A stretch of DNA of 64,000 nucleotides from Candidatus Thiodictyon syntrophicum. GTDB taxonomy: Bacteria; Pseudomonadota; Gammaproteobacteria; Chromatiales; Chromatiaceae. The notes under the pieces are model-generated. The model worked only from the letters and a program-made list of their open reading frames with translations, was not told where the DNA came from and did no database searches. The stretch is taken from contig NZ_CP020370.1 in NCBI RefSeq assembly GCF_002813775.1, positions 2,443,501 to 2,507,500 on the forward strand, given 5' to 3'. Below, in pieces: positions 1 to 64,000 of this stretch; position 1 is the stretch's first letter; the number at the start of each line of letters is the position of its first letter. Position numbers and translations under genes: made by a program.

Positions 1-124
1 CGCGGCGCCGGGCACCGGGGGGCGCCGCGCACCAGTCAGGCGCCAGGCACCGCACTCGCGTGCGGACAAGTCCTTTTTTTCTTGATCGAGAACCAGCGGG
101 TGCGACGTTGCCAGGAGACCGGCC

Positions 125-1195
125 ATGGGACTGAGAATTCTTGACCGCTATCTGGCGTGGGCGGTGATCGCAGGCACCCTCCTGACCCTGGGCGTGCTCC
201 TGCCGCTCTTGGGATTTTTTGTTCTCGCCAACGAGTTGGAGCAGGTGGGGGTGGCCGGCTACCGCCTCCAGGACGCCCTGCTGTTCATGGTCCTGAGCCT
301 GCCCCGCTACGCCTATCAGGTCTTCCCCATCGCCACCCTGATCGGCGCCCTGCTCGGGCTGGGCGCGCTCGCCAACCGCTCCGAGTTGGTGGCCATGCGC
401 GCCGCGGGGGTCTCGGTGGGGCGGATCGCGGGGGCCGGGTTGCTGGGCGGGGTGCTCCTGGCCGCCGGCGCCATGCTGATCGGCGAGGTGGTCGCCCCCG
501 TGGCGGAACAGCGCGGGATCGAGATCAAGCGCGCCGCCCTCTCCGGGGCGGTGACCCAACAGACGGAGTCCGGCTTCTGGGCGATCGACCAGGGGACCTA
601 TATCAACATCCGCGAGATCCTCTCCGGTACCAGCCTGCGGGACATCTTCATCTACCAGGCGGACAATGCCGCGGGGACCCTGATCGCGACCCATGCGCAG
701 GGGGCGCGCTATCAGAACCACCAATGGGTCCTGGAGGGCCTCTCGCGCAGCCGGGTGAGCATGGACGGGGTGCAGGTGGAGCGCCTGCCCAATGCCGTTT
801 GGAGTTCCCTGCTCAATCCCGGCATCCTGGAGGTGGTGGTGGTCGACCCGCGCATCCTGCCGGTCTGGGGCCTGTGGAAATACATCCGCTTCATGACGGT
901 CAATGCGCAGGATGCGAGCAACTACCAGGTGATCTTCTGGGGCCGGGTGCTCTACCCCCTGCTCACCCTGTCCATGGTATTGGTCGCGATCCCCGTCCTG
1001 CTGGGCTCCGCGCGCAGCCGCGGGACCGGTGTGCGCGCCTTCTTCGCCGTTCTGGTCGGCATCCTCTATTACCTGGTGAGCAAGACGTTTTCCTATCTGG
1101 CGCTCCTCTACGGCTTAAGCCCGCTCGCGGCCGCCCTGGCCCCACCGGTGCTCTTCATCGGCGCGGCCCTGCTGTTGTTGCGGCGGGTGGGGTGA
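125..1195 (+). CDS. lptG: LPS export ABC transporter permease LptG
   Basis: Inner-membrane permease of the LptB2FG complex, which extracts lipopolysaccharide from the inner membrane and passes it to the LptC-LptA-LptD bridge. The 356 residues match the family length. A first membrane helix lies at about 15-35, two more at about 60-80 and 100-120, then a periplasmic beta-jellyroll region at about 130-265 and three closing helices at about 275-350, the usual LptF/LptG order. The start ATG has an AGGAG eight bases upstream. The partner lptF normally lies just upstream; only 124 bases are visible here and no convincing lptF end could be identified in them. Family assignment is firm; LptG rather than LptF rests on sequence character and terminal position. 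Confidence 0.93.
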   Translation: MGLRILDRYLAWAVIAGTLLTLGVLLPLLGFFVLANELEQVGVAGYRLQDALLFMVLSLPRYAYQVFPIATLIGALLGLGALANRSELVAMRAAGVSVGRIAGAGLLGGVLLAAGAMLIGEVVAPVAEQRGIEIKRAALSGAVTQQTESGFWAIDQGTYINIREILSGTSLRDIFIYQADNAAGTLIATHAQGARYQNHQWVLEGLSRSRVSMDGVQVERLPNAVWSSLLNPGILEVVVVDPRILPVWGLWKYIRFMTVNAQDASNYQVIFWGRVLYPLLTLSMVLVAIPVLLGSARSRGTGVRAFFAVLVGILYYLVSKTFSYLALLYGLSPLAAALAPPVLFIGAALLLLRRVG

Positions 1196-1266
1196 GGGGC
1201 GCGGGTGCCCGCTGTGCGGCTACCCGACAACGCCGCGGTACTCGCGGCACCGCGCCGGAGGCTCCC

Positions 1267-1388
1267 GATGGGTAGAGCGCAGCGAAACCCATCGCTTGCG
1301 CGCAACTCAAGCGTTGATTGGTGGGTTTCGCTGCGCTCTACCCACCCTACGGATCGGGCGTGGAGCGGGTCCCGGGCGGATACTTGCC
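1267..1388. repeat. Dispersed palindromic element, GGGTTTCGCTGCGCTC family, copy 1
   Basis: Two inverted arms carry GGGTTTCGCTGCGCTCTACC and its complement (about 1267-1294 and 1320-1350), followed by a tail reading TGGAGCGGGTCCCGGGCGGA. The same arms and tail, in opposite orientation, occur at 27558-27687, so arms plus tail form one repeated unit of about 125 bp. It fills the gap between lptG and the next gene. Confidence 0.8.
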
Positions 1389-1474
1389 GGATCGCTCCAG
1401 CGGCCGGAACGCGGATCAAGCCCGCCGAAGCTATAATCAAGGTTTCCCTATCCACTGTTCAAGAGGATTCCGGA

Positions 1475-2158
1475 ATGGCCGCTACCACCGCCGACGAAGT
1501 CTGGGCACTACTGCGCGAGTTGCTGGAGGCCCAAAAAGAGACGGATCGCAAATTTCAGGAAACCGACCGCCAGTTGCAGGAACGGGTTCAGGAAACCGAC
1601 CGGCGGATTCAGGAGCGGGCGCAGGAAACCGACCGCCGGATTCAGGAACGGGCGCAGGAAACCGATCGCCGGGCTCAGGAAACCGACCGCCGGATTCAGG
1701 AAACCGACCGCCAGATCCAAGAGGTCAACCGCCAACTCGGCCGCCTCGGCGGGCAATGGGGTCTGTTCGTGGAAAACCTGGTCGCCCCCTCCTGCGAGCG
1801 GCTCTTCACCGAACGGGGGATACCGGTCCACATGGTCAGCCGACGGGTGCTCAAGCGCAAAGACGGCGACACCCTGGAGATTGACGTGCTGGTCGTAAAT
1901 CTGGGCCACGTCGTCATGGTGGAGGTCAAGTCCAGCCTGCGGGTGGACGATGTGAAGGAGTTGCTGGAGGACCTGCGCCGCTTTCGCCACTTCTTTCCGG
2001 AATATGCCGACCATCAACTGCACGGTGCCGTTGCTGGTATGCGCATCGAAGAAGGTGCCGATCGCTTCGCCTACCGGCAAGGGCTCTTCGTGCTGGCCCA
2101 GACCGGGGACAGCATGCGCATTCTCAACGATGCCGCCTTTGAGCCCAAGTCCTGGTAG
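1475..2158 (+). CDS. Coiled-coil protein with PD-(D/E)XK nuclease-like domain (DUF3782-like)
   Basis: A protein of 227 residues. Residues about 15-85 are a tandem array of QETDRRIQERA (11-residue) and QETDRRI/A (7-residue) units, that is, hendecads and heptads of a long coiled coil. Residues about 90-227 form a compact domain with EIDVLVVN followed by MVEVKSSL, the D...ExK pattern of PD-(D/E)XK nuclease-fold proteins; DUF3782-type proteins share this coiled-coil plus nuclease-like arrangement. ATG 1475 is preferred because upstream codons in the same frame run through the repeat at 1267-1388. No partner gene adjoins it. Biochemical role unknown; nuclease activity is inferred from the motif only. 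Confidence 0.75.
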   Translation: MAATTADEVWALLRELLEAQKETDRKFQETDRQLQERVQETDRRIQERAQETDRRIQERAQETDRRAQETDRRIQETDRQIQEVNRQLGRLGGQWGLFVENLVAPSCERLFTERGIPVHMVSRRVLKRKDGDTLEIDVLVVNLGHVVMVEVKSSLRVDDVKELLEDLRRFRHFFPEYADHQLHGAVAGMRIEEGADRFAYRQGLFVLAQTGDSMRILNDAAFEPKSW

Positions 2159-2163
2159 CGCAA

Positions 2164-2214
2164 TCGAAGGCCTCGGCCTTGGAGCCCTCCGCCAAGGCTG
2201 AAGCCTTGGACTCC
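2164..2214. repeat. CCAAGGCTGAAGCCTTGGACTCC element, copy 1
   Basis: Short palindromic repeat with core AAGGCTGAAGCCTTGGACTCC and a degenerate inverted partner 20 bases upstream. Further copies lie at 35176-35232 and 54048-54101 (both two-armed) and 58831-58853 and 14290-14308 (single arms). It lies between two convergent genes. Confidence 0.75.
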
Positions 2215-2230
2215 GGGCTTTGGCGAGGTG

Positions 2231-2719
2231 CTAGCGTCCGCGCGGGACCACGACGAGGCGTGTGCGGGAGCGCCGGTCGTGCCAAGCCAGATGCGCGCGG
2301 TCGAACAGGCACCACCAGAGCCCGAGCCCGAGGGGCGCCAGGCTCAGCGCCGCCCAGGCGAGCCGGCGCAGCGCATCGCGCGCACTCAAGCGCCTGCCGT
2401 CGTCGCGCACCACGCGCAGGCGCCAGGCGCTCATCCCCAGGGTCTGACCGCCGTGGGTCCAGAAATAGACGAAAAACCCAACGATCACGGCGAGCAGATA
2501 GGCCTGGAACAGGGTCCGGTACAGCCATTCCCCCTGGGGGTAGGGGCGGGCGGCGAGCAGGTCGTAGGGGATGATGAAGAGGGCGGTGGCGAGCAGGAGC
2601 AGGGCGAACAGCAGGATGCCGTCATACAGCAGGGCTCCTAGGCGGCGCGGCAGGCGTGCAACCTGGAGGGCGGCGGTTTCAGGGGTTTCAGGGGGTGTCA
2701 CTTCCGTTGGAAGGGCCAT
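2231..2719 (-). CDS. RDD family membrane protein
   Basis: A 162-residue inner-membrane protein. After an acidic N-tail comes the RDD signature RLGALLYDGILLF at about 26-38, with helices at about 30-52 and 70-90, the loop WTHGGQTLGMSAWRLRVV at about 87-104, and a third hydrophobic segment at about 120-140. The ending AWHDRRSRTRLVVVPR is typical of the family. RDD proteins are small membrane proteins of mostly unproven function, some linked to ion exchange. It converges on the DUF3782-like gene and is divergent from the two-component pair. The family call is secure; the function is not. Confidence 0.88.
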   Translation of the reverse strand: MALPTEVTPPETPETAALQVARLPRRLGALLYDGILLFALLLLATALFIIPYDLLAARPYPQGEWLYRTLFQAYLLAVIVGFFVYFWTHGGQTLGMSAWRLRVVRDDGRRLSARDALRRLAWAALSLAPLGLGLWWCLFDRAHLAWHDRRSRTRLVVVPRGR

Positions 2720-2986
2720 GACGGGCTCCGCTTGATCGATGGGGTCTGACGACCGGCGGGTGCCGGTGGCCTGGCTTGAAGGTCAGGCCGGATTGTCCCC
2801 GTCCGCGCGGCTTGGCGCCAGGGCGGGGTCGGCGTACCCTGCGGGTTTGGCGCGCGCATCAAGGCCGGTGGGGTGCCCGATCAGTTCGGGTGGCCGCGAG
2901 ACCTGCGCCGCACTGGGGTGCGGCGCTCCCGGTGTGGCGGGTGCGTGCCGCGACCTGGGTGCGGCGCCCCCCGGTGAGTGTGAGAC

Positions 2987-5590
2987 TTGTACCATATCCC
3001 CCTAAAACCCATCATCTTTCGCCTGCTGCGGCGGGTCCCGATGCCGCTCATCGCGATGGTGATCGGGCTCGCGGCGGGGCTCGCCGTGTGGGTGGTGCTG
3101 GATCAGATCCAGTCGCGGCAGGTCAATCGGATCTTCGATCAGGAACTCAGGGACCAACTCGACCTCCAGGCGCGCGAGAGTCTGATCCGCTTCGACCGCT
3201 ACCTGGCGAGCTACGGGATGACCACTCGGCTGCTCGCCAACCACCGGCGTCTGGCGGAGTACCTGGAGCCCCTGTTCTGGTCCAAGGAGGGGGCCGCGGC
3301 GCCCCTGGTCTATCAGGAGTTCCGGCCCTATTGGCTGCCGGATTTCTTCGCGCGCGATGCCCTGCGCCCGCCCAGTCAGGTGCTGCTGACCGATCCGCAG
3401 GGCCGGGTCCGGGAACTCTACCAGGCCGGCACCCGGCCGCTGCCGACGGAACTCGCCACCCGGGTCCCGGCCCAGTTTCTGGACCCCGCGTCGGTGCGGA
3501 CCGTGCCGGTCAAGCTGGGGGAGGGTCTGTACCTGCTGGCCAGCGACGCGGTGGAGGATTCGGCCGGTTATCCCATGGGCTTTCTGGTCGTCCTGGTGCC
3601 CATCGACGAGGCCTTTCTGGCCGCCTCCCAGCGCGGCATGGACCCGAGCCGGGCGGCGGTTGCCCTGGTGGAGGGTGACGACCAGCGTATCCTGGCGAGC
3701 GCGGACTCGGCCAACCTGGTCCCCGGCAGCACCCCGAACCAGTGGGGCGACCGCTATCTGATGACCTCCCAGTCCCTGCCCCAATACGAGGGGGCGGACG
3801 ACAACCTGCTGTTTGCGACCTTCGTCACCCAGGGCAATGTGGAGCGGATGTCGCGGCATGTGCGCATCTTCGAGCACCGCCAGCGCCTGTTCGCGGCCGT
3901 CGTCTTCATCCTGGTCTTCACCTGGGTCATCTATCTGGTCTCGGCGCGGCTCAACCGGGTCTTGAAGCGCATGACACGCTTCTCCCAGCGCGCCCTGGGC
4001 ATTCCGGAGCCGGGGTTCCATCGCGAGGGCAATCAGTTGCTGCTGCTGGAGGAGTGGATCGCCCATTTCACCCAACTGGTGCTCAAGGCGCGCGAGGAGA
4101 TGAACCGCCGCCACCAGGCGGAGATGCGCGAGAGCGAGGCGCTGAAGGCGGCCGTGATGGAGGCCGCGCTGGACTCCATCGTCACCCTCGACCACCATGG
4201 CCACATCATCGAGGTGAACCCGGCCGCGGGGCGGATCTTCGGCATCGTGCGGCAGGAGGTCATCGGCGCCGCCTTCGGTGAGCGTCTGCTGCCCGAGGTG
4301 GCGCGCACCGCCTTCCGGCGCCTGCTCGACCGCTCCCGCCATGACGGGCTAGAGCCCGCGGGTCGCGGTGAATTGGTCGCGTTGCGCGGCGACGGTTCCG
4401 AGTTTCCGGTGGAGATCTCCATCGTCCCCATCGATCTGGAGTCCGAGCGCTTCTACACCCTCTATATCCACGACATCACGCAACGCAAGCAGGCTGAGCG
4501 GGAGATCAAGAGCCTGGCACGGCTGGCGAGCGAAAGCCCCAACCCGATCCTGCGGGTCAGCGCCGCCGGTCAGATCGCCTATGCCAACAATGCGAGCCGC
4601 CCCCTGCTGCTCGCCTGGGGCACCGAGCAGGGCGGGGCCCTGCCGGCGGAGTGGGTGGCCGAGGTGGCGGAGGCGCTCGGCAAGGGCGAGCCGCGCGAGC
4701 GCGAGACGACCCTGGGGTCCCAGGTCTACGCCCTGCTCTTCGCCCCCTTCCGGGACCTGGGCTATGTCAATATCTATGCGCGCGACATCACCGCGGTGCG
4801 CCGCGCCGAGCAGGCGTCGCGCAAGCACCAGGCGGAGCTGGTGCATGTGAGTCGCCTGAGCACCATGGGCGAAGTGGCGACCGGCATGGCCCACGAGTTG
4901 AACCAGCCGCTCTCGGCCATCGTCAATTATGCCAACGGCTGCACCCGGCGCATCCAGGGCGGCCAGGGGACGCCCGATGATCTGCTGGGCGCCCTGTCGC
5001 AGATCGCGAGCCAGGCCAAGCGCGCCAGTGAGATCATTCGCCGCCTGCGTGCCTTGGTCGGCAAGCAGCCGCCAATCCGGGCCGACGTGGATCTGAATCA
5101 CCTGGTGCGCGAGGTCTGTTCCTTCGTCGAGTTCGAGACCGGCAAGCTCAGCATCCAGATCGAATTGGACCTGGCCGCGGAGCCCATCCCGGTGCATGTG
5201 GACCTGGTGCAGATCGAGCAGGTGCTGCTCAATCTGGTCCGCAATGCCCTGGATGCGTTGGAGGAGTCGCCGGAGTCCGAGCGCCGGTTCCTCATCCATA
5301 CCGGGGTCCAGGGGGCCGAGGCCGTGGTCGCCGTGCGCGACAGCGGTCCGGGGGTGGAGCCGGAGCGTCTCAAGCGCCTGTTCGACCCCTTCTTCACCAC
5401 CAAGGAGGGGGGCATGGGGATGGGACTGCCGATCAGTCAGACCATCCTGGAGAATCACGACGGGCGCATCTGGGCCGAGTCCGAACCCGGCCAGGGCACC
5501 ATCTTCCACGTCACGCTGCCGCTCGCGCAGTCCGCCGCCGATGCCGACCCCGAGCTGCCGGCCCACACCGCATCAGGAATCAGCCGATGA
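2987..5590 (+). CDS. Membrane sensor histidine kinase (FixL/TtrS-like)
   Basis: Sensor kinase of a two-component pair with the next gene. A helix at about 18-38 and another at about 300-322 bracket a periplasmic sensor region of roughly 260 residues. Then come a PAS domain (about 388-500), a second weaker PAS (about 508-607), a HisKA domain with phosphoacceptor His636 in GMAHELNQPLSAI, and an HATPase domain (about 738-850) with DSGPGV and GMGMGLPIS. The HELNQPL box is typical of the FixL/DctB/TtrS group. An in-frame stop at 2981 leaves TTG 2987 as the earliest start; ATG 3041 is the alternative but would remove the basic N-tail. The gene overlaps the regulator by four bases. The input signal cannot be read from the sequence. 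Confidence 0.9.
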   Translation: MYHIPLKPIIFRLLRRVPMPLIAMVIGLAAGLAVWVVLDQIQSRQVNRIFDQELRDQLDLQARESLIRFDRYLASYGMTTRLLANHRRLAEYLEPLFWSKEGAAAPLVYQEFRPYWLPDFFARDALRPPSQVLLTDPQGRVRELYQAGTRPLPTELATRVPAQFLDPASVRTVPVKLGEGLYLLASDAVEDSAGYPMGFLVVLVPIDEAFLAASQRGMDPSRAAVALVEGDDQRILASADSANLVPGSTPNQWGDRYLMTSQSLPQYEGADDNLLFATFVTQGNVERMSRHVRIFEHRQRLFAAVVFILVFTWVIYLVSARLNRVLKRMTRFSQRALGIPEPGFHREGNQLLLLEEWIAHFTQLVLKAREEMNRRHQAEMRESEALKAAVMEAALDSIVTLDHHGHIIEVNPAAGRIFGIVRQEVIGAAFGERLLPEVARTAFRRLLDRSRHDGLEPAGRGELVALRGDGSEFPVEISIVPIDLESERFYTLYIHDITQRKQAEREIKSLARLASESPNPILRVSAAGQIAYANNASRPLLLAWGTEQGGALPAEWVAEVAEALGKGEPRERETTLGSQVYALLFAPFRDLGYVNIYARDITAVRRAEQASRKHQAELVHVSRLSTMGEVATGMAHELNQPLSAIVNYANGCTRRIQGGQGTPDDLLGALSQIASQAKRASEIIRRLRALVGKQPPIRADVDLNHLVREVCSFVEFETGKLSIQIELDLAAEPIPVHVDLVQIEQVLLNLVRNALDALEESPESERRFLIHTGVQGAEAVVAVRDSGPGVEPERLKRLFDPFFTTKEGGMGMGLPISQTILENHDGRIWAESEPGQGTIFHVTLPLAQSAADADPELPAHTASGISR

Positions 5591-6207
5591 CCACCGCCTC
5601 CACCGTCTTCGTCGTCGATGACGATCAGGCCATGCGTACCTCACTGCAATGGCTGATCGAATCCACCGGCATGAAGGTCCTCACCTTCGAGTCCGCCGAC
5701 GCCTTTCTGGCCGGCTACTACCCGGGCCGCGCCGGTTGTCTGTTGGTGGACGTGCGCATGCCCGGCATGAGCGGGTTGGAACTGCAGGCCTACTTGACCC
5801 GGGAAGGCTATCGGCTCCCCGTCATCATCATCACCGGCCACGGGGACGTGGCGATGGCGGTAAAGGCGATGAAAGCCGGCGCCATGGATTTCATCGAGAA
5901 GCCCTTCCACGACGAGGACCTGCTGCGCAGCATCCGCCGCGCCCTGGAATACGACCAGCGCCAACGCGTCGGCCAAGCCGCCCGTGAGGACCTCCAGGCG
6001 CGCCTGGCGGACCTGACCCCGCGTGAGCACGAGGTCATGGGCATGGTCACCGACGGCAAGTCCAATCGGGAGATCGCCGCCGCGCTTGGGGTGACGCCCA
6101 AGACCGTGGAGGCGCATCGCGCGCGGGTGATGGAGAAGATGCGGGCCGAGTCCTTGGCGGAGTTGGTGCGGATGGCGCTGATCGCGGGGCGGGAGGAGGG
6201 GGCCTGA
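5587..6207 (+). CDS. FixJ-family response regulator
   Basis: DNA-binding response regulator of 206 residues, cognate to the kinase with which it shares an ATGA overlap. The receiver domain (about 5-120) has the acidic pocket VVDDD, phosphoacceptor Asp55 in LLVDVRMPGMSG, and KPF at about 104-106. The LuxR-type helix-turn-helix (about 137-200) begins LTPREHEVMGMV and contains KTVEAHRARVMEKM. This is the FixJ/TtrR/StyR architecture. No target operator could be identified nearby; the downstream MFS gene lies beyond two repeats and is not obviously in the same operon. Confidence 0.93.
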   Translation: MTTASTVFVVDDDQAMRTSLQWLIESTGMKVLTFESADAFLAGYYPGRAGCLLVDVRMPGMSGLELQAYLTREGYRLPVIIITGHGDVAMAVKAMKAGAMDFIEKPFHDEDLLRSIRRALEYDQRQRVGQAAREDLQARLADLTPREHEVMGMVTDGKSNREIAAALGVTPKTVEAHRARVMEKMRAESLAELVRMALIAGREEGA

Positions 6208-6223
6208 CCAACAAGAGAGGATT

Positions 6224-6256
6224 TGTCCGCAAATGAACGCAAATGAACGCAAATAA
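6224..6256. repeat. GCAAATGAACGCAAAT element, single arm
   Basis: Tandem CAAATGAACG units just after the response regulator. This is one arm of the element found in full, with facing arms, at 9941-10070, 16431-16583 and 23465-23600. Here the opposite arm is missing. Confidence 0.75.
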
Positions 6257-6266
6257 GACAGTGCCG

Positions 6267-6399
6267 GCCTTGATCATCATTCCGGCCACCCCGCGGGTAA
6301 CATCCGTCGCGGCCGGGGGGCCGCTCCTGCGGCGTAGGAGCGGCCCCCCGGCCGCGACGGGTTGCCGCAAGGGCGCGCGGCCGGAGTGATGATCAAGGC
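6267..6399. repeat. Nested palindrome of 133 bp
   Basis: Two palindromes, one inside the other. The outer 21-base arms (6267-6287 and 6379-6399, with GATCATCAT at their core) differ at one position. The inner 25-base arms (6304-6328 and 6336-6360) are perfect and separated by a seven-base loop. It fills the gap between the response regulator and the MFS gene. A transcript would fold into a very stable hairpin, but no T-tract follows, so a Rho-independent terminator is not supported. Confidence 0.85.
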
Positions 6400-6444
6400 T
6401 GACAGTGCCCATCCTTCAATCCGGACCCACATGAGTGATGCGAT

Positions 6445-7725
6445 ATGGCCGTGCCACCTACCGACCGCCGCCAGGTACTCGCCTGGTCCTTCTATGACTG
6501 GGCCAACTCGGCCTTTGCCACCGTGGTCATCGCCGGGTTCTTCCCGGTCTTCTTCAAACAGTTCTGGGCCGCGGACCTGGCCGTCACCGACAGCACCCGC
6601 TGGCTTGGCTATACCAGCAGCACCGCCAGCCTGATCCTGGTCTGCATGGCGCCGCTCCTGGGTGCGCTGGCCGATCAACTGGGGGCCAAGAAGCGCTTCC
6701 TGCTCACCTTCACCACGCTCGGGGTGCTCGGTACCGGCGGGCTCTTCTGGCTCGCTGCCGGGCACTGGGGCGCCGCCCTGGCGCTCTATCTCTTTGGCTT
6801 GGTCGGCTTTCTCGCGAGCAACGTCTTCTACGACTCACTTATCACGGACGTCGCCGACCCCGGGGACTACGAGCGCGTCTCCTCCCTGGGCTATGCCCTG
6901 GGCTACCTGGGGGGCGGACTGCTGTTCGCGCTCAATGTCGTCATGGTCCAGTTCCCCGCGTCCTTCGGCTTCGCCGACGCGGGGGCCGCGGTGCAGGCCG
7001 CCTTCCTGGGGGTGGCGCTCTGGTGGGCGCTCTTTACCCTGCCGCTCGCCTTCCTGGTCAAGGAGCCGCCGGGTCTGGGGGAGCAGAGCTTCGGCGGGGC
7101 CCTCCGCGGCGCCTTCAGCGCCCTGGCCCAGACCTTCCGGCAGGTCCGCTCACTGCGCAATACCTTCCTGTTCCTCATCGCCTACTGGTTCTATATCGAC
7201 GGGGTGGACACCATCGTGTTCATGGCCGTGGATTTCGGGCTCTCGCTGAAGTTTCCGGCCGCAAGCCTGATGGTGGCACTCCTGATCACCCAGTTCGTCG
7301 GCTTCCCGGCCGCGCTCATCTTCGGCCGCCTCGGTAGTCGGTGGGGACCCAAACCAAGCATCCTGCTCGCCATCGGCGTCTATATGCTGGTGGTCGCCGC
7401 CGCCTCGCAGATGCAGCAGGTGTCGCACTTCTATGCGCTGGCGGTCGCCATCGGGCTGGTCCAGGGCGGCGTCCAGGCCCTCTCGCGCGCCCTATTCGCC
7501 GGCCTGATCCCGGCCGGGCAGACCGCGGAACTATTCGGCTTCTACAACATGGTCGGCAAGTTCGGCGCCGTCCTCGGCCCCTTCCTGGTCGGCACCACGG
7601 CCTATCTCACCGGCGACCCGCGCCTGTCACTGCTGCCGATCCTGCTCTTGTTTCTGATCGGGGCGGTGCTGCTCACGCGGGTGGATGTGGCGGCGGGGAG
7701 GGCGGCGGCAGGGGCGGCGAGTTAG
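6445..7725 (+). CDS. MFS transporter, UMF1 (Atg22-like) family
   Basis: Integral inner-membrane transporter of 426 residues with about 12 hydrophobic helices. The N-terminal WSFYDWANSAFATVVIAGFF is the hallmark of the UMF1/Atg22-like branch of the major facilitator superfamily. A family-typical loop LADQLGAKKRFLL follows helix 2-3, and the halves are joined by a basic loop near residues 200-240. Substrate unknown; the yeast relative Atg22 exports amino acids from the vacuole, but that cannot be transferred here. The gene stands alone, flanked by repeats on both sides. Confidence 0.88.
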   Translation: MAVPPTDRRQVLAWSFYDWANSAFATVVIAGFFPVFFKQFWAADLAVTDSTRWLGYTSSTASLILVCMAPLLGALADQLGAKKRFLLTFTTLGVLGTGGLFWLAAGHWGAALALYLFGLVGFLASNVFYDSLITDVADPGDYERVSSLGYALGYLGGGLLFALNVVMVQFPASFGFADAGAAVQAAFLGVALWWALFTLPLAFLVKEPPGLGEQSFGGALRGAFSALAQTFRQVRSLRNTFLFLIAYWFYIDGVDTIVFMAVDFGLSLKFPAASLMVALLITQFVGFPAALIFGRLGSRWGPKPSILLAIGVYMLVVAAASQMQQVSHFYALAVAIGLVQGGVQALSRALFAGLIPAGQTAELFGFYNMVGKFGAVLGPFLVGTTAYLTGDPRLSLLPILLLFLIGAVLLTRVDVAAGRAAAGAAS

Positions 7726-7758
7726 TAGGGCGTTTTGTCTTATCTTGCGATTCGTCCG

Positions 7759-7960
7759 AGCCCCGAAGGGGCGTGACATACCAGCCCAGGGCACCGCTCT
7801 GGGTATGAGGTATAGGGCGGGGCCTAGCCCTGAAAGGGCGTGACATAAGGAGCGCCAGCGTTATGTCACGCCCTTTCAGGGCTAGGCCAAATCAAATGCC
7901 GCTATCCCAGGGCGTTGCCCTGGGCTGGCATGTTCGACCCCGTTGGGGTCGGTACGCAAC
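7759..7960. repeat. Cluster of palindromic repeats with a 28-bp perfect inverted repeat
   Basis: Contains a perfect inverted repeat with 28-base arms (7821-7848 and 7861-7888) around a 12-base loop, with core CCCTGAAAGGGCGTGACATAA. It is flanked by a related CCCCGAAGGGGCGTGACATA (7759-7779) and by TGTTCGACCCCGTTGGGGTC (about 7930-7950). The latter motif recurs inverted near 15376-15400. The cluster abuts the truncated Shedu-like fragment and may mark the breakpoint that removed its N-terminus. Confidence 0.8.
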
Positions 7961-8212
7961 AATAAATGGAACGGGGTACTGATTGCCCGTTTTCTTCATG
8001 AGAAATTCGGCATCGTAAGTCGAATCCATGATATCGAATCGTACGCCGTTCACAGTTTCTTAATAATAGGTAAGACGCCAACTGAGGTCGATCAGCAGAA
8101 ATCGTTTGAACTTTTTCGGCGAAACTCAAAAGACGTTCAAATTGTTACTTTCGATGAATTGCTGGAGAAATTGCGCCAACTCCGCAGTTTTCTGGCAGAG
8201 GAAGATGAGTAA
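7943..8212 (+). pseudogene. C-terminal remnant of a Shedu-like DUF4263 protein
   Basis: Only about 80 residues resemble a known family. IIGKTPTEVDQQKSFELFRR followed by VQIVTFDELLEKLRQL is the C-terminal end of DUF4263 proteins, the nuclease-like family that includes the phage-defence protein SduA (Shedu). The full-length family is several hundred residues and carries its catalytic PD-(D/E)XK core upstream of this part. Here the sequence upstream of about 7960 is repeat DNA, so the core is missing. Base composition is lower in GC than neighbouring genes, which suggests transfer. Called a remnant rather than a gene; the start given is merely the open frame. Confidence 0.68.
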
Positions 8213-8345
8213 GCAATGTTGGAGCGAATTGGCCGGCCTTGATCGTCGTTCCGACCGCTCCAAGACCAACATGGCACTGTGGATGACGGTTGCCATCATC
8301 CTGGTTCCCCTCATCCCCTATGCCCTGGATGGCACGGGTGGGTAA
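8205..8345 (+). CDS. Possible small membrane protein (46 residues)
   Basis: Short frame starting with an ATG that overlaps the stop of the DUF4263 remnant (ATGAGTAA). It has a polar N-half with SDRSKTN and one hydrophobic helix, MALWMTVAIILVPLIPYAL. A hairpin-plus-T terminator follows 25 bases downstream on the same strand, consistent with transcription through it. No family recognised. It could be a genuine small protein of the former locus or chance coding. Confidence 0.35.
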   Translation: MSKQCWSELAGLDRRSDRSKTNMALWMTVAIILVPLIPYALDGTGG

Positions 8346-8369
8346 TCGGGTATGCCCGATCTGCGAAAC

Positions 8370-8394
8370 AGGCGGCGCGAGCCGCCTTTTTGTT
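8370..8394 (+). terminator. Rho-independent terminator after the 8.2-8.3 kb frames
   Basis: Stem AGGCGGC / GCCGCCT with a GCGA loop, followed by TTTTTGTT. It points rightward and lies just before the 3' end of the convergent ATPase pseudogene. Confidence 0.7.
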
Positions 8395-8418
8395 GGGCGA
8401 CAACCGCGCTTTCCAGGT

Positions 8419-9854
8419 TCATTGGGTGCCGGCTTCCTCGCCCGGTCTTGCGGTTGCAAAGATCGCCTGCAAGAGGTCGAGTTTGGTGCGCACCTCCGGG
8501 GGGATGGACGCGGGATCAATGAACCGTACAAGCTGATGCAACTCGCCCTTGCGCAGCAACATCGCATGACCCAAGCGCTGCGCCAGGCGGCGGAAGAATT
8601 CCTCCGCGAAGCTGCTGAGCTTCAGGCGCTCGGTCTTCGCTTCCCAGACGAGGCGGGCCGCGTCCGGGGCGGCGTTCTTCCAGGTCGCGAAATCCTCGCT
8701 GCTGCCGCCGAAGACCTGCTCCTGGATCACGGCGTCCAGCACCTCATCGGTCTCGATTTGAAAGCCGTCGAACAGCAAGTCGCCGTAATGCTCGGCGACA
8801 TAGGCGCGCAGGACCTTGGGTGTGATGAAATAGTTCTCGGCCTCATAGCGCCGCCAGTAAACGACCCGGAGCCCGCCCTCGTCCAGGTCCGCACGGTTGC
8901 GACCGTCGTTGTCCAGAATGGCAAACCCTTTGAGACCCGGAATCATCTCTCGCAGCGCGAAGAAATGGGCCTTCGGTGTCACACCGAAGCCCCCTTCCAC
9001 GCGTTCCAGTTCGGAATCGAGACTGGGGTCCGGATAATTGTTCGCCACGTAGAAGGCATTGATCTGCTCATCCCACACCTGCGTCACCGGGTGGCCCAGT
9101 CGTTGCGCCAGCGCCCGCAGCATGTCCAGATCCGTTCCCCCTTCGACGTACAGCACATAGCCTCGCTGGCGCGCCCGGACATAGTGCTCGGCCCCATAGT
9201 GCTTGAGTGCGTTGCGAATGTCTATCTTGGCCGCCAGGTTATCCGCGCGTCCCTCAAGCAGCAGGGTCAGGTTATGATCGAGTGCCTCATCCAGAATCAC
9301 CTCCGAATGGGTCACCATCACCACTTGGGACTGGTTTTCCGCGGCGATCTCGCGCAGGAGCACATAAACCTGCTTCTGCCGCAGAATCTCCAGGTGTGCG
9401 TCCGGTTCGTCGATCAGGAGCACGCTGCGGCGGTGGGAATAGAGGTAGGCAAAGATCAACAGCAATAGACCAACTCGTCCCCTTGGTTGCGAAAGCTCAT
9501 GGTGACGGGCTCGACCCTGTTCTCGTGTTGGACGCCCAGGGTGATCAGCAGGGGGATATCCCGATTGCCGGTGCGCACGGCGGTGTTGTGCCAGAAATAG
9601 CGGGTCCGCTGCACCGGCACTGAGACGATGTTCAGGCGATTGATGGAGGTCGAGGTGCGCTCCGCGGGGGTCGAGGTCTGCTTGGCGTCGAACCAGGTCT
9701 TGACCGCCTGGGACCAGAGGGCAATCGCCTGGATCGCCGTGGTCTTGCCGCAATTGTTCGGTCCGATCAATACGGCCGGATGGTCGAGTTCGATACGCTG
9801 CCGGTCGCCGAAGCGTTTGAAGTTTTGAATCTCAAGATAATGCAACAGTCTCAT
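8419..9854 (-). pseudogene. AAA ATPase with TOPRIM domain (OLD-like), internal deletion
   Basis: The N-terminal part (9854 to about 9460) reads MRLLHYLEIQNFKRFGDRQR and then Walker A GPNNCGKTTAI, as in SMC/RecF/OLD-type ATPases. It stops with TGA at 9456. The reading then continues in another frame with LLLLIFAYLYSHRRS, Walker B VLLIDEPDAHLE, VTHSEVILDEA and a TOPRIM-like region, VLYVEGGTDLDML...AILDNDGRN, to 8419. The signature/linker stretch normally lying between the two parts (about 100 residues or more in relatives) is absent, so an out-of-frame deletion near 9460 destroyed the gene. OLD-family ATPase-TOPRIM nucleases act in phage defence. ATG 9854 gives the natural N-terminus. Confidence 0.8.
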
Positions 9855-9940
9855 GTCGTATCCCGTGGGCGTACCTGGTAATCGCGGCAATGGGCGATCT
9901 GACGGAGCATCTTAGCACTCAACCTGGAAAGAGCAGTTGG

Positions 9941-10070
9941 GCCGCAAATGAACGCAAAAAGACGCAAATAATCACGGTCCCGGCATGTTCTGTCCAGCCG
10001 CCCGCCGGGTGTGGCCCAAGACTTCTCTAGGAATATGATGTATTTGCGTTTATTTGCGTTCATTTGCGGC
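9941..10070. repeat. GCAAATGAACGCAAAT inverted-repeat element, full copy
   Basis: Facing arms of tandem CAAATGAACG-like units: GCCGCAAATGAACGC opens the left arm (9941-9971) and its complement closes the right arm (10041-10070), around about 70 bases of unrelated sequence. The same layout occurs at 16431-16583 and 23465-23600, with a lone arm at 6224-6256. Confidence 0.85.
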
Positions 10071-10088
10071 TAAACTCTTTTCTTAGGC

Positions 10089-12929
10089 TCAGGGGTCCGG
10101 TTTGATCTCGCCCCGGGCAAGACCCGCGATCATGTCCCGCAACTCCCCGATCGCCTGTTCCCGCCGGGGATTGGGGTCCCAGCGCCTGCCCATCCAGGCC
10201 AGCACGTCCTGCGGCGCGGCCCCCAGCCGCTCCGGCACCAGCAGGTCGTAGATGCCGCGCCATTCGCCCTCCACCCGCAGCGCGAGGCGCGGGTTGATGA
10301 GGTACTGGCCGCGGCTTATCCGCAGGAAGAGTTTGCGGTTGTAGGGACCCTCCCGGTTGACCTCGTTCTTGGAGAGGATGGATGAGACATAGGTCTGCTT
10401 CTTGCGCCGGGCCGGCACCACCGACTCTGGGAACTGCCCCAGCACGGCGGCAAAGTCGACGGCGTTCAGTAGGTTGCGCCGCGTCGCCCAGTTCTCCCCG
10501 AGTCGCTGGTAGAAGAGTACCAGGGCGATACAGAGCATCAGGTATTCCATGTGCCGCCGGTCGAGCTTGACCAGGCGCCCGTCGACCTGGATGTCGATCC
10601 CGGCCGGGGCCAGCCGCTCGAAGACCGCGGGCAGCCGCGTGCGGGCGAAGCGCTCGTCCGCGCAGGCACGGTCCAGCGCGATCTGGAAGGCGTTCTGGCC
10701 ATTGCCGTCGACCAGGCCCAGGTCGGCATCGCGCTCCAGCAATTCGGTGATGAGATCGGCGTGGCCCATGCGGCTGGCGATCATGAGCGGCGTCTGGCCG
10801 AAACAGTTGCGGAAGTCCGCCCCGTATTTGTCGACCTCGCGCAGGACCCCGCCCGCGTGTTTGAGGCTGTAGAGCAGGTAGTGCTTCTTCTCCAGGATCG
10901 GCCAGGCCTTGTCCGGGTGGCGGGCGGCCTGGAGTCCGGCCCGATCGAGTTCATTGAGCAGGCGCTGGTCGCGGTAGACCAGGGCGTATTCCATGAGGCT
11001 GATGCGTGCCTTCTTGTCGCCCTTGACCAGGGCCTGCTCGCGCAGTGCGGCCAGTGTCTCCCCGCGCAGCACGGCCCAGGGGACCTGCTGCTCTTTGAGG
11101 ATCTGGGAGCGGATCTCGGCCGCCTGTTCGTCCTTGCCCTGGAGTTCCAGCCGATGGGCCTCGCGGCGCCACTCATCCAGGCTGGAGCGCTGCTCCTCCA
11201 CGTCCGCCACCCCCTGGTGGACCTCGGTGAGCCCCAGCAGTGCGAGCAGGGGCTGGGCGGGGCGCGGCTCGATCAGATAGAGATTGCGCACCGCCCGGGT
11301 CACCGCCACATAGAGCGCGTTGATATAGAACTTGTAGATCTCCAGTGACTTGTCATTCTTGTCGCGCCCGCGGGCATAGCGCAGTTCACCCTGCAGGTCC
11401 GCCTCCGTCAGGTCCGCGGCGATGTCGCGGAAGCGCTTTTCCTCCCCGCTCACGAAGCCGTAGAGGAGCACATTCTCGTACTCCAGCCCCTTGGCCTCGT
11501 GGATGGAGAAGACGAGCGGGGTGCGGAAGAAGCGGCGCACTTCGGCCTTCTGGTCGTCGTGCAGGACCAGGATGGCGAAGCGGGCGGAGGCGGCGGTGCG
11601 CCGGTCCAGGTCCCGCTTCACCGCGTCCGTGTCCGCCAGGAGCCCGACCCGGCCGGCGCCCGGACCCCGGCTCACCACCAGATAGTTGCTCTCCCGGTCC
11701 ACCGAGCCGAAGCGGGCGTGCTTGATGTGCAGCAGCCGGTTGGCGACCTCGGTGACCTCAGGGGAGTTGCGAAAGTTGGTGTTCAGTATCCTGATCAGTT
11801 CGGTGGGGGCCTGGTCCCCCGGCTGGTTCCAGAAGAGCGTCTTGACCTTGGACCAGGAGAAAAAATTCGGATGGACGATCTGGTTGGAGTCCCCGCACAG
11901 CAGGAAGCCGCGGGGGTCGCGCAGGGCCTTCAGGATCAGGAGCAACTGCACGTTGGTGAGATCCTGCACCTCGTCCACCACCACGAAGTCGTAGCGCGGT
12001 GCCACCCGGGTCAGCCAGGCGTGACTCAGGATGTTGCTGTCGAACCAGCCCTCCTCGGCCAGGAACTTCAGATAACGCTCGAAGAGGTCATAGACCACGC
12101 CGCGCAGTTCGGGTGGGTAGATGGACTGGCGCACGCCGAGCGCCAGATAGGTCTCCCGATCGAGATAGGAACGGTCCGGCGCGGTGCCGGTGATGGCCCC
12201 CTGGACCTCCTCGAAGAGCCGGTGGCTGTCCTGCAACTCCTTGGGCAACCGCTGGCGCGCCGCCCAGCCGGCGAAGACGCGCGGAGTCATCTCGCGGCCC
12301 GGGGGTACCTGGATGCTCTCCAGGTACTCCCGATAGGAGAGGAACTCGACCTCCTGGTCCTCGTTCTCATAGCCCTGGGCGTAATAGAGGTCCCGCGCGT
12401 TCTGGGCCAGGAAGGGTGAGCGGGTCACATAGAGACAGTCGCCCCGGGCGTCCTTTAACTTCTCCAGGGTCAGCGCCGTCTTGCCGCTGCCGGCCGAGCC
12501 GATGATGACGAGCGGCGGGGGCAGGCGGTAGATCGCCTCCTGGTCGTCGTCGAAGGACAGCACCTTGTCGAGCAGGTGAAAGCGGTGCAGGGCCGGGTTG
12601 AGATAGGGCAGTTGCGGGGCCGTCTGCGCCGCCGCGGCCGCGGCGTCCGGGATCTGGTCCTCGTCGATCGTCACCCCGCGGGCGAGGAAACGCGACTGCT
12701 CATAGGCGTGCCGGTGGATGAACTCCAGGGCCAGGACGCAGCACTCGTCGGCGTGCCGGTAGAGGGCGAACAGCAGCCGGTTGCTGCGGTCCAGCCGTGC
12801 CCGGTAGAGGTTGTCACCGATCTTTTTGACCTCGGCGGAACGGAAATCGTCGGCGCGCAGATAGGCCGCGAGCTTCTCGAAACCGGGGATGGCGGCGGTA
12901 TCCAGACCGCGGTAGACGAGGATCTTCAA
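10089..12929 (-). CDS. UvrD/Rep-like helicase with RelE-like N-terminus and ankyrin-like C-terminus
   Basis: Large protein (946 residues from TTG 12929). Residues about 20-100 (NLYRARLDRSNRLLFALYRH, then LEFIHRHAYEQSRFL) resemble a RelE/ParE-fold domain. Superfamily 1 helicase motifs follow: Walker A IIGSAGSGKTAL near 143, DEVQDLTNVQ near 318, the RILNTNFRNSPEV region near 390 and the C-terminal HEAKGLEYENVLL near 480. Residues about 700-750 contain GQTPLMIASRMGHADLITEL and a second unit, an ankyrin-like pair. The C-terminal 190 residues are unrecognised. The frame is open upstream to 13055, but KILVYRG after TTG with GGGGAA upstream looks like the natural start. It sits beside two dead defence-like genes. 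ATP-dependent nucleic acid unwinding is expected; the biological role is unknown. Confidence 0.82.
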   Translation of the reverse strand: MKILVYRGLDTAAIPGFEKLAAYLRADDFRSAEVKKIGDNLYRARLDRSNRLLFALYRHADECCVLALEFIHRHAYEQSRFLARGVTIDEDQIPDAAAAAAQTAPQLPYLNPALHRFHLLDKVLSFDDDQEAIYRLPPPLVIIGSAGSGKTALTLEKLKDARGDCLYVTRSPFLAQNARDLYYAQGYENEDQEVEFLSYREYLESIQVPPGREMTPRVFAGWAARQRLPKELQDSHRLFEEVQGAITGTAPDRSYLDRETYLALGVRQSIYPPELRGVVYDLFERYLKFLAEEGWFDSNILSHAWLTRVAPRYDFVVVDEVQDLTNVQLLLILKALRDPRGFLLCGDSNQIVHPNFFSWSKVKTLFWNQPGDQAPTELIRILNTNFRNSPEVTEVANRLLHIKHARFGSVDRESNYLVVSRGPGAGRVGLLADTDAVKRDLDRRTAASARFAILVLHDDQKAEVRRFFRTPLVFSIHEAKGLEYENVLLYGFVSGEEKRFRDIAADLTEADLQGELRYARGRDKNDKSLEIYKFYINALYVAVTRAVRNLYLIEPRPAQPLLALLGLTEVHQGVADVEEQRSSLDEWRREAHRLELQGKDEQAAEIRSQILKEQQVPWAVLRGETLAALREQALVKGDKKARISLMEYALVYRDQRLLNELDRAGLQAARHPDKAWPILEKKHYLLYSLKHAGGVLREVDKYGADFRNCFGQTPLMIASRMGHADLITELLERDADLGLVDGNGQNAFQIALDRACADERFARTRLPAVFERLAPAGIDIQVDGRLVKLDRRHMEYLMLCIALVLFYQRLGENWATRRNLLNAVDFAAVLGQFPESVVPARRKKQTYVSSILSKNEVNREGPYNRKLFLRISRGQYLINPRLALRVEGEWRGIYDLLVPERLGAAPQDVLAWMGRRWDPNPRREQAIGELRDMIAGLARGEIKPDP

Positions 12930-13046
12930 GGGGTTCCCCAGATCGCAAAGGCGTGGTTGAGGCCCCTGGACACGACGCACGGGGGCTTGGTTGGTCGGGA
13001 TGATACCAATCCGTCCACGCGGCTTCAGGAGTTCCGGCGGTTCGGC

Positions 13047-13100
13047 GGTCCGCACAGCGGACCCTACGGCCCCGCGCCCGTAGGGTCCGCTGTGCGGACC
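13047..13100. repeat. GGTCCGCACAGCGGACCCTACGG palindrome, copy 1
   Basis: Perfect 23-base arms (13047-13069 and 13078-13100) with an eight-base loop, between the divergent helicase gene and ubiT. Related sequences at 35026-35081 (inverted pair) and 49082-49150 (two direct copies). Confidence 0.8.
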
Positions 13101-13286
13101 AACGACCTCCCGCCCAGTAGGATGGCCTGGGTTATGATCAAGGCCACGCCTGGGTGAGACCGCACCGCGGTGTCATGCCGAGCGGCCGCGGGTCGCGGGC
13201 CGACGCCGCCCACTCGCGCGAAGCGCCCGGGCGCGCGACAATGAGCGGCTTTGTCGATACACCGACCGCTGCCCGAGACCCGCCCC

Positions 13287-13766
13287 ATGAACCTAGCCCC
13301 GCGCTTCATCAACACCCTCTCCGCACCCCTGCGCCTGTTGCCGACCCTGGCCCACAGCCAGGCCCTGGCACTGGTGCTCAATCAGGTCATGAAGGACGCC
13401 ATCGCCGAGGGTGAACTGGACTTCCTGATCGGCCGCACGGTCGGGATCGAGATCAGCGATCTCGGCATCCGCTACCGCCTGGGCCTCGCCGGCGGGCGGA
13501 TTCGCGGCCACGGGGAGGGGGCACCCGCCGCTGCAACGATCTCGGGGGGCTTGCATGAGTTCATGCTGCTCGCCGCCCGGCGCGAGGACGCCGACACCCT
13601 GTTCTTCCAGCGCCGGCTGCGGATGGCGGGCGACACCGAGTTGGGGCTTTATCTGAAGAACTTCCTGGACGCCTTCGAGCCGCCGCCCCAGGTCGCGCCG
13701 CTGATCCGCGGGCTCGACCGGCTGCTGGGCGAGGAGAAGCACCAGCCGCGGCGGCGGAACCGCTGA
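13287..13766 (+). CDS. ubiT: Ubiquinone anaerobic biosynthesis accessory factor UbiT (SCP2 domain)
   Basis: 159-residue SCP2-domain lipid-binding protein. With UbiU and UbiV it supports oxygen-independent ubiquinone synthesis, probably by holding hydrophobic intermediates. The start MNLAPRFINTLSAPLRLLP and the SCP2 core FLIGRTVGIEISDLGIRYRL followed by ATISGGLHEFMLLA match the E. coli YhbT family. ATG 13287 is preferred to the frame opening at 13251 because family homology begins there. It faces ubiV-ubiU across a 545-base repeat-filled gap, whereas in E. coli ubiT and ubiUV are divergent; the local association confirms the assignment. Confidence 0.92.
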   Translation: MNLAPRFINTLSAPLRLLPTLAHSQALALVLNQVMKDAIAEGELDFLIGRTVGIEISDLGIRYRLGLAGGRIRGHGEGAPAAATISGGLHEFMLLAARREDADTLFFQRRLRMAGDTELGLYLKNFLDAFEPPPQVAPLIRGLDRLLGEEKHQPRRRNR

Positions 13767-14195
13767 GCCTGCCGGAAGCGGGGAAGGGATCTCGCAGAGG
13801 CGCGGAGGCGCAGAGGGGGGAGGCGCAGAGGGGGGAGGGCAGGGCGGGTGCGATCAGAACTGATCGGACCCGGGAGGGCGCATGGGCTGGGACCGGAGTT
13901 GCGGGGCTCGCGTCTGCCAGGGAGGCCGTTCTCGATCCTGACGGCTCTTCTCTGCGTCTCGGCGCCTCTGCGTGAGTCTTCTTTCGCCTGGCGCAACTGG
14001 CAACCGCTGCTCGCCGACGGCAGCGCCCGTTCGGCCACCGGGGCGGTCCTGATCGGGGCCGACGGTCTCGGCCCCTGGGAAGACGAGGAGACGCAGGCCC
14101 TGCTGAGCCGCGCCGTGCGCGAGGGTTGGACGGGGCGCGCCAAGGCTGACGGTCATGGCAGCATAAACCGCCACCTTGGACGATGACAGCCGCGC
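13767..14195. repeat. CGCAGAGGCGCAGAG repeat arms and an unassigned coding-like remnant
   Basis: Part of the ubiT-ubiV gap. GCAGAGGCGCGGAGGCGCAG (about 13794-13837) faces CTCTGCGTCTCGGCGCCTCT (about 13949-13975); the same family is at 33713-33777. Between them lies TGCGATCAGAACTGAT, also found in the element at 48787-49013. From about 13983 to 14140 the plus strand reads WQPLLADGSARSATGAVLIG and then PWEDEETQALLSRAVREGW, protein-like without a start or neighbour; it may be a gene remnant of unknown family. Confidence 0.5.
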
Positions 14196-14267
14196 GTGGG
14201 AGCGGCTTCACCCGCGGCGAGGCCAGGGCAGTTTGCACGCTCGCGTTGCGGCTGAAGCCGCTCCCAC
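14196..14267. repeat. GTGGGAGCGGCTTCA palindrome, copy 1
   Basis: Facing arms GTGGGAGCGGCTTCA and TGAAGCCGCTCCCAC. Further copies at 17890-17961, 19059-19129, 33811-33840 (right arm only), 34788-34880 and 53994-54039. Most are followed by a short tail containing CTTTCATCG or a close variant. Confidence 0.8.
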
Positions 14268-14311
14268 AGCATCGCTGCGCGATTTGTACGGTAAAGCCTT
14301 GGACTCCGGGG

Positions 14312-15238
14312 TCAGGTGAGCCTGCTCGAGCTGATCCCCGCCGCGCCGCTCCAGTAGCCGTCGACCAGCCCGGTCGGGACCAGCCCGCGCAGGGTGGCCT
14401 GACCCTCGGCGGTCGCGAGATCGCCCGTGAGACAGGCGGCGAAGGTCCGCACGACGGTGGCGGTGTGCTGGGACTGGGGACTGATCCGGACCAGGTCCAC
14501 GCCCAATGGGCCCAGTTCGCTCAAGACCGGGAGCAGGTCGTGGGTGGCGGCGGATTGGGTCTGGATGCCGTTGAGCGCGAGGAATGCCTGGTGTTCCTGG
14601 GTGCTGATCAGGAGCCCGTCGGGGTGTTCGCCGCAGCGCAACTCGCATTGGTCCTTGCCCTGGCCGTTGTTGAAGGCGGTGAAGCAGCGCGCTGAGTAGG
14701 CGAGCGGCAGGCGTCCGAAGGCGAAGACCTCGCACTCCACGCCGGCGGGGCGGGTGCGGATGAGATCCGTCGCGGTTTCGCGGCCCAGTTCCACCGGCAG
14801 CACCCAGCGCTTGAGCCCGCGGGCCGCCAGGAAGGCGAGCGTGCGCTGGTTGTAGAGGTTGATGGAGGTGCCGGCAACGAAGGGGCGCCCCTCCAGGAAG
14901 TCGAGCGCGGCGAGATCATTGGCCTCGATCAGGAAGCGCTGGTCGGCGCACTGGCGCTCCAGGGTCTTTAGTTCTCCCTCGGACTCGATCAGGGCGAGGG
15001 TGGAGATCACCGGCTCGCGGCCGCTCGCGGCGACGCGCTCGGCCAGATCCCACCAGTCCTCGGGGCGCATCAGGCGGCGCTTGGAGCAGATGGTCTCACC
15101 CAGGTAAACGACCTCGACCGGGGTCTCCAGGAGCTCCGCGTAGAAGTCCAGGACCTGCTCACGCGGCCAGTAATACAGAATCGGTCCCAGGGACAGGCGG
15201 GGGCGCCGGCCGGTGGGTGGCAAAACATCCGAAGGCAT
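14312..15238 (-). CDS. ubiV: Ubiquinone biosynthesis protein UbiV (U32 peptidase family, 4Fe-4S)
   Basis: 308-residue U32-family protein that forms a complex with UbiU and catalyses the O2-independent ring hydroxylations of ubiquinone synthesis, probably using prephenate. Four cysteines expected to bind a 4Fe-4S cluster are present: Cys51 in ETICSKRR, then Cys185, Cys198 and Cys202 in RCFTAFNNGQGKDQCELRCG. The 13- and 4-residue spacings equal those of E. coli UbiV (180/193/197). The N-terminus is 12 residues longer than the E. coli protein; an internal start cannot be excluded. It lies downstream of ubiU on the same strand with a 164-base gap. Confidence 0.95.
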   Translation of the reverse strand: MPSDVLPPTGRRPRLSLGPILYYWPREQVLDFYAELLETPVEVVYLGETICSKRRLMRPEDWWDLAERVAASGREPVISTLALIESEGELKTLERQCADQRFLIEANDLAALDFLEGRPFVAGTSINLYNQRTLAFLAARGLKRWVLPVELGRETATDLIRTRPAGVECEVFAFGRLPLAYSARCFTAFNNGQGKDQCELRCGEHPDGLLISTQEHQAFLALNGIQTQSAATHDLLPVLSELGPLGVDLVRISPQSQHTATVVRTFAACLTGDLATAEGQATLRGLVPTGLVDGYWSGAAGISSSRLT

Positions 15239-15402
15239 GGGTTCTCTCGGTGGTGATGGGGCAGGTCTCGGGTGGATCAGTTTGCCGATGGCTCAAACGT
15301 CGCGTTGGATTCAACTGCAACGCAGTGCACAGCGTGGCGGCGGCTCGCACCCAGGTCCACCCATTGCGCGTTCCGACCCCAACGGGGTCGAACATACCAG
15401 TG

Positions 15403-16398
15403 TCAGTGCCAAGTCCGCTCATAGGGCCCGATGGTGGTCTGGGTGCCCTCGGAGACGCGCGCCAGGGCGTCCATCCAGTCGGCCTGGGGGCGGAAGGCGG
15501 CCGGGTTGCGGGTGCAGGAGTCGATGGCCTCGCGCCACACCCGGGTGACCTCGGAGACATAGCGGGTGCTGCGCTGGCGGCCTTCGAGCTTGATGGCGGC
15601 GACCCCGGCGGCCATGATCTGCGGCAGCAGGTCCAGGGTATTGAGGCTGGTGGGTTGCTCGATGGCGTAGCGGATGTCGCCCTCGACCTCGTAGCGGCCC
15701 TTGCAGATGGTCGGGTAGCCGGCCGGCTCGTCGCGTCCGCGCCGCTCGATCAGAATCCCGCCCAGACGGGTCTCCTGGCCGTCGGGGGTGTCGCGCCACT
15801 CCACATGAGCGGCGGGGGAGCAGGCGCCGTAGGTGTTGGGGGACTGGCCGGTGGCATAGGAGGACAGGATGCACCGGCCCTCCACCATGACACACAGGCT
15901 GCCGAAGCCGAAGATCTCCACCGGCACCGGGCTCTCGGCGATGACGTGCGCGACCTGGGCGATGGACAGGACCCGCGGTACCACCACCCGGCGGATGCCG
16001 AAATGGCGGTGCATGAAGCGGATCGCCGCCGGGTTGGTGGCCGAGCCCTGCACCGACAGGTGCAGGCCGAGTTGGGGGTGGCGCTGCGCCGCATAGTCCA
16101 GCACCCCCATGTCCGCCAGGATCAGTGCGTCCACGCCGAGATCGGCGCCCCGGTCCACGGCCGCCGTCCAGCGCTGCCAGCCGCGGGGCTGGGCGAAGGT
16201 GTTGATGGCGACGAAGACCCTGACCTTGCGGTCGCGGGCGTAGCGTAGGCCGTCTTCCAACTGTTTGTCGTTGAAGTTGAGGCCGGCGAAGTGGCGGGCG
16301 TTGGTGTCGTCGCGGAAGCCGATATAGACGGCATCGGCGCCATTGTCCACAGCGGCCTTGAGGGATGGCAGGTTGCCGGCGGGGCAGACGAGTTCCAT
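15403..16398 (-). CDS. ubiU: Ubiquinone biosynthesis protein UbiU (U32 peptidase family, 4Fe-4S)
   Basis: 331-residue partner of UbiV in oxygen-independent ubiquinone hydroxylation. MELVCPAGNLPSLKAAVDNG is the canonical UbiU N-terminus, fixing ATG 16398. The four cluster cysteines fall at Cys169 (GSLC), Cys176 (EGRC), Cys193 (YGAC) and Cys232 (PTIC), the same numbers as in E. coli UbiU. First gene of the ubiU-ubiV unit; the gap to ubiV holds a TTCGACCCCGTTGGGGTCG-type repeat. Presence of ubiTUV implies respiration or photosynthesis with ubiquinone under anoxia, fitting a facultative or phototrophic lifestyle. Confidence 0.96.
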   Translation of the reverse strand: MELVCPAGNLPSLKAAVDNGADAVYIGFRDDTNARHFAGLNFNDKQLEDGLRYARDRKVRVFVAINTFAQPRGWQRWTAAVDRGADLGVDALILADMGVLDYAAQRHPQLGLHLSVQGSATNPAAIRFMHRHFGIRRVVVPRVLSIAQVAHVIAESPVPVEIFGFGSLCVMVEGRCILSSYATGQSPNTYGACSPAAHVEWRDTPDGQETRLGGILIERRGRDEPAGYPTICKGRYEVEGDIRYAIEQPTSLNTLDLLPQIMAAGVAAIKLEGRQRSTRYVSEVTRVWREAIDSCTRNPAAFRPQADWMDALARVSEGTQTTIGPYERTWH

Positions 16399-16430
16399 GG
16401 GCGGACTCCAGTAGCTAGAGAGAGTATTTG

Positions 16431-16583
16431 GCCGCAAATGAACGCAAACGAACGCAAATAAGTCCGAAGGGTCTTGCGCTGCTGCCCCAAGCCGATAGGT
16501 CACCCGGCCCATGGGCCGGGTGAGCCGGACTGGCACACGCCGCACGCCGTGTTAATTTGCGTCTATTTGCGTTCATTTGCGGC
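16431..16583. repeat. GCAAATGAACGCAAAT inverted-repeat element, full copy
   Basis: Left arm from 16431 (GCCGCAAATGAACGCAAACG), right arm ending 16583 with GTTCATTTGCGGC, about 100 bases between. The inner sequence holds its own small palindrome, CACCCGGCCCATGGGCCGGGTG. It lies directly upstream of ubiU and may contribute to its 5' region. Confidence 0.85.
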
Positions 16584-16613
16584 TAAACCGCTCTTCAATT
16601 AAGGGGTATAGGG

Positions 16614-17612
16614 TCAGGCTGTGCGGGCGAGGCAGGGCGGCTCCAGGTGCGCGCAGCGTGCGCCCTGGCGGGTGTCGCGGCGGTACAACTCAGCCTCGAT
16701 CCGATTGAGCACGGCCCATTTCCAGGCGCACCAGTGGGGCGCCAGCAGGATGGAGCGGGAGGCCGTGCCGGTCAGGCGGTGGAAGACCACCGCGGGCGGG
16801 GTCCGTTCGATCAGGTCGGCGCAGATGCCCGCATAGTCATCCAGCGTCAGCGGCACATAGTCCCCGCGCTCCCACTCCAAGGCCAGCCGGGTGTGCCGCA
16901 CCACATGCAGCGGGTGCAGTTTGAGACCCTCCACCCCCAGGTTCAGGACCCGCTCCAGGCTCCGGAGTGCGGCGTCCCGGCCCTCGCCCGGCAGCCCGAC
17001 GATCAGGTGGGCGCAGACCTTGAGCCCCCGGCGCTGGGCGGCGCGGGTGGCGCTCTGGAACTCGGCGAAGCCGTGACCCCGATTGACCCGCGCCAGGGTC
17101 TCGTCGTCCGCCGATTGCAGACCCAACTCCAGCCAGACCTCCTTGCCCTGGGCGCGATAGCCGGCCAGCAGGTCCAGCACCGCCTCCGGCACACAGTCCG
17201 GGCGCGTGCCGATGGAGAGCCCGACGACATCCGGGATCAGCAGGGCCTCGTCATAGCGCGCGCGTAGCCGCTCGATGCGGTCGTAGGTGTTGGTGTAGGC
17301 CTGGAAGTAGGCGATGAAGCGGCGCGCCCCGGTGCGGCGTGCCAGCACTGCCCGCCCCGCGGCGATCTGCGCGGTGACGCTGGGTGGCTCCTGGGCGTTG
17401 GGGCTGAAGGACTGGTTGTTGCAGAAGGTACAGCCGCCGGTGCCCTTGGTGCCGTCGCGATTCGGGCAGGTGAAGCCGGCATTGATCGCGAGCTTGTGCA
17501 CCCGCTGCCCGTAGCGGCGCAGCAGGTCCTGACCCAGGGTGTGGACACGCTCACTCAGAACGCGCGGCGCCTGCGGGGACCCTGGGGTGGACGTAGAGGG
17601 GGCGGGACACAT
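16614..17612 (-). CDS. TIGR01212-family radical SAM protein (YhcC-like)
   Basis: 332-residue radical SAM protein of the YhcC family. The N-terminal block LLRRYGQRVHKLAINAGFTC followed by PNRDGTKGTGGCTFCNNQS contains the cluster cysteines of this family. Later blocks QAYTNTYDRIE, GLSIGTRPDCV, WLELGLQSADDETL and HLIVGLPGEG are all characteristic. ATG 17612 is chosen because upstream codons in the frame translate the repeat at 17711-17868. Molecular function of YhcC is not established. It follows ubiU on the same strand but beyond a 200-base repeat, so a shared operon is doubtful. Confidence 0.88.
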   Translation of the reverse strand: MCPAPSTSTPGSPQAPRVLSERVHTLGQDLLRRYGQRVHKLAINAGFTCPNRDGTKGTGGCTFCNNQSFSPNAQEPPSVTAQIAAGRAVLARRTGARRFIAYFQAYTNTYDRIERLRARYDEALLIPDVVGLSIGTRPDCVPEAVLDLLAGYRAQGKEVWLELGLQSADDETLARVNRGHGFAEFQSATRAAQRRGLKVCAHLIVGLPGEGRDAALRSLERVLNLGVEGLKLHPLHVVRHTRLALEWERGDYVPLTLDDYAGICADLIERTPPAVVFHRLTGTASRSILLAPHWCAWKWAVLNRIEAELYRRDTRQGARCAHLEPPCLARTA

Positions 17613-17710
17613 CGGCGGAAGACTAACCGCATCCGCCGCCCCGGCGCAATGGCCTGGGTCGACTCGGATTGTGCGGTTGGTCGCGGGCTTGGGTGTGGCT
17701 GCCGCTCGCG

Positions 17711-17868
17711 GCCGGGTGCGATCAGAGCTGATGTGGCGACCGAGATCCCGGGTACGCTGTCGTTGTCGTTGTCGTAATCGAAGAATCCGACCACGATTAC
17801 GACAACGACGCCCACTCCGTGAGAACGTCCGGTAGCTGTAGCTGTAGCTGTAGGGTACGCATCGCGTG
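17711..17868. repeat. (TCGTTG)n hairpin element, copy A
   Basis: Order of blocks: GGGTGCGATCAGAGCTGATG, then GATCCCGGGTACGCTG, then TCGTTGTCGTTGTCGTAATC facing CGATTACGACAACGACG, then CCGTGAGAACGTCCGGTAG and TAGGGTACGCATCGCGT. The same blocks in the same order, reversed, make up 48787-49013. A CTGTAG triplicate replaces part of the tail here. Confidence 0.85.
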
Positions 17869-17889
17869 TTCGGCTCAGGCCGGAATCCT

Positions 17890-17961
17890 GTGGGAGCGGC
17901 TTCAGCGCCGACGCGATCTCGCCAGCCGCCGTGGCCTCGTTGCGGCTGAAGCCGCTCCCAC
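17890..17961. repeat. GTGGGAGCGGCTTCA palindrome, copy 2
   Basis: Arms TGTGGGAGCGGCTTCAGC and GCTGAAGCCGCTCCCACA with a 35-base loop, tail ACTTTCATCGTCCGG. With the element at 17711-17868 it accounts for most of the 487-base gap between the YhcC-like gene and the DUF2726 gene. Confidence 0.8.
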
Positions 17962-18099
17962 AGGGAACTTTCATCGTCCGGGTGCGATCCCGCGTGACTT
18001 GCTGCGCATCCCTCGTGTAGCATTCTAAGTTTTTGTTTTCACGATTTCGCCGATCCCCTGATCGGTGCCTTGAGAAGGGTTGGTTGCGTGTCTGTTCCG

Positions 18100-19014
18100 A
18101 TGACGATAGGGGGCGGTGGGCGCGGCTGGCCGGGGACGACTGAAGTGGGGCATTTTTACTTTCTGTTGGGCCTGGGGGGCTTGCTGTTGCTGGCCTTCGG
18201 CCTGCACCTGCACCGGCGCTTCGGGCGTCGCGGACGCTTGCCCTTTGTGCTGGATCAGGCCCTGTTCACACCGCCGCAGCGCGCCTTTCTGGCCGTGCTG
18301 GAACGGGCCCTGGGCGCGGACTTCCGCGTCTACGGGCGGGTGCGGGTGGCGGAGGTGATCGCCCTGCGTCCGCGCCTGGATCGTGCCGCCCGGCGCCGCG
18401 CCTGGGCACTGCTGGGCGACCGGCAGTTCGATTTTCTGATCTGTGCGGCAGCGACCGGCGCCATCGTCGGCGCGGTGAATCTGGCGCCGCGCTCGCGCCG
18501 CGGGCGGCCGCCGCCGCGCGACGCCCTGGATCGCATCTGTGCCGCTGCCGGGCTGCCCTTCGTGCGGGTGCGCGAGGCTGACGACTACGCGGCGGCCGGG
18601 CTGACCGACCGCCTGGTCCAGGCCATGCAGCCCCAGGACCAGCCGGTGCCCGCGCCGCCGGTGCCGGGGCCGGTGCGTAGCGCGCCGCCGCCGCGCCGGG
18701 AGGCGGCGCCGGACCTGCATACCCTCTCCGAGGTGGTGGTGGAGGACGCGCGGGAGCCGCGGCTGCGCTCCGTCGCCGCGCGCCCCCGGGCACCGACGCC
18801 GACCGCGGTGCGGGTCGCCGCCGTCGCGGTGGTCCCGGTGCTCCCTGCCGCCCCTGCCGCCCCGGCGGTCCTGCCGGCCACGCAGCCCCCGCGCCGCGAG
18901 CCGACCCTGGCGGGGCCCGGGGACCTGGACCCGGGGCCGGCCTTCCAGGTGAACGGCGGCCTGGAAGAGGAGGACGACCAGGACGGCCGCCCGGCGCGCG
19001 CCTGGCGACGTTGA
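18100..19014 (+). CDS. DUF2726 domain protein with proline/alanine-rich tail
   Basis: 304 residues. A short N-terminal membrane helix, GHFYFLLGLGGLLLLAFGLH, is followed by a DUF2726 domain (about 50-170): LFTPPQRAFLAVLERALGAD, a VRVAEVI block, FDFLICAAATGAIVGAVNL and a LPFVRVRE ending. The rest (about 190-300) is low-complexity proline/alanine/arginine sequence ending in acidic GGLEEEDDQD. DUF2726 has a restriction-endonuclease-like fold in some members, but function is unknown. Start uncertain: TTG 18070, ATG 18100 or a GTG just before the helix. No operon partner. Confidence 0.75.
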   Translation: MTIGGGGRGWPGTTEVGHFYFLLGLGGLLLLAFGLHLHRRFGRRGRLPFVLDQALFTPPQRAFLAVLERALGADFRVYGRVRVAEVIALRPRLDRAARRRAWALLGDRQFDFLICAAATGAIVGAVNLAPRSRRGRPPPRDALDRICAAAGLPFVRVREADDYAAAGLTDRLVQAMQPQDQPVPAPPVPGPVRSAPPPRREAAPDLHTLSEVVVEDAREPRLRSVAARPRAPTPTAVRVAAVAVVPVLPAAPAAPAVLPATQPPRREPTLAGPGDLDPGPAFQVNGGLEEEDDQDGRPARAWRR

Positions 19015-19058
19015 GCCGGACCCGGGAGCCTTACCGAGAAGGTCCGGCCGGGACCCGG

Positions 19059-19129
19059 TGGGAGGGGCTTTACCCGCGATGCAACCGCGCAAGCGGTCGT
19101 GGCCTCGTCGCGGGTGAAGTCGTTCCCAC
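19059..19129. repeat. GTGGGAGCGGCTTCA palindrome, diverged copy
   Basis: Arms GTGGGAGGGGCTTTACCCGC and GCGGGTGAAGTCGTTCCCAC, tail GGCTTTCATCGTCCGG. Lies in the 283-base gap before iorA; the rest of that gap shows no feature. Confidence 0.7.
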
Positions 19130-19297
19130 GGACGGCTTTCATCGTCCGGGGTAGCTGATGTCCTTTCCAGGGCCGTCAGCCGGCCCGCGAAGTCCGCGCC
19201 TGGGACCCGCGCGGCACGGCGCGCCTTGCTGCGCCGCAACAACCCGGTAGATAATGATCTACTACCCATCTCCGGCCGCCTGAGGGGCTTACGACGA

Positions 19298-20935
19298 ATG
19301 AGTGATTCACCACAACTCTTAAGCGGGGACGAGGCCATCGCCTTGGCCGCCCGCCACGCCGGGGTGCGCCTGGGTACCGGTTATCCGGGCACCCCGTCCA
19401 CCGAAATCCTGGAGACCTTTGACCGGCTTGGCGGGCGCGCCCAGTGGTCTCCCAACGAGAAGGTGGCGCTGGAGGTGGGCCTGGGTGCCGTCTTCGGCGG
19501 GGCGCGCACCCTGGTGACCATGAAGCATGTGGGGCTCAACGTGGCGGCGGACCCCCTGTTCACCGCCGCCTATACGGATCTCGCCGCCGGTCTGGTGCTG
19601 GTCTCCGCGGACGATCCGGGCATGGCCTCCAGCCAGAATGAGCAGGACAACCGCCACTATGCCCGCGCCGCCTCCCTACCCATGCTGGAGCCGATGGACT
19701 CCCAGGAGGCCTACGACTTCACCCTGCTCGCCTATGAGATCTCCGAGCGCTGGCACCTGCCGGTGATGCTGCGCATCACCACCCGGGTCTGCCACTCCAA
19801 GACGATCGTACGTCCCCACGATGCGCCGCTCCCCGGGCAGGCGATCGGGCCCGAGCCCGGCTTCCGCCGGGACATCCCGGCGCGGGTCATGATCCCGGCC
19901 TACGCCAAGCCGGCCCACCGGCGACTGCGTCAAAAGCTCGCCGAGATCGCTGCCTGGAATGACGCCGAGGGGCCTAACCGGGTCTTCGCCGGCCATCCGC
20001 AGGTGGGCCTCATCGCCACCGGGATCGCCGCCATGCACGCACGCGAAGCGGCACCCCAGGCCTGCCTGCTGACCATCGGTCTCACCTATCCGCTGCCGCT
20101 GGAGACCATTCGCACCTTCGCGGCCGGGTGTGAGCGTCTGGTGGTGCTGGAGGAGGGGGACCCGGTGTTGCTGGACGCGCTGCGGGCCGCCGGCATCCCG
20201 GCGCAGGGCAAGCCGGAGCAGTACCGCTTCGGGGAACTGACGGTCGCGCGCGTGCGCCGCATCCTGGCCGGGGACGAAACCGCGGAACCGGCACCGCCCA
20301 AGGGCAAGCCGCCGGAACTGTGCCAGGGGTGTTCCCACCGGGGCGTCTTCGAGGTCCTGCGCGATATGAACTGCATCGTCGCCGGCGACATCGGCTGCTA
20401 TACGCTGGGCGTCCTGCCGCCCTTCCAGGCCATGGATACCTGTGTTTGTATGGGGGCGAGCATCGGGGTGGGGCTGGGCCTGCGCCATGTGCTGCCGGAG
20501 GAGGAGGCGCGGCGCGTGGTGAGCGTGATCGGCGATTCCACCTTTGTGCACTCAGGCCTCACCGGCCTGGCCGAGATGGTCTACAACCCGCCCGCCACCG
20601 GTCATGTCGTCCTGATCCTGGACAACGGCACCACGGCCATGACCGGGCAGCAGGAGCACCCGGGCACCGGGCGCACGCTCAACCATGATGCGACCGGGCG
20701 CATCCACTTCGAGGACCTGGCCCGCGCCATGGGCGTGACGAACGTCCATGTGGTGGATTTCCAGGCGGCGGACGGCACCCTGGAGGGACTGCTCAAGGAC
20801 TTGCTGACCCGCTCGGAGACCTCCCTGATCGTGGCCCGCCAGCCCTGTGTGCTGGCGGCCCCCAAGATCCGCTTCTATGAGAAGGCCGCGGCCGACCGGT
20901 CCACGGCCTGCCCGTCGCAAGTCGTTGACGACTGA
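19298..20935 (+). CDS. iorA: Indolepyruvate oxidoreductase subunit alpha (IorA), lacking the ferredoxin domain
   Basis: Catalytic TPP-dependent subunit that oxidatively decarboxylates aryl-pyruvates (from Trp, Phe, Tyr) to aryl-acetyl-CoA. 545 residues: a pyrimidine-binding half from GTGYPGTPSTEILETF, a middle part ending GCSHRG near 345, and a TPP-binding half with GDIGCYTLGVLPPFQAMDTC and GDSTFVHSGLTGL. Archaeal IorA continues for about 90 residues with an 8Fe ferredoxin-like region; here the protein ends just after IVARQPCVLA and has no CxxCxxC motif, so electron transfer must differ. ATG 19298 matches the family start. Followed by iorB after 11 bases. Confidence 0.92.
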   Translation: MSDSPQLLSGDEAIALAARHAGVRLGTGYPGTPSTEILETFDRLGGRAQWSPNEKVALEVGLGAVFGGARTLVTMKHVGLNVAADPLFTAAYTDLAAGLVLVSADDPGMASSQNEQDNRHYARAASLPMLEPMDSQEAYDFTLLAYEISERWHLPVMLRITTRVCHSKTIVRPHDAPLPGQAIGPEPGFRRDIPARVMIPAYAKPAHRRLRQKLAEIAAWNDAEGPNRVFAGHPQVGLIATGIAAMHAREAAPQACLLTIGLTYPLPLETIRTFAAGCERLVVLEEGDPVLLDALRAAGIPAQGKPEQYRFGELTVARVRRILAGDETAEPAPPKGKPPELCQGCSHRGVFEVLRDMNCIVAGDIGCYTLGVLPPFQAMDTCVCMGASIGVGLGLRHVLPEEEARRVVSVIGDSTFVHSGLTGLAEMVYNPPATGHVVLILDNGTTAMTGQQEHPGTGRTLNHDATGRIHFEDLARAMGVTNVHVVDFQAADGTLEGLLKDLLTRSETSLIVARQPCVLAAPKIRFYEKAAADRSTACPSQVVDD

Positions 20936-20946
20936 GGTCGAGCCGC

Positions 20947-21444
20947 ATGAACAGCATCTATAACGTGGTTATTGCCGGGCTCGGCGGTCAGGGCGTACTG
21001 AAGGCCTCCGACATCCTCGCCGACGCCGCCTTTCGCGCCGGTTACGATGTCAAGAAGAGCGAACTGCACGGGATGAGCCAGCGCGGCGGCTCGGTGAGCA
21101 GCGACGTGCGCTTCGGCCCCCAGGTCTGGAGCCCCATGGTCCCGACCGGGGAGGCGGACGTGTTGGTGGTGCTCGATGAGACACAGGTGGAGGTCAACCG
21201 CGCGGTATTGGCCCCGAACGGGGTCCTGATCGGCCCCGACCGGCTCGACGCGGCGGCGCTCAAGAACAAAAAGAGCCTGAATGTGACCCTGCTCGGGGCC
21301 CTGTCGGCGCACCTGCCGATCGCCTCCGAGCACTGGCTCGCCGCCATTCACGCCAACCTGGCGCCCAAGCTGCATAAGCTCAATGAGCAGTCGTTCGCGC
21401 TCGGGCGTGCCGCCGTGGCCGTGCGCGAGGCGGCTGCCGTCTGA
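20947..21444 (+). CDS. iorB: Indolepyruvate oxidoreductase subunit beta (IorB)
   Basis: 165-residue gamma-type subunit of 2-oxoacid oxidoreductases, partner of IorA. NVVIAGLGGQGVLKASDIL is the family opening, followed by KKSELHGMSQRGGSVSSDVR and the VVLDETQVEVNRAVLAPNG region. Length agrees with the stand-alone beta subunit (about 190-200 in archaea, shorter in bacteria). Translation is probably coupled to iorA. With the two ligases downstream it defines an aryl-acetyl-CoA module. Confidence 0.93.
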   Translation: MNSIYNVVIAGLGGQGVLKASDILADAAFRAGYDVKKSELHGMSQRGGSVSSDVRFGPQVWSPMVPTGEADVLVVLDETQVEVNRAVLAPNGVLIGPDRLDAAALKNKKSLNVTLLGALSAHLPIASEHWLAAIHANLAPKLHKLNEQSFALGRAAVAVREAAAV

Positions 21445-21497
21445 GAGTAAGTAACGAGCCAAGAACAGGTTAAACACAAACGCAATCGTTGGGGATT

Positions 21498-21612
21498 TCG
21501 TTGTCGTTGTCGTTGTCGTTGTCGTGATCGGAGAAGCGATGCAATTTGGGTGCGGGAGAATCTGCGGCGCTACGATAACCTCGATTACGACAACGACGAC
21601 GACAACGACAAC
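21498..21612. repeat. (TCGTTG)n hairpin element, copy B
   Basis: TTTCGTTGTCGTTGTCGTTG tract (21498-21530) facing GATTACGACAACGACGACGA (21582-21612), around about 50 bases with GCAATTTGGGTGCGGGAG. It lacks the outer blocks of copies A and D. It sits immediately upstream of paaK, so any paaK leader transcript would contain this hairpin. Confidence 0.8.
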
Positions 21613-21631
21613 GCTGACCGAGGGGGTCACG

Positions 21632-22966
21632 ATGCAGACCGAGCTGTGGAACGACGCGGCGGGGGGCTTTCACCCCGTCAGCGCCCCGGATTTCCTACCC
21701 GCGGCGCGCCTTGAGGAGGTGCAACTGCGGCGCCTGCGTGCCGTGGTCGCGCGCGCCTTCGAGCATGTGCCGCTGTTTCGCCAGCGTCTGGAGAAGCGGG
21801 GCCTGACCCCGGACGTGATCGGCAGCCTGGCGGACATCGCCCGGCTCCCCTTCACCGTCAAAACGGATCTGCGCGACACCTATCCCTTTGGCCTCTTCGC
21901 GAGCCCGATGGGGGACGTGGTGCGTCTGCACGCCTCCTCCGGGACCACCGGCAAGCCGATCGTGGTCGCCTATACCCGTGAGGACGTGGACGTGTGGGCG
22001 GAGGTCATGGCGCGCACCTTCGCCGCCTGCGGGCTGCACCGCGGGGACATCCTGCAGAACGCCTTCGGTTACGGGCTCTTCACCGGCGGTCTGGGCGCCC
22101 ATTACGGGGCTGAGGCCCTGGGGGCTACGGTGATCCCGGTTTCGGGGGGCAATACGGAGCGCCAGCTCATGGTGCTGCGCGACTTCGGCGTGTCCGCGCT
22201 GTGCTGCACCCCGAGCTATTTTGTGCACCTGATCGAACGTGCCAAGGACGTGGGTGTGGATCTGAAGGACCTGCCGCTGCGCGTGGGGGTCTTCGGCGCC
22301 GAGCCCTGGTCGGATGCCATGCGCCAACACATCGAGTCTGAGGCCGGGGTCAGGGCCTACGACATCTATGGTTTGTCCGAGATCATCGGCCCCGGGGTGG
22401 CCAGCGAGTGCGCCGCTCAGGACGGGCTGCATGTGTTCGAGGACCACTTCTATCCGGAGATCATCGACCCGGACACCGGGGCCAGCCTCCCGGACGGGGA
22501 GGAGGGCGAGCTGGTGCTGACCACGCTCAGCAAGAAGGCCATGCCGATGATCCGCTATCGCACGCGCGACATCACGCGGATCATCGGTGAGCCCTGCGTT
22601 TGCGGGCGGACGCTGCGGCGCATCCGGCGTATCGGTCGGCGCTCCGACGACATGATCATCATCCGCGGAGTCAACGTCTTCCCGTCCCAGGTGGAGGCTG
22701 CCCTGTTGCAGGTGGAGGGCACGCTGCCGCATTATCGGATCATCCTTACCCGCGAGCGCGGGCTGGATCAGATGGCGGTGGAGGTGGAGGTCACGCCCGA
22801 GGTCTTCAGCGACAAGATCCGCGCCCTGGAGGAGGTACGTGCGCGGCTCGCCCAGGCCATCGAGCAGATCTGCGGCATCCGGGTCGACCTGCGCCTGGTG
22901 GAGCCGCGCACCATCGAGCGCAGCGAGGGCAAGGCGCGGCGGGTCATCGACCAGCGTAACCTTTGA
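21632..22966 (+). CDS. paaK: Phenylacetate-CoA ligase (PaaK), first paralogue
   Basis: AMP-forming ligase converting phenylacetate (or indole-/hydroxyphenyl-acetate), CoA and ATP to aryl-acetyl-CoA. 444 residues with the ATP-binding loop LHASSGTTGKPIVVAYT near 95-111, AFGYGLFTGGLGAHYG near 142-157, YDIYGLSEIIGPGVASEC near 245-262, and IRYRTRDITRI followed by GRRSDDMIIIRGVNVFPSQV. The C-terminal lysine lies in EGKARRVIDQR. Start ATG 21632 follows GAGGGGGTCACG. Clustered with iorAB, an ACT-domain protein and a second PaaK. Confidence 0.93.
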   Translation: MQTELWNDAAGGFHPVSAPDFLPAARLEEVQLRRLRAVVARAFEHVPLFRQRLEKRGLTPDVIGSLADIARLPFTVKTDLRDTYPFGLFASPMGDVVRLHASSGTTGKPIVVAYTREDVDVWAEVMARTFAACGLHRGDILQNAFGYGLFTGGLGAHYGAEALGATVIPVSGGNTERQLMVLRDFGVSALCCTPSYFVHLIERAKDVGVDLKDLPLRVGVFGAEPWSDAMRQHIESEAGVRAYDIYGLSEIIGPGVASECAAQDGLHVFEDHFYPEIIDPDTGASLPDGEEGELVLTTLSKKAMPMIRYRTRDITRIIGEPCVCGRTLRRIRRIGRRSDDMIIIRGVNVFPSQVEAALLQVEGTLPHYRIILTRERGLDQMAVEVEVTPEVFSDKIRALEEVRARLAQAIEQICGIRVDLRLVEPRTIERSEGKARRVIDQRNL

Positions 22967-23005
22967 GTCGGCGGATTCGTTATCTCACCAGGGGAGTAAA
23001 GAACC

Positions 23006-23443
23006 ATGAAGCTACAGCAACTCTCGCTCTTCCTCGAGAACCGTCCCGGGCGCCTGGGCGCGCCCCTGGAGGCGATCGCCGCGCAGGGCATCAATCTGAT
23101 GACCCTGTCGCTCGCGGACACCGCGCAGTTCGGCATCCTGCGCCTGATCGTGCGCGAGTGGGAGCAGGCCCGGCAGGTGCTGGAGAAGGCCGGCTGGGTG
23201 GTCAATCTTACCGAGGTGGTGGCGGTGGACGTACTCGACCGCCCCGGCGGTCTGGCCCAGGCACTGAAGGTGCTGGAAAGCGCCGGGCTCAATATCGAGT
23301 ATATGTACGCCTTCTCGCTGCGCCGCGGTGACAAGGCGATCCTCATCTTCCGCTTCGAGGACCCGGACCAGGCCATCGCCGTCCTCACTGCCGCCGGTCT
23401 GCATGTGGTCGATGCCGAGGAACTCTTCAGTCACGTCTCGTAG
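23006..23443 (+). CDS. Tandem ACT-domain protein
   Basis: 145 residues with two ACT domains (about 3-70 and 72-140): LSLFLENRPGRLGAPLEAIA and VVAVDVLDRPGGLAQALKVL, each followed by the beta-alpha-beta pattern. No catalytic domain. ACT domains bind amino acids; a stand-alone ACT protein between two PaaK genes is a recurrent neighbour of iorAB/paaK clusters, suggesting it senses aromatic amino acids or acts as an accessory factor (inference). GGGGAGTAAAGAACC precedes the ATG. Confidence 0.85.
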   Translation: MKLQQLSLFLENRPGRLGAPLEAIAAQGINLMTLSLADTAQFGILRLIVREWEQARQVLEKAGWVVNLTEVVAVDVLDRPGGLAQALKVLESAGLNIEYMYAFSLRRGDKAILIFRFEDPDQAIAVLTAAGLHVVDAEELFSHVS

Positions 23444-23464
23444 CGTCGGGCCGTAAGAAGGGGG

Positions 23465-23600
23465 AAGAAATGAACGCAAATAGGTGAGGGCTGGCCCGTC
23501 ACGCGGACGGGTCTGGGGCGTCAGTGCCGCGACTTGCCGGGATACGCCTCAGCGATATTCATTCTTCTTCATTCGCGTTCATTTGCGTTCATTTGCGGAC
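23465..23600. repeat. GCAAATGAACGCAAAT inverted-repeat element, full copy
   Basis: Left arm GAAATGAACGCAAATAGG, right arm GCGTTCATTTGCGTTCATTT ending in GCGGAC, separated by about 95 bases containing GGCCCGTCACGCGGACGGGTC. It separates the ACT gene from the second paaK. Confidence 0.8.
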
Positions 23601-23628
23601 AATCATTCTTCCTACGAGCACCTGATCT

Positions 23629-24960
23629 ATGCCGACCCCCGGCTTTGCCATCGAAAACCGCGTCTTCGACCCCGCGGAAACCCTGCCGCGTCCGGAACTG
23701 GAAGCCCTGCAACTGGAGCGCCTGCGCGCCCTGGTCGAGCGGGTCGCCACGGTTCATTTCTATCGCGAGCATTTCCGCCTGCACGACATCACCCGGCGCA
23801 GCATCCGCAGCCTGGACGACATCCGGCGGCTGCCCTTCACCACCAAGGAGGACCTGCGCCGCCATCAGCCGCTCGGGTTCCTCGCGGTGCCGCGCAGGGA
23901 CGTGGCGCGAATCCACGGATCTTCCGGCACCACCGGTCGGCCCACCTTCGTCGCCTATACGGCGCAGGACCTCAAGACCTGGTCGGGGCTGTGCGCCCGC
24001 TTTCTGGTGGCGGGGGGGCTGCGGCCCGAGCACACGGTGCAGATCGCCTTCGGCTACGGGCTCTTCACCGGCGGCTTCGGGCTCCATTACGGGGTCGAGC
24101 GGGTCGGGGCGGCCATCATCCCCGCCGCCTCCGGCAATACCCGCCGCCAACTCGACATCATCCATGACCTGGCCCCCGAGGTCCTGGTCTGCACCCCGAG
24201 CTATGCCCTCACCATCGCCGACGGCGCCCGCGATCTGGGGATGGACCCGCGCTCACTGCCGCTGCGCTTCGGCCACTTCGGCGGCGAGCCCTGGACCGAA
24301 GACATGCGCCGCGAGATCGAGGAGCAGCTCGACATCCTCGCCTTCAACAACTACGGTCTCTCCGAGATCATCGGCCCCGGTGTCAGCGGCGAGTGTGCCG
24401 CCCGCAACGGGATGCACCTGCAGGAGGACCACTTCCTGGTGGAGTGCATCGACCCCGAAACCCTGGAGCCGGTACCGGAGGGCGAGCCCGGGGAGTTGGT
24501 CATCACCACCCTGACCCGCGAGGCGGTGCCGATGATCCGCTATCGCACCCGCGATATCGCGCGGCTCTATCGCGAGCCCTGTCCCTGCGGGCGTAACACG
24601 ACGCGCATGGGCCGGGTGGCCGGGCGCAGCGACGACATGCTGATCATCCGCGGCGTCAACGTCTTCCCGTCCCAGATCGAGGAGGCCCTGCTGCGCGTGG
24701 AGGGCACCACGCCCCATTATCTGATCGAGGTGGACCGCCCCGGGACCCTGGATCAGGTGACGGTCAAGGTGGAGATCCGCGCCGAGATGTTCTCCGACCG
24801 CATGGACCGGATGCAGGCCCTGCGCGAGCGCATCGCGCGCGAGATCCACGCCGTCGCCGGCATCCGTGCGGAGGTGGACCTGGTGGAGCCGCGGCGCATC
24901 GAGCGCTTTGCCGGCAAGGCGAAGCGGGTGCTGGACAAGCGCGCGCTGTCGGACAGTTGA
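23629..24960 (+). CDS. Phenylacetate-CoA ligase (PaaK), second paralogue
   Basis: 443 residues, colinear with the first PaaK and clearly related but not identical. ATP loop IHGSSGTTGRPTFVAYTA, AFGYGLFTGGFGLHYG, NNYGLSEIIGPGVSGECA, IRYRTRDIARLYREPC and GRSDDMLIIRGVNVFPSQIE are all present; the C-terminal lysine lies in AGKAKRVLDKR. Two PaaK copies around an ACT gene suggest different aryl-acetate preferences (for example phenylacetate versus indoleacetate); which one takes which cannot be read. It starts 29 bases after an intergenic repeat and may have its own promoter. Confidence 0.92.
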   Translation: MPTPGFAIENRVFDPAETLPRPELEALQLERLRALVERVATVHFYREHFRLHDITRRSIRSLDDIRRLPFTTKEDLRRHQPLGFLAVPRRDVARIHGSSGTTGRPTFVAYTAQDLKTWSGLCARFLVAGGLRPEHTVQIAFGYGLFTGGFGLHYGVERVGAAIIPAASGNTRRQLDIIHDLAPEVLVCTPSYALTIADGARDLGMDPRSLPLRFGHFGGEPWTEDMRREIEEQLDILAFNNYGLSEIIGPGVSGECAARNGMHLQEDHFLVECIDPETLEPVPEGEPGELVITTLTREAVPMIRYRTRDIARLYREPCPCGRNTTRMGRVAGRSDDMLIIRGVNVFPSQIEEALLRVEGTTPHYLIEVDRPGTLDQVTVKVEIRAEMFSDRMDRMQALRERIAREIHAVAGIRAEVDLVEPRRIERFAGKAKRVLDKRALSDS

Positions 24961-24988
24961 ACGGCCCGCGGCGCCCGAGACCACTTCA

Positions 24989-26122
24989 ATGACCCGCTTT
25001 TTCCTCGTTTTTCTGCTGATCGTCGCGGTGCTCTTCACCGCAGAGCTACTGCCATGGACGCAGCAGGTCCTCGTGATTCCGTTCACCACCGGCATCGCGA
25101 CGCTGGCCGTCGCCCTGATGCAGATCTGGGACAGTGAGATCGCGGCCCAGGGCAAGGTCATCTGGAACACTGCCAACGGCTTCGCGGTCTCCATCGAGGC
25201 CGGCTGTAACGGTGTCGAGGCAGGCATCATCCTGGCCGCTGCCATGCTGGCGTTCCCCGCCTCCTGGGTGCAGAAGCTGCTCGGCATCGCCATCGGCCTG
25301 GTGACGGTTCAGGTGCTCAATCTGGCGCGTATCATCACGTTATTCTATATCGGTCAATGGCATCAGACGGCGTTCGAGTGGGCGCACCTCTACATTTGGC
25401 AAGCATTGATCATGCTCGACGTGCTCGTCGTGTTTATGGTCTGGCTGCGGTGGGTCGCACCGCGTTCGAGCCTGCCCCGCCCCGGCGTCGGGCCGCGGCG
25501 GGATCCGCTGCGCCAGTTCTTGCTGCGCGTCCTGTTCTGGCTGCCGGTGTGTTTCGCGGGTTGGTACTATTTCTCGATCCTCTTTACCATCCCACTCGCC
25601 GCCCTGGTCGATGCCCTCATGACCTGGAGCTTTCCCAATCTTGTCGAACAGGTCGCGCAGCAGGGGAATGCGCTGACAGTGGTTACCGCGGTGCCGGCGC
25701 AGACCACGGTCAAGGGGGTCGCCCGGATGGGGACGCTGGTGTTCGAGGTCAATCCGCTGAAATATGGTTACTGCGTGCCGCTGTACACCGCGCTGCTGCT
25801 GGCGACCCCCGCCTCGGAAGCGGCGAAGGTCATCGGCTGGCTCGTCGCTATGCTGCTGCTGACGGCCGTTCAGGTCTTTGGGATTGCCACCGAAATCCTC
25901 AAGACGCTGGCCTTTCAACTGACCCCGGAGGCGCAGGCACTGCTCGGATTTACCAACCTGGGCTATGAGGGGCTGGCGTTGGCTTACCAATTCGGCTTCC
26001 TGATCCTCCCGCCCGCGGTACCTATCGTGCTTTGGTTCGCCCAGTTCCGTCCCGCGGTGTCGGGCCTACTGGACCGCAAATCTCACCCGGGGGTTGAACA
26101 GGGGCCGTCCATCGATGGATAA
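24989..26122 (+). CDS. xrtH: Exosortase H fused to a C-terminal membrane domain
   Basis: 377 residues. The N-terminal half (about 1-170) is an exosortase of the XrtH type: catalytic Cys in SIEAGCNGVEAGIIL, Arg in VLNLARIITLFYIGQW, and His in EWAHLYIWQALIMLDVLVV. Exosortases cleave and anchor proteins with C-terminal CTERM signals; XrtH is associated with IPTLxxWG tails. After a basic linker (about 170-190) a second membrane region follows, with helices near 190-215, 270-300 and 340-365 and the block VNPLKYGYCVPLYTALLLA, resembling the separate membrane protein usually encoded next to xrtH. This looks like a fusion of the two. It begins 28 bases after paaK. No IPTLxxWG substrate was seen in the window. 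Confidence 0.83.
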   Translation: MTRFFLVFLLIVAVLFTAELLPWTQQVLVIPFTTGIATLAVALMQIWDSEIAAQGKVIWNTANGFAVSIEAGCNGVEAGIILAAAMLAFPASWVQKLLGIAIGLVTVQVLNLARIITLFYIGQWHQTAFEWAHLYIWQALIMLDVLVVFMVWLRWVAPRSSLPRPGVGPRRDPLRQFLLRVLFWLPVCFAGWYYFSILFTIPLAALVDALMTWSFPNLVEQVAQQGNALTVVTAVPAQTTVKGVARMGTLVFEVNPLKYGYCVPLYTALLLATPASEAAKVIGWLVAMLLLTAVQVFGIATEILKTLAFQLTPEAQALLGFTNLGYEGLALAYQFGFLILPPAVPIVLWFAQFRPAVSGLLDRKSHPGVEQGPSIDG

Positions 26123-26188
26123 GGGGCCGGCGCTCGGGCCCGGGTATTTGCCCCGGCGGTACGCAAGGAGCGCCGGGCTGGTGCGTAG

Positions 26189-26410
26189 TGCCCTATTCTT
26201 CATCAGTTCAAATGGCACTACCGCACCCTTGCGTCCTTGCAGGACTATCTGCTGGTCGCGCAGACCGAGTGCCGGGTGGAGCACGACGTCCGCGCGGCCG
26301 CCGGCCGCCGGCTGCTGACCGACGATGGGGATCGCGACGACACGATCGACCTGGCCGCGCTGGGTTGTCGGTTGCGCCGGCGCGATATGTACGAGCGGGT
26401 GCCGTTTTAG
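26189..26410 (+). pseudogene. C-terminal remnant of a Uma2-family protein
   Basis: Open frame reading HQFKWHYRTLASLQDYLLVA, QTECRVEHDVR and a DIDLAALGCRLRRRDMYERV-like ending. YRxLxSLxxYLLVxQ followed by VEHxxR is the C-terminal half of Uma2 (DUF820) proteins. The N-terminal part with the nuclease-like core is gone; an in-frame TAG at 26186 blocks extension. Not translated as a normal gene, since there is no suitable start. An intact Uma2 gene of a different subtype is at 61751-62308. Confidence 0.65.
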
Positions 26411-26413
26411 TCG

Positions 26414-27457
26414 TCACTGCCGCTGGTAGTCCTCGACATAGCGGTTGCCGCGCCCTTGGAGGCGGCCGATCCGCCGGTCGCGTTCCAGTTCCCAGGCGTC
26501 GGGCGGGTCGGCGTTGTTCCACGCGGCGTAGAGTTGCGCGTCCTGGCGGCTGAGGTTGAAGCCGTAAGTGTCGCGCATGTAGAGCATGATGCGGGCGATG
26601 TCGCCGCGTACCGCGGGCGGGGGTTGGACGCGGCGGGTGCCGGCGTCGATGCGGATGGCGCAGGTGCCGTATTGGTCGCTGCCGCTGACCAGACCCCAGT
26701 TGTAGTCGGAGCGCTGGCCGTTGATGGTGCCGACCGCGGGGACCAGGTTCTGCAGGTCGTTGTGGGCGGCGGCGAAGAGCGGGTCGACCTTTTCACAGCA
26801 TTGGCGCCGGGTCGGCGGGCGGGCGCCGGTTTGGGCGCAGGCCGGGAAGGCCGCGGGGTCGCGCCAGCAGGGGCGTGCCTGGCCGAACTGGGCGGCGGGG
26901 AAGACGTGGTCGGCCTCGACGCGCTGCGCCCGTTTCTCCCCGGCCAGGGCCGCGAGTCCGCACCCGCCGAGATCCGTGCGGTGCTGCGCATCGAAGGCGC
27001 AGCCGCAGTAGAAGCTCAGGCGGTGGTCGGCATAGACCTGGTCGTAGAGCCGGCGCTTGGCGGCGCTGAAGCTGGCGGCGACGTGCGGCAACTCCGGGGG
27101 CGGCAGCGCGGGCACCGGTCCTGGCGTGCGTCCCCCGGCGGGTGTCTGCGCGGGCACTGGCGGTGCGGGCGCCGGTACCGGTCCCAGGCCCCTGATCAGC
27201 CCCGCGGCACCGGCCGCGCTGTCCAGTATCACATCGTGCAGCAGGACCCGGATGTCGTGCGCGATGGCCAGGGCGCGCAGGGCCTGGGCTGACCAGCCGT
27301 GGGTCACGGACGCCGGCAGATAGGACAGCGCCGAGATCAGCGTGAGTCCCAAGGTCAGGTCGCGCAGGGCACCGAGGGTGTAGCGGGCGAAGGTCTGGAA
27401 GCTGGTGAGGGAGGCGGCGGCGGGTGAGGGGCGGGAGCGGCGTGAGCGAGGGGGCAT
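26414..27457 (-). CDS. Endonuclease I family protein with hydrophobic N-terminal extension
   Basis: 347 residues. The C-terminal half (about 120-347) is an endonuclease I/EndA-type domain: FSAAKRRLYDQVYADHRLSF, YCGCAF, VEADHVFPAAQFG (the His-containing ADHV catalytic region), DPLFAAAHNDLQNLVPAVG, INGQRSDYNWGL and MLYMRDTYGFNLS. Several cysteine pairs suggest an extracytoplasmic location. The N-terminal 100 residues are unusual: a moderately hydrophobic stretch (LGLTLISALSYLPASV) and a proline-rich linker rather than a standard signal peptide. Relatives are secreted nucleases used for nutrient acquisition. ATG 27457 chosen; the longer frame reads into a repeat. Confidence 0.85.
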   Translation of the reverse strand: MPPRSRRSRPSPAAASLTSFQTFARYTLGALRDLTLGLTLISALSYLPASVTHGWSAQALRALAIAHDIRVLLHDVILDSAAGAAGLIRGLGPVPAPAPPVPAQTPAGGRTPGPVPALPPPELPHVAASFSAAKRRLYDQVYADHRLSFYCGCAFDAQHRTDLGGCGLAALAGEKRAQRVEADHVFPAAQFGQARPCWRDPAAFPACAQTGARPPTRRQCCEKVDPLFAAAHNDLQNLVPAVGTINGQRSDYNWGLVSGSDQYGTCAIRIDAGTRRVQPPPAVRGDIARIMLYMRDTYGFNLSRQDAQLYAAWNNADPPDAWELERDRRIGRLQGRGNRYVEDYQRQ

Positions 27458-27557
27458 CCGGACACTGGCGGGCGGGCGTGGCGAGCACGGCCTGGCACTG
27501 TAACAGAGCGGGCGACCACATTTTGAAGACGCTTCTCGCGATACCGCGCGGCGCTTG

Positions 27558-27687
27558 GGCAAGCATTCGCCCGGGACCCGCTCCAGGCCCGCTCCGTCGG
27601 CTGGGTGGAGCGCGGCAAAACGCGGCAAGCAACGGCTTGGTTTCCTGCAAGCGATGGGTTTCGCTGCGCTCTATCCATCCTACGGGG
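27558..27687. repeat. GGGTTTCGCTGCGCTC family, copy 2 (inverted)
   Basis: Reverse-complement counterpart of 1267-1388: tail GCCCGGGACCCGCTCCA at 27569-27585, degraded left arm, intact right arm GATGGGTTTCGCTGCGCTCT ending at 27687. It fills the gap between the endonuclease and phoR. Confidence 0.8.
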
Positions 27688-27703
27688 GAGGTACGAGAGA
27701 GAC

Positions 27704-29020
27704 CTAGCTAATTGACGCGCAAGCTTCCTCGCGGCTACCTACCGGGACGCCGCGCGCGGCCGGGAACTGGCAGGCGAAGCGGGTGCCGGTGCCCAGGGTG
27801 CTGGCGATGACAAGCCGGGCGTCGTGGCGGTTGAGTACGTGTTTGACGATGGCGAGCCCGAGCCCGGTGCCGCCGACGGCGCGCGAGCGGCCCTGGTCGA
27901 CCCGGTAGAAGCGCTCGGTGAGCCGCGGCAGGTGTTCGGGGGCGATGCCCTCGCCGTCGTCGGCGACGCTGAACAGGGGGCCGTCCGCGTCCTGCTCCCA
28001 GCGGATGTGGATGCTGGTGCCCGGCCTGGTATGCCGCACCGCGTTGTGGATCAGGTTGGACAGGGCGCTGCGCAACTCGACCTGATTGCCGAGGAGCCGC
28101 AGGGTCGGATCGATCCTGGTCTCGATGCGGTGCTGTCCGTCGCTTAAGGCCTGGGCCTCGTGGACGATCTGTTCCAGTTCGGCGGCTACGTCCACCGGCC
28201 CCTGACGGGTGTCCTGGTCGTCCATCTCCAGCCGCGAGAGGGTCAGCAGGTCTTCGATGATGGAGCGCATGCGCTGCGCCTGGCGCTGCATCAGTTCCAG
28301 CGGCCGGCGGTGGGCGGGGGGGGTGGCGGGGGCGTCCGCCAGGTTTTCCAGGAAGCCGGCGATGACGGTGAGTGGGGTGCGCAGTTCATGGGAGGCGTTG
28401 GCGACGAAGTCACGCCGGATCATGTTGAGGTGATAGAGCTTGGTGATGTCGCGCGCCACCACCAGTCGCTCGCCCTTGTGCTCGCCGAAGGGGGCGATGC
28501 GCAGCGAGAGCATGAGCGCGCGGTGGTGCTCGGGCGTGATCTCCAGGGGGCGCAGGTATTCGCCGACTTCGATAAAGGGGGCGAGATCCGGTTGGGCGAG
28601 CAGTTCGGACAGGCGCCGGCCCTCGTCGCGCGGCCAGTGGACGTCGAGCAGTGCGGCGGCGGCCGGGTTGGCCCACTCGATGCGTTGCAGCTTGTCCAGG
28701 ATCACCAGGGCGTCCGGCACCGCGTCCGCGGCCTGGCGGAAGCGGCGGCTGAAGCGTACCTGGCGCTTGCGCCCCTTGCGTCCGCGCTGCTGGTAGCGGG
28801 CGATGCCGCGGTAGACCTCGCCCCAGGGACCCCGTGGGTAGGGCGGAGTCAGCCGGTGCCGACGGCGGATCAGGCGCACCAGCCGCAGCAGGAGATAGAG
28901 ATGGCGCAGCAGGTAGGGCAGGGGCACGAGCGGCCAGACCCAGGCCGGCGCCGCGCCGAGGAGGACCAGCGCGACGCCCAGGGCGAGCGTGAGTGCGAGT
29001 GCGGCGAACTCGAAGATCAG
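27704..29020 (-). CDS. phoR: Phosphate regulon sensor histidine kinase PhoR
   Basis: Inner-membrane kinase sensing phosphate status through the Pst system and phosphorylating PhoB. From CTG 29020 it has 438 residues: two N-terminal helices (LALTLALGVALVLLGA and the following PLPYLLRHLYLLL), PAS domain (about 95-195), HisKA with His211 in NASHELRTPLTVIAGFLENL, and HATPase with [13 protein letters not shown]. An ATG/GTG/TTG-only reading would start at GTG 28927 and lose the first helix; CTG 29020 follows AGGGGG at good spacing and restores the two-helix topology of PhoR. Directly downstream of phoB with 26 bases between. Confidence 0.9.
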   Translation of the reverse strand: MIFEFAALALTLALGVALVLLGAAPAWVWPLVPLPYLLRHLYLLLRLVRLIRRRHRLTPPYPRGPWGEVYRGIARYQQRGRKGRKRQVRFSRRFRQAADAVPDALVILDKLQRIEWANPAAAALLDVHWPRDEGRRLSELLAQPDLAPFIEVGEYLRPLEITPEHHRALMLSLRIAPFGEHKGERLVVARDITKLYHLNMIRRDFVANASHELRTPLTVIAGFLENLADAPATPPAHRRPLELMQRQAQRMRSIIEDLLTLSRLEMDDQDTRQGPVDVAAELEQIVHEAQALSDGQHRIETRIDPTLRLLGNQVELRSALSNLIHNAVRHTRPGTSIHIRWEQDADGPLFSVADDGEGIAPEHLPRLTERFYRVDQGRSRAVGGTGLGLAIVKHVLNRHDARLVIASTLGTGTRFACQFPAARGVPVGSREEACASIS

Positions 29021-29046
29021 TGGATACCCCCTGAAAGCCGTTGCGC

Positions 29047-29733
29047 TCAGGGCTTGGCCGAGAAGCGGTAGCCGACCCCGCGCACCGTCTGCAACAGGCG
29101 ATCGTGGTTGCTTGCCTCCAGGGCCTTGCGCAGGCGGCGGACATGCACGTCCACCGTGCGCTCCTCCACATAGACCTGATCGCCCCAGACCTGATCGAGC
29201 AACTGGGAGCGACTGAAGGCGCGCTCGGTGTGGGTCATGAAGAAGTGCAGCAGCCGGTACTCGGTCGGCGCGACCTCGACCGGCTGGCCCCCGACGCTGA
29301 CCCGGCGGCTGATGTGATCGAGGTGCAGCCCGTCCACCTCGACCGCATCGGCCGCATCGTCCGGCCGGGTGCGCCGCAGCACGGCGTTGACGCGCGCGAC
29401 CAATTCCCGGGGGGAGAAGGGCTTGGCGATATAGTCGTCGGCCCCGGTGTCCAGCCCCTTGATGCGGTCCTCCTCCTCGCCGCGGGCGCTGACCATGATG
29501 ATGGGCAGGGCCCTGGTCTTGGGGTTTTGCTTGAGCTGCTGGGCCAGTTCCAGGCCGGAGCGCCCGGGGAGCATCCAGTCCAACAGCATCAGGTCCGGTT
29601 CCTCGGCGGCCAGGAGGCGGCGCGCCTCGTCCGCGTGGCCCGCCTCCAGGCAGCGAAAGTCCGCGCCCTCGAGCGCGAAGCGGATCACCGCGCGGATGTC
29701 GGGCTCATCGTCGACGATCAGGATGCTGGCCAT
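29047..29733 (-). CDS. phoB: Phosphate regulon response regulator PhoB
   Basis: 228-residue OmpR-class regulator. The receiver has ILIVDDEPDIR at the N-terminus, phosphoacceptor Asp52 in LLDWMLPGRSG and KPFSPREL near 105. The winged-helix C-terminus contains TEYRLLHFFMTHTERAFSRS and QLLDQVWG then EERTVDVHVRRLRKAL, the PhoB signature. First gene of phoB-phoR. The 154-base upstream gap shared with a divergent membrane-protein gene should hold its promoter; no clear Pho box was identified. Confidence 0.95.
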   Translation of the reverse strand: MASILIVDDEPDIRAVIRFALEGADFRCLEAGHADEARRLLAAEEPDLMLLDWMLPGRSGLELAQQLKQNPKTRALPIIMVSARGEEEDRIKGLDTGADDYIAKPFSPRELVARVNAVLRRTRPDDAADAVEVDGLHLDHISRRVSVGGQPVEVAPTEYRLLHFFMTHTERAFSRSQLLDQVWGDQVYVEERTVDVHVRRLRKALEASNHDRLLQTVRGVGYRFSAKP

Positions 29734-29887
29734 GGTGCTTGGGTCCCCGTGGGGTCCGGTTGGGTGCGGTCGCGTTGGCGCAATTGTATTTCCGGGCGGT
29801 TACGGTTCAATGACGGCGTGCAGCCCACCGGCACGGCGTCCGGCGTCTTGACCACGCGTTTGGCGAACGCGCTACAATCGACGCCTC

Positions 29888-30472
29888 ATGAACGGTAAGC
29901 GCCTGATCGAAATTACCCTGGCCCTGGTGCTGTGGTACTTCCTCGCCGGTCTCGTCTTCGAGCGCGTGCTCGAGGTCCTGCCGCCCGGATACGACCGTGA
30001 GGCCTTCTTCCTCGCCGGTGCGGCCCTGCCCTGGTCGGTGCTGCTGCTCGGGTTTCTGGAGCCGCCCCATTCGGCGCTCGGCGGCGTGGTTCAGCAGGCG
30101 CTGTTTCTGGTCCTGACCGGGTTCGCCATCGCGCTCAATGCCTGGCTGGTCGATCAGGTGGTGGTACAGACCTGGCGCCTGGTCCGCATCCGCACGGCCG
30201 CGGGGCGGCGGCGCGACACTCGCAAGCGCACGACGCCCCTGCCGCCCGGCGGCGTCCCGCCTGAGCGCACGGTGCCCTCGCCACCGCCCGGGCGCGGCCT
30301 CCCGCGCGTCCCAGCACCATCCTCCCCCGCAAGTCCGCAAAGGACGCGGCAAGATACCATGAGACCTCGCGCATTCATCCAGGACCTGCCGGCCGACGAC
30401 CGGGCGCACCAGACCCGGGAGAGGGGCGATCACGCGGCGCTGAGCCGGCCGCCCGCGCGCGACCAGACGTGA
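29888..30472 (+). CDS. Hypothetical membrane protein coupled to hemW
   Basis: 194 residues, not recognised. Three hydrophobic helices (about 8-27, 40-60 and 68-92: ITLALVLWYFLAGLVFERVL, AFFLAGAALPWSVLLLGFL, ALFLVLTGFAIALNAWLV) are followed by a long basic, proline-rich cytoplasmic-type tail (about 100-194). The stop overlaps the GTG start of hemW by four bases, so the two are probably co-translated. The tail is compositionally simple and could be partly non-conserved. Confidence 0.65.
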   Translation: MNGKRLIEITLALVLWYFLAGLVFERVLEVLPPGYDREAFFLAGAALPWSVLLLGFLEPPHSALGGVVQQALFLVLTGFAIALNAWLVDQVVVQTWRLVRIRTAAGRRRDTRKRTTPLPPGGVPPERTVPSPPPGRGLPRVPAPSSPASPQRTRQDTMRPRAFIQDLPADDRAHQTRERGDHAALSRPPARDQT

Positions 30473-31728
30473 ACCCGCGGGACAACCCCGCGCGCGGTCC
30501 GCGGCCGCGGCCCGCGGACCTCCCCGGTGGGCTGCGGACTCCACCCCTGGCGCTCTATATCCACACCCCCTGGTGTCTGCGCAAGTGTCCGTACTGCGAC
30601 TTCAACTCCCACCCCGCGGGTGTCGCGCCGCCCTTCGCGGACTATGTGGCACGGCTGCTGGCGGACCTGGAGCAGGACCTGTGCGACCCCGCGGCCGGGC
30701 GCCCACTGACCAGCATCTTTATCGGCGGCGGTACCCCCAGCCTGTTTCCCGGGACGGCCATCCGGCGTCTCCTGGACGGGGTGCGCGCGCGCACGGTGGT
30801 GGCGGCGGACTGCGAGATCACGCTGGAGGCCAATCCCGGCGCGGCCGATGCCGCGCGCTTCGACGCCTACCGGCAGGCCGGGGTCAATCGTCTGTCCATC
30901 GGCGTCCAGAGCCTGGATGCCGGGATGTTGGAGCGCCTCGGGCGCATCCATGACCCGGCAGCGGCGCGCGCCGCCATCGGTGCCGCCCGTGCCGCCGGTA
31001 TCGACAACCTGAACCTGGACCTGATGTTCGCCCTGCCGGGGCAGACCCTGGCCCAGGCCGCGGCGGACCTGGCGGCCCTGATCGAACTGGCGCCCGCGCA
31101 CATCTCCTACTATCAGCTCACCCTGGAGCCTGACACCCCCTTCCACCGCGCCCCGCCGCCGCTCCCGGACGGCGACCTGGCCGCCGACATGGCCGCCGCC
31201 GGGCGGGCGCGGCTGGATCAGGCGGGGTACGCCCAGTATGAGGTCTCGGCCTACGCCGGCCCCGGGCGGCAGTGCCGGCACAATCTCAACTACTGGCGCT
31301 TCGGGGACTATCTGGGGATCGGGGCCGGCGCCCACGGCAAGCTCACCGACCCGTGCTCCGGGACCATCCGGCGCACCGCCAAGTGGGAGCGACCGGCGCT
31401 TTACCTGGGGTCAGCGCCGGCAGCCTTGTGCAGCAGCACGCGCGACCTGAGCGACGCCGACCGGGTCTTTGAGTTCGCACTCAATGCCTTGCGGCTCACG
31501 GCGGGGTTCGAGCGGGGGCTCTTCACGGCCCGCACCGGGTTGCCCTGGTCGCGGATCGAGCCGCTCGTCGCCGCGGCGCTGTCCGATGGGCTGCTGGCGG
31601 TGACCGCCGATAGCGTCGTACCCACCGAACTGGGCTGCGCCTTCACCGACGACCTGGTGATGCGCTTCCTGGTCGAGGACAGCCCCGATCAGGGGCGCGG
31701 CATGGTTGCGGGACAGCACGCAGGGTGA
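30469..31728 (+). CDS. hemW: Radical SAM family heme chaperone HemW
   Basis: 419-residue HemN-like radical SAM protein that binds and transfers heme; long misannotated as coproporphyrinogen III oxidase. The motif HTPWCLRKCPYCDFN gives Cys36, Cys40 and Cys43. Other family blocks: FIGGGTPSLFPG, EANPGA, GVNRLSIGVQSLD, NLDLMFALPGQTL, SYYQLTLEPDTPF and YEVSAYA followed by CRHNLNYW. The third-plus-one cysteine of true HemN is absent. GTG start, translationally coupled to the upstream membrane gene. Confidence 0.93.
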   Translation: MNPRDNPARGPRPRPADLPGGLRTPPLALYIHTPWCLRKCPYCDFNSHPAGVAPPFADYVARLLADLEQDLCDPAAGRPLTSIFIGGGTPSLFPGTAIRRLLDGVRARTVVAADCEITLEANPGAADAARFDAYRQAGVNRLSIGVQSLDAGMLERLGRIHDPAAARAAIGAARAAGIDNLNLDLMFALPGQTLAQAAADLAALIELAPAHISYYQLTLEPDTPFHRAPPPLPDGDLAADMAAAGRARLDQAGYAQYEVSAYAGPGRQCRHNLNYWRFGDYLGIGAGAHGKLTDPCSGTIRRTAKWERPALYLGSAPAALCSSTRDLSDADRVFEFALNALRLTAGFERGLFTARTGLPWSRIEPLVAAALSDGLLAVTADSVVPTELGCAFTDDLVMRFLVEDSPDQGRGMVAGQHAG

Positions 31729-31794
31729 TATCGTGTCGCGTTCGGCGTTCCCCCCAGATATATAGCGAGCCCGTGCAGGGCGAGAAGGGTCATC

Positions 31795-31995
31795 ATGAAA
31801 GAAGGAATCCACCCCGCCTATGGCGATGTGAAGGTGGCGTGCAGTTGCGGCAACGAGTTCCAGACCCGCTCCACGCTGGGTAAGGACGTGCATATCGAGG
31901 TCTGCTCCGCCTGCCATCCGTTCTACACGGGCAAGCAGAAGATCGTCGACACCGCCGGACGCGTCGACCGCTTCCGCCGCAAGTACGCGCGCTAG
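31795..31995 (+). CDS. rpmE: 50S ribosomal protein L31
   Basis: 66-residue ribosomal protein of the zinc-binding L31 type: Cys16, Cys18, Cys37 and Cys40 form the CxC...CxxC site. [14 protein letters not shown] is canonical. Stands alone after hemW with 66 bases between and is followed by two hairpins, the expected layout for a highly expressed single gene. The cysteine form would be the zinc-replete version; no cysteine-free paralogue is in the window. Confidence 0.97.
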
Positions 31996-32026
31996 ACGGC
32001 GCGCGTTCCCGCGCGCGCCGTCTTCT
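31995..32026 (+). terminator. Hairpin directly after rpmE
   Basis: Stem GACGGCGCGCG / CGCGCGCCGTC with a short loop, then TTCT. The weak T-tract makes it either a terminator or a 3'-end stabiliser; the stronger terminator is at 32051-32085. Confidence 0.6.
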
Positions 32027-32050
32027 GGTGCTGCGCACAGCAACGCAAGA

Positions 32051-32085
32051 GGGAGATGCCAATCTGCTTGGCATCTCCCGTTTTG
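32051..32085 (+). terminator. Rho-independent terminator of rpmE
   Basis: Perfect 12-base stem GGGAGATGCCAA / TTGGCATCTCCC, loop TCTGC, followed by GTTTTGCTTG. It separates rpmE from the MNT/HEPN pair. Confidence 0.8.
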
Positions 32086-32146
32086 CTTGCTCAAGATAAC
32101 GGCACAGAACGGCAAGTCGAACCCACACCATACCGGAAGCCAACCC

Positions 32147-32464
32147 ATGGCCGCCGCTGACCCGCTGGTGACATCTAAGCTGCGCGCCGCGCTCCAGACC
32201 CTTTACGGGGATCGCATCGAGCGCCTGGTATTGTTCGGCTCGCGCGCCCGCGGCGATGCCCGCAACGACTCCGACTACGACGTCGCGGTATTTCTCAGTG
32301 ACCTGCACGACCGCTGGGCCGAGGCCGACCGGATCGCACTGGTGGCCACCGACATCCTGGGGGAGACGGGCGCTGTGATCCACGCGATGCCCTATCGGGC
32401 CGGGTCCTACCGGGAGCGGACCCCCCTGATGCACGAAGTGCGGCGCGAAGGTGTGGACCTGTGA
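32147..32464 (+). CDS. Nucleotidyltransferase (MNT) domain protein, putative antitoxin
   Basis: 105-residue minimal nucleotidyltransferase. The motif LVLFGSRARGDARNDSDYDV gives the GS...DxD active-site pattern, and a third acidic region lies in GAVIHAMPY. Such MNT proteins pair with HEPN proteins, in which the MNT enzyme neutralises the HEPN RNase by nucleotidylation in characterised cases (MntA/HepT). ATG 32147 is preferred to the earlier in-frame ATG at 32087, which lies at the edge of the terminator. It overlaps the HEPN gene by four bases. Confidence 0.85.
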   Translation: MAAADPLVTSKLRAALQTLYGDRIERLVLFGSRARGDARNDSDYDVAVFLSDLHDRWAEADRIALVATDILGETGAVIHAMPYRAGSYRERTPLMHEVRREGVDL

Positions 32465-32847
32465 CGCCGGAATCCGCGCTGCACCTCGCCAAGGCGCGTC
32501 AATGCCTCGCGAACGCGCAGGTGAGTCTCGGTGTGGCGCTCGTGAACGACGCCGGTCGCGGCGCTTACCTCGCCGCCTTTCACGCCGCTTCGGCCTTCAT
32601 CTTTGAACGCACCGGAAAGTTCACGAAGACCCATCAAGGCGTGCAACGCGAGTTCCATCGGCTGGCCAGGGGCGAGACGAGACTTGATGTAAGCTTCCCG
32701 GCGTTTCTGAGTCAGGCCTACAATCTGAAGGCCGTGGCCGATTATGAGCTCGGTCCGGATGCCGACATCCCCGCCGAGCGGGCCGCCGCGGCGATCGAGA
32801 CCGCGGGGCGTTTTGTCGAGCGGATCGCCGATTTGATTGGCCCCTGA
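32461..32847 (+). CDS. HEPN domain protein, putative toxin partner
   Basis: 128-residue all-helical protein. RGAYLAAFHAASAFIFERTG matches the R-x-x-Y-x-A-x-x-HA segment of PF05168-type HEPN domains. GTG start overlapping the MNT stop, so translation is coupled in the MNT-then-HEPN order. The canonical RX4-6H RNase motif of HepT toxins is not clear here, so toxicity is uncertain; some PF05168 pairs are not toxin-antitoxin systems. Confidence 0.8.
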   Translation: MTPESALHLAKARQCLANAQVSLGVALVNDAGRGAYLAAFHAASAFIFERTGKFTKTHQGVQREFHRLARGETRLDVSFPAFLSQAYNLKAVADYELGPDADIPAERAAAAIETAGRFVERIADLIGP

Positions 32848-32856
32848 TGCCGAAGA

Positions 32857-32905
32857 GCGGATGCCCGCGGGAGCCCACGGGCGGATGCCCGCAGGGCGAT
32901 CCGCC
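32857..32905. repeat. GCGGATGCCCGCAGGGCGATCCGCC repeat, copy 1
   Basis: Two partly overlapping units of GCGGATGCCCGC, the second reading on into AGGGCGATCCGCC, a near-palindrome. Second copy at 33633-33662. Confidence 0.7.
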
Positions 32906-33016
32906 ACACTGCCCGGGTCCCGGCCTGACGTTTACAGTCAAGTCGTGGACGCCAGCCCCGCCGGCCGGACAGGGCCTCTGATTGCGCTATCCTGAAGCCA
33001 TGGGCGGCATCGGGGT

Positions 33017-33601
33017 ATGCTCATCTTCCTGCGCGCTGGCGATGATCCCAGGATGCCGCCGGGCGCCGGAACGCCTCTGTGCTCGGTCGCGTACCTGGAC
33101 GAGGGCCTGCCCCGGTGGCTGGAGCTTGAGCCGGACAACCCCTATGTTGCGGCGCTGGTCCCGCTGATTATCCCGCGCGCCGAGGACCTGCGGGTCCGCG
33201 CACCGCAGGCTTGGCAGGTGATCCGTGCGGCACCCCTGGCGCCGCTGATCCGCGCCACCCTGGAGCGGATGCTCGAATGTTGGCTGATGGAACGGTTTCC
33301 ATTACCCACCGATGATGAGTTGCGCACCATGTTTCCGGTACTGGTTCCCCTGGAACAAACACGCGCCTATCAGGATATCTTTGCCAAGGGCAAGGCCGAG
33401 GGCGAGGTCAAGGGCAAGGCCGATGGACTCAAGCGATTGCTGAAGCGCCGCTTTGGTGTCCTGCCCCGCTGGGCCGTCGTGCGTCTGGACGCGGCCGCCA
33501 TGGCTCAGTTGGACGGCTGGCTGGAAGGGATCTTCGAGGCCCAGAGCCTGGAGGACCTGCTCGGTCCCAGGCCGCGGCGCGGCGTGCCGAAGGCGCCCTG
33601 A
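33017..33601 (+). CDS. Rpn/DUF2887-like protein, N-terminally truncated
   Basis: 194 residues. PLIIPRAEDLRVRAPQAWQV, LECWLMERFPLPTDDELRTM, the GKAEGEVKGKADGLKRLL linker and RRFGVLPRWAVVRL ... LDGWLEGIFEAQSLEDLL are the C-terminal two-thirds of the Rpn/DUF2887 group of PD-(D/E)XK proteins that carry a DUF4351-like tail. The nuclease-like N-terminal core seen in full-length relatives (about 280-320 residues) is missing. Upstream in other frames nothing restores it within 150 bases, and a repeat lies at 32857-32905. Probably a decayed gene; the start codon is uncertain. Confidence 0.6.
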   Translation: MLIFLRAGDDPRMPPGAGTPLCSVAYLDEGLPRWLELEPDNPYVAALVPLIIPRAEDLRVRAPQAWQVIRAAPLAPLIRATLERMLECWLMERFPLPTDDELRTMFPVLVPLEQTRAYQDIFAKGKAEGEVKGKADGLKRLLKRRFGVLPRWAVVRLDAAAMAQLDGWLEGIFEAQSLEDLLGPRPRRGVPKAP

Positions 33602-33632
33602 CGCGCGACGGTGTAGGCTGTTGCGCGGTGCC

Positions 33633-33662
33633 GTAGGGCGGACGCCCGCAGGGCGATCCGCC
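33633..33662. repeat. GCGGATGCCCGC family, copy 2
   Basis: GGGCGGACGCCCGCAGGGCG then ATCCGCC, same near-palindrome as 32857-32905. First of three repeats filling the 453-base gap between the Rpn-like gene and the CTERM gene. Confidence 0.7.
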
Positions 33663-33712
33663 ATGGCGCCGACGCCGAAGACGGCCGAACCGTTGCGCGT
33701 TCCGCCCTACGG

Positions 33713-33777
33713 GCGTCTCTGCGTCTCTGCGTGAGATTTTTTAAGAGGGTTCACGCAGAGGCGCAGAGACGCAGAGG
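33713..33777. repeat. CGCAGAGGCGCAGAG family, facing arms
   Basis: TCTCTGCGTCTCTGCGTGAG facing TTCACGCAGAGGCGCAGAGA across ATTTTTTAAGAGGG. Same family as 13767-13980. The T-run in the loop is notable but lies inside the palindrome. Confidence 0.8.
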
Positions 33778-33810
33778 CGGTGACCCGCGACGCTCGGGTA
33801 ACCCGCGAGG

Positions 33811-33840
33811 TCTCGTCGCGGCTGAAGCCGCTCCCACAGC
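33811..33840. repeat. GTGGGAGCGGCTTCA palindrome, right arm only
   Basis: GTCGCGGCTGAAGCCGCTCC followed by CAC and a tail containing GACTTTCAAGG. The left arm is missing. Confidence 0.7.
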
Positions 33841-34054
33841 GTCGCTGCGCGACTTTCAAGGTAAAGATGATGGAACCGCTGCGCGTCCTGCGCGCCGGAC
33901 TGATGCCGCCTGTCGGATCAGGTGTCTTGTCGTTCTCACCCTCCCCCACTAAGGTAGAATCGGGGTCGGCAGCACTCGTCGCCCGCGCCGCAAAGAAACC
34001 ACCGGGCTCCGCGTTGCCGAAACCTTTATTCAACCGATAGGCCGGAGGCAAGCG

Positions 34055-34752
34055 ATGAAGACGACACTGACGGGCGCGGGGCTGCTGGCGGGGGCGCTGC
34101 TGGGGGCGGCGGTGCGGCTCAGGCGGAGCTGCTCGACTACACGGCGGGCGGCGTGGACCTGGTCTGGGACAACGACAATGGTACGACGGGATTGACCTGG
34201 CTGAAAAACGCCAACCTGGCCGACACGGTGGACTTTGGCGTGACCGGTATCGCGGCCAACGGCACCATGACCTGGGCCGTGGCTCTGAACTGGATCACGG
34301 CGATGAACGCGGCCAACTACGCGGGCACCAACGACTGGCGGCTGTGGTCGGCACGAAATAGCGACGGTACCGGCCCTTGTGTCGGCTACAACTGTGCCGG
34401 AAGTGAAATGGGGCACCTGTTCTACACCGAGGGCGGCCTGAGCGACAACCAAAGCATCACTACCAGCGCGACGCTAACTCAACATTTCACCAACATGCAG
34501 GTACCTGTGTACTGGTCCGGCACGACATATTCGGTGAATGCACTCTACGCCTGGGATTTCTACACCGTAAACGGCGTCCAAGAACTCGGCAGTAAGGACA
34601 ACAGCCAGTTCTACGGCTGGGCCGTGCGCCCCGGACAAGCCGCCGCCGCCCCGCTACCCGCGACTGGCCTGCTGATGGCACTGGGCCTGCTGGCGCTCGG
34701 TGCTACCCGACGCGGGCGGCGAGCGACTTGGGTTATTCGGTCATGCGGATGA
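34055..34752 (+). pseudogene. DUF1566-like secreted protein with CTERM anchor, frameshifted in the signal peptide
   Basis: ATG 34055 has a strong GGAGG site and begins a signal peptide, MKTTLTGAGLLAGALLGAA, but this frame runs on into RLRRSC and soon stops. In the neighbouring frame the sequence continues AAQAELLDYTAGG, DLVWDNDNGTTGLTWLKNAN, a DUF1566-like core with WAVALNWITAMNAANY then GTNDWRLW, and the C-terminal signal PLPATGLLMALGLLALGATR followed by Arg-rich GRR, a VPLPA/PEP-CTERM exosortase tail. One extra base in the G-run at 34102-34106 would join signal peptide and body as one 233-residue protein. Phase variation, mutation or sequencing error are all possible. The tail is not the IPTLxxWG type, so the exosortase H at 24989-26122 is probably not its partner. 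Confidence 0.8.
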
Positions 34753-35384
34753 TTCAGCGCTTACCATAAAGGTCGCGCGGCGACGCCGTGGGAGCGGCTT
34801 CAGCCGCGACCAGGCCTCGCAAGCGCCCGCCACGTCGCCGGTTACCGCGGCCTCGCAGCGCTTCTGCTAGCCGCTCCCAGGCAAGCTTTCATCGACCTGG
34901 GTGGCTGAGGTTCCTTCCACGGTCGTTAGAGGGGGATGAGGGGGGATACTTCCCCCTGCTCGCGCGCGCATCGCGTGTGGGGCCTTGACTATAATGCCCG
35001 CCCCTGCGTTGTCCGCGAGGTCGCCGGTCCGCGCAGCGGACCCTACGGCGTGGCCAACCCGTCGGGTCCGCGGTGCGGACCGCTACTGGCCTTCTTGCCG
35101 ATCGAACGGTTTCCCTGACGGCCGAAGGCGCTCGCGCGGCGGTGCTTGCGCCACGCCATGGGTGGACGTGCGCCCGGAGTCCAAGGCTTCAGCCTTGGCG
35201 GGGAGGGCGCCAAGGCTGAAGCCTTGGACTCCAGCCTGTCCAGGCCTGCCTGCCGGACGATGGCCACCGGCGCCGCTTCCCTATTCAGCCGTCTCTCTTT
35301 ACCAAGCGACGGGCCGACGCGACCTCTCATGTCGCGCTACGCCGCGGGCCATCCCTGGCCTCACCGACAAGCGAAGGCCCGTCG
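34753..35384. other. Gene-free interval with three palindromic repeats
   Basis: 632 bases without a credible gene. It holds a GTGGGAGCGGCTTCA palindrome (34788-34880, tail GCTTTCATCG), a GGTCCGCGCAGCGGACCCTA inverted pair (35026-35081) and a CCAAGGCTTCAGCCTTGG pair (35176-35232). The remaining about 150 bases before mdh show nothing recognisable. Confidence 0.7.
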
Positions 35385-36371
35385 CTAAAGCATGGACTTC
35401 ACGGCTTCCGCCTCGTCCGTCAATTCCTTCAACGTGATATTGATCTTCTCGCGGCTGTAGTCGTCGATCTCCAGGCCCGGGATGATCTTGAAGGCGCCGC
35501 CCTTGCACTCGCACGGCATGCCGAACACGATGCCGGCGGGGATGCCGTAGGAGCCGTCGGAGGGCACGCCCATGGTGACCCACTCGTCGGAACCGAGCAC
35601 CCAGTCACGGACGTGGTCGATGGCGGCGTTGGCCGCGGACGCGGCAGACGACAGGCCGCGGGCCTCAATGATGGCGGCGCCGCGCTTGCCGACGGTCGGC
35701 AGGAAGGTGTTGTTGTTCCAGGCGTGGTCGTTGATCAGGGCCTTGACGTTGTCGCCGTTGGAGGTCGTATAGCGGTAGTCCGCGTACATGGTGGGGGAGT
35801 GGTTGCCCCAGACGACCAACTGCTTCAGGGACGAGACTGGACGCCCGATCTTGGCGGCCAGTTGCGACAGGGCGCGGTTGTGGTCCAGGCGCAGCATACC
35901 GTGGTAGTTGTTCGGGTCGGTGCGGCCGACCTTGCGGGCGGTGTTGCCGGCGATGTACGCGTTGGTGTTGGCGGGGTTGCCGACCACCAGGACCTTGACG
36001 GCCTCCTTGGCGTGGGTGGCGATGGCCTTGCCCTGCACGGTGAAAATGGCGCCGTTGGCGCTCAGCAGATCGGCGCGCTCCATGCCCTTGGTGCGCGGGC
36101 GGGCGCCGACCAGCAGGCAGACGTCGGCGTCCTTGAAGGCGACGTTCGGGTCATCGGTGCTGATCATGCCGGCGAGCAGCGGGAAGGCGCAGTCCTCAAG
36201 TTCCATCATGACGCCCTGCGCGGCGAGCTGCGCCTGCGGCAGGTCGAGCAGCTGCAGGATGACCGGCTGGTCGCGGCCAAGCATGTCGCCCGAGGCGATA
36301 CGGAACAGCAGGCTATAAGCAATCTGGCCGGCGGCGCCGGAAACGGCGACGCGCATGGCGGGTTTGGACAT
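35385..36371 (-). CDS. mdh: Malate dehydrogenase (NAD-dependent)
   Basis: 328-residue TCA-cycle enzyme interconverting malate and oxaloacetate. Rossmann motif [30 protein letters not shown] (substrate-binding arginines), [21 protein letters not shown] with the catalytic Asp, and [12 protein letters not shown] with the catalytic His. The length and GAAGQ motif are of the cytosolic/long type found in many beta- and gammaproteobacteria rather than the E. coli 312-residue type. Single gene. Together with acnB at the right end it adds a second TCA enzyme to the window. Confidence 0.96.
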
Positions 36372-36587
36372 AGGTCACTCCGGTAGGACAGGGCGTGGTG
36401 GGAATGGTGCGATAGCGGCGGCCGGTGCCGGTCGGATTCCTCGGGGAAGATAACAAGCGCCGGAAAACCAAGATGTTAAAAGTTCCTGGTGGTGCTGTCA
36501 ATGCATCATTGTGCAGCATTGGCAGGACCGGAAAATGGCTGATCCAACCCGATGAGACGCGGGAAAATACCGAAACCTCAATACTGT

Positions 36588-37199
36588 CTATTCGCCATTC
36601 TCGGTTAGCAGACGTTCCAGTTCGGCGCTGTCGAGTCCCCGTTCGGGCCGCTCGGTCACCGGGTCCAGCGGTGGGTTGCGCAGGGCCTGGCGCGGCAGCA
36701 CGACGAGTTCGATGGGGGTTTCGCCGGCCACGAAGCGCAACGCCGGGTGGGTGCGACGCTCCCCGTTTCCGTAGCGAAAACTGCGCTCACGCTCGTGCCA
36801 GGGGATGTGCGCCTCGATCAGCGCGAACACCACGTCCTCCGGGCACTCCGCGTAGAGGCATAGTTGCACGCCCGCGGCGGCCTGGCCTGACCCATGCAGC
36901 AGGGGGCCGATCAGGCGGGGGCTGAAGGCGCTGAAGCGGCGCATGGCCTGGAGCGCGTCGCCGCGCAAGCGCCGCAGCGCCGCGGCCTGCGCGGCGCCGG
37001 GGAAGAGTCGGCGTTGGGTCGAGAGCGCCTCCTGGATCGCCTCGTTGGTCGGCCAACTGCGCCGATCGAGGATGCCGATGCGGGCGGCGGCCTTGCGGCG
37101 CGCCCGGTCGAAGTCCGACAGGTCCTGCTCTACCATGATGCGGGCCGCCTCGTAGGCGATGCGCCAGTGCGCCGCGTTTAAACGGTCTCGTCCTGCCAT
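36588..37199 (-). CDS. Conserved protein, nucleotidyltransferase-like, unknown role
   Basis: 203 residues. LNAAHWRIAYEAARIMVEQD, FDRARRKAAARIG, PTNEAIQEALSTQRRLF and then GPLLHGSGQAAAGVQLCLYA followed by PEDVVFALIEAHIPWHERER match a family of conserved proteins widespread in beta- and gammaproteobacteria that has been predicted to have a minimal nucleotidyltransferase-like fold, without the usual GS...DxD residues. No biochemical function known. It precedes mdh on the same strand with a 216-base gap, too long to assert an operon. Confidence 0.75.
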   Translation of the reverse strand: MAGRDRLNAAHWRIAYEAARIMVEQDLSDFDRARRKAAARIGILDRRSWPTNEAIQEALSTQRRLFPGAAQAAALRRLRGDALQAMRRFSAFSPRLIGPLLHGSGQAAAGVQLCLYAECPEDVVFALIEAHIPWHERERSFRYGNGERRTHPALRFVAGETPIELVVLPRQALRNPPLDPVTERPERGLDSAELERLLTENGE

Positions 37200-37700
37200 G
37201 AGTTACCTCCGTTCGCGCCGCCCCGCAAGGACCGTCCAGCCGCACGCGGACGCAAGCCAGCCCGCGGCGTCAAGGTCGCGGGTGGCCTGCCGGGCGGTTG
37301 TTCGGGGTTTGCGCCCGTGGCTTCCAACCAATTGAATAATGACAGATTATTTGCGTTCATGGGCGGCAATCGAGCCGTTTCGGGCGCCCGCGTGGCGCAG
37401 CGCCTCACATGGGGCTCGCGGCGGCGCTGCGATGCAGGCATAGTGACGGGCGGCGAGGGTTAGCCGAACGTTAACATGCACGCCTGGTCGGCGCATTTTT
37501 TTGCAGTCGCGATGCGGCGGCCGCTCGCGGGTGCCACGGGTCCCCGGCGGGTCGGCCCTCTGCACGCCACTAATATGGGGGTTGCAGGTTTCGGGTTCCA
37601 GGTTCTCCCACAAAACATTCTCGGTTTGATATAGTTAGCGAGCCATTGCGCGGTCCATTGTAGGTCCTCCGCGCAAGCTACCAGGTTTTAAGAGAATCCC
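37200..37700. other. Divergent intergenic region upstream of the pil operon
   Basis: About 500 bases between the divergent conserved gene and pilM, with no open frame of coding character. It contains a fragment ATTATTTGCGTTCATGGGCG of the GCAAATGAACG repeat (about 37347-37368). The last 100 bases are AT-richer, with TTGATATAGTTAGCGAGCC at about 37626-37645, a plausible promoter zone for pilMNOPQ (position only inferred). Confidence 0.45.
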
Positions 37701-38774
37701 ATGTTCGGTCTTCGCCGCAAAAACAAGGCCATGCTGGGCATCGACATCAGTTCGACCGCCATCAAGCTGATCGAGTTGTCACAGAGCGTCGGTTCGAGCA
37801 CGGCCCTGTATCGGGTCGAGACCTTCGCCATCGAGCCCCTGCCGAGCAACGCGGTGGTGGAGAAGAAGATCGCCGACGCCGAGGCGGTGGGCCAGTGCAT
37901 CCAGCGGGCGGTGCTGCGGGCCGGCACCAAGACCAAGCGCGCCGCGGTGGCCGTGTCCGGGTCCGCGGTCATCACCAAGGTGATCTCGATGTCTGCCGCG
38001 CTGAGTGACGCGGAGATGGAGAACCAGATCCAGTTGGAGGCGGACCAGTACATCCCCTATCCGCTGGAGGAGGTGAACATCGACTTCGACGTACTGGGGT
38101 CGTCCCAGGCGAGTGCGGACATGGTCGACGTCCTGCTCGCCGCCTCCCGCCGCGAAAACGTGGACGACCGCGTGAACGCCCTGGAGATTGGCGGTCTGAC
38201 CGCCGCGGTGGTCGATGTCGAGGCTTACGCCATGGAGAACGCCTGCAGCCTCATTCTGGGCGGCCGCGGCGACGAGCACACGGAGCAGACCGTCGCGGTG
38301 GCCGACGTCGGCGCCTCCACGACGACCCTGCATGTGCTCCACGAGGGCCAGGTGGTGTACACGCGTGAGCAGAATTTCGGCGGCCAACAGCTCATCGATG
38401 AGGTGCAGCGGCGCTATGGGTTGCCGCGCGACCAGGCCACCCAGAAGATCCTCGACGGCGACGTTGCCGAGAACTACGACACGGAGGTATTGAGTCCCTT
38501 CAAGGAGGCACTGGCCCAGCAAATCAGTCGGGCGCTCCAGTTCTTTTATTCCGGTTCCACCTTCAGCCGGGTGGATCAGGTGATCCTGGCCGGCGGTGCC
38601 GCCAGTATCCGCAAGATCGATGAGTTGGTCGAGGAGCGCCTGGGTCTGCCCACCATGGTGGCGAATCCCTTCACGCAGATGTCGCTCTCCCCCCGGATCA
38701 AGGCCCAGGAGCTGATGCGCGAGGCCCCCGGACTGATGGTTGCCGTGGGTCTTGCGTTGCGAGGATTCGACTGA
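37701..38774 (+). CDS. pilM: Type IV pilus assembly protein PilM
   Basis: 357-residue actin-like cytoplasmic protein that binds the N-terminus of PilN and forms the inner alignment complex of the type IV pilus machine. MLGIDISSTAIKLIELSQS is the phosphate-1 loop, VAVADVGASTTTLHVL the second, and ILAGGAASIRKIDELVEERL the third. First gene of pilMNOPQ; it shares one base with pilN. Confidence 0.96.
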   Translation: MFGLRRKNKAMLGIDISSTAIKLIELSQSVGSSTALYRVETFAIEPLPSNAVVEKKIADAEAVGQCIQRAVLRAGTKTKRAAVAVSGSAVITKVISMSAALSDAEMENQIQLEADQYIPYPLEEVNIDFDVLGSSQASADMVDVLLAASRRENVDDRVNALEIGGLTAAVVDVEAYAMENACSLILGGRGDEHTEQTVAVADVGASTTTLHVLHEGQVVYTREQNFGGQQLIDEVQRRYGLPRDQATQKILDGDVAENYDTEVLSPFKEALAQQISRALQFFYSGSTFSRVDQVILAGGAASIRKIDELVEERLGLPTMVANPFTQMSLSPRIKAQELMREAPGLMVAVGLALRGFD

Positions 38775-39346
38775 TGGCCCGGATCAATCTACTCCCTTGG
38801 CGTGAGGCCGAACGGCGGCGGCGGCGGCGGGAATTCGCTATCGTTGCCGGGGTCGCGCTGGGGGCGGCCTTGCTGAGCGCGGTCGGGGTGCATTTTTGGT
38901 TCGAGTCCAGGATCGCGGCGCAGCAGGACCGCAACCGCTACATCGACGACCAGATCAGTCAGCTCAACCGCCAGATCAAGGAGATCCAGACCCTGGAGGA
39001 GACCAAGGCCAAGCTGCTTGCCCGCATGAACATCATCCAGCAGTTGCAACAGAGCCGCCCGGAGGTGGTCAGACTCTTTGACGAACTGGTGGCGGCAATT
39101 CCCGAGGGGGTCTATCTGACCAAGCTGGAGCAGACTGGACGCAACATCGTGTTGGAGGGGCGCGCCCAGTCGAACGCCCGGGTCTCGGCCTTCATGCGCA
39201 GCGTCGAGGGGTCCGCCTGGCTCGGCAACCCGCGCCTGCTGCTGATCGAACACAAGGACAAGACCGGGACCGGCTTGAGTCATTTCCGCCTGTCATTCGA
39301 CCAGATACAACCCGTCGCCGGCCGCGACGGTAACAAACCGTCGTAA
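38774..39346 (+). CDS. pilN: Type IV pilus assembly protein PilN
   Basis: 190-residue bitopic inner-membrane protein. It opens with ARINLLPWREAERRRRRREF, the conserved INLLPWR peptide that docks in PilM, then one helix at about 23-43, a coiled coil (about 45-85) and a ferredoxin-like periplasmic domain. It dimerises with PilO. Confidence 0.95.
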   Translation: MARINLLPWREAERRRRRREFAIVAGVALGAALLSAVGVHFWFESRIAAQQDRNRYIDDQISQLNRQIKEIQTLEETKAKLLARMNIIQQLQQSRPEVVRLFDELVAAIPEGVYLTKLEQTGRNIVLEGRAQSNARVSAFMRSVEGSAWLGNPRLLLIEHKDKTGTGLSHFRLSFDQIQPVAGRDGNKPS

Positions 39347-39400
39347 CAGTGCCGCGACGCGGCACCCGCGACCAGAACGAACCTTCCGGATCAAAGCCCC

Positions 39401-40006
39401 ATGGACCTGCGTGACCTGCGCGAACTCGACCTGAACAACATCGGCGAATGGCCGCTGCTGATCAAGGCGTTTGCCATACTGCTGTGCTGCGGCGCGGTCG
39501 CGGCGGCCTTCTATTACCTGGACTGGGAGTCTCAATTGGGCCGCTGGAAGGAGGAAGAGGCCAAAGAACTGGAACTGCGCAAGACCTTCGAGACCAAGCA
39601 GCGTAAAGCCGCCAATCTCAATGCCTACCGTCAGCAGCTTGAGGAGATGAAAGAGTCCTTCGGGGCCATGTTGCGGCAACTCCCGGACAAGACCGAGGTG
39701 GCGGGCCTGCTGGTGGACGTGTCCCAGACCGGGTTGGCGGCGGGATTGGAATTCGAGCTATTTCAGCCCGAGGGCGAGCAGTCGAAGGATTTTTATGCGG
39801 AATTACCGATCAACATTCGGGTGACCGGCCGTTATCACGAATTCGGGCGCTTCATCAGCGGACTCGCCGCGCTGCCGCGCATCGTGACCATCCACAACGT
39901 CAAGATCAGCAATCCATCGGGTGAACGCGGCGCGGCGGACTCCAAGCTGATGCTCCAGGCGCAGGTGAAGACCTACCGGTATCTGGATGAGGCCGCGACC
40001 AAATGA
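39401..40006 (+). CDS. pilO: Type IV pilus assembly protein PilO
   Basis: 201-residue bitopic protein paired with PilN. Helix at about 20-40 (LIKAFAILLCCGAVAAAFYY), coiled coil at about 48-90, and a periplasmic ferredoxin-like fold with LLVDVSQTGLAAGLEFELFQ and VTGRYHEFGRFISGLAALPR. A 54-base gap from pilN contains a small GC hairpin (GTGCCGCGACGCGGCAC); it overlaps pilP by four bases. Confidence 0.95.
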   Translation: MDLRDLRELDLNNIGEWPLLIKAFAILLCCGAVAAAFYYLDWESQLGRWKEEEAKELELRKTFETKQRKAANLNAYRQQLEEMKESFGAMLRQLPDKTEVAGLLVDVSQTGLAAGLEFELFQPEGEQSKDFYAELPINIRVTGRYHEFGRFISGLAALPRIVTIHNVKISNPSGERGAADSKLMLQAQVKTYRYLDEAATK

Positions 40007-40584
40007 CCAGGCGCGTCCGCCCGCGGTCCGGAGCCATTGCAGTACCCGCGCGGGGGCGGCGTACCGGCTGCCTGCCGGTGCTGTCGGCGATGCTCCTGTC
40101 GGCCTTGCTCGCCGGGTGCGGCGGCGCGGACCAGAGCGAATTGGAGGACTATGTTCGCAAGGTCAAGGCCCGTGACCCGGGGGCCATTGAGCCCCTTCCG
40201 GAGATCAAGCAGATCAATACCTACGTCTACGAGCCGGCCGAGCGGCGGGACCCGTTCGTGGTGGACGCACGCGGGAGCGACCAGCCTGCCACCGCGCCCG
40301 GGAACAGTTTGGCCCCCGATCCCCTGCGTCGCAAGGAAGAGCTTGAGGGGTTTGCCTTGGATGCCCTGCGCATGGTCGGCACCCTGGAACAGAATCAGAC
40401 CAAGTGGGCACTGATCCGCAGTCCGAATGGCATCCTGCATCGGGTGCGGGTCGGCAACTACTTAGGGATGAACAATGGTCAGATCGTCAGCATCAGTGAT
40501 GAGTCGATCCAGTTGACCGAAATCGTATCGGAAGGCCCCGGCGAGTGGCGCGAGCGCCAAGCCACGGTCGCGCTCACCCAATAA
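40003..40584 (+). CDS. pilP: Type IV pilus lipoprotein PilP
   Basis: 193-residue lipoprotein linking the PilNO complex to the PilQ secretin. Lipobox LLAGCGG with the lipidated Cys at about 40; the arginine-rich 30-residue n-region before it is long, and ATG 40090 would give a more usual signal peptide. After an extended N-terminal part (PEIKQINTYVYEPAERRDPF) comes a beta-sandwich domain: LRMVGTLEQNQTKWALIRSP and VRVGNYLGMNNGQIVSI. Confidence 0.94.
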   Translation: MTRRVRPRSGAIAVPARGRRTGCLPVLSAMLLSALLAGCGGADQSELEDYVRKVKARDPGAIEPLPEIKQINTYVYEPAERRDPFVVDARGSDQPATAPGNSLAPDPLRRKEELEGFALDALRMVGTLEQNQTKWALIRSPNGILHRVRVGNYLGMNNGQIVSISDESIQLTEIVSEGPGEWRERQATVALTQ

Positions 40585-40604
40585 CCCGTGGAGGGCAAGC
40601 CGCG

Positions 40605-42887
40605 ATGATGAGCCCAAGTTACCCCCGCCCGCGCCGGTGCGCGCGCGGCGCCCGTCCCGCGCCGCCAAGGTTCCTGATCGCAGGGTTGACCTGGTGGCTG
40701 CTGCTCGCCTGTGCCGTCGGCGCCGCCCCGACCCGGGCCGTTGATCTTCAGAACGTGGAGTTTGCCGCCCTGCCCGGCAACCGGGTCGAGATCCAGCTGA
40801 GCTTCTCCGGACCCGTCGCCGCCCCCACCTCCTTCGCTACCGAGTCGCCGGCGCGTATCGCGCTGGACTTCGAGGGGGCCACCAGCAAACTCGATCGCAA
40901 GGCGATTCCAATCAATGTGGGTGCCGTCCACAGCCTGATCGCAGTGGAGGCCAGCAATCGCACCCGGGTGGTGGTCAACCTCAACGATTCGGTTCCCTAT
41001 GAGGTCGCCGCCAACGGCAATAAGGTCACGCTCAAGATCAGCACCCAGGACGCCCCGGCGAGCGTTGCGCCGCCGCCCCGACCCGTGGAGCAGCCCGCCC
41101 CCATGGCTGGCCCCGCGGCTGGCCAGGGTGCCGGCGCGCGGCCCGCGTCCGCGAGTGGGCCGGCCGCTCCCCCCCGTTCCGCCGGCGCGGGCGGGGCGGT
41201 GCGCGACATCGATTTTCGGCGCGGAACCGGCGGCGAGGGGCGGGTCGTAATCAAACTGCCCAGTGCCAAGACCCGGGTGGCCGTGCGCGAACAGGCCGGG
41301 CATGTCTTCGTTGACCTCTATGACAGTTCGTTGCCCCCGCGCCTGTTCCGGCGCCTGGACGTGACTGATTTCGCCACCCCGGTGACCGCGGTGGAGTCCA
41401 AAGCGAGCGGGCGCAACGTCGTGCTCGATATCCAGACGGGTGCCGAGTATGACTACCTGGCCTATCAGACCGATGATCTCTTCACCCTGGAGTTCCGGGC
41501 CCTGACGCCGGCGGAGAAGGAACAGAACGAGAAGAAAAAGGTCGTTTTTAAAGGTGATCGCCTCTCGCTGAATTTTCAGGACATTGAGGTGCGCGCGGTC
41601 CTGCAACTGCTGGCCGACTTCACCGGCCTCAACCTGATCGCCAGCGATAACGTGCGCGGCAATATTACGCTGCGCCTGAAGAACGTACCCTGGGATCAGG
41701 CCCTGGACATCATCCTGAAGAGCAAGGGGCTGGCGATGCGTCAGACCGACAACGTCATCATGGTGGCGCCGAGTCAGGAGTTGGCCGCGGCGGAGAAGCT
41801 GGAACTGGAATCTCAAAAGCAGATCGAGGAGCTGGCCCCCTTGCGCACCGAGTACATTCAGGTCAACTACGCCAAGGCGGCCGACCTCGCTAATATGCTC
41901 AAGTCCGACAAGAGCAACCTGCTGACCAAGGATCGCGGCAATGTGACGATCGATGTGCGCACCAACACCCTGCTGGTGCAGGACACGACGGCGAAATTGG
42001 AGGACATCCGGCGCTTGGTCGGGCGTCTGGACGTGCCGGTGCGTCAGGTTATGATCGAGTCGCGTATCGTGATCGCGAACAATGATTTCGCGCGTGACCT
42101 GGGCGTGCGCTTCGGGGTCTCGGGGGCCACGGGAAGCTTGTCGTCAACCCAGATGATGACCGCGGGCGGAATGCCGGGCAACCTTGCCATCGCCGGGTAC
42201 GACAAGGGTTCGTTCGGCCTCGACGTGAGTAAGACGCCGGTGGTGCCCTTTAACGCGGGGATCGTGAATCCGGCCGGCTCCGGCAACCAGTCCCTGCTCG
42301 TCAACCTGCCCGCCGTTGCCCCGTCCGGTGCGGTCAATTTCCTGATCGGCAAAGTGGGCTCCTATCTGATGCAACTCGAACTCTCCGCCATGCAGCTGGA
42401 GGGCCGCGGCGAGATCATCTCCAGCCCCAGGGTCATTACCTCCGACGCCAAGAAGGCCACGATCAAGATGGGCCAACAGATCCCCTATACGACGAGTGCC
42501 GGGGGCGGCGGCGGGGCCACCACGACCGAGTTCAAGGACGCGGTGCTCCAACTCGATGTGACGCCCCAGATCACCCCGGACGACCGTGTCATCATGGAAC
42601 TGAAGGTCGACAAGAATGCTCCGGACTGGACCAGGGTGACCAACTCAGGCGTTCCTATCAATACCCGCTCGGTGGAGACGACGGTACTGGTGGACAATGG
42701 CGAGACCGTGGTCTTGGGCGGTGTCTTCGAACGGGAGAAGGCCTACAACAAGGAGCAGGTACCCTGGTTGGGCGATGTCCCTATGCTCGGGCGTCTGTTC
42801 AAGAAGGAGGCGCGCAAAGACAACAACTCCGAGTTGCTGATCTTCGTCACCCCAAAGATCCTGAAGGGTGAGGCGGTGCGCAACTGA
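40605..42887 (+). CDS. pilQ: Type IV pilus secretin PilQ
   Basis: 760-residue outer-membrane secretin through which the pilus exits. A twin-basic N-tail and signal helix (about 20-45) are followed by an AMIN domain (about 50-145, peptidoglycan-binding), a proline/alanine-rich linker (about 145-200), a second AMIN-like domain, an STN/N0 domain (FQDIEVRAVLQLLADFTGLN), an N1 domain and the secretin core ending in VLGGVFEREK and ELLIFVTPKIL. ATG 40605 or 40608. Last gene of pilMNOPQ. The aroK-aroB pair that usually follows is not here. Confidence 0.96.
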   Translation: MMSPSYPRPRRCARGARPAPPRFLIAGLTWWLLLACAVGAAPTRAVDLQNVEFAALPGNRVEIQLSFSGPVAAPTSFATESPARIALDFEGATSKLDRKAIPINVGAVHSLIAVEASNRTRVVVNLNDSVPYEVAANGNKVTLKISTQDAPASVAPPPRPVEQPAPMAGPAAGQGAGARPASASGPAAPPRSAGAGGAVRDIDFRRGTGGEGRVVIKLPSAKTRVAVREQAGHVFVDLYDSSLPPRLFRRLDVTDFATPVTAVESKASGRNVVLDIQTGAEYDYLAYQTDDLFTLEFRALTPAEKEQNEKKKVVFKGDRLSLNFQDIEVRAVLQLLADFTGLNLIASDNVRGNITLRLKNVPWDQALDIILKSKGLAMRQTDNVIMVAPSQELAAAEKLELESQKQIEELAPLRTEYIQVNYAKAADLANMLKSDKSNLLTKDRGNVTIDVRTNTLLVQDTTAKLEDIRRLVGRLDVPVRQVMIESRIVIANNDFARDLGVRFGVSGATGSLSSTQMMTAGGMPGNLAIAGYDKGSFGLDVSKTPVVPFNAGIVNPAGSGNQSLLVNLPAVAPSGAVNFLIGKVGSYLMQLELSAMQLEGRGEIISSPRVITSDAKKATIKMGQQIPYTTSAGGGGGATTTEFKDAVLQLDVTPQITPDDRVIMELKVDKNAPDWTRVTNSGVPINTRSVETTVLVDNGETVVLGGVFEREKAYNKEQVPWLGDVPMLGRLFKKEARKDNNSELLIFVTPKILKGEAVRN

Positions 42888-42937
42888 CTCTGAACCAGCG
42901 CCCTTGGGCGCTGGTTGCGGTGCGCAGCACGACGGCT

Positions 42938-43831
42938 ATGACGATCTACCTCGCTCTCAAGACGCTGTTGTTGCCACCGGGGCTCATTATCTTGCTGCTT
43001 GTCGCCGGGTTCCTGCTCGTGCGCGGGGCCTGGGGGCGGCTGCTGGTGTTCATCGGGACTGCCATCCTGACTCTGCTGTGCCTGCCCGTCGTCGCGACGC
43101 TGCTGATGGCGCCTTTGGAGCCCTATCCGCCCTTGGACCTCCAGCAGCCGCTGCCGACCCAGGCCCAGGCCATTCTGGTGCTGGGCGCCGGCTTTGCCAC
43201 CACCGGGGGCGAGTATGGGGGCCCCACGTTGGACGGTTTCAGCCTGCAACGGGTGCGCTACGGGGCCTGGCTGCATCGCGCCACCGGTCTGCCGATCTAT
43301 GTCACCGGCGGCGGGCTCACGGAGGGTGATCCGGCCGTGGGCGACCTGATGGCGCGGACCTTGCGAGAGGAGTTCGCGGTCCCGGTGGCCGGCGTGGAGA
43401 ACCGCAGCCGCACCACCTGGGAGAATGCGGCCTACTCCAAACCGATGCTCCAGCGTGCCGGGGTCTCCGGCGTGCTTTTGGTCAGCGACGCCTGGCATCT
43501 GCCGCGGGCGGTGGAGGTCTGCGAGCAGGCCGGCATCGGCGTGATTCCGGCTCCCACCGGCGCTGTTTCCATCCCGAACTGGCGACACGGGCTTGGTCTG
43601 GGCGACTGGCTGCCCACGGCGCGGGCCTTCCCCATCAGCTATTTTGCTCTGCATGAGCATCTGGGGCGGCTCTGGTACCAGGTCCGTCAGTGGGTGCAGG
43701 GCGTGCCGCGGGTCGCGCCCGGGGCGGATCAGGCGCGGCTCGAGGACCTGTCGCCGACACGCTTCAGCGCGGCCGTGCCGCAGGCCGTTGCGCCGAACGC
43801 CGCCGAGGGCATCCGAGGCGATGCACCTTGA
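42938..43831 (+). CDS. YdcF/ElyC-family (DUF218) membrane protein
   Basis: 297 residues with two N-terminal helices (about 8-30 and 35-60) and a periplasmic-type DUF218 domain: AQAILVLGAGFATTGGEYGG, RVRYGAWLHRATGLPIYVTG, NRSRTTWENAAYSKPMLQRA and GVLLVSDAWHLPRAVEVCEQ. The E. coli relative ElyC affects cell-envelope (peptidoglycan/lipid carrier) homeostasis. Not part of a conserved pil operon. Start ATG 42938 chosen over the frame opening at 42920 because it directly precedes the first helix. Confidence 0.85.
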   Translation: MTIYLALKTLLLPPGLIILLLVAGFLLVRGAWGRLLVFIGTAILTLLCLPVVATLLMAPLEPYPPLDLQQPLPTQAQAILVLGAGFATTGGEYGGPTLDGFSLQRVRYGAWLHRATGLPIYVTGGGLTEGDPAVGDLMARTLREEFAVPVAGVENRSRTTWENAAYSKPMLQRAGVSGVLLVSDAWHLPRAVEVCEQAGIGVIPAPTGAVSIPNWRHGLGLGDWLPTARAFPISYFALHEHLGRLWYQVRQWVQGVPRVAPGADQARLEDLSPTRFSAAVPQAVAPNAAEGIRGDAP

Positions 43832-43870
43832 GCCCCCCTCCCGAGCTGCCTTGCTCAGGTTGAGGCCGCA

Positions 43871-48124
<4,254 letters not shown>

Positions 48125-48125
48125 T

Positions 48126-48152
48126 CCATCGTTGTCGTTGTCGTTGTCGTTG
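48126..48152. repeat. (TCGTTG)n tract, single arm (copy C)
   Basis: CATCGTTGTCGTTGTCGTTG then TCGTTGGC, one arm of the hairpin element, squeezed between the stop of the hybrid kinase and the stop of nnrU. Confidence 0.75.
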
Positions 48153-48153
48153 G

Positions 48154-48744
48154 CTAGAGGGCGCCGCTGCCCAGGGGCGAGACGCCGAACAGCCAGGCGT
48201 GCGCCCAGAACAGGAAGACACCATAGAGCGCGAGCCCGGCGACGACGGCGATCAGGTCGTTGAACTTGCCGGGGGGGGCGCCTTCTACCGGCGGGGCGGG
48301 GCGGTACTTGAGGGAGATCAGGTCGGCCACGGCCCAGATGAGGAAGGACCAGAACAGGAGCAGGTCCGCCAGGTTGCCGTTGGCGAGCAGGTGGGCGAAG
48401 GCCCACAGGGCGACGGCCACCAGGGTCGGGTGGACGACGGCGCTCTGGAGGCGCCCGGGGAGATAGGTGGCGAAGAGCAGCGGGAAGACCGGGACCATGA
48501 TCAGGAGGCTCAGGTGCCGCGTCCAGGTCGCCGGGGCGTAGAACGGGATCGGTTCGACGCGGGCCAGCGAGTACCCCAGGCCGATCAGGATGAGGCCGAC
48601 GAGGCTCGCCAGGGCGACGACCCCGCGCCAGCGGGCCTCCCCGATGGCGTCCGACACCTTGGCCCGCGTCTTGCGGGCGAGAAAGCCGAGCGAGTGGGCG
48701 CTGATGAAGAGGAAGAGTCCAAGGAGCAGGATCAGGATGGGCAT
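48154..48744 (-). CDS. NnrU family membrane protein
   Basis: 196-residue integral membrane protein with about six helices, related to NnrU (nitrate/nitrite/NO-associated) and the isoprenylcysteine-methyltransferase-like fold. Typical blocks: LFISAHSLGFLARKTRAKVS, GLILIGLGYSLARVEPIPFY, TRHLSLLIMVPVFPLLFATY, HPTLVAVALWAFAHLLANG and DLLLFWSFLIWAVADLISLK. ATG 48744 fits the family N-terminus; the longer frame reads into the repeat at 48787. Family members are often unlinked to denitrification genes, as here. Confidence 0.9.
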   Translation of the reverse strand: MPILILLLGLFLFISAHSLGFLARKTRAKVSDAIGEARWRGVVALASLVGLILIGLGYSLARVEPIPFYAPATWTRHLSLLIMVPVFPLLFATYLPGRLQSAVVHPTLVAVALWAFAHLLANGNLADLLLFWSFLIWAVADLISLKYRPAPPVEGAPPGKFNDLIAVVAGLALYGVFLFWAHAWLFGVSPLGSGAL

Positions 48745-48786
48745 GGGGGCTTTCCAGTGGTGTGAATGGTCGCAGTCAAGGGGTGG

Positions 48787-49013
<227 letters not shown>

Positions 49014-49081
49014 GCTGGCGGTCCGCGCCCGGACTTGGGACAATGCTACCTTAAGCGGACCCCAAATGGGCCTTCCCGATC

Positions 49082-49150
49082 GTCGGGTCCGCTGCGCGGA
49101 TCGGCGACCCCGCGGCAGCGACCGCGCCGCGTCGGGTCCGCTGCGCGGAC
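49082..49150. repeat. GTCGGGTCCGCTGCGCGGA direct repeats
   Basis: Two direct copies of GTCGGGTCCGCTGCGCGGA (49082-49100 and 49131-49149). Same family as the palindromes at 13047-13100 and 35026-35081, but here in tandem rather than facing. Together with the element before it, it fills the 509-base gap upstream of the ABC permease. Confidence 0.7.
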
Positions 49151-49253
49151 CATTGCCCGCGCGTCGACCAAACCTCCAAGGCCCCATGCCCCCGGCGCAC
49201 CGCCGCGCCTTCCAAGGACCAACCAGTCGGGCCAAGCCCCGGGAGACCCAACC

Positions 49254-50297
49254 ATGTGGCGCCGCATCCTGGCCGTCCTCATCGCCCGTAACCGGGAGTT
49301 CTACCGGGACCGTGCCGGTCTGGGCTGGAATATCTTCATGCCGATCCTGATGGTGCTGGCCTTCGCCTTCATCTTCAGCGGCGATCCCCAGGACCAGTTC
49401 AAGGTCGGGGTGCTGAGCGCCGACGGGTCCTTGCCGCGGGCCGCGGGCGGGTTCCTGGCCCTGGAGTACATCAGGTTCGTGCCGCTGACCGATCCGGGGG
49501 CGGCGCTGACCAAGGTGGATCGCCATCAGCTCGACCTGCTGATCGACCCGCGCACCGACCCGCTGACCTATTGGGTGAACCTCAAGTCCCCCCGCGGCTA
49601 TCTGGCCGAGCGGCTGTTGCTGGGGACGCCGTCCGCGGCGGCGGCCATGCCGGGGGCGGACGTGACGACACCGCAGCGCCGGACCCTGTCCGGCGCGGCC
49701 GTCAGTTATGCCGACTGGGTCCTGCCCGGGATTCTGGCGATGAACCTGATGTTCTCCAGCCTCTGGGGGGTGGGCTGGGTGATCGTGCGTTACCGCAAGA
49801 ACGGCGTCTTGCGGCGGCTGAAGGCGACGCCGCTCTCGCCGTTCGAGTTCCTGAGCGCGCAGGTGCTCTCGCGCCTGCTGGTGGTGATGTCTGCCACCAC
49901 GGTGGTGTACCTGGGTGCGGACCTGGTGCTCGGCTTCCCCATGCGCGGGTCCTATCCGGCCCTGGTCCTGGTCTTCGCGGCCGGCGCCCTATGCCTGATC
50001 AGCCTGGGGCTCGTCGTCGCCGCACGGCTACGGACCGAGGAACTGGCCGACGGTATCCTGAACCTGATCTCCTGGCCCCTGCTGCTGCTCTCCGGGGTCT
50101 GGTTCTCCATGGAGGGTGCGAGCCTGGGGGCGCGCCTGCTCTCCCAACTCTCGCCCCTGACCCACCTGGTGGACGCGGCCCGCCGCATCATGATCGACGG
50201 GGCCGGGGTCGTCGAGGTCCTGCCTGAGGTCCTGCTGCTCGCGGCCCTCGCCCTGGGGTTTCTCAGCCTGGCCGCCTGGCTGTTCCGGTGGGACTGA
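49254..50297 (+). CDS. ABC-2 type transporter permease, orphan
   Basis: 347-residue permease: a first helix at about 25-42, a periplasmic loop of about 120 residues, then five helices from about 165 (SYADWVLPGILAMNLMFSSL, the classic ABC-2 NodJ-like block), with VRYRKNGVLRRLKATPLSPF between helices. The ATP-binding subunit normally encoded directly upstream is missing; that space is repeat DNA. A cupin gene follows after one base. Export substrate unknown. Confidence 0.88.
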   Translation: MWRRILAVLIARNREFYRDRAGLGWNIFMPILMVLAFAFIFSGDPQDQFKVGVLSADGSLPRAAGGFLALEYIRFVPLTDPGAALTKVDRHQLDLLIDPRTDPLTYWVNLKSPRGYLAERLLLGTPSAAAAMPGADVTTPQRRTLSGAAVSYADWVLPGILAMNLMFSSLWGVGWVIVRYRKNGVLRRLKATPLSPFEFLSAQVLSRLLVVMSATTVVYLGADLVLGFPMRGSYPALVLVFAAGALCLISLGLVVAARLRTEELADGILNLISWPLLLLSGVWFSMEGASLGARLLSQLSPLTHLVDAARRIMIDGAGVVEVLPEVLLLAALALGFLSLAAWLFRWD

Positions 50298-50298
50298 G

Positions 50299-50637
50299 AT
50301 GCCGCCGCGCTCGGGAAACCTGTTCATCGACACGCTGGCGCCGCCGACGGGCGAGGTCTTTGAAGACCTGTTGCGATTCGATCTCAAGGGGGCACCGCCC
50401 GGGGGGCGGGTGCGGATCGAGCGGATCATCAGCAGCGCAAGCCCGGAGCCGGTCCTCTATGACCAGCCCCACGATGAGTGGGTGGCCCTGCTCCAGGGCC
50501 GGGCGCGGCTGTGGGTGGATGGGGCGGAGCGGGTCTTAGGTCCTGGGGACTGGATCTGCATCCCCGCCCGTACCCCGCATCGGGTGGTTGAAACCACCGC
50601 CAGCCCCCTGTGTCTGGCTGGCGGTGCACCTCGGTGA
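50299..50637 (+). CDS. Cupin domain protein
   Basis: 112-residue single-domain cupin. The motif region EWVALLQGRARLWVDGAERV then GPGDWICIPARTPHRVVETT covers cupin motifs 1 and 2; metal ligands are reduced relative to the classic G(X)5HXH motif (HDEW in motif 1, TPHR in motif 2). It begins one base after the stop of the ABC permease, so it is surely co-transcribed. Catalytic or binding role unknown. Confidence 0.87.
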   Translation: MPPRSGNLFIDTLAPPTGEVFEDLLRFDLKGAPPGGRVRIERIISSASPEPVLYDQPHDEWVALLQGRARLWVDGAERVLGPGDWICIPARTPHRVVETTASPLCLAGGAPR

Positions 50638-50666
50638 GCCCTAGGCCCTAAGCCAGGCCCTAAGCG

Positions 50667-50861
50667 TCAGGCGGTCTCCCCCCGGCGGCCGACCTCCCAG
50701 TTGCACTGCTCGATCAGGGCCTCGACGGCGCGGGCGATGCGGACCTGGGACTGGAGCTTGAAGTGCAGTCCGCGCTCCCAGCGTTCGGCGGCCTCGTCGG
50801 CCAGCAGCGGCAGGCCCTGGCGGCAGAGTTCCCAGACGGCCTGAGTTTGTGTGAAAGTCAT
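50667..50861 (-). CDS. Small conserved-looking protein, 64 residues
   Basis: Preceded by an excellent ribosome-binding site (GAGGAGGTTACG before the ATG), which argues that it is translated. Mostly helical: FTQTQAVWELCRQGLPLLAD, EAAERWERGLHFKLQSQVRI and ARAVEALIEQCNWEVG. No recognised family; it has no membrane helix. It is convergent with the cupin gene and upstream of nothing on its strand. Confidence 0.65.
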   Translation of the reverse strand: MTFTQTQAVWELCRQGLPLLADEAAERWERGLHFKLQSQVRIARAVEALIEQCNWEVGRRGETA

Positions 50862-51178
50862 CGTAACCTCCTCGTGGTCTTTTTATGGGTCCGGGGTTGG
50901 CAACCCCGCGTGTCGATCGCGCCGGCCCGGCGTCCGGCCGTCCCGTTTCAAGGCACAAGATTCTGTTAGATAACAGGATTATCTGTCGGCGCCCGGCAGT
51001 TGCGATGCACAGTGGGAAGCATAGACCTTGATTGCATGTCTGTAACGACTAACTGCGGTTTCGTTGTCCTAGATCAACCAAAAGACAATTTGTCAATGAA
51101 AATTGTCAAGTTATATTAACAATTGGATTTTCTGGTCGCGGCGCCGGGCGGCGGTGCGGCGGCGGTGCACGACGGGGC
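50862..51178. other. AT-rich non-coding interval
   Basis: 317 bases, noticeably richer in A and T than the surroundings from about 50950 to 51125. It contains the partial palindrome CTGTTAGATAACAG and TTGTCAATGAAAATTGTCAA. This is a likely promoter or regulator-binding zone for the small gene at 50667-50861, which reads away from it. No factor could be assigned. Confidence 0.4.
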
Positions 51179-52102
51179 TCAGGTCGGCGGAAGCGGCCGG
51201 ACCGTATTGGGCAGATGCTCCCGCACCACCTGGGCGAAGGCCTCCAGGGCGGCGCGGCGGGGGAAGCTGCGGCGATAGTAGAGCGAGATGCGCCGGTAGG
51301 CGTCCGGCAGGGCCAGCGGGCGGGCGATGATGCCGCTGTCCGTCATCCAGCCGCCGCGGATGGTCAGGGCCGGGACCAGGGTGCAGCCGAAGCCGGCGCC
51401 GACCAACTGGAGCAGGGTCTCCAGGCTCGCGGCCCGCAGATCGGCCATCTCGCCGTGGCTGGGGCGCTCCGCCAGACGGCACAGGTCCATCACCTGCGTG
51501 GTGAGACAATGGCCGTCGGCGAGCAGCAGCAGTTCGAGGGACGCAAGGTCGGCGGCCTCGATCTCGTCCTTCTCGTAGAGTGGGTGATTGCGCGGGTGGG
51601 CGAGCCAGAAGGGTTCGTCGAACAGCGCCATGGCGTCGAGGTCCAGGTCGTCGGGCGCGGTGGCGAGCAGGGCGGCGTCCAGTTCATGGCGATGCAGGCG
51701 GGCGAGCAGTGAGTCCGTGATCTCCTCAGAGAGCACCAGGCGCAGCTTGGGGTAGGCGCGCTTGAGCGGCACCAGCACCAGTGGCATCAGGTAAGGGCTG
51801 AGCGTCGGGATGGCGCCGACCCGCAAGGGGCCGTCGAGCGGGTCCTGAAAGGCGCGGGCGACCTGCTCGATGGTGTCGGCCTGCTCGACCGCCAGGCGGG
51901 CGTGGGCCAGGATGGTCGCGCCCACCGGGGTGACCTCCACCGAGCGGTTGGTGCGCTCGAAGATCACCACCCCCAGTTCATCTTCCAGTTTCTTGATCTG
52001 CCCGCTCAGGGTCGGCTGGCTGACAAAGCAGCGATCGGCCGCCCGACCGAAATGGCGGGTGTCGGCGACGGCGAGGATGTAGCGGAGGTCGCGCAGATTC
52101 AC
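51179..52102 (-). CDS. oxyR: Hydrogen peroxide-inducible regulator OxyR
   Basis: 307-residue LysR-family regulator. MNLRDLRYILAVADTRHFGR and CFVSQPTLSGQIKKLEDELG form the N-terminal helix-turn-helix. The peroxide-sensing cysteines are at Cys199 (DGHCL) and Cys208 (MDLC), the same numbers as in E. coli OxyR, and the SLETLLQLVGAGFGCTLVP block follows. GTG 52102 is preferred to TTG 52120 because it gives the canonical MN-(I/L)-RDL start and the E. coli numbering. A catalase or ahpC target is not adjacent. Confidence 0.94.
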   Translation of the reverse strand: MNLRDLRYILAVADTRHFGRAADRCFVSQPTLSGQIKKLEDELGVVIFERTNRSVEVTPVGATILAHARLAVEQADTIEQVARAFQDPLDGPLRVGAIPTLSPYLMPLVLVPLKRAYPKLRLVLSEEITDSLLARLHRHELDAALLATAPDDLDLDAMALFDEPFWLAHPRNHPLYEKDEIEAADLASLELLLLADGHCLTTQVMDLCRLAERPSHGEMADLRAASLETLLQLVGAGFGCTLVPALTIRGGWMTDSGIIARPLALPDAYRRISLYYRRSFPRRAALEAFAQVVREHLPNTVRPLPPT

Positions 52103-52174
52103 CGGGGTATGATAGACCAATTCTCGCCGAATAAAATCGGCGGCTGGGGTTTGCGGATGTCGGCGGCGCGGTCT

Positions 52175-52812
52175 ATGTTGTCAAGTAAGCCTGAACGCAA
52201 GAGAACAGCCGTGTTGCCGCAACCAGCAGTCGTAGATGGTTTTGAGCACATCACCCGTTATTTCGATGCCGGGAATCATCGCTTTGCCGCCAAGCTCCTG
52301 CCTGGGCAGTATTATCTGAGCCGCGACGAGACCATCGTCGCGGTACTCGGCACCGGCGTGGCGGTCTGTATCCGTGATCGCGCCCAGGGTCTCGGCGGGG
52401 TGGCCCATGTGCTGGAACCGCAGACGCCCCAGGGGACGGGGTCGAGCCTTGCACTCCCGGCGCTGCGGACCCTGCTCGAGGCCCTGCTTGCCGCGGGCGC
52501 GCAGCGCGGTCAACTGGAGGCCAAGCTGTTCGGGGGGCCTGCCCGCGCGGTGAGACCGGCGCCGGCGGTGCCCGTTCGCTCGCCCTCGCCCGTGCCTTCC
52601 TGCGCGAGGCGGGGGTCCCCATCGTCGCCGAGGACGTCGGCGGCGGCTACCCGCGCAAGATCGACTACTGTCCGGCGGATGGTCGGGCGCGTATCAAGCG
52701 TCTGCGCGACCTGCGCAACGCCACGATTGCCGAGCGGGATCAGTCCTTCCTGGGGCAGTCGGCGGACGGCCTGCCGACGCCGCGTTACTGCCAACCAAGC
52801 CGACAAGAGTGA
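52175..52812 (+). pseudogene. cheD: Chemoreceptor glutamine deamidase CheD, single-base frameshift
   Basis: The first part reads GFEHITRYFDAGNHRFAAKL, LPGQYYLSRDETIVAVLGTG and GLGGVAHVLEP, then KLFGG. The frame then shifts, and the neighbouring frame gives RSLALARAFLREAGVPIVAE followed by DVGGGYPRKIDYCPADGRAR and IKRLRDL, the CheD C-terminus. One extra G in the six-G run at 52532-52537 would restore KLFGGACPRGETGAGGARS, a normal CheD sequence of about 212 residues. CheD deamidates glutamines of methyl-accepting chemoreceptors. No other che genes are in the window. Its stop is six bases before transaldolase, suggesting co-transcription. Confidence 0.85.
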
Positions 52813-52818
52813 CCATCG

Positions 52819-53790
52819 ATGAACATGCTGGAACAACTCAAGACCATGACCAAGGTCGTGGCAGACACCGGGGACTTCGCCTCGATCGCCGCCTACTTGC
52901 CTCAGGACGCGACTACCAATCCGTCGCTGTTGCTCAAGGCGGCACAGATGCCCCAGTACCGCGCGCTGGTGGAAGACGCGGTGGACTTCGGCCGGCAGCG
53001 CGGCGGCGCCGACCCGGCGGCCCGAAGCCAGTGGACCATGGATCGGCTTGCGATCAACTTCGGCATTGAAATCCTAAAGATAGTCCCAGGCCGCGTCTCG
53101 ACTGAGATCGACGCGCGCCTCTCCTTCGACACCGCGGCGACCATCCGTCGCGCCGAAGGGCTGGTGGAACTCTACCACCAGGCCGGTATCGACCCCGGTA
53201 CCCGGGTCCTGTTCAAGATCGCCTCCACCTGGGAGGGCATCCGCGCCGCCGAACGGCTGGAGGCGCGCGGTCTGCACTGCAACCTCACCCTGCTGTTCGG
53301 CTTCGCCCAGGCGCTTGCGTGCGCGCAGGCTGGCGTGACCCTGATCTCACCCTTCGTCGGGCGCATCCTGGACTGGTACAAGAAGGACCAGCAGGTGGCG
53401 GGCTACCCGGCGCACAGCGATCCGGGCGTGCTCTCGGTGACCCGGATCTACAACTACTACAAGCGCCATGGGTATGAGACCGTGGTCATGGGCGCCAGTT
53501 TCCGCAACGTCGGTGAGATCCTGGAATTGGCCGGCTGCGACTACCTGACCATCGCCCCGGCCCTGCTGGGGGAGTTGGCGGCGCTGCCGGGCGACCTGGT
53601 CTGCAAGCTGGACGCCGAGCGCGCCCGCGCCATGGATATCCCGCGGGTCAACTGCGACGAGCAGTCCTTCCGCTGGGACCTCAACGAAGACGCCATGGCC
53701 ACCGAGAAACTCGCCGAGGGCATCCGCCAATTCGCCGCCGATACCCGCAAGCTGGAGAAGTTCGTGCTGGAGGTCGGCCGCGGGAGCTAG
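52819..53790 (+). CDS. tal: Transaldolase
   Basis: 323-residue pentose-phosphate enzyme transferring a dihydroxyacetone unit between sugar phosphates. [20 protein letters not shown] carries the Asp near position 16, and the Schiff-base Lys133 lies in [27 protein letters not shown] and [13 protein letters not shown] are typical of the TalB class, as is the [17 protein letters not shown] block near the C-terminus. Start ATG 52819 (a second ATG follows two codons later). Confidence 0.96.
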
Positions 53791-54119
53791 CAGAGGAGCC
53801 GGGGCGTCCCGCCCCGGCATTCACCACGGTCGCACCCTGCGCGCGGGACGGGGTTGGAAACCCCATCCCGAACGTTTTCTTCCGGCCCCGATCACCGGTG
53901 TGAGTCGGCAGTCCCGGAAAAAACCTTCCGGACGGGGCGACCGCCCCGTCCGGCCCTTGCGCGCGAATGCCCCGTCCCCGCCCTTGGGACCCGGTGGGAG
54001 CGGCTTCAGCCGCGACGCGACCGCCCAAGCCGCTCCCACGCACGCCTGGAGTCCAAGGCTTCAGCCTTGGAGCCAAGCCCGAGGCTGAAGCCTTGGACTC
54101 CGGCACAGGTCCCGACCGC
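53791..54119. repeat. Gap with two palindromic repeats
   Basis: 329 bases between convergent genes: a GTGGGAGCGGCTTCAGCCGC palindrome at 53994-54039 and a GGAGTCCAAGGCTTCAGCCT / AGGCTGAAGCCTTGGACTCC pair at 54048-54101. In the first 150 bases, CCGGACGGGGCGACCGCCCC at 53929-53950 is a small GC hairpin. No coding evidence. Confidence 0.7.
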
Positions 54120-55025
54120 TCAGGTCCCCGCCAAGCGGTCGTAATAGCGCGCCCGGTAGATGAGCCGCGGGACCGGCCCCTCGGTAAACCGCGTGCGGGT
54201 GTGCAGGACGTTGTTGCAGATCAGGCCCCAGCCGGGCTCCAGGCGGCCCTCGAGGTGCCAGGGGCTGGGGCTGTGCAGGATCCGCTTGAGACACTCGACC
54301 GCCGCCAGGCTCAGTGGGTCATCGCGCCAGACGATGTTGCGGGCGCGGTTGGTGTAGCGCATGTGCAGGTGCCCGTCCGCGCGGATAGAGAAGACCGGAC
54401 CCGACTGTTCCGGGCGCAGTTCGGCGCCCTCGTCAGCGCCATCGCCCGGGTTGGCGGGGATGGTCATGCACTGCGGGTGCATCAGGGCGCGGATAAAGTC
54501 CGGGTCCTGGTCGCGAACCAGGCAGTAGGCGATCTCATGGTCCAGGAGTGCATTGGCCCCGCCGGCGGCGGCCGGGTGGACACAGTGCAGCAGCAGGCCG
54601 TGGATCTGACGCTCCGGGGTATTGTAATAACCGTCGGTGTGCCAGGCGATGGGGCGGTCGGTGTAGGGGATATAGCCGGCATGACGGGCGTCGGTCTGGA
54701 CCCGCAGCGAGGTGATGGCGTCCTCGTCCGCACCGCGGTTGTGATCCAGACGGTGCAGACCCAGCCGCGCGCCCAACAGCGCCGGGATGGCCTTGTCCGG
54801 GTCGTCACCGGTCTGGCCGACATAGATCGCCATGTTGGCCCGGCGGCAGCGCCCCAGGATGGCCTCGATCTCCGCCGCGGTCAGGTCGCGCGGGTCGCGG
54901 ACCGTCACGATGAGGTCGGCGAGACTGGTCGGGGCCGCGGCGAGGCGGGCGTCGCGCCAACGTTGGTAGGCGTCCGGGTCCGTGAGGGCGAAGGGGCTGA
55001 GCGGTGGGGCTTGCGGGGTAGTCAA
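54120..55025 (-). CDS. TauD/TfdA-family dioxygenase
   Basis: 301-residue Fe(II)/2-oxoglutarate-type dioxygenase. The HxD of the facial triad is in IAWHTDGYYN near 130, and a distal His is in CNNVLHTRTRF near 278 followed by the arginine of PRLIYRARYY. GLLLHCVHPAAAGGANALLD and YTNRARNIVWRD fit the family. A substrate cannot be named. It is convergent with transaldolase across a repeat-filled gap, and upstream lies the AT-rich island. Confidence 0.85.
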   Translation of the reverse strand: MTTPQAPPLSPFALTDPDAYQRWRDARLAAAPTSLADLIVTVRDPRDLTAAEIEAILGRCRRANMAIYVGQTGDDPDKAIPALLGARLGLHRLDHNRGADEDAITSLRVQTDARHAGYIPYTDRPIAWHTDGYYNTPERQIHGLLLHCVHPAAAGGANALLDHEIAYCLVRDQDPDFIRALMHPQCMTIPANPGDGADEGAELRPEQSGPVFSIRADGHLHMRYTNRARNIVWRDDPLSLAAVECLKRILHSPSPWHLEGRLEPGWGLICNNVLHTRTRFTEGPVPRLIYRARYYDRLAGT

Positions 55026-55544
55026 GGGTTGCTCCGTTTCGTTGTGTCTGCTTGTGTTCAGTTCGCGGTACCGCGCAGTGGTCTTGATTGGTTCCGGCCG
55101 CCGGGAGACAGGACGCTGAGGCTTCAGCGGGTCGACCTCTTATCTGCAAGGTAATCATCGGGATCGCGCAGCAGGGCCGGGGAATCCTCAAACGACACTG
55201 TACTGCCGCGAGGGGTTGGCGACGGCTCTTGCGAGGCCAAACCTGCTCTCCTTCCAATGCCGTTAAGTCAAGCGCGAGGCGGTCCGGCGGGCGTCTCGTT
55301 CCCACGCAGGAGCACTCCACCTTATACAGAAGTCCGTAAGTATCTGTTTTTACGAGCTTCGTCACGCGTATCAAAAAGTGCCGTCACATCATATAATCAT
55401 AGACTTACGTTGAGCCGGTGACACTTGTGTATAACGAAGAGCGCAGGAGCGTGGGAGCAAGCGTGGCTTAACTTGACGGCATTGGGTTTCAAGCCACAGC
55501 TTCCACAAAATTTTAAGAAAGACATTTCGTGGGGATACCGTAGG
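55026..55544. other. Gene-free left edge of the AT-richer island
   Basis: About 520 bases with no credible gene. The sequence changes from GC-rich near 55100 to AT-rich by 55350 (for example ATCATATAATCATAGAC at about 55387-55403). No repeat of the window's other families is recognised here. Confidence 0.5.
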
Positions 55545-55767
55545 GTCTGTCCAGAATAGCACTGACTTAAGCCGCGGCACTGACAAATTAGCCAATTACA
55601 GAAGGGTCGACAAGCAGCCACGTGGGCGGAGGCGGCATTGTCGCGCTGTTTCCCAGCTCTTAGCCGGTCCGGAGCTGGTTTTTCGCTCGCATCTCCGCAT
55701 CGCAACCGATTGTTTCTATTAAGCTTGCGGCTTAAGTCAGTGCCATTCGGTACTGACCCCTTTTCCC
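55545..55767. mobile_element. MITE-like element with terminal inverted repeats, left copy
   Basis: Left end AGAATAGCACTGACTTAAGC, right end TAAGTCAGTGCCATTCGGTA then CTGACCCCTTTT. The interior contains GGTTTTTCGCTCGCATCTCC and GCATCGCAACCGATTGTTTC. The same ends and interior, inverted, form 56287-56512. It encodes no transposase. Left-end bases beyond AGAATAG are diverged (TAGGGTCTGTCC). Confidence 0.8.
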
Positions 55768-55811
55768 CCCTTTCGATTTTTGGCGAGATCGTGGCTATTG
55801 CAGACTCGCAA

Positions 55812-56057
55812 CTAGGCGGCTTGTCTTTCAGAATGAAAGGCAAGCATGCTTTCAATGCTCAAATGGTAGTCCAGATCGGGCCACTCGATGCCGGTGCCAT
55901 GACAGATGAAGACACAATTCTTCAGTTCACGCATGGTCGCCGACTGGAGATCGGTATACCACAGCATCGGGGTCGAGATGATTCTGCCATCCTCCAACTC
56001 GACATGAAGGAAGCGATCATCGAAGTGGACAGCTTTACCTTTGACGGAACCAGTCAT
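55812..56057 (-). CDS. DUF2442 domain protein
   Basis: 81 residues from ATG 56057: SVKGKAVHFDDRFLHVELED, GRIISTPMLWYTDLQSATMR and the DUF2442 ending. DUF2442 genes are very often paired with DUF4160 genes; the pair is discussed as a putative toxin-antitoxin-like module without a demonstrated mechanism. The start overlaps the 3' end of the DUF4160 gene by 23 bases, so the two are co-translated. Lower GC than core genes. Confidence 0.85.
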   Translation of the reverse strand: MTGSVKGKAVHFDDRFLHVELEDGRIISTPMLWYTDLQSATMRELKNCVFICHGTGIEWPDLDYHLSIESMLAFHSERQAA

Positions 56058-56268
56058 CCCATGTTGCCTCGAATGCATCGTTGTTTTCTCGAATGATCTG
56101 AAGGGCCTTCATCAGGTCTTGCGGTTTCATGAAGTTGCTGACGACGCGAAAAGTTGAAAGTTCAACTTTCGCATAGTCCTCCGCCTTCGCCACATGGACA
56201 TGCTTCGGCTCGTGCTCGTTGGCATAAAAGAAAAACTTGAAGCCGTCTCTTAGAAGCAATGTCGGCAT
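56035..56268 (-). CDS. DUF4160 domain protein
   Basis: 77 residues: MPTLLLRDGFKFFFYANEHE, PKHVHVAKAEDYAKVELS and the helical tail MKPQDLMKALQIIREN. This is the complete DUF4160 domain, with its conserved HxPxHVHV-like segment (EHEPKHVHV). First gene of the DUF4160-DUF2442 pair, which is bracketed on both sides by inverted copies of one MITE-like element. Confidence 0.88.
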   Translation of the reverse strand: MPTLLLRDGFKFFFYANEHEPKHVHVAKAEDYAKVELSTFRVVSNFMKPQDLMKALQIIRENNDAFEATWDDWFRQR

Positions 56269-56286
56269 AGTCTATGGCTCACACAG

Positions 56287-56512
56287 AAAAGGGTACTGAC
56301 CCGAATAGCACTGACTTAAGCCGAAAGCATCGCAGAAACAATCGGTTGCGATGCGGCGAAGCGAGCGAAAAACCGTTGCGGACCAGGCCGGAGCGAGGAA
56401 ACATCCCGGAAAATGGCGCTTCCACTCAAGCGACTGCTTGGCGACCATCCTGTAAACCACTGAATTGCAACGCCGCAGCTTAAGTCAGTGCCATTCGGTA
56501 CTGACCCCTTTT
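56287..56512. mobile_element. MITE-like element with terminal inverted repeats, right copy (inverted)
   Basis: Left end AAAAGGGTACTGACCCGAAT then AGCACTGACTTAAGCC, right end CTTAAGTCAGTGCCATTCGG then TACTGACCCCTTTT. The interior has GAAACAATCGGTTGCGATGC and GCGAGCGAAAAACC, the reverse complement of the left copy's interior. It ends nine bases before the stop codon of the 277-residue gene. Confidence 0.85.
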
Positions 56513-56521
56513 CCCTCCAGG

Positions 56522-57355
56522 TTATGTGGCCTGAACTATATCAGGCAAAGTACCTTCATAGCGATCTACGATCGTCTTAAGATGTGCTTGATGTTCTTGA
56601 AATCTTGGATCAGAAACCGGATAAATATCGCCATAGCAATCAAGATAGATAAATCTCAAATAGTCCAACATCAACTGTTTCGGAACGCAGTCTGGAATTT
56701 GACAATTAATTCCAATGCAGAACAACACGAAAGGATACTCATGTGCGCTTTCCGACATTGAGACTTTTGGACACTGATATTCAAACTGAAACTCTCGAGC
56801 TTTGAGGCCAAACGAGCTTGCGCTCTGCTTAAACAAGACACGCCGTGCTCGGCGCTCTGAGCGATCAGCTCTTGGGGTAGTGGCATCAAAGCCCTGTAGG
56901 TCATAAAATAGAACATCGCAGAGACGCCCCTTGACGAGGATGTCTTTAAGTCTGGCAAGCAGTTGGCGCGCTGCTTTCAGGCGGGCCGCAGGGATTTCCT
57001 TTTTTATTGCGAAGTAACTGATAATCGCTTTTCGTCTCTGGGGGTAGAGATGACAGAAAATGAAGCCGACCACTTCACTTCGTAGAACGGCGGCAAGGGT
57101 AATATTCTCGACCTCGACATGGTGCGTCGCTTCAAATTTAGCATTGAGTACGTCAATGATCTCTTCGAGGCTATTGTTTACTCCTTCCTCGTCTGGGAAT
57201 ATGATGCGATAGAGGTCAAGCAGCCCCTCAGCGTACTCATGAGTCGATGACTTGATGCGTTTCACGGAAATTCGCTCAACAATTCGGTTTTGCCAGTAGT
57301 ACAAGGCGATACCACCAACAACCGTAACGAACATCCCTATCAATAACTCGATCAT
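56522..57355 (-). CDS. Unrecognised membrane-anchored protein, 277 residues
   Basis: One N-terminal helix (MIELLIGMFVTVVGGIALYY) followed by a basic segment, so the body is probably cytoplasmic. The middle region VENITLAAVLRSEVVGFIFC and HLYPQRRKAIISYFAIKKEI, then ARQLLARLKDILVKGRLCDV has the strand-strand-helix look of a GNAT acyltransferase core, which is a suggestion only. The C-terminal half (FQFEYQCPKVSMSESAHEYP) is unrecognised. Lower GC than the core genome and sited beside a MITE-like element, so probably acquired. No partner gene is evident. Confidence 0.7.
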   Translation of the reverse strand: MIELLIGMFVTVVGGIALYYWQNRIVERISVKRIKSSTHEYAEGLLDLYRIIFPDEEGVNNSLEEIIDVLNAKFEATHHVEVENITLAAVLRSEVVGFIFCHLYPQRRKAIISYFAIKKEIPAARLKAARQLLARLKDILVKGRLCDVLFYDLQGFDATTPRADRSERRARRVLFKQSASSFGLKAREFQFEYQCPKVSMSESAHEYPFVLFCIGINCQIPDCVPKQLMLDYLRFIYLDCYGDIYPVSDPRFQEHQAHLKTIVDRYEGTLPDIVQAT

Positions 57356-57407
57356 GCGTGTTCCCCGAGGTGCGTAACATTCTTAATGGATAGGCGTCTA
57401 AGTTGGA

Positions 57408-57541
57408 CGCGTCAGACGGATTCTACGTCTGTGGTGTTAAACTTAGATTCCTCGACCGCGCCGGTCGGCGCCTCCATCGCCCACCGGCGGACCAGGGCGC
57501 AGCTGGGCGCGGTTCCCGCTGAACTTAGAGCATTTCCAACG
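57408..57541. repeat. Direct-repeat unit left of the 207-residue gene
   Basis: Begins TCAGACGGATTCTACGTCTG and ends CGCTGAACTTAGAGCATTTC. A related unit with the same start (TAGACGGATTC) and end (GAACATAGAGCATTTCC) lies at about 58345-58479 in direct orientation. The centre differs. Confidence 0.5.
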
Positions 57542-57544
57542 GAT

Positions 57545-57607
57545 AAGGGGCCAGGCTCAATAGAATATGATTGCTCGGTTCCTGCGTTATTGAGCCTGGC
57601 CCCTTTT
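57545..57607. repeat. AAGGGGCCAGGCTCAATA inverted repeat
   Basis: Arms AAGGGGCCAGGCTCAATA (57545-57562) and TATTGAGCCTGGCCCCTT (57588-57605), 18 bases perfect, loop of about 25 bases. It follows the direct-repeat unit and precedes the 3' end of the 207-residue gene; only one copy was seen. Confidence 0.75.
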
Positions 57608-57673
57608 CACTTTTCAGTCGGCCCCTTTTCAGCCAAGCCGCACTGTATCCTCTTACCTGTACCCTATTACCTT

Positions 57674-58297
57674 CTAGGGGAAATACTTAGACAAAAATGG
57701 AAATTGAGGAACACAGGCGGACTTGATACTGCCTGCAATACTCTCATCTCCTGCACTATGAGACCAAACGCCCAAATAATAGTTGCCGTCATCTTCTCTT
57801 GCGAACACAATCCACTCACCCGTAAGTTTGTCGCGGCTACCTCGCTCCTCCATGGAGTCAAACACAATCCTGTGGGAAAGCTCTTCTATCATTTCTCTTG
57901 TAATTGTCGGGTTCCTAGCCGGATCACATACCTCCTTAACAATCTTTTCTGCTCCATTTTTCCCAAGATGGTTCAGAATATTGTTCGCCATCACGCTTGG
58001 CAGGGCGGGCATAAAGTGCTTGTGCCAAAGTCCCCCAAGGTGCTTGCCTGTAAAGACGGATGCAGGTTTTGTTTGAAGAGAAGGCCGCGCGCCCTCGAGA
58101 ACCTTCATCTCTTCTATGACCTGAAGTGGGTCAACGCCGTTGATCTGTTCTAGCAACATCAGATTTAGGACGAATAGAAAGCTGTAACGGCCTTTAGCTA
58201 CATTATCCAAGCCGTATAAGGAAGCGAAGTTTGTTAGCTCTTGTTGGTCGACCTGCCGGATACCACTGCCCGTATGGACATTAAACGTAAAATTCAT
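57674..58297 (-). CDS. Unrecognised protein, 207 residues
   Basis: No family recognised. Soluble, mixed alpha/beta: MNFTFNVHTGSGIRQVDQQE, a hydrophobic helix YSFLFVLNLMLLEQINGVD, SVFTGKHLGGLWHKHFMPAL, and a C-terminal beta-rich part with EWIVFAREDDGNYYLGVWSH. The segment GGLWHKHF...NILNHLG is suggestive of a compact functional core, but no motif can be named. AT-richer than core genes and flanked by directly repeated sequence, consistent with acquisition. Confidence 0.7.
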   Translation of the reverse strand: MNFTFNVHTGSGIRQVDQQELTNFASLYGLDNVAKGRYSFLFVLNLMLLEQINGVDPLQVIEEMKVLEGARPSLQTKPASVFTGKHLGGLWHKHFMPALPSVMANNILNHLGKNGAEKIVKEVCDPARNPTITREMIEELSHRIVFDSMEERGSRDKLTGEWIVFAREDDGNYYLGVWSHSAGDESIAGSIKSACVPQFPFLSKYFP

Positions 58298-58910
58298 TTA
58301 TAAAACCCTAATCGAAATCACAAAAAAATCTATTATAGAGACGCTAGACGGATTCCAAATCTGCGGTACGAAACGATTTCCGTCTGATTTCTCTGCTGTC
58401 ACGGTCTGCGGCCCCACCAAGTGGCCACCGATCAGTTGCCTTCCGCGTATGCCTCCCACCGAACATAGAGCATTTCCGTCGACTCGTCAAGGGACCGTGA
58501 AAGAGCGTTCTGCGTTCGGTTACCCGTGCCTGGAAACAGCCGGAGAACGAGGCGTCCAGGCCCTTTTTTGGCAGTTGCATCGTGCGCCGTGGCTCGCACT
58601 ATCTTGTTTCCCATACCCGTGCCCAGGCCCGTGTCGATCGCGGGTTGGCGAGCAGGATCCACGCGAGGTCGGTACACCATTGTAGAGTTAAGCCGCGATT
58701 TCTCTGCTCCAAAGGGTTTCGGTTGGGACCAACGCACGAATCGCCATTGGTGTGGGCTGGTGGCTATCGGCTGAAGCCTCGTTCAGCGATCTTTTCGTGG
58801 GCGGAGAGGGGCGGGGGACAGGGAACCTGGCCAAGGCTGAAGCCTTGGACTCCGCGTGACACCGGCACGTCATTCGCGTTGTGCGAAGGTTGATTCTTTA
58901 GAAAACACAA
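58298..58910. other. Gene-free interval with repeats
   Basis: About 610 bases. It contains the second direct-repeat unit (about 58345-58479) and a CCAAGGCTGAAGCCTTGGAC single arm (58831-58853). Open frames across 58430-58890 have no start signal or family resemblance and are not called. Confidence 0.55.
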
Positions 58911-58969
58911 AAGCAAAACGGCCCGCCGGGCAGCCCCCAGCGGGGGCTGCCCGGCGGGCCGTTTTGCTT
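58911..58969 (-). terminator. Strong terminator of acnB
   Basis: Perfect 28-base arms (58911-58938 and 58942-58969), loop AGC, core GGGCAGCCCCC. The outer ends AAGCAAAACG / CGTTTTGCTT give T-tracts on both strands, so it can terminate in either direction. Its arm touches the acnB stop codon. Confidence 0.9.
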
Positions 58970-61557
58970 TAGGCCACGCCCTCCGCCACCGTCGCATATT
59001 CCTCAATCTGGTCAAAGTTCAGATACCGGTAAACGCTCGCCGCGTCCGCATTGATGATTCCCATCCCGGCCTGATACTCGGCCAGGGTCGGAATCCGGCC
59101 GAGCTTGGATGCAATCGCGGCAAGCTCGGCCGAGGCCAGATACACGTTGGTGTTCTTGCCCAGGCGGTTGGGGAAGTTGCGGGTGCTGGTGGAGACGACG
59201 GTGGCGCCTTCACGGACCTGGGCCTGGTTGCCCATGCAGAGGCTGCAGCCGGGCATCTCGGTGCGGGCACCGGCGACGCCGAAGGTGAAGTAGTGACCTT
59301 CCTTGACCAATTGGGTCTGGTCCATCTTGGTCGGCGGGGCGACCCAGAGCTTGACCGGGATGTCGCGCTGGCCGTCGAGCAGCTTGGCGGCGGCGCGGAA
59401 GTGGCCGATGTTGGTCATGCAGGAGCCGATGAAGACCTCGTCGATCGGGGTTCCGGCAACGGCGGAAAGCGGCTTGGCGTCATCCGGGTCGTTCGGGCAG
59501 CAGAGGATGGGCTCTTTGAGTTCATTGAGATCGATCTCGATCACGGCCGCGTATTCGGCGTCTTTGTCCGCTTCAAGCAGGTTGGGGTTGGCGAGCCAGG
59601 CCTCGACCGCCTTGATGCGGCGCTCGAGCGTGCGTTTGTCCTGGTAGCCGTCGGCGATCATGTTCTTCATCAGCACGACGTTGCTGGTCAGATACTCGAT
59701 GATCGGGGCCTGGTTGAGCTTGATGGTGCAGCCGGCGGCCGAGCGCTCGGCGCTGGCGTCGGACAGCTCGAAGGCCTGTTCGACCTTGAGATCCGGCAGG
59801 CCCTCGATCTCCAGGATGCGCCCGGAGAAGACGTTGATCTTGCCGGCCTTGGCAACCGTCAGGAGGCCCGCCTTGATGGCGTACATCGGGATGGCGTGCA
59901 CCAGGTCTCGTAGCGTCACGCCGGGCTGCATCTGGCCCTTGAAGCGGACCAGGACGGACTCGGGCATGTCGAGCGGCATGACGCCGGTGGCGGCGCCGAA
60001 GGCGACGAGACCCGAGCCGGCGGGGAAGCTGATGCCGATCGGGAAGCGCGTGTGGCTGTCGCCGCCGGTGCCGACGGTGTCGGGCAGCAGCAGGCGGTTG
60101 AGCCAGGAGTGGATGACGCCGTCACCGGGGCGCAGGGCGACACCGCCGCGGTTGCTCATGAAGGCCGGGAGATCCCGGTGGGTCTTCACATCGACCGGCT
60201 TGGGGTAGGCGGCCGTGTGGCAGAAGGACTGCATCACCAGATCCGCGCTGAAACCGAGACAGGCGAGATCCTTCAACTCGTCGCGGGTCATGGGGCCCGT
60301 GGTGTCCTGGCTGCCGACGGTGGTCATCCGGGGCTCGCAGTAGGTGCCCGGGCGCATGCCCGTGCCCTCGGGCAGGCCGCAGGCGCGCCCGACCATCTTC
60401 TGCGCCAGGGTGAAGCCGCGCCCGGTGTCCGCCGGGATCGCGGGCAGGCGGAAGCTGGTCGCCGCGGGGAGGCCCAGGAACTCGCGCGCCCGGGCGGTCA
60501 GGCTGCGGCCGATGATCAGGTTGATGCGCCCGCCGGCCCGCACCTCGTCGAAGATCACGTCGCTTTTCAGCGCGAACTCGGCGACCGTGGCGCCGTCCTT
60601 CACGATCTTCCCCGCGTAGGGCAGGATCTCGACCACGTCGCCCATCTCAAGCCTGGACACATCGAGCTCGATCGGCAGCGACCCGGAGTCTTCCTGGGTG
60701 TTGAAGAAGATCGGGGCGATCTTGCCGCCCAGGGTCACGCCGCCGAAGCGCTTGTTCGGGACGTATGGGATGTCCTGGCCGGTGGCCCAGACCACGCTGT
60801 TGGTCGCGCTCTTGCGGCTGGAACCGGTGCCTACCACGTCGCCGACATAGGCGACCAGGTGGCCCTTTTTCTTCAGGTCCTCGATGAAGGCGATGGGTCC
60901 GCGCTTGCCGTCTTCTTCCGGCTTGAAGGCGGCGTCGGGGCGGGTCATCTTCAGCATCGCCAGATAATGCAGTGGGATGTCCGGGCGGCTCCAGGCATCG
61001 GGGGCGGGCGACAGGTCGTCGGTGTTGGTCTCCCCCGGCACCTTGAAGACGGTGACGGTGATGGACTCGGGCACCTCGGGGCGGCTGGTGAACCACTGCG
61101 CCTGCGCCCAGCTCTCGATGACCTCCTTCGCCTTGGCATTGCCGGCCTTGGCCTTGTCCGCCACGTCGTTGAAGAAGTCGAACATCAGCAGGGTCATCTT
61201 CAGACCCTCGGCGGCGACTGCGGCGACCTCGGCGTCGTCCAGCAGTTCGATCAGCGGGTGTACGTTGTAGCCGCCCACCATGGTGCCGAGCAGTTCGGTG
61301 GCCTTGGCCTTGCTGATCAGGCCGACCTTGAGGTCGCCGTGCGCCACCGCGGCCAGGAAGCTCGCCTTGACCTTGGCCGCGTCGTCCACGCCCGGGGGCA
61401 CCCGGTGGGTCAGCAGGTCCAGCAGGACGTCGCCTTCACCGGCCGGCGGGTTCTTGATCAGCTCGATCAGGTCGGCGGTCTGCTGCGCGGTCAGCGGCAG
61501 CGGCGGGATGCCGAGCGCGGCGCGTTCGGCTGCGTGCTGGCGGTAGGCTTGTAACAT
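58969..61557 (-). CDS. acnB: Aconitate hydratase B (bifunctional 2-methylisocitrate dehydratase)
   Basis: 862 residues, the full AcnB length. It isomerises citrate to isocitrate in the TCA cycle. An N-terminal HEAT-like region ([20 protein letters not shown] onward), a swivel domain with [19 protein letters not shown], and Fe-S core regions follow. Cluster cysteines are in [14 protein letters not shown] and in [31 protein letters not shown] is also conserved. ATG 61557 matches the family start; the frame opens further upstream to 61638 without homology. Confidence 0.97.
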
Positions 61558-61750
61558 CTTGTAATCTCCAGTGGAACGATGGCGGTAAGGGGGTGGCGGG
61601 CGGGGGCTTGCGGCAGCGGCGGCCGGTCTGCGGGCCAATCCACCATTTTAGGTCTTATGTAGGCATTGCCAAGCGATTTGCAGCCGACTTGACGCCGCCC
61701 GGCCGCCGCTCTAGCGTTGCGGCTTCCCCGGTCAGGCCCTGAGTACCACC

Positions 61751-62308
61751 ATGTCCCCCGCGTCCATCCTGCCCCATGTGAGCCCCCGCGACTACCTGCT
61801 GGGCGAGCGCGACGGTGCGCAGCGCCACGAGTACCTGAACGGGGAACTGGTCGCCATGGCGGGCGGTTCCCGTGCCCACAACCTGTTGGCGACGCGGGTC
61901 GCCCGCCTGCTGGGTAATCACCTGGAGGGCGGCCCCTGCCGGGTCTTCCAGTCCGACATGAAGGTGCAGATCGCCGCGGCGAACCGTTTCTACTATCCCG
62001 ATGTCATGGTCTGCTGCGGCCCGCTTGAGGCGGAGCCGGACCTCTACTACGAGACGGCGCCGCGCCTGATCGTCGAGGTCCTCTCCCCGCGTACGGCGGC
62101 GGCCGACGACGGGGAGAAGCGCATCAACTACCAGACGCTGGGATCCCTGGACGAATACCTCCTGCTCGATCCGGACACCGGTGAGGGCACCCTGTACCGT
62201 CGCGGCGAGGCCTTCTGGACGCGCATCCGGCTCGATCGCAATGACGCCTTGGAACTTGGGTCCATCGGATTGCGCGGTACCATGGCCTGGCTCCTCGGCG
62301 GCGGCTAA
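61751..62308 (+). CDS. Uma2 family endonuclease-like protein
   Basis: 185-residue DUF820/Uma2 protein with a PD-(D/E)XK-type fold. YLLGERDGAQRHEYLNGELV, AMAGGSRAHN, YYPDVMVCCGPLEAEPDLYY and PRLIVEVLSPRTAAADDGEK are the standard blocks, with VEVLS holding the catalytic-type glutamate and the LDEYLLLDPD block near the C-terminus. Uma2 proteins are common in multiple copies in cyanobacteria and Chromatiaceae; function unproven. Divergent from acnB. Confidence 0.9.
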   Translation: MSPASILPHVSPRDYLLGERDGAQRHEYLNGELVAMAGGSRAHNLLATRVARLLGNHLEGGPCRVFQSDMKVQIAAANRFYYPDVMVCCGPLEAEPDLYYETAPRLIVEVLSPRTAAADDGEKRINYQTLGSLDEYLLLDPDTGEGTLYRRGEAFWTRIRLDRNDALELGSIGLRGTMAWLLGGG

Positions 62309-62324
62309 GGTGCGCGTCCCGGGT

Positions 62325-63011
62325 TCATTCCTGCTGCGCTGCCAACCCAGTCAATATCCACAGCCGATCCAACTCCGCGCGCAGTTGCGCGACCTGCGCC
62401 TCCAGGGCCTCGATGCGGCCGTCCGCGGCGCCGCCGCCGGACAATGACGCGGCCATGGGCACCGCCGCCGCCGCGGCGCTCATGGCCGCGAGTTCGGCCG
62501 GGTCCGGCGCGCCGCACAGCAGGTGCAGATAGCGCTCCTCGCGTTTGCCCGGGAGCCGCGGCAGTTCCATCACCAGGGCCGGCCCCCGGTCCATGAGCGC
62601 GCGCACCGTCCCGGTCACGGCCGCCAGGTCCGGGAACTCGGCCAGGCGGGCGCTGTTGGTGCGCAGTTCGCCCAGGGTCTGGGGTCCGCGCAGCATGAGC
62701 ACGGTGAGCACCGCCTGTTCCTCGCGGCTCAGACGGTAGGTGCCGACCATCTTATGGTCATAGCGTTCCGTGCGCCCGGAGAAGGCGGCGTGGACCAGCC
62801 CCCGGCCCCGTAACTGGTTGACCTGGTGGCCGACATCGCCGGGCTCCAGGCTCATCACCGGCTGCCGGCTGCTCTTCTGGTTGCAGGCGTTGACCAGGGC
62901 GTTGAGGGTCAGCGGGTATTGTTCCGGGGTGGTGCGCTGTTTCTCCATCAGGCAGCCCAGGATGCGCGCCTCGATGGGGTTGAGCAGGGGTTCGTTCAGG
63001 TCGACGGTCAT
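62325..63011 (-). CDS. YceH family protein (DUF480)
   Basis: 228 residues made of two winged-helix domains: NPIEARILGCLMEKQRTTPE and QYPLTLNALVNACNQKSSR open domain 1; RLSREEQAVLTVLMLRGPQT and LGELRTNSARLAEF open domain 2. The C-terminal EALEAQVAQLRAELDRLW is a coiled coil. Function not established. It converges with the Uma2 gene and is followed (on its strand) by nothing; the secretin-N-like gene lies upstream with 30 bases between. Confidence 0.92.
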   Translation of the reverse strand: MTVDLNEPLLNPIEARILGCLMEKQRTTPEQYPLTLNALVNACNQKSSRQPVMSLEPGDVGHQVNQLRGRGLVHAAFSGRTERYDHKMVGTYRLSREEQAVLTVLMLRGPQTLGELRTNSARLAEFPDLAAVTGTVRALMDRGPALVMELPRLPGKREERYLHLLCGAPDPAELAAMSAAAAAVPMAASLSGGGAADGRIEALEAQVAQLRAELDRLWILTGLAAQQE

Positions 63012-63041
63012 GGCTAGAGGCTCGCGTGGTGGAGGGGCCGC

Positions 63042-63899
63042 TCAGTCGAGCGGCAGGACCCGCAGTTCCACCCGTGCCTGGGTGCTGCGTTGTCCCTGCT
63101 CAGCATACAGGGTGCCGCTGCCGCGCACGGACGCGGTGTCGTCATGCAGTGCCACCGGTATCCAGTCCCCGAGGCGGCCCTGCACCCGGGCCTCGACGTC
63201 GCTGGTCTGAAGCGAGCCATGGGCCCCCAGCGAGTCGGCGCGGGTCGCGACCTCGATGACCACCTGGTCGCCCTGGACCCGGGGTACCACATAGAAGCCG
63301 CTCTCGCTGCGCTGGTAGGTACTGCCCTCGCGGATGACGGCGCCCCCCGGTCCGGCCGCCAGCTCCCGGTAGGCCAGGGGCCGCTCCTGGCCGATAGCAA
63401 TGAAGGCCGGGTGCCCGTCAAGGGCGCGTACCTCCTGGCTGAGGTCGCGGCTGGCGGACCGGTGCCTGGCACCGACTCCGATCCGGCCGGCGCCCGGCCC
63501 GGGTCGGCCGGCCCGCCCCTGGTCAGTGTCCCAGGCGTCGCCGCGCACCGCAATGCCGGCCCCGGTGGTCGCGTCGGCGCGGTCCTGGCGGACCTGGATC
63601 AGCAGGCTGCGCGCGGGCCGGTCCAGGGTGGTCAGGGCGCGCCTGATCTCGGCCAGGTGCGCGGGGGAGGCGCGCACGAAGAGTGTGTTGTTGGCGCCTA
63701 CGACGCTCCCGTCCGGCCCGGCCAGGGGGGCGAGGATCGGTATCAGTTCCTCGGGAAAGCGTGCGCGCAGCTCGATCATCTCGAGCGGATAGTCCGCCGC
63801 CGCGCCGCCGCAGAGGCTGGCGAGGAGCAGACCCGGGACGCCCCACCGGCCGGCCCAGCGCCGGCTAAAGATCGATGCGGCGCAGTTCAATGTCTTCAT
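63042..63899 (-). CDS. Secretin N-terminal-domain-like exported protein
   Basis: 285 residues. Signal peptide WGVPGLLLASLCGGAAA (about 20-35), then YPLEMIELRARFPEELIPIL, APLAGPDGSVVGANNTLFVR and HLAEIRRALTTLDRPARSLL, the N1-type domain of secretins and type II/III secretion proteins, but without any secretin pore domain. A low-complexity centre (about 120-160) and a beta-rich C-half follow. It probably works in the periplasm. Its start overlaps by 35 bases the end of an upstream gene that runs off the window. Role unknown. Confidence 0.8.
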   Translation of the reverse strand: MKTLNCAASIFSRRWAGRWGVPGLLLASLCGGAAADYPLEMIELRARFPEELIPILAPLAGPDGSVVGANNTLFVRASPAHLAEIRRALTTLDRPARSLLIQVRQDRADATTGAGIAVRGDAWDTDQGRAGRPGPGAGRIGVGARHRSASRDLSQEVRALDGHPAFIAIGQERPLAYRELAAGPGGAVIREGSTYQRSESGFYVVPRVQGDQVVIEVATRADSLGAHGSLQTSDVEARVQGRLGDWIPVALHDDTASVRGSGTLYAEQGQRSTQARVELRVLPLD

Positions 63900-64000
63900 T
63901 ACTGTGCTCCCAGATCGCGTCAAAGTCGGCGCGCAGACGCCGCGCCGCGCCGGGTGCCCGCCACTCCACCAGGGCCGCGTGGCGGTCGGCGAGTCGGCGC
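63865..64000 (-). CDS. 3' end of an unidentified gene (partial)
   Basis: Open on the minus strand from the window edge to a stop at 63865-63867. Its last residues read FDAIWEHSNEDIELRRIDL, after a basic segment ending in AARRLRAD. Overlap with the secretin-N-like gene start (63899) suggests one operon. Too little is visible for a family. Confidence 0.6.
   Translation of the reverse strand, partial: RRLADRHAALVEWRAPGAARRLRADFDAIWEHSNEDIELRRIDL

Follow-up and report, generated by a model that had tools for sequence, protein, structure and literature searches.

Two inverted MITE copies around a DUF4160-DUF2442 gene pair: probable independent insertions into REP-like palindromes

Introduction

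Pairs of DUF4160 and DUF2442 genes are known from DhiT/DhiA of Dickeya dadantii, a working type II toxin-antitoxin system in which the toxin gene comes first and the promoter was placed within 100 bp upstream of the toxin start (PMC8198452). The same order, with a DUF4160 toxin gene followed by a DUF2442 antitoxin gene, is found in the Thermus PEM module, where establishment of a plasmid failed when the second ORF was missing (PMC12724237). Small inverted elements around cargo genes have also been described: in TIME-COMPs and integron mobilization units two inverted MITE copies with Tn3-type ends enclose cargo and are served by a transposase in trans, and the accepted mark of a MITE composite that has moved is a set of direct repeats around its outermost ends (PMC13367494). 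A third relevant system is ISRm22 of Sinorhizobium meliloti, which has an IS4-family transposase and inserts into palindromic REPs at or near the axis of the palindrome (PMC1525189).

Here we describe a DUF4160-DUF2442 pair that lies between two inverted MITE copies, E1 and E2, in a stretch of 64,000 nucleotides (the window, G000:C1:2443501-2507500) of the 7.74 Mb, three-contig genome of Candidatus Thiodictyon syntrophicum (G000). A preliminary description of this DNA had suggested that the arrangement is a small composite transposon that moves as a unit. Our comparisons point elsewhere, and we put at roughly 87% the probability that E1 and E2 are independent insertions into REP-like targets around an ordinary toxin-antitoxin pair.

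Results

Both genes of the pair lie on the minus strand. The DUF4160 gene (56035..56268; 77 aa; DhiT-like toxin candidate) is transcribed first and the DUF2442 gene (55812..56078; 88 aa; DhiA-like antitoxin candidate) second, with Pfam E-values of 1.4e-15 and 1e-14 respectively. This is the gene arrangement of DhiTA, including an overlap, although the overlap is 3 nt in dhiTA and 44 nt here (PMC8198452). Against the NCBIfam DhiT model NF048015 the DUF4160 product scores 22.3 bits, below the equivalog cut-off of 100, so that we have a DhiT/DhiA domain pair but not a DhiT equivalog; the invariant core of DUF4160 reads FFFYANEHE..H.H. An AlphaFold2 model of the protein (pLDDT 92) found no convincing match among solved structures and hence offered no clue to what the toxin does biochemically. 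The genome has one DUF4160 copy. Just downstream of DUF4160 there is a DUF2442 gene in 80 of 87 DUF4160 ORFs, and the pairing is therefore independent of the MITE. A consensus scan near the pair returned no promoters or terminators. The idea that the enclosed genes are toxin-antitoxin-like is supported by the domain pair, which is experimentally a toxin-antitoxin system elsewhere (PMC8198452), and we regard them as a putative toxin-antitoxin operon of known kind.

The boundaries of the elements were set by comparison of all copies: the 18-bp ends GAATRGCACTGACTTAAG belong to the element, and the bases outside them vary among copies, yet are the same left and right within one copy. E1 accordingly extends over 55554..55748 (plus strand, 195 bp, ends GAATAGCACTGACTTAAG / GAATGGCACTGACTTAAG) and E2, inverted relative to E1, over 56303..56496 (minus strand, 194 bp). 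The coordinates proposed previously, 55545-55767 and 56287-56512, were too generous in extent, the surplus bases (GGTACTGACCCCTTTT, AGAAAAGGGTACTGACCC) being target sequence and its duplication. An alignment of the two elements, one of them reversed, spans both completely with 78.7% identity over 197 columns (E = 2e-39) and confirms that inverted elements with common ends and interior surround the overlapping genes, and nothing but the DUF2442 and DUF4160 genes lies between them. The 14-mer GCACTGACTTAAGC occurs four times in the window against 0.19 expected, allowing up to 2 mismatches. With a length of 194-195 bp (under the 500 bp usual for MITEs), 18-bp TIRs and only chance ORFs inside, none of them a transposase gene, E1 and E2 are indeed MITE-like in size and structure.

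Six full-length copies of the family are present in G000, two in the window and four outside it (starting near C1:3938970, C1:4261949, C1:6683602 and C3:66109), along with several fragments. Six of the seven congeners searched also carry family copies (G001, G002 and G004-G007), and G003 has none. The genome-wide and congener search called for in the preliminary description has thus produced further copies, and the 19 full-length copies from the genus, with their 11-bp target-site duplication (TSD), are the multiple dispersed copies expected of a MITE. A tree of these 19, with two divergent elements left out, placed E1 with copies from G002, G007, G006 and C1:3938970, and E2 with copies from G001 and G004, both with moderate support (83-89%). 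We also asked whether E1 combines parts of two different copies, but quarter-by-quarter identity, in which G002a/G007a came first or second best nearly throughout, gave no evidence of such a hybrid.

A full-length IS with the same terminal repeats, which had been suggested as something to look for, is located in the same genome at C1:5632328-5633908. This 1581-bp element (L026) has the same 18-bp ends as the MITE, an 11-bp TSD (GGGCCAGGATC) and an open 478-aa DDE transposase that matches DDE_Tnp_1 and the NCBIfam IS4 family model NF033592 (207.6 bits, cut-off 115); broken copies of it are found around C1:414489-419724 and close to C1:4804973. With the same ends, the same TSD length and an open transposase it qualifies as the autonomous partner of the MITE and is a candidate for the transposase that would be needed in trans. 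No similarity was seen between the IS and MITE interiors, and, judging by the shared ends only, the IS4-family transposase would move the MITE in trans.

TSDs were surveyed in the 23 elements whose flanks could be read, among them the 1581-bp IS and a 1272-bp passenger element described below. A perfect 11-bp TSD was found in 13 of the 23 and a perfect match at 8, 9, 10, 12, 13 or 14 bp in none. Mismatched flanks in the remaining elements would be expected from recombination between copies or from decay; in ISRm22, mismatched repeats in some copies were put down to recombination (PMC1525189). E2 has its own perfect TSD, GGTACTGACCC at both flanks: the left one (56292..56302, plus strand) is preceded by target AGAAAAG and lies 24 bp upstream of the DUF4160 start codon, and the right one (56497..56507, plus strand) is followed by target CTTTTCCC. 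E1 has no intact TSD, so its separate insertion is probable rather than seen directly. Its right flank, GGTACTGACCCCTTTTCC... (55749..55770, plus strand), is half of a REP-like palindromic target. Its left flank, GGGTCTGTCCA (55543..55553, plus strand), is 3 edits from GGGTACTGACCC, and since only about 0.4% of random window positions are equally close, it is probably a decayed (or else a replaced) target half; it could be E1's own old TSD.

The bases beyond the element ends belong to the target, which is a REP-like palindrome (AAAAGGGTACTGACCCCTTTT). Sites rebuilt from the perfect-TSD copies are palindromes of type AAAAG-GGGCCAGGCTC or AAAAG-GGTACTGACCC-CTTTT, and the 13 sites together give a consensus of roughly AAAAG-GGNNCWGNNCC-CTTTT. 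As the duplication does not include the AAAAG and CTTTT parts, these must have been there before insertion. The motif is also found unoccupied, for instance as tandem AAAGGGGTCAGTACCCTTT at C1:4798309 and C3:393933, so the insertions fall in a palindromic repeat that exists without them. Like ISRm22, the family thus combines an IS4-family transposase, insertion into palindromic repeats and copies with mismatched repeats; the differences are a TSD of 11 bp here and 6 bp in ISRm22 (PMC1525189), mostly non-autonomous 195-bp copies, another REP-like sequence and no RAYT link found. The genome has nine Y1_Tnp matches, with motif-like sequences near one locus only, and a RAYT link of the target motif was not found at the other eight. 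The family, genus-wide and of an already known kind, has a clear 11-bp TSD and target and may be an undescribed MITE family of IS4 type. Elsewhere in the window, at 57543-57608, two inverted copies of the REP-like target motif stand together, unoccupied and REPIN-like (ATAAGGGGCCAGGCTCAAT ... ATTGAGCCTGGCCCCTTTT). A related element in G004 (L089:1299-1698, contig C306; ends GAATGGCGCTAAGTTAAG) adjoins one of the MITEs of this family, in a target of the GAGCCTGGCCC type, which suggests that related IS4-type families share the target.

The pair was then compared with its counterparts in relatives. G006:C777:765-1262 matches window 55805-56302 at 98% and continues into AGAAAAGGGTACTGACCCTTTTTCCC, with no element. 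The BLAST match breaks off at 56302, where E2's left TSD has its last base, and when the window flanks of E2 are joined, the G006 string is reproduced over about 12 bases past the TSD, save for one difference. G006 therefore has an uninterrupted REP-like site, as occupied by E2, beside a MITE-free pair. Before insertion of E2 the site would have read AGAAAAGGGTACTGACCCCTTTTCCC. In G006 the pair sits in an accessory stretch adjoining rho-trx, at another chromosomal place than in G000, and so the neighbourhoods differ beyond about 12 bp to the right of E2's site. A relative with the pair at the same locus and without either element had been named as grounds for abandoning the composite transposon; G006 provides this in part, its pair being MITE-free but elsewhere on the chromosome. 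After the pair G006 carries a second, open DUF2442 gene, of which the window retains only about the first 35 bp before E1's flank (55770..55804, minus strand; 35 bp aligned to G006:C777:416-450 at 94%). G004 has what is left of a DUF2442 gene, broken by an internal stop and 85% identical over 243 bp. It lies downstream of acnB, at a distance of about 3.6 kb, oriented as in the window and with no MITE next to it, the nearest being a half copy 1.6 kb off in a different target. This MITE-free remnant points the same way as G006, and the MITEs do not account for the pair at two places. GTTAGGC-like strings in G006 prompted us to consider whether the pair might have come from an integron cassette.

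Discussion

The ends, copy number, TSD length and target motif of the family are read directly from its copies. Most likely, E1 and E2 are copies of a non-autonomous MITE family mobilised in trans by an IS4-family IS with matching TIRs; the family prefers REP-like palindromes for insertion and duplicates 11 bp. The DhiTA-type operon would then be passively flanked by E1 and E2 because REP-like sites lay on both sides of it. E2, 24-34 bp upstream of the DUF4160 start, would cut the operon off from its native upstream region and may alter its expression. Such an effect is plausible, as the E2 TSD 24 bp upstream of the start codon falls inside the stretch to which the dhiTA promoter was assigned.

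Had E1, the pair and E2 arrived as one unit with transposase in trans, the locus would resemble the TIME-COMPs, with which it shares two inverted MITE copies around cargo (PMC13367494). Intact 18-bp ends do face outward on the inverted copies, the genome has a transposase source, and the pair stands at different places in G000 and G006. Moreover, all four flanks resemble one target motif, so that an old outer duplication might conceivably survive in the decayed left flank of E1; because target preference makes all flanks alike, the argument from the outer flanks needs care. Nevertheless, these flanks (GGGTCTGTCCA and GGTACTGACCC) are unlike and no direct repeats flank the outermost inverted repeats, whereas E2's own flanks form an identical 11-bp TSD. 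The separate branches of E1 and E2 in the tree and the pre-insertion-type site beside the pair in a relative are likewise observed: the two elements belong to different clades, the G006 copy of the pair, at its other place, is without a MITE, and so is the DUF2442 remnant near acnB in G004. No E1-pair-E2 block was found at a second place, the genome having a single DUF4160 copy and the G006 copy being MITE-free, and at 80 other DUF4160-DUF2442 loci there was no pair of family ends beyond chance-like matches (a few weak matches when up to 4 mismatches were allowed; a control pattern gave 4). Unlike TIME-COMPs, with their Tn3-type ends, the locus has IS4-type ends, no outer direct repeats and divergent E1 and E2. 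On the TSDs, the empty-type site in G006 and the tree, we rejected the composite transposon, and we consider movement of the pair in this manner very improbable. It is equally doubtful that the IS4-family transposase still recognises the outer E1 and E2 ends as one pair and can move a 943-bp unit between REP-like sites; if true, the toxin-antitoxin pair would be cargo of a MITE-bounded composite of IS4 type.

Local copying that produced a duplicated pair, or an inversion between MITEs, would explain why the 22-bp right flanks GGTACTGACCCCTTTTCCCYCC are common to E1 and E2. That flank, however, is target motif and also stands at unoccupied sites; E1 is nearest to the G002/G007 copies (85%) and E2 to the G004/G001 copies (87-88%), while E1 and E2 are only 78% alike; and an inversion would normally break E2's perfect TSD. 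We hold such an origin to be highly improbable. Repeats on both sides of an operon, in a target itself palindromic, could also be regulatory or terminator-type palindromic repeats of that operon rather than mobile elements, but they are sharply defined units of 194-195 bp that carry TSDs, are dispersed through the genus and are absent beside the same genes in G006. The TSDs refute this reading, to which we give almost no weight.

Independent insertion of E1 and E2 would illustrate that target preference alone can produce a false composite transposon, as small genes that happen to lie between two REP-like palindromes will at times be bracketed by elements that home to this kind of site. It would also be a case of MITE insertion directly upstream of a toxin-antitoxin operon.

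More promising as a MITE-type element carrying a passenger is the 1272-bp element at L025:550-1821 (G000:C1:2982349-2983620), which shares its 18-bp ends with the family and is flanked by a perfect 11-bp TSD (GGTACTGACCC). It contains a frameshifted gene, seemingly of Rpn/DUF4351 type (weak Pfam match only), and its inner unit (112-1207) is also present in other congeners, there lacking these ends. At L027 (G000:C1:4258800-4264400) an IS4-type fragment and MITEs, one of which an IS1-type IS has interrupted, cluster with several small genes of toxin-antitoxin type (ParE-like, HicB-like), making this the second locus at which a family MITE and such genes adjoin. About 70 bp to the left of E1, window 55254-55485 holds a further MITE-like element with 20-bp ends CCAATGCCGTTAAGTCAAGC; no TSD was seen by eye, and parts of it are repeated in G005, G006 and G007.
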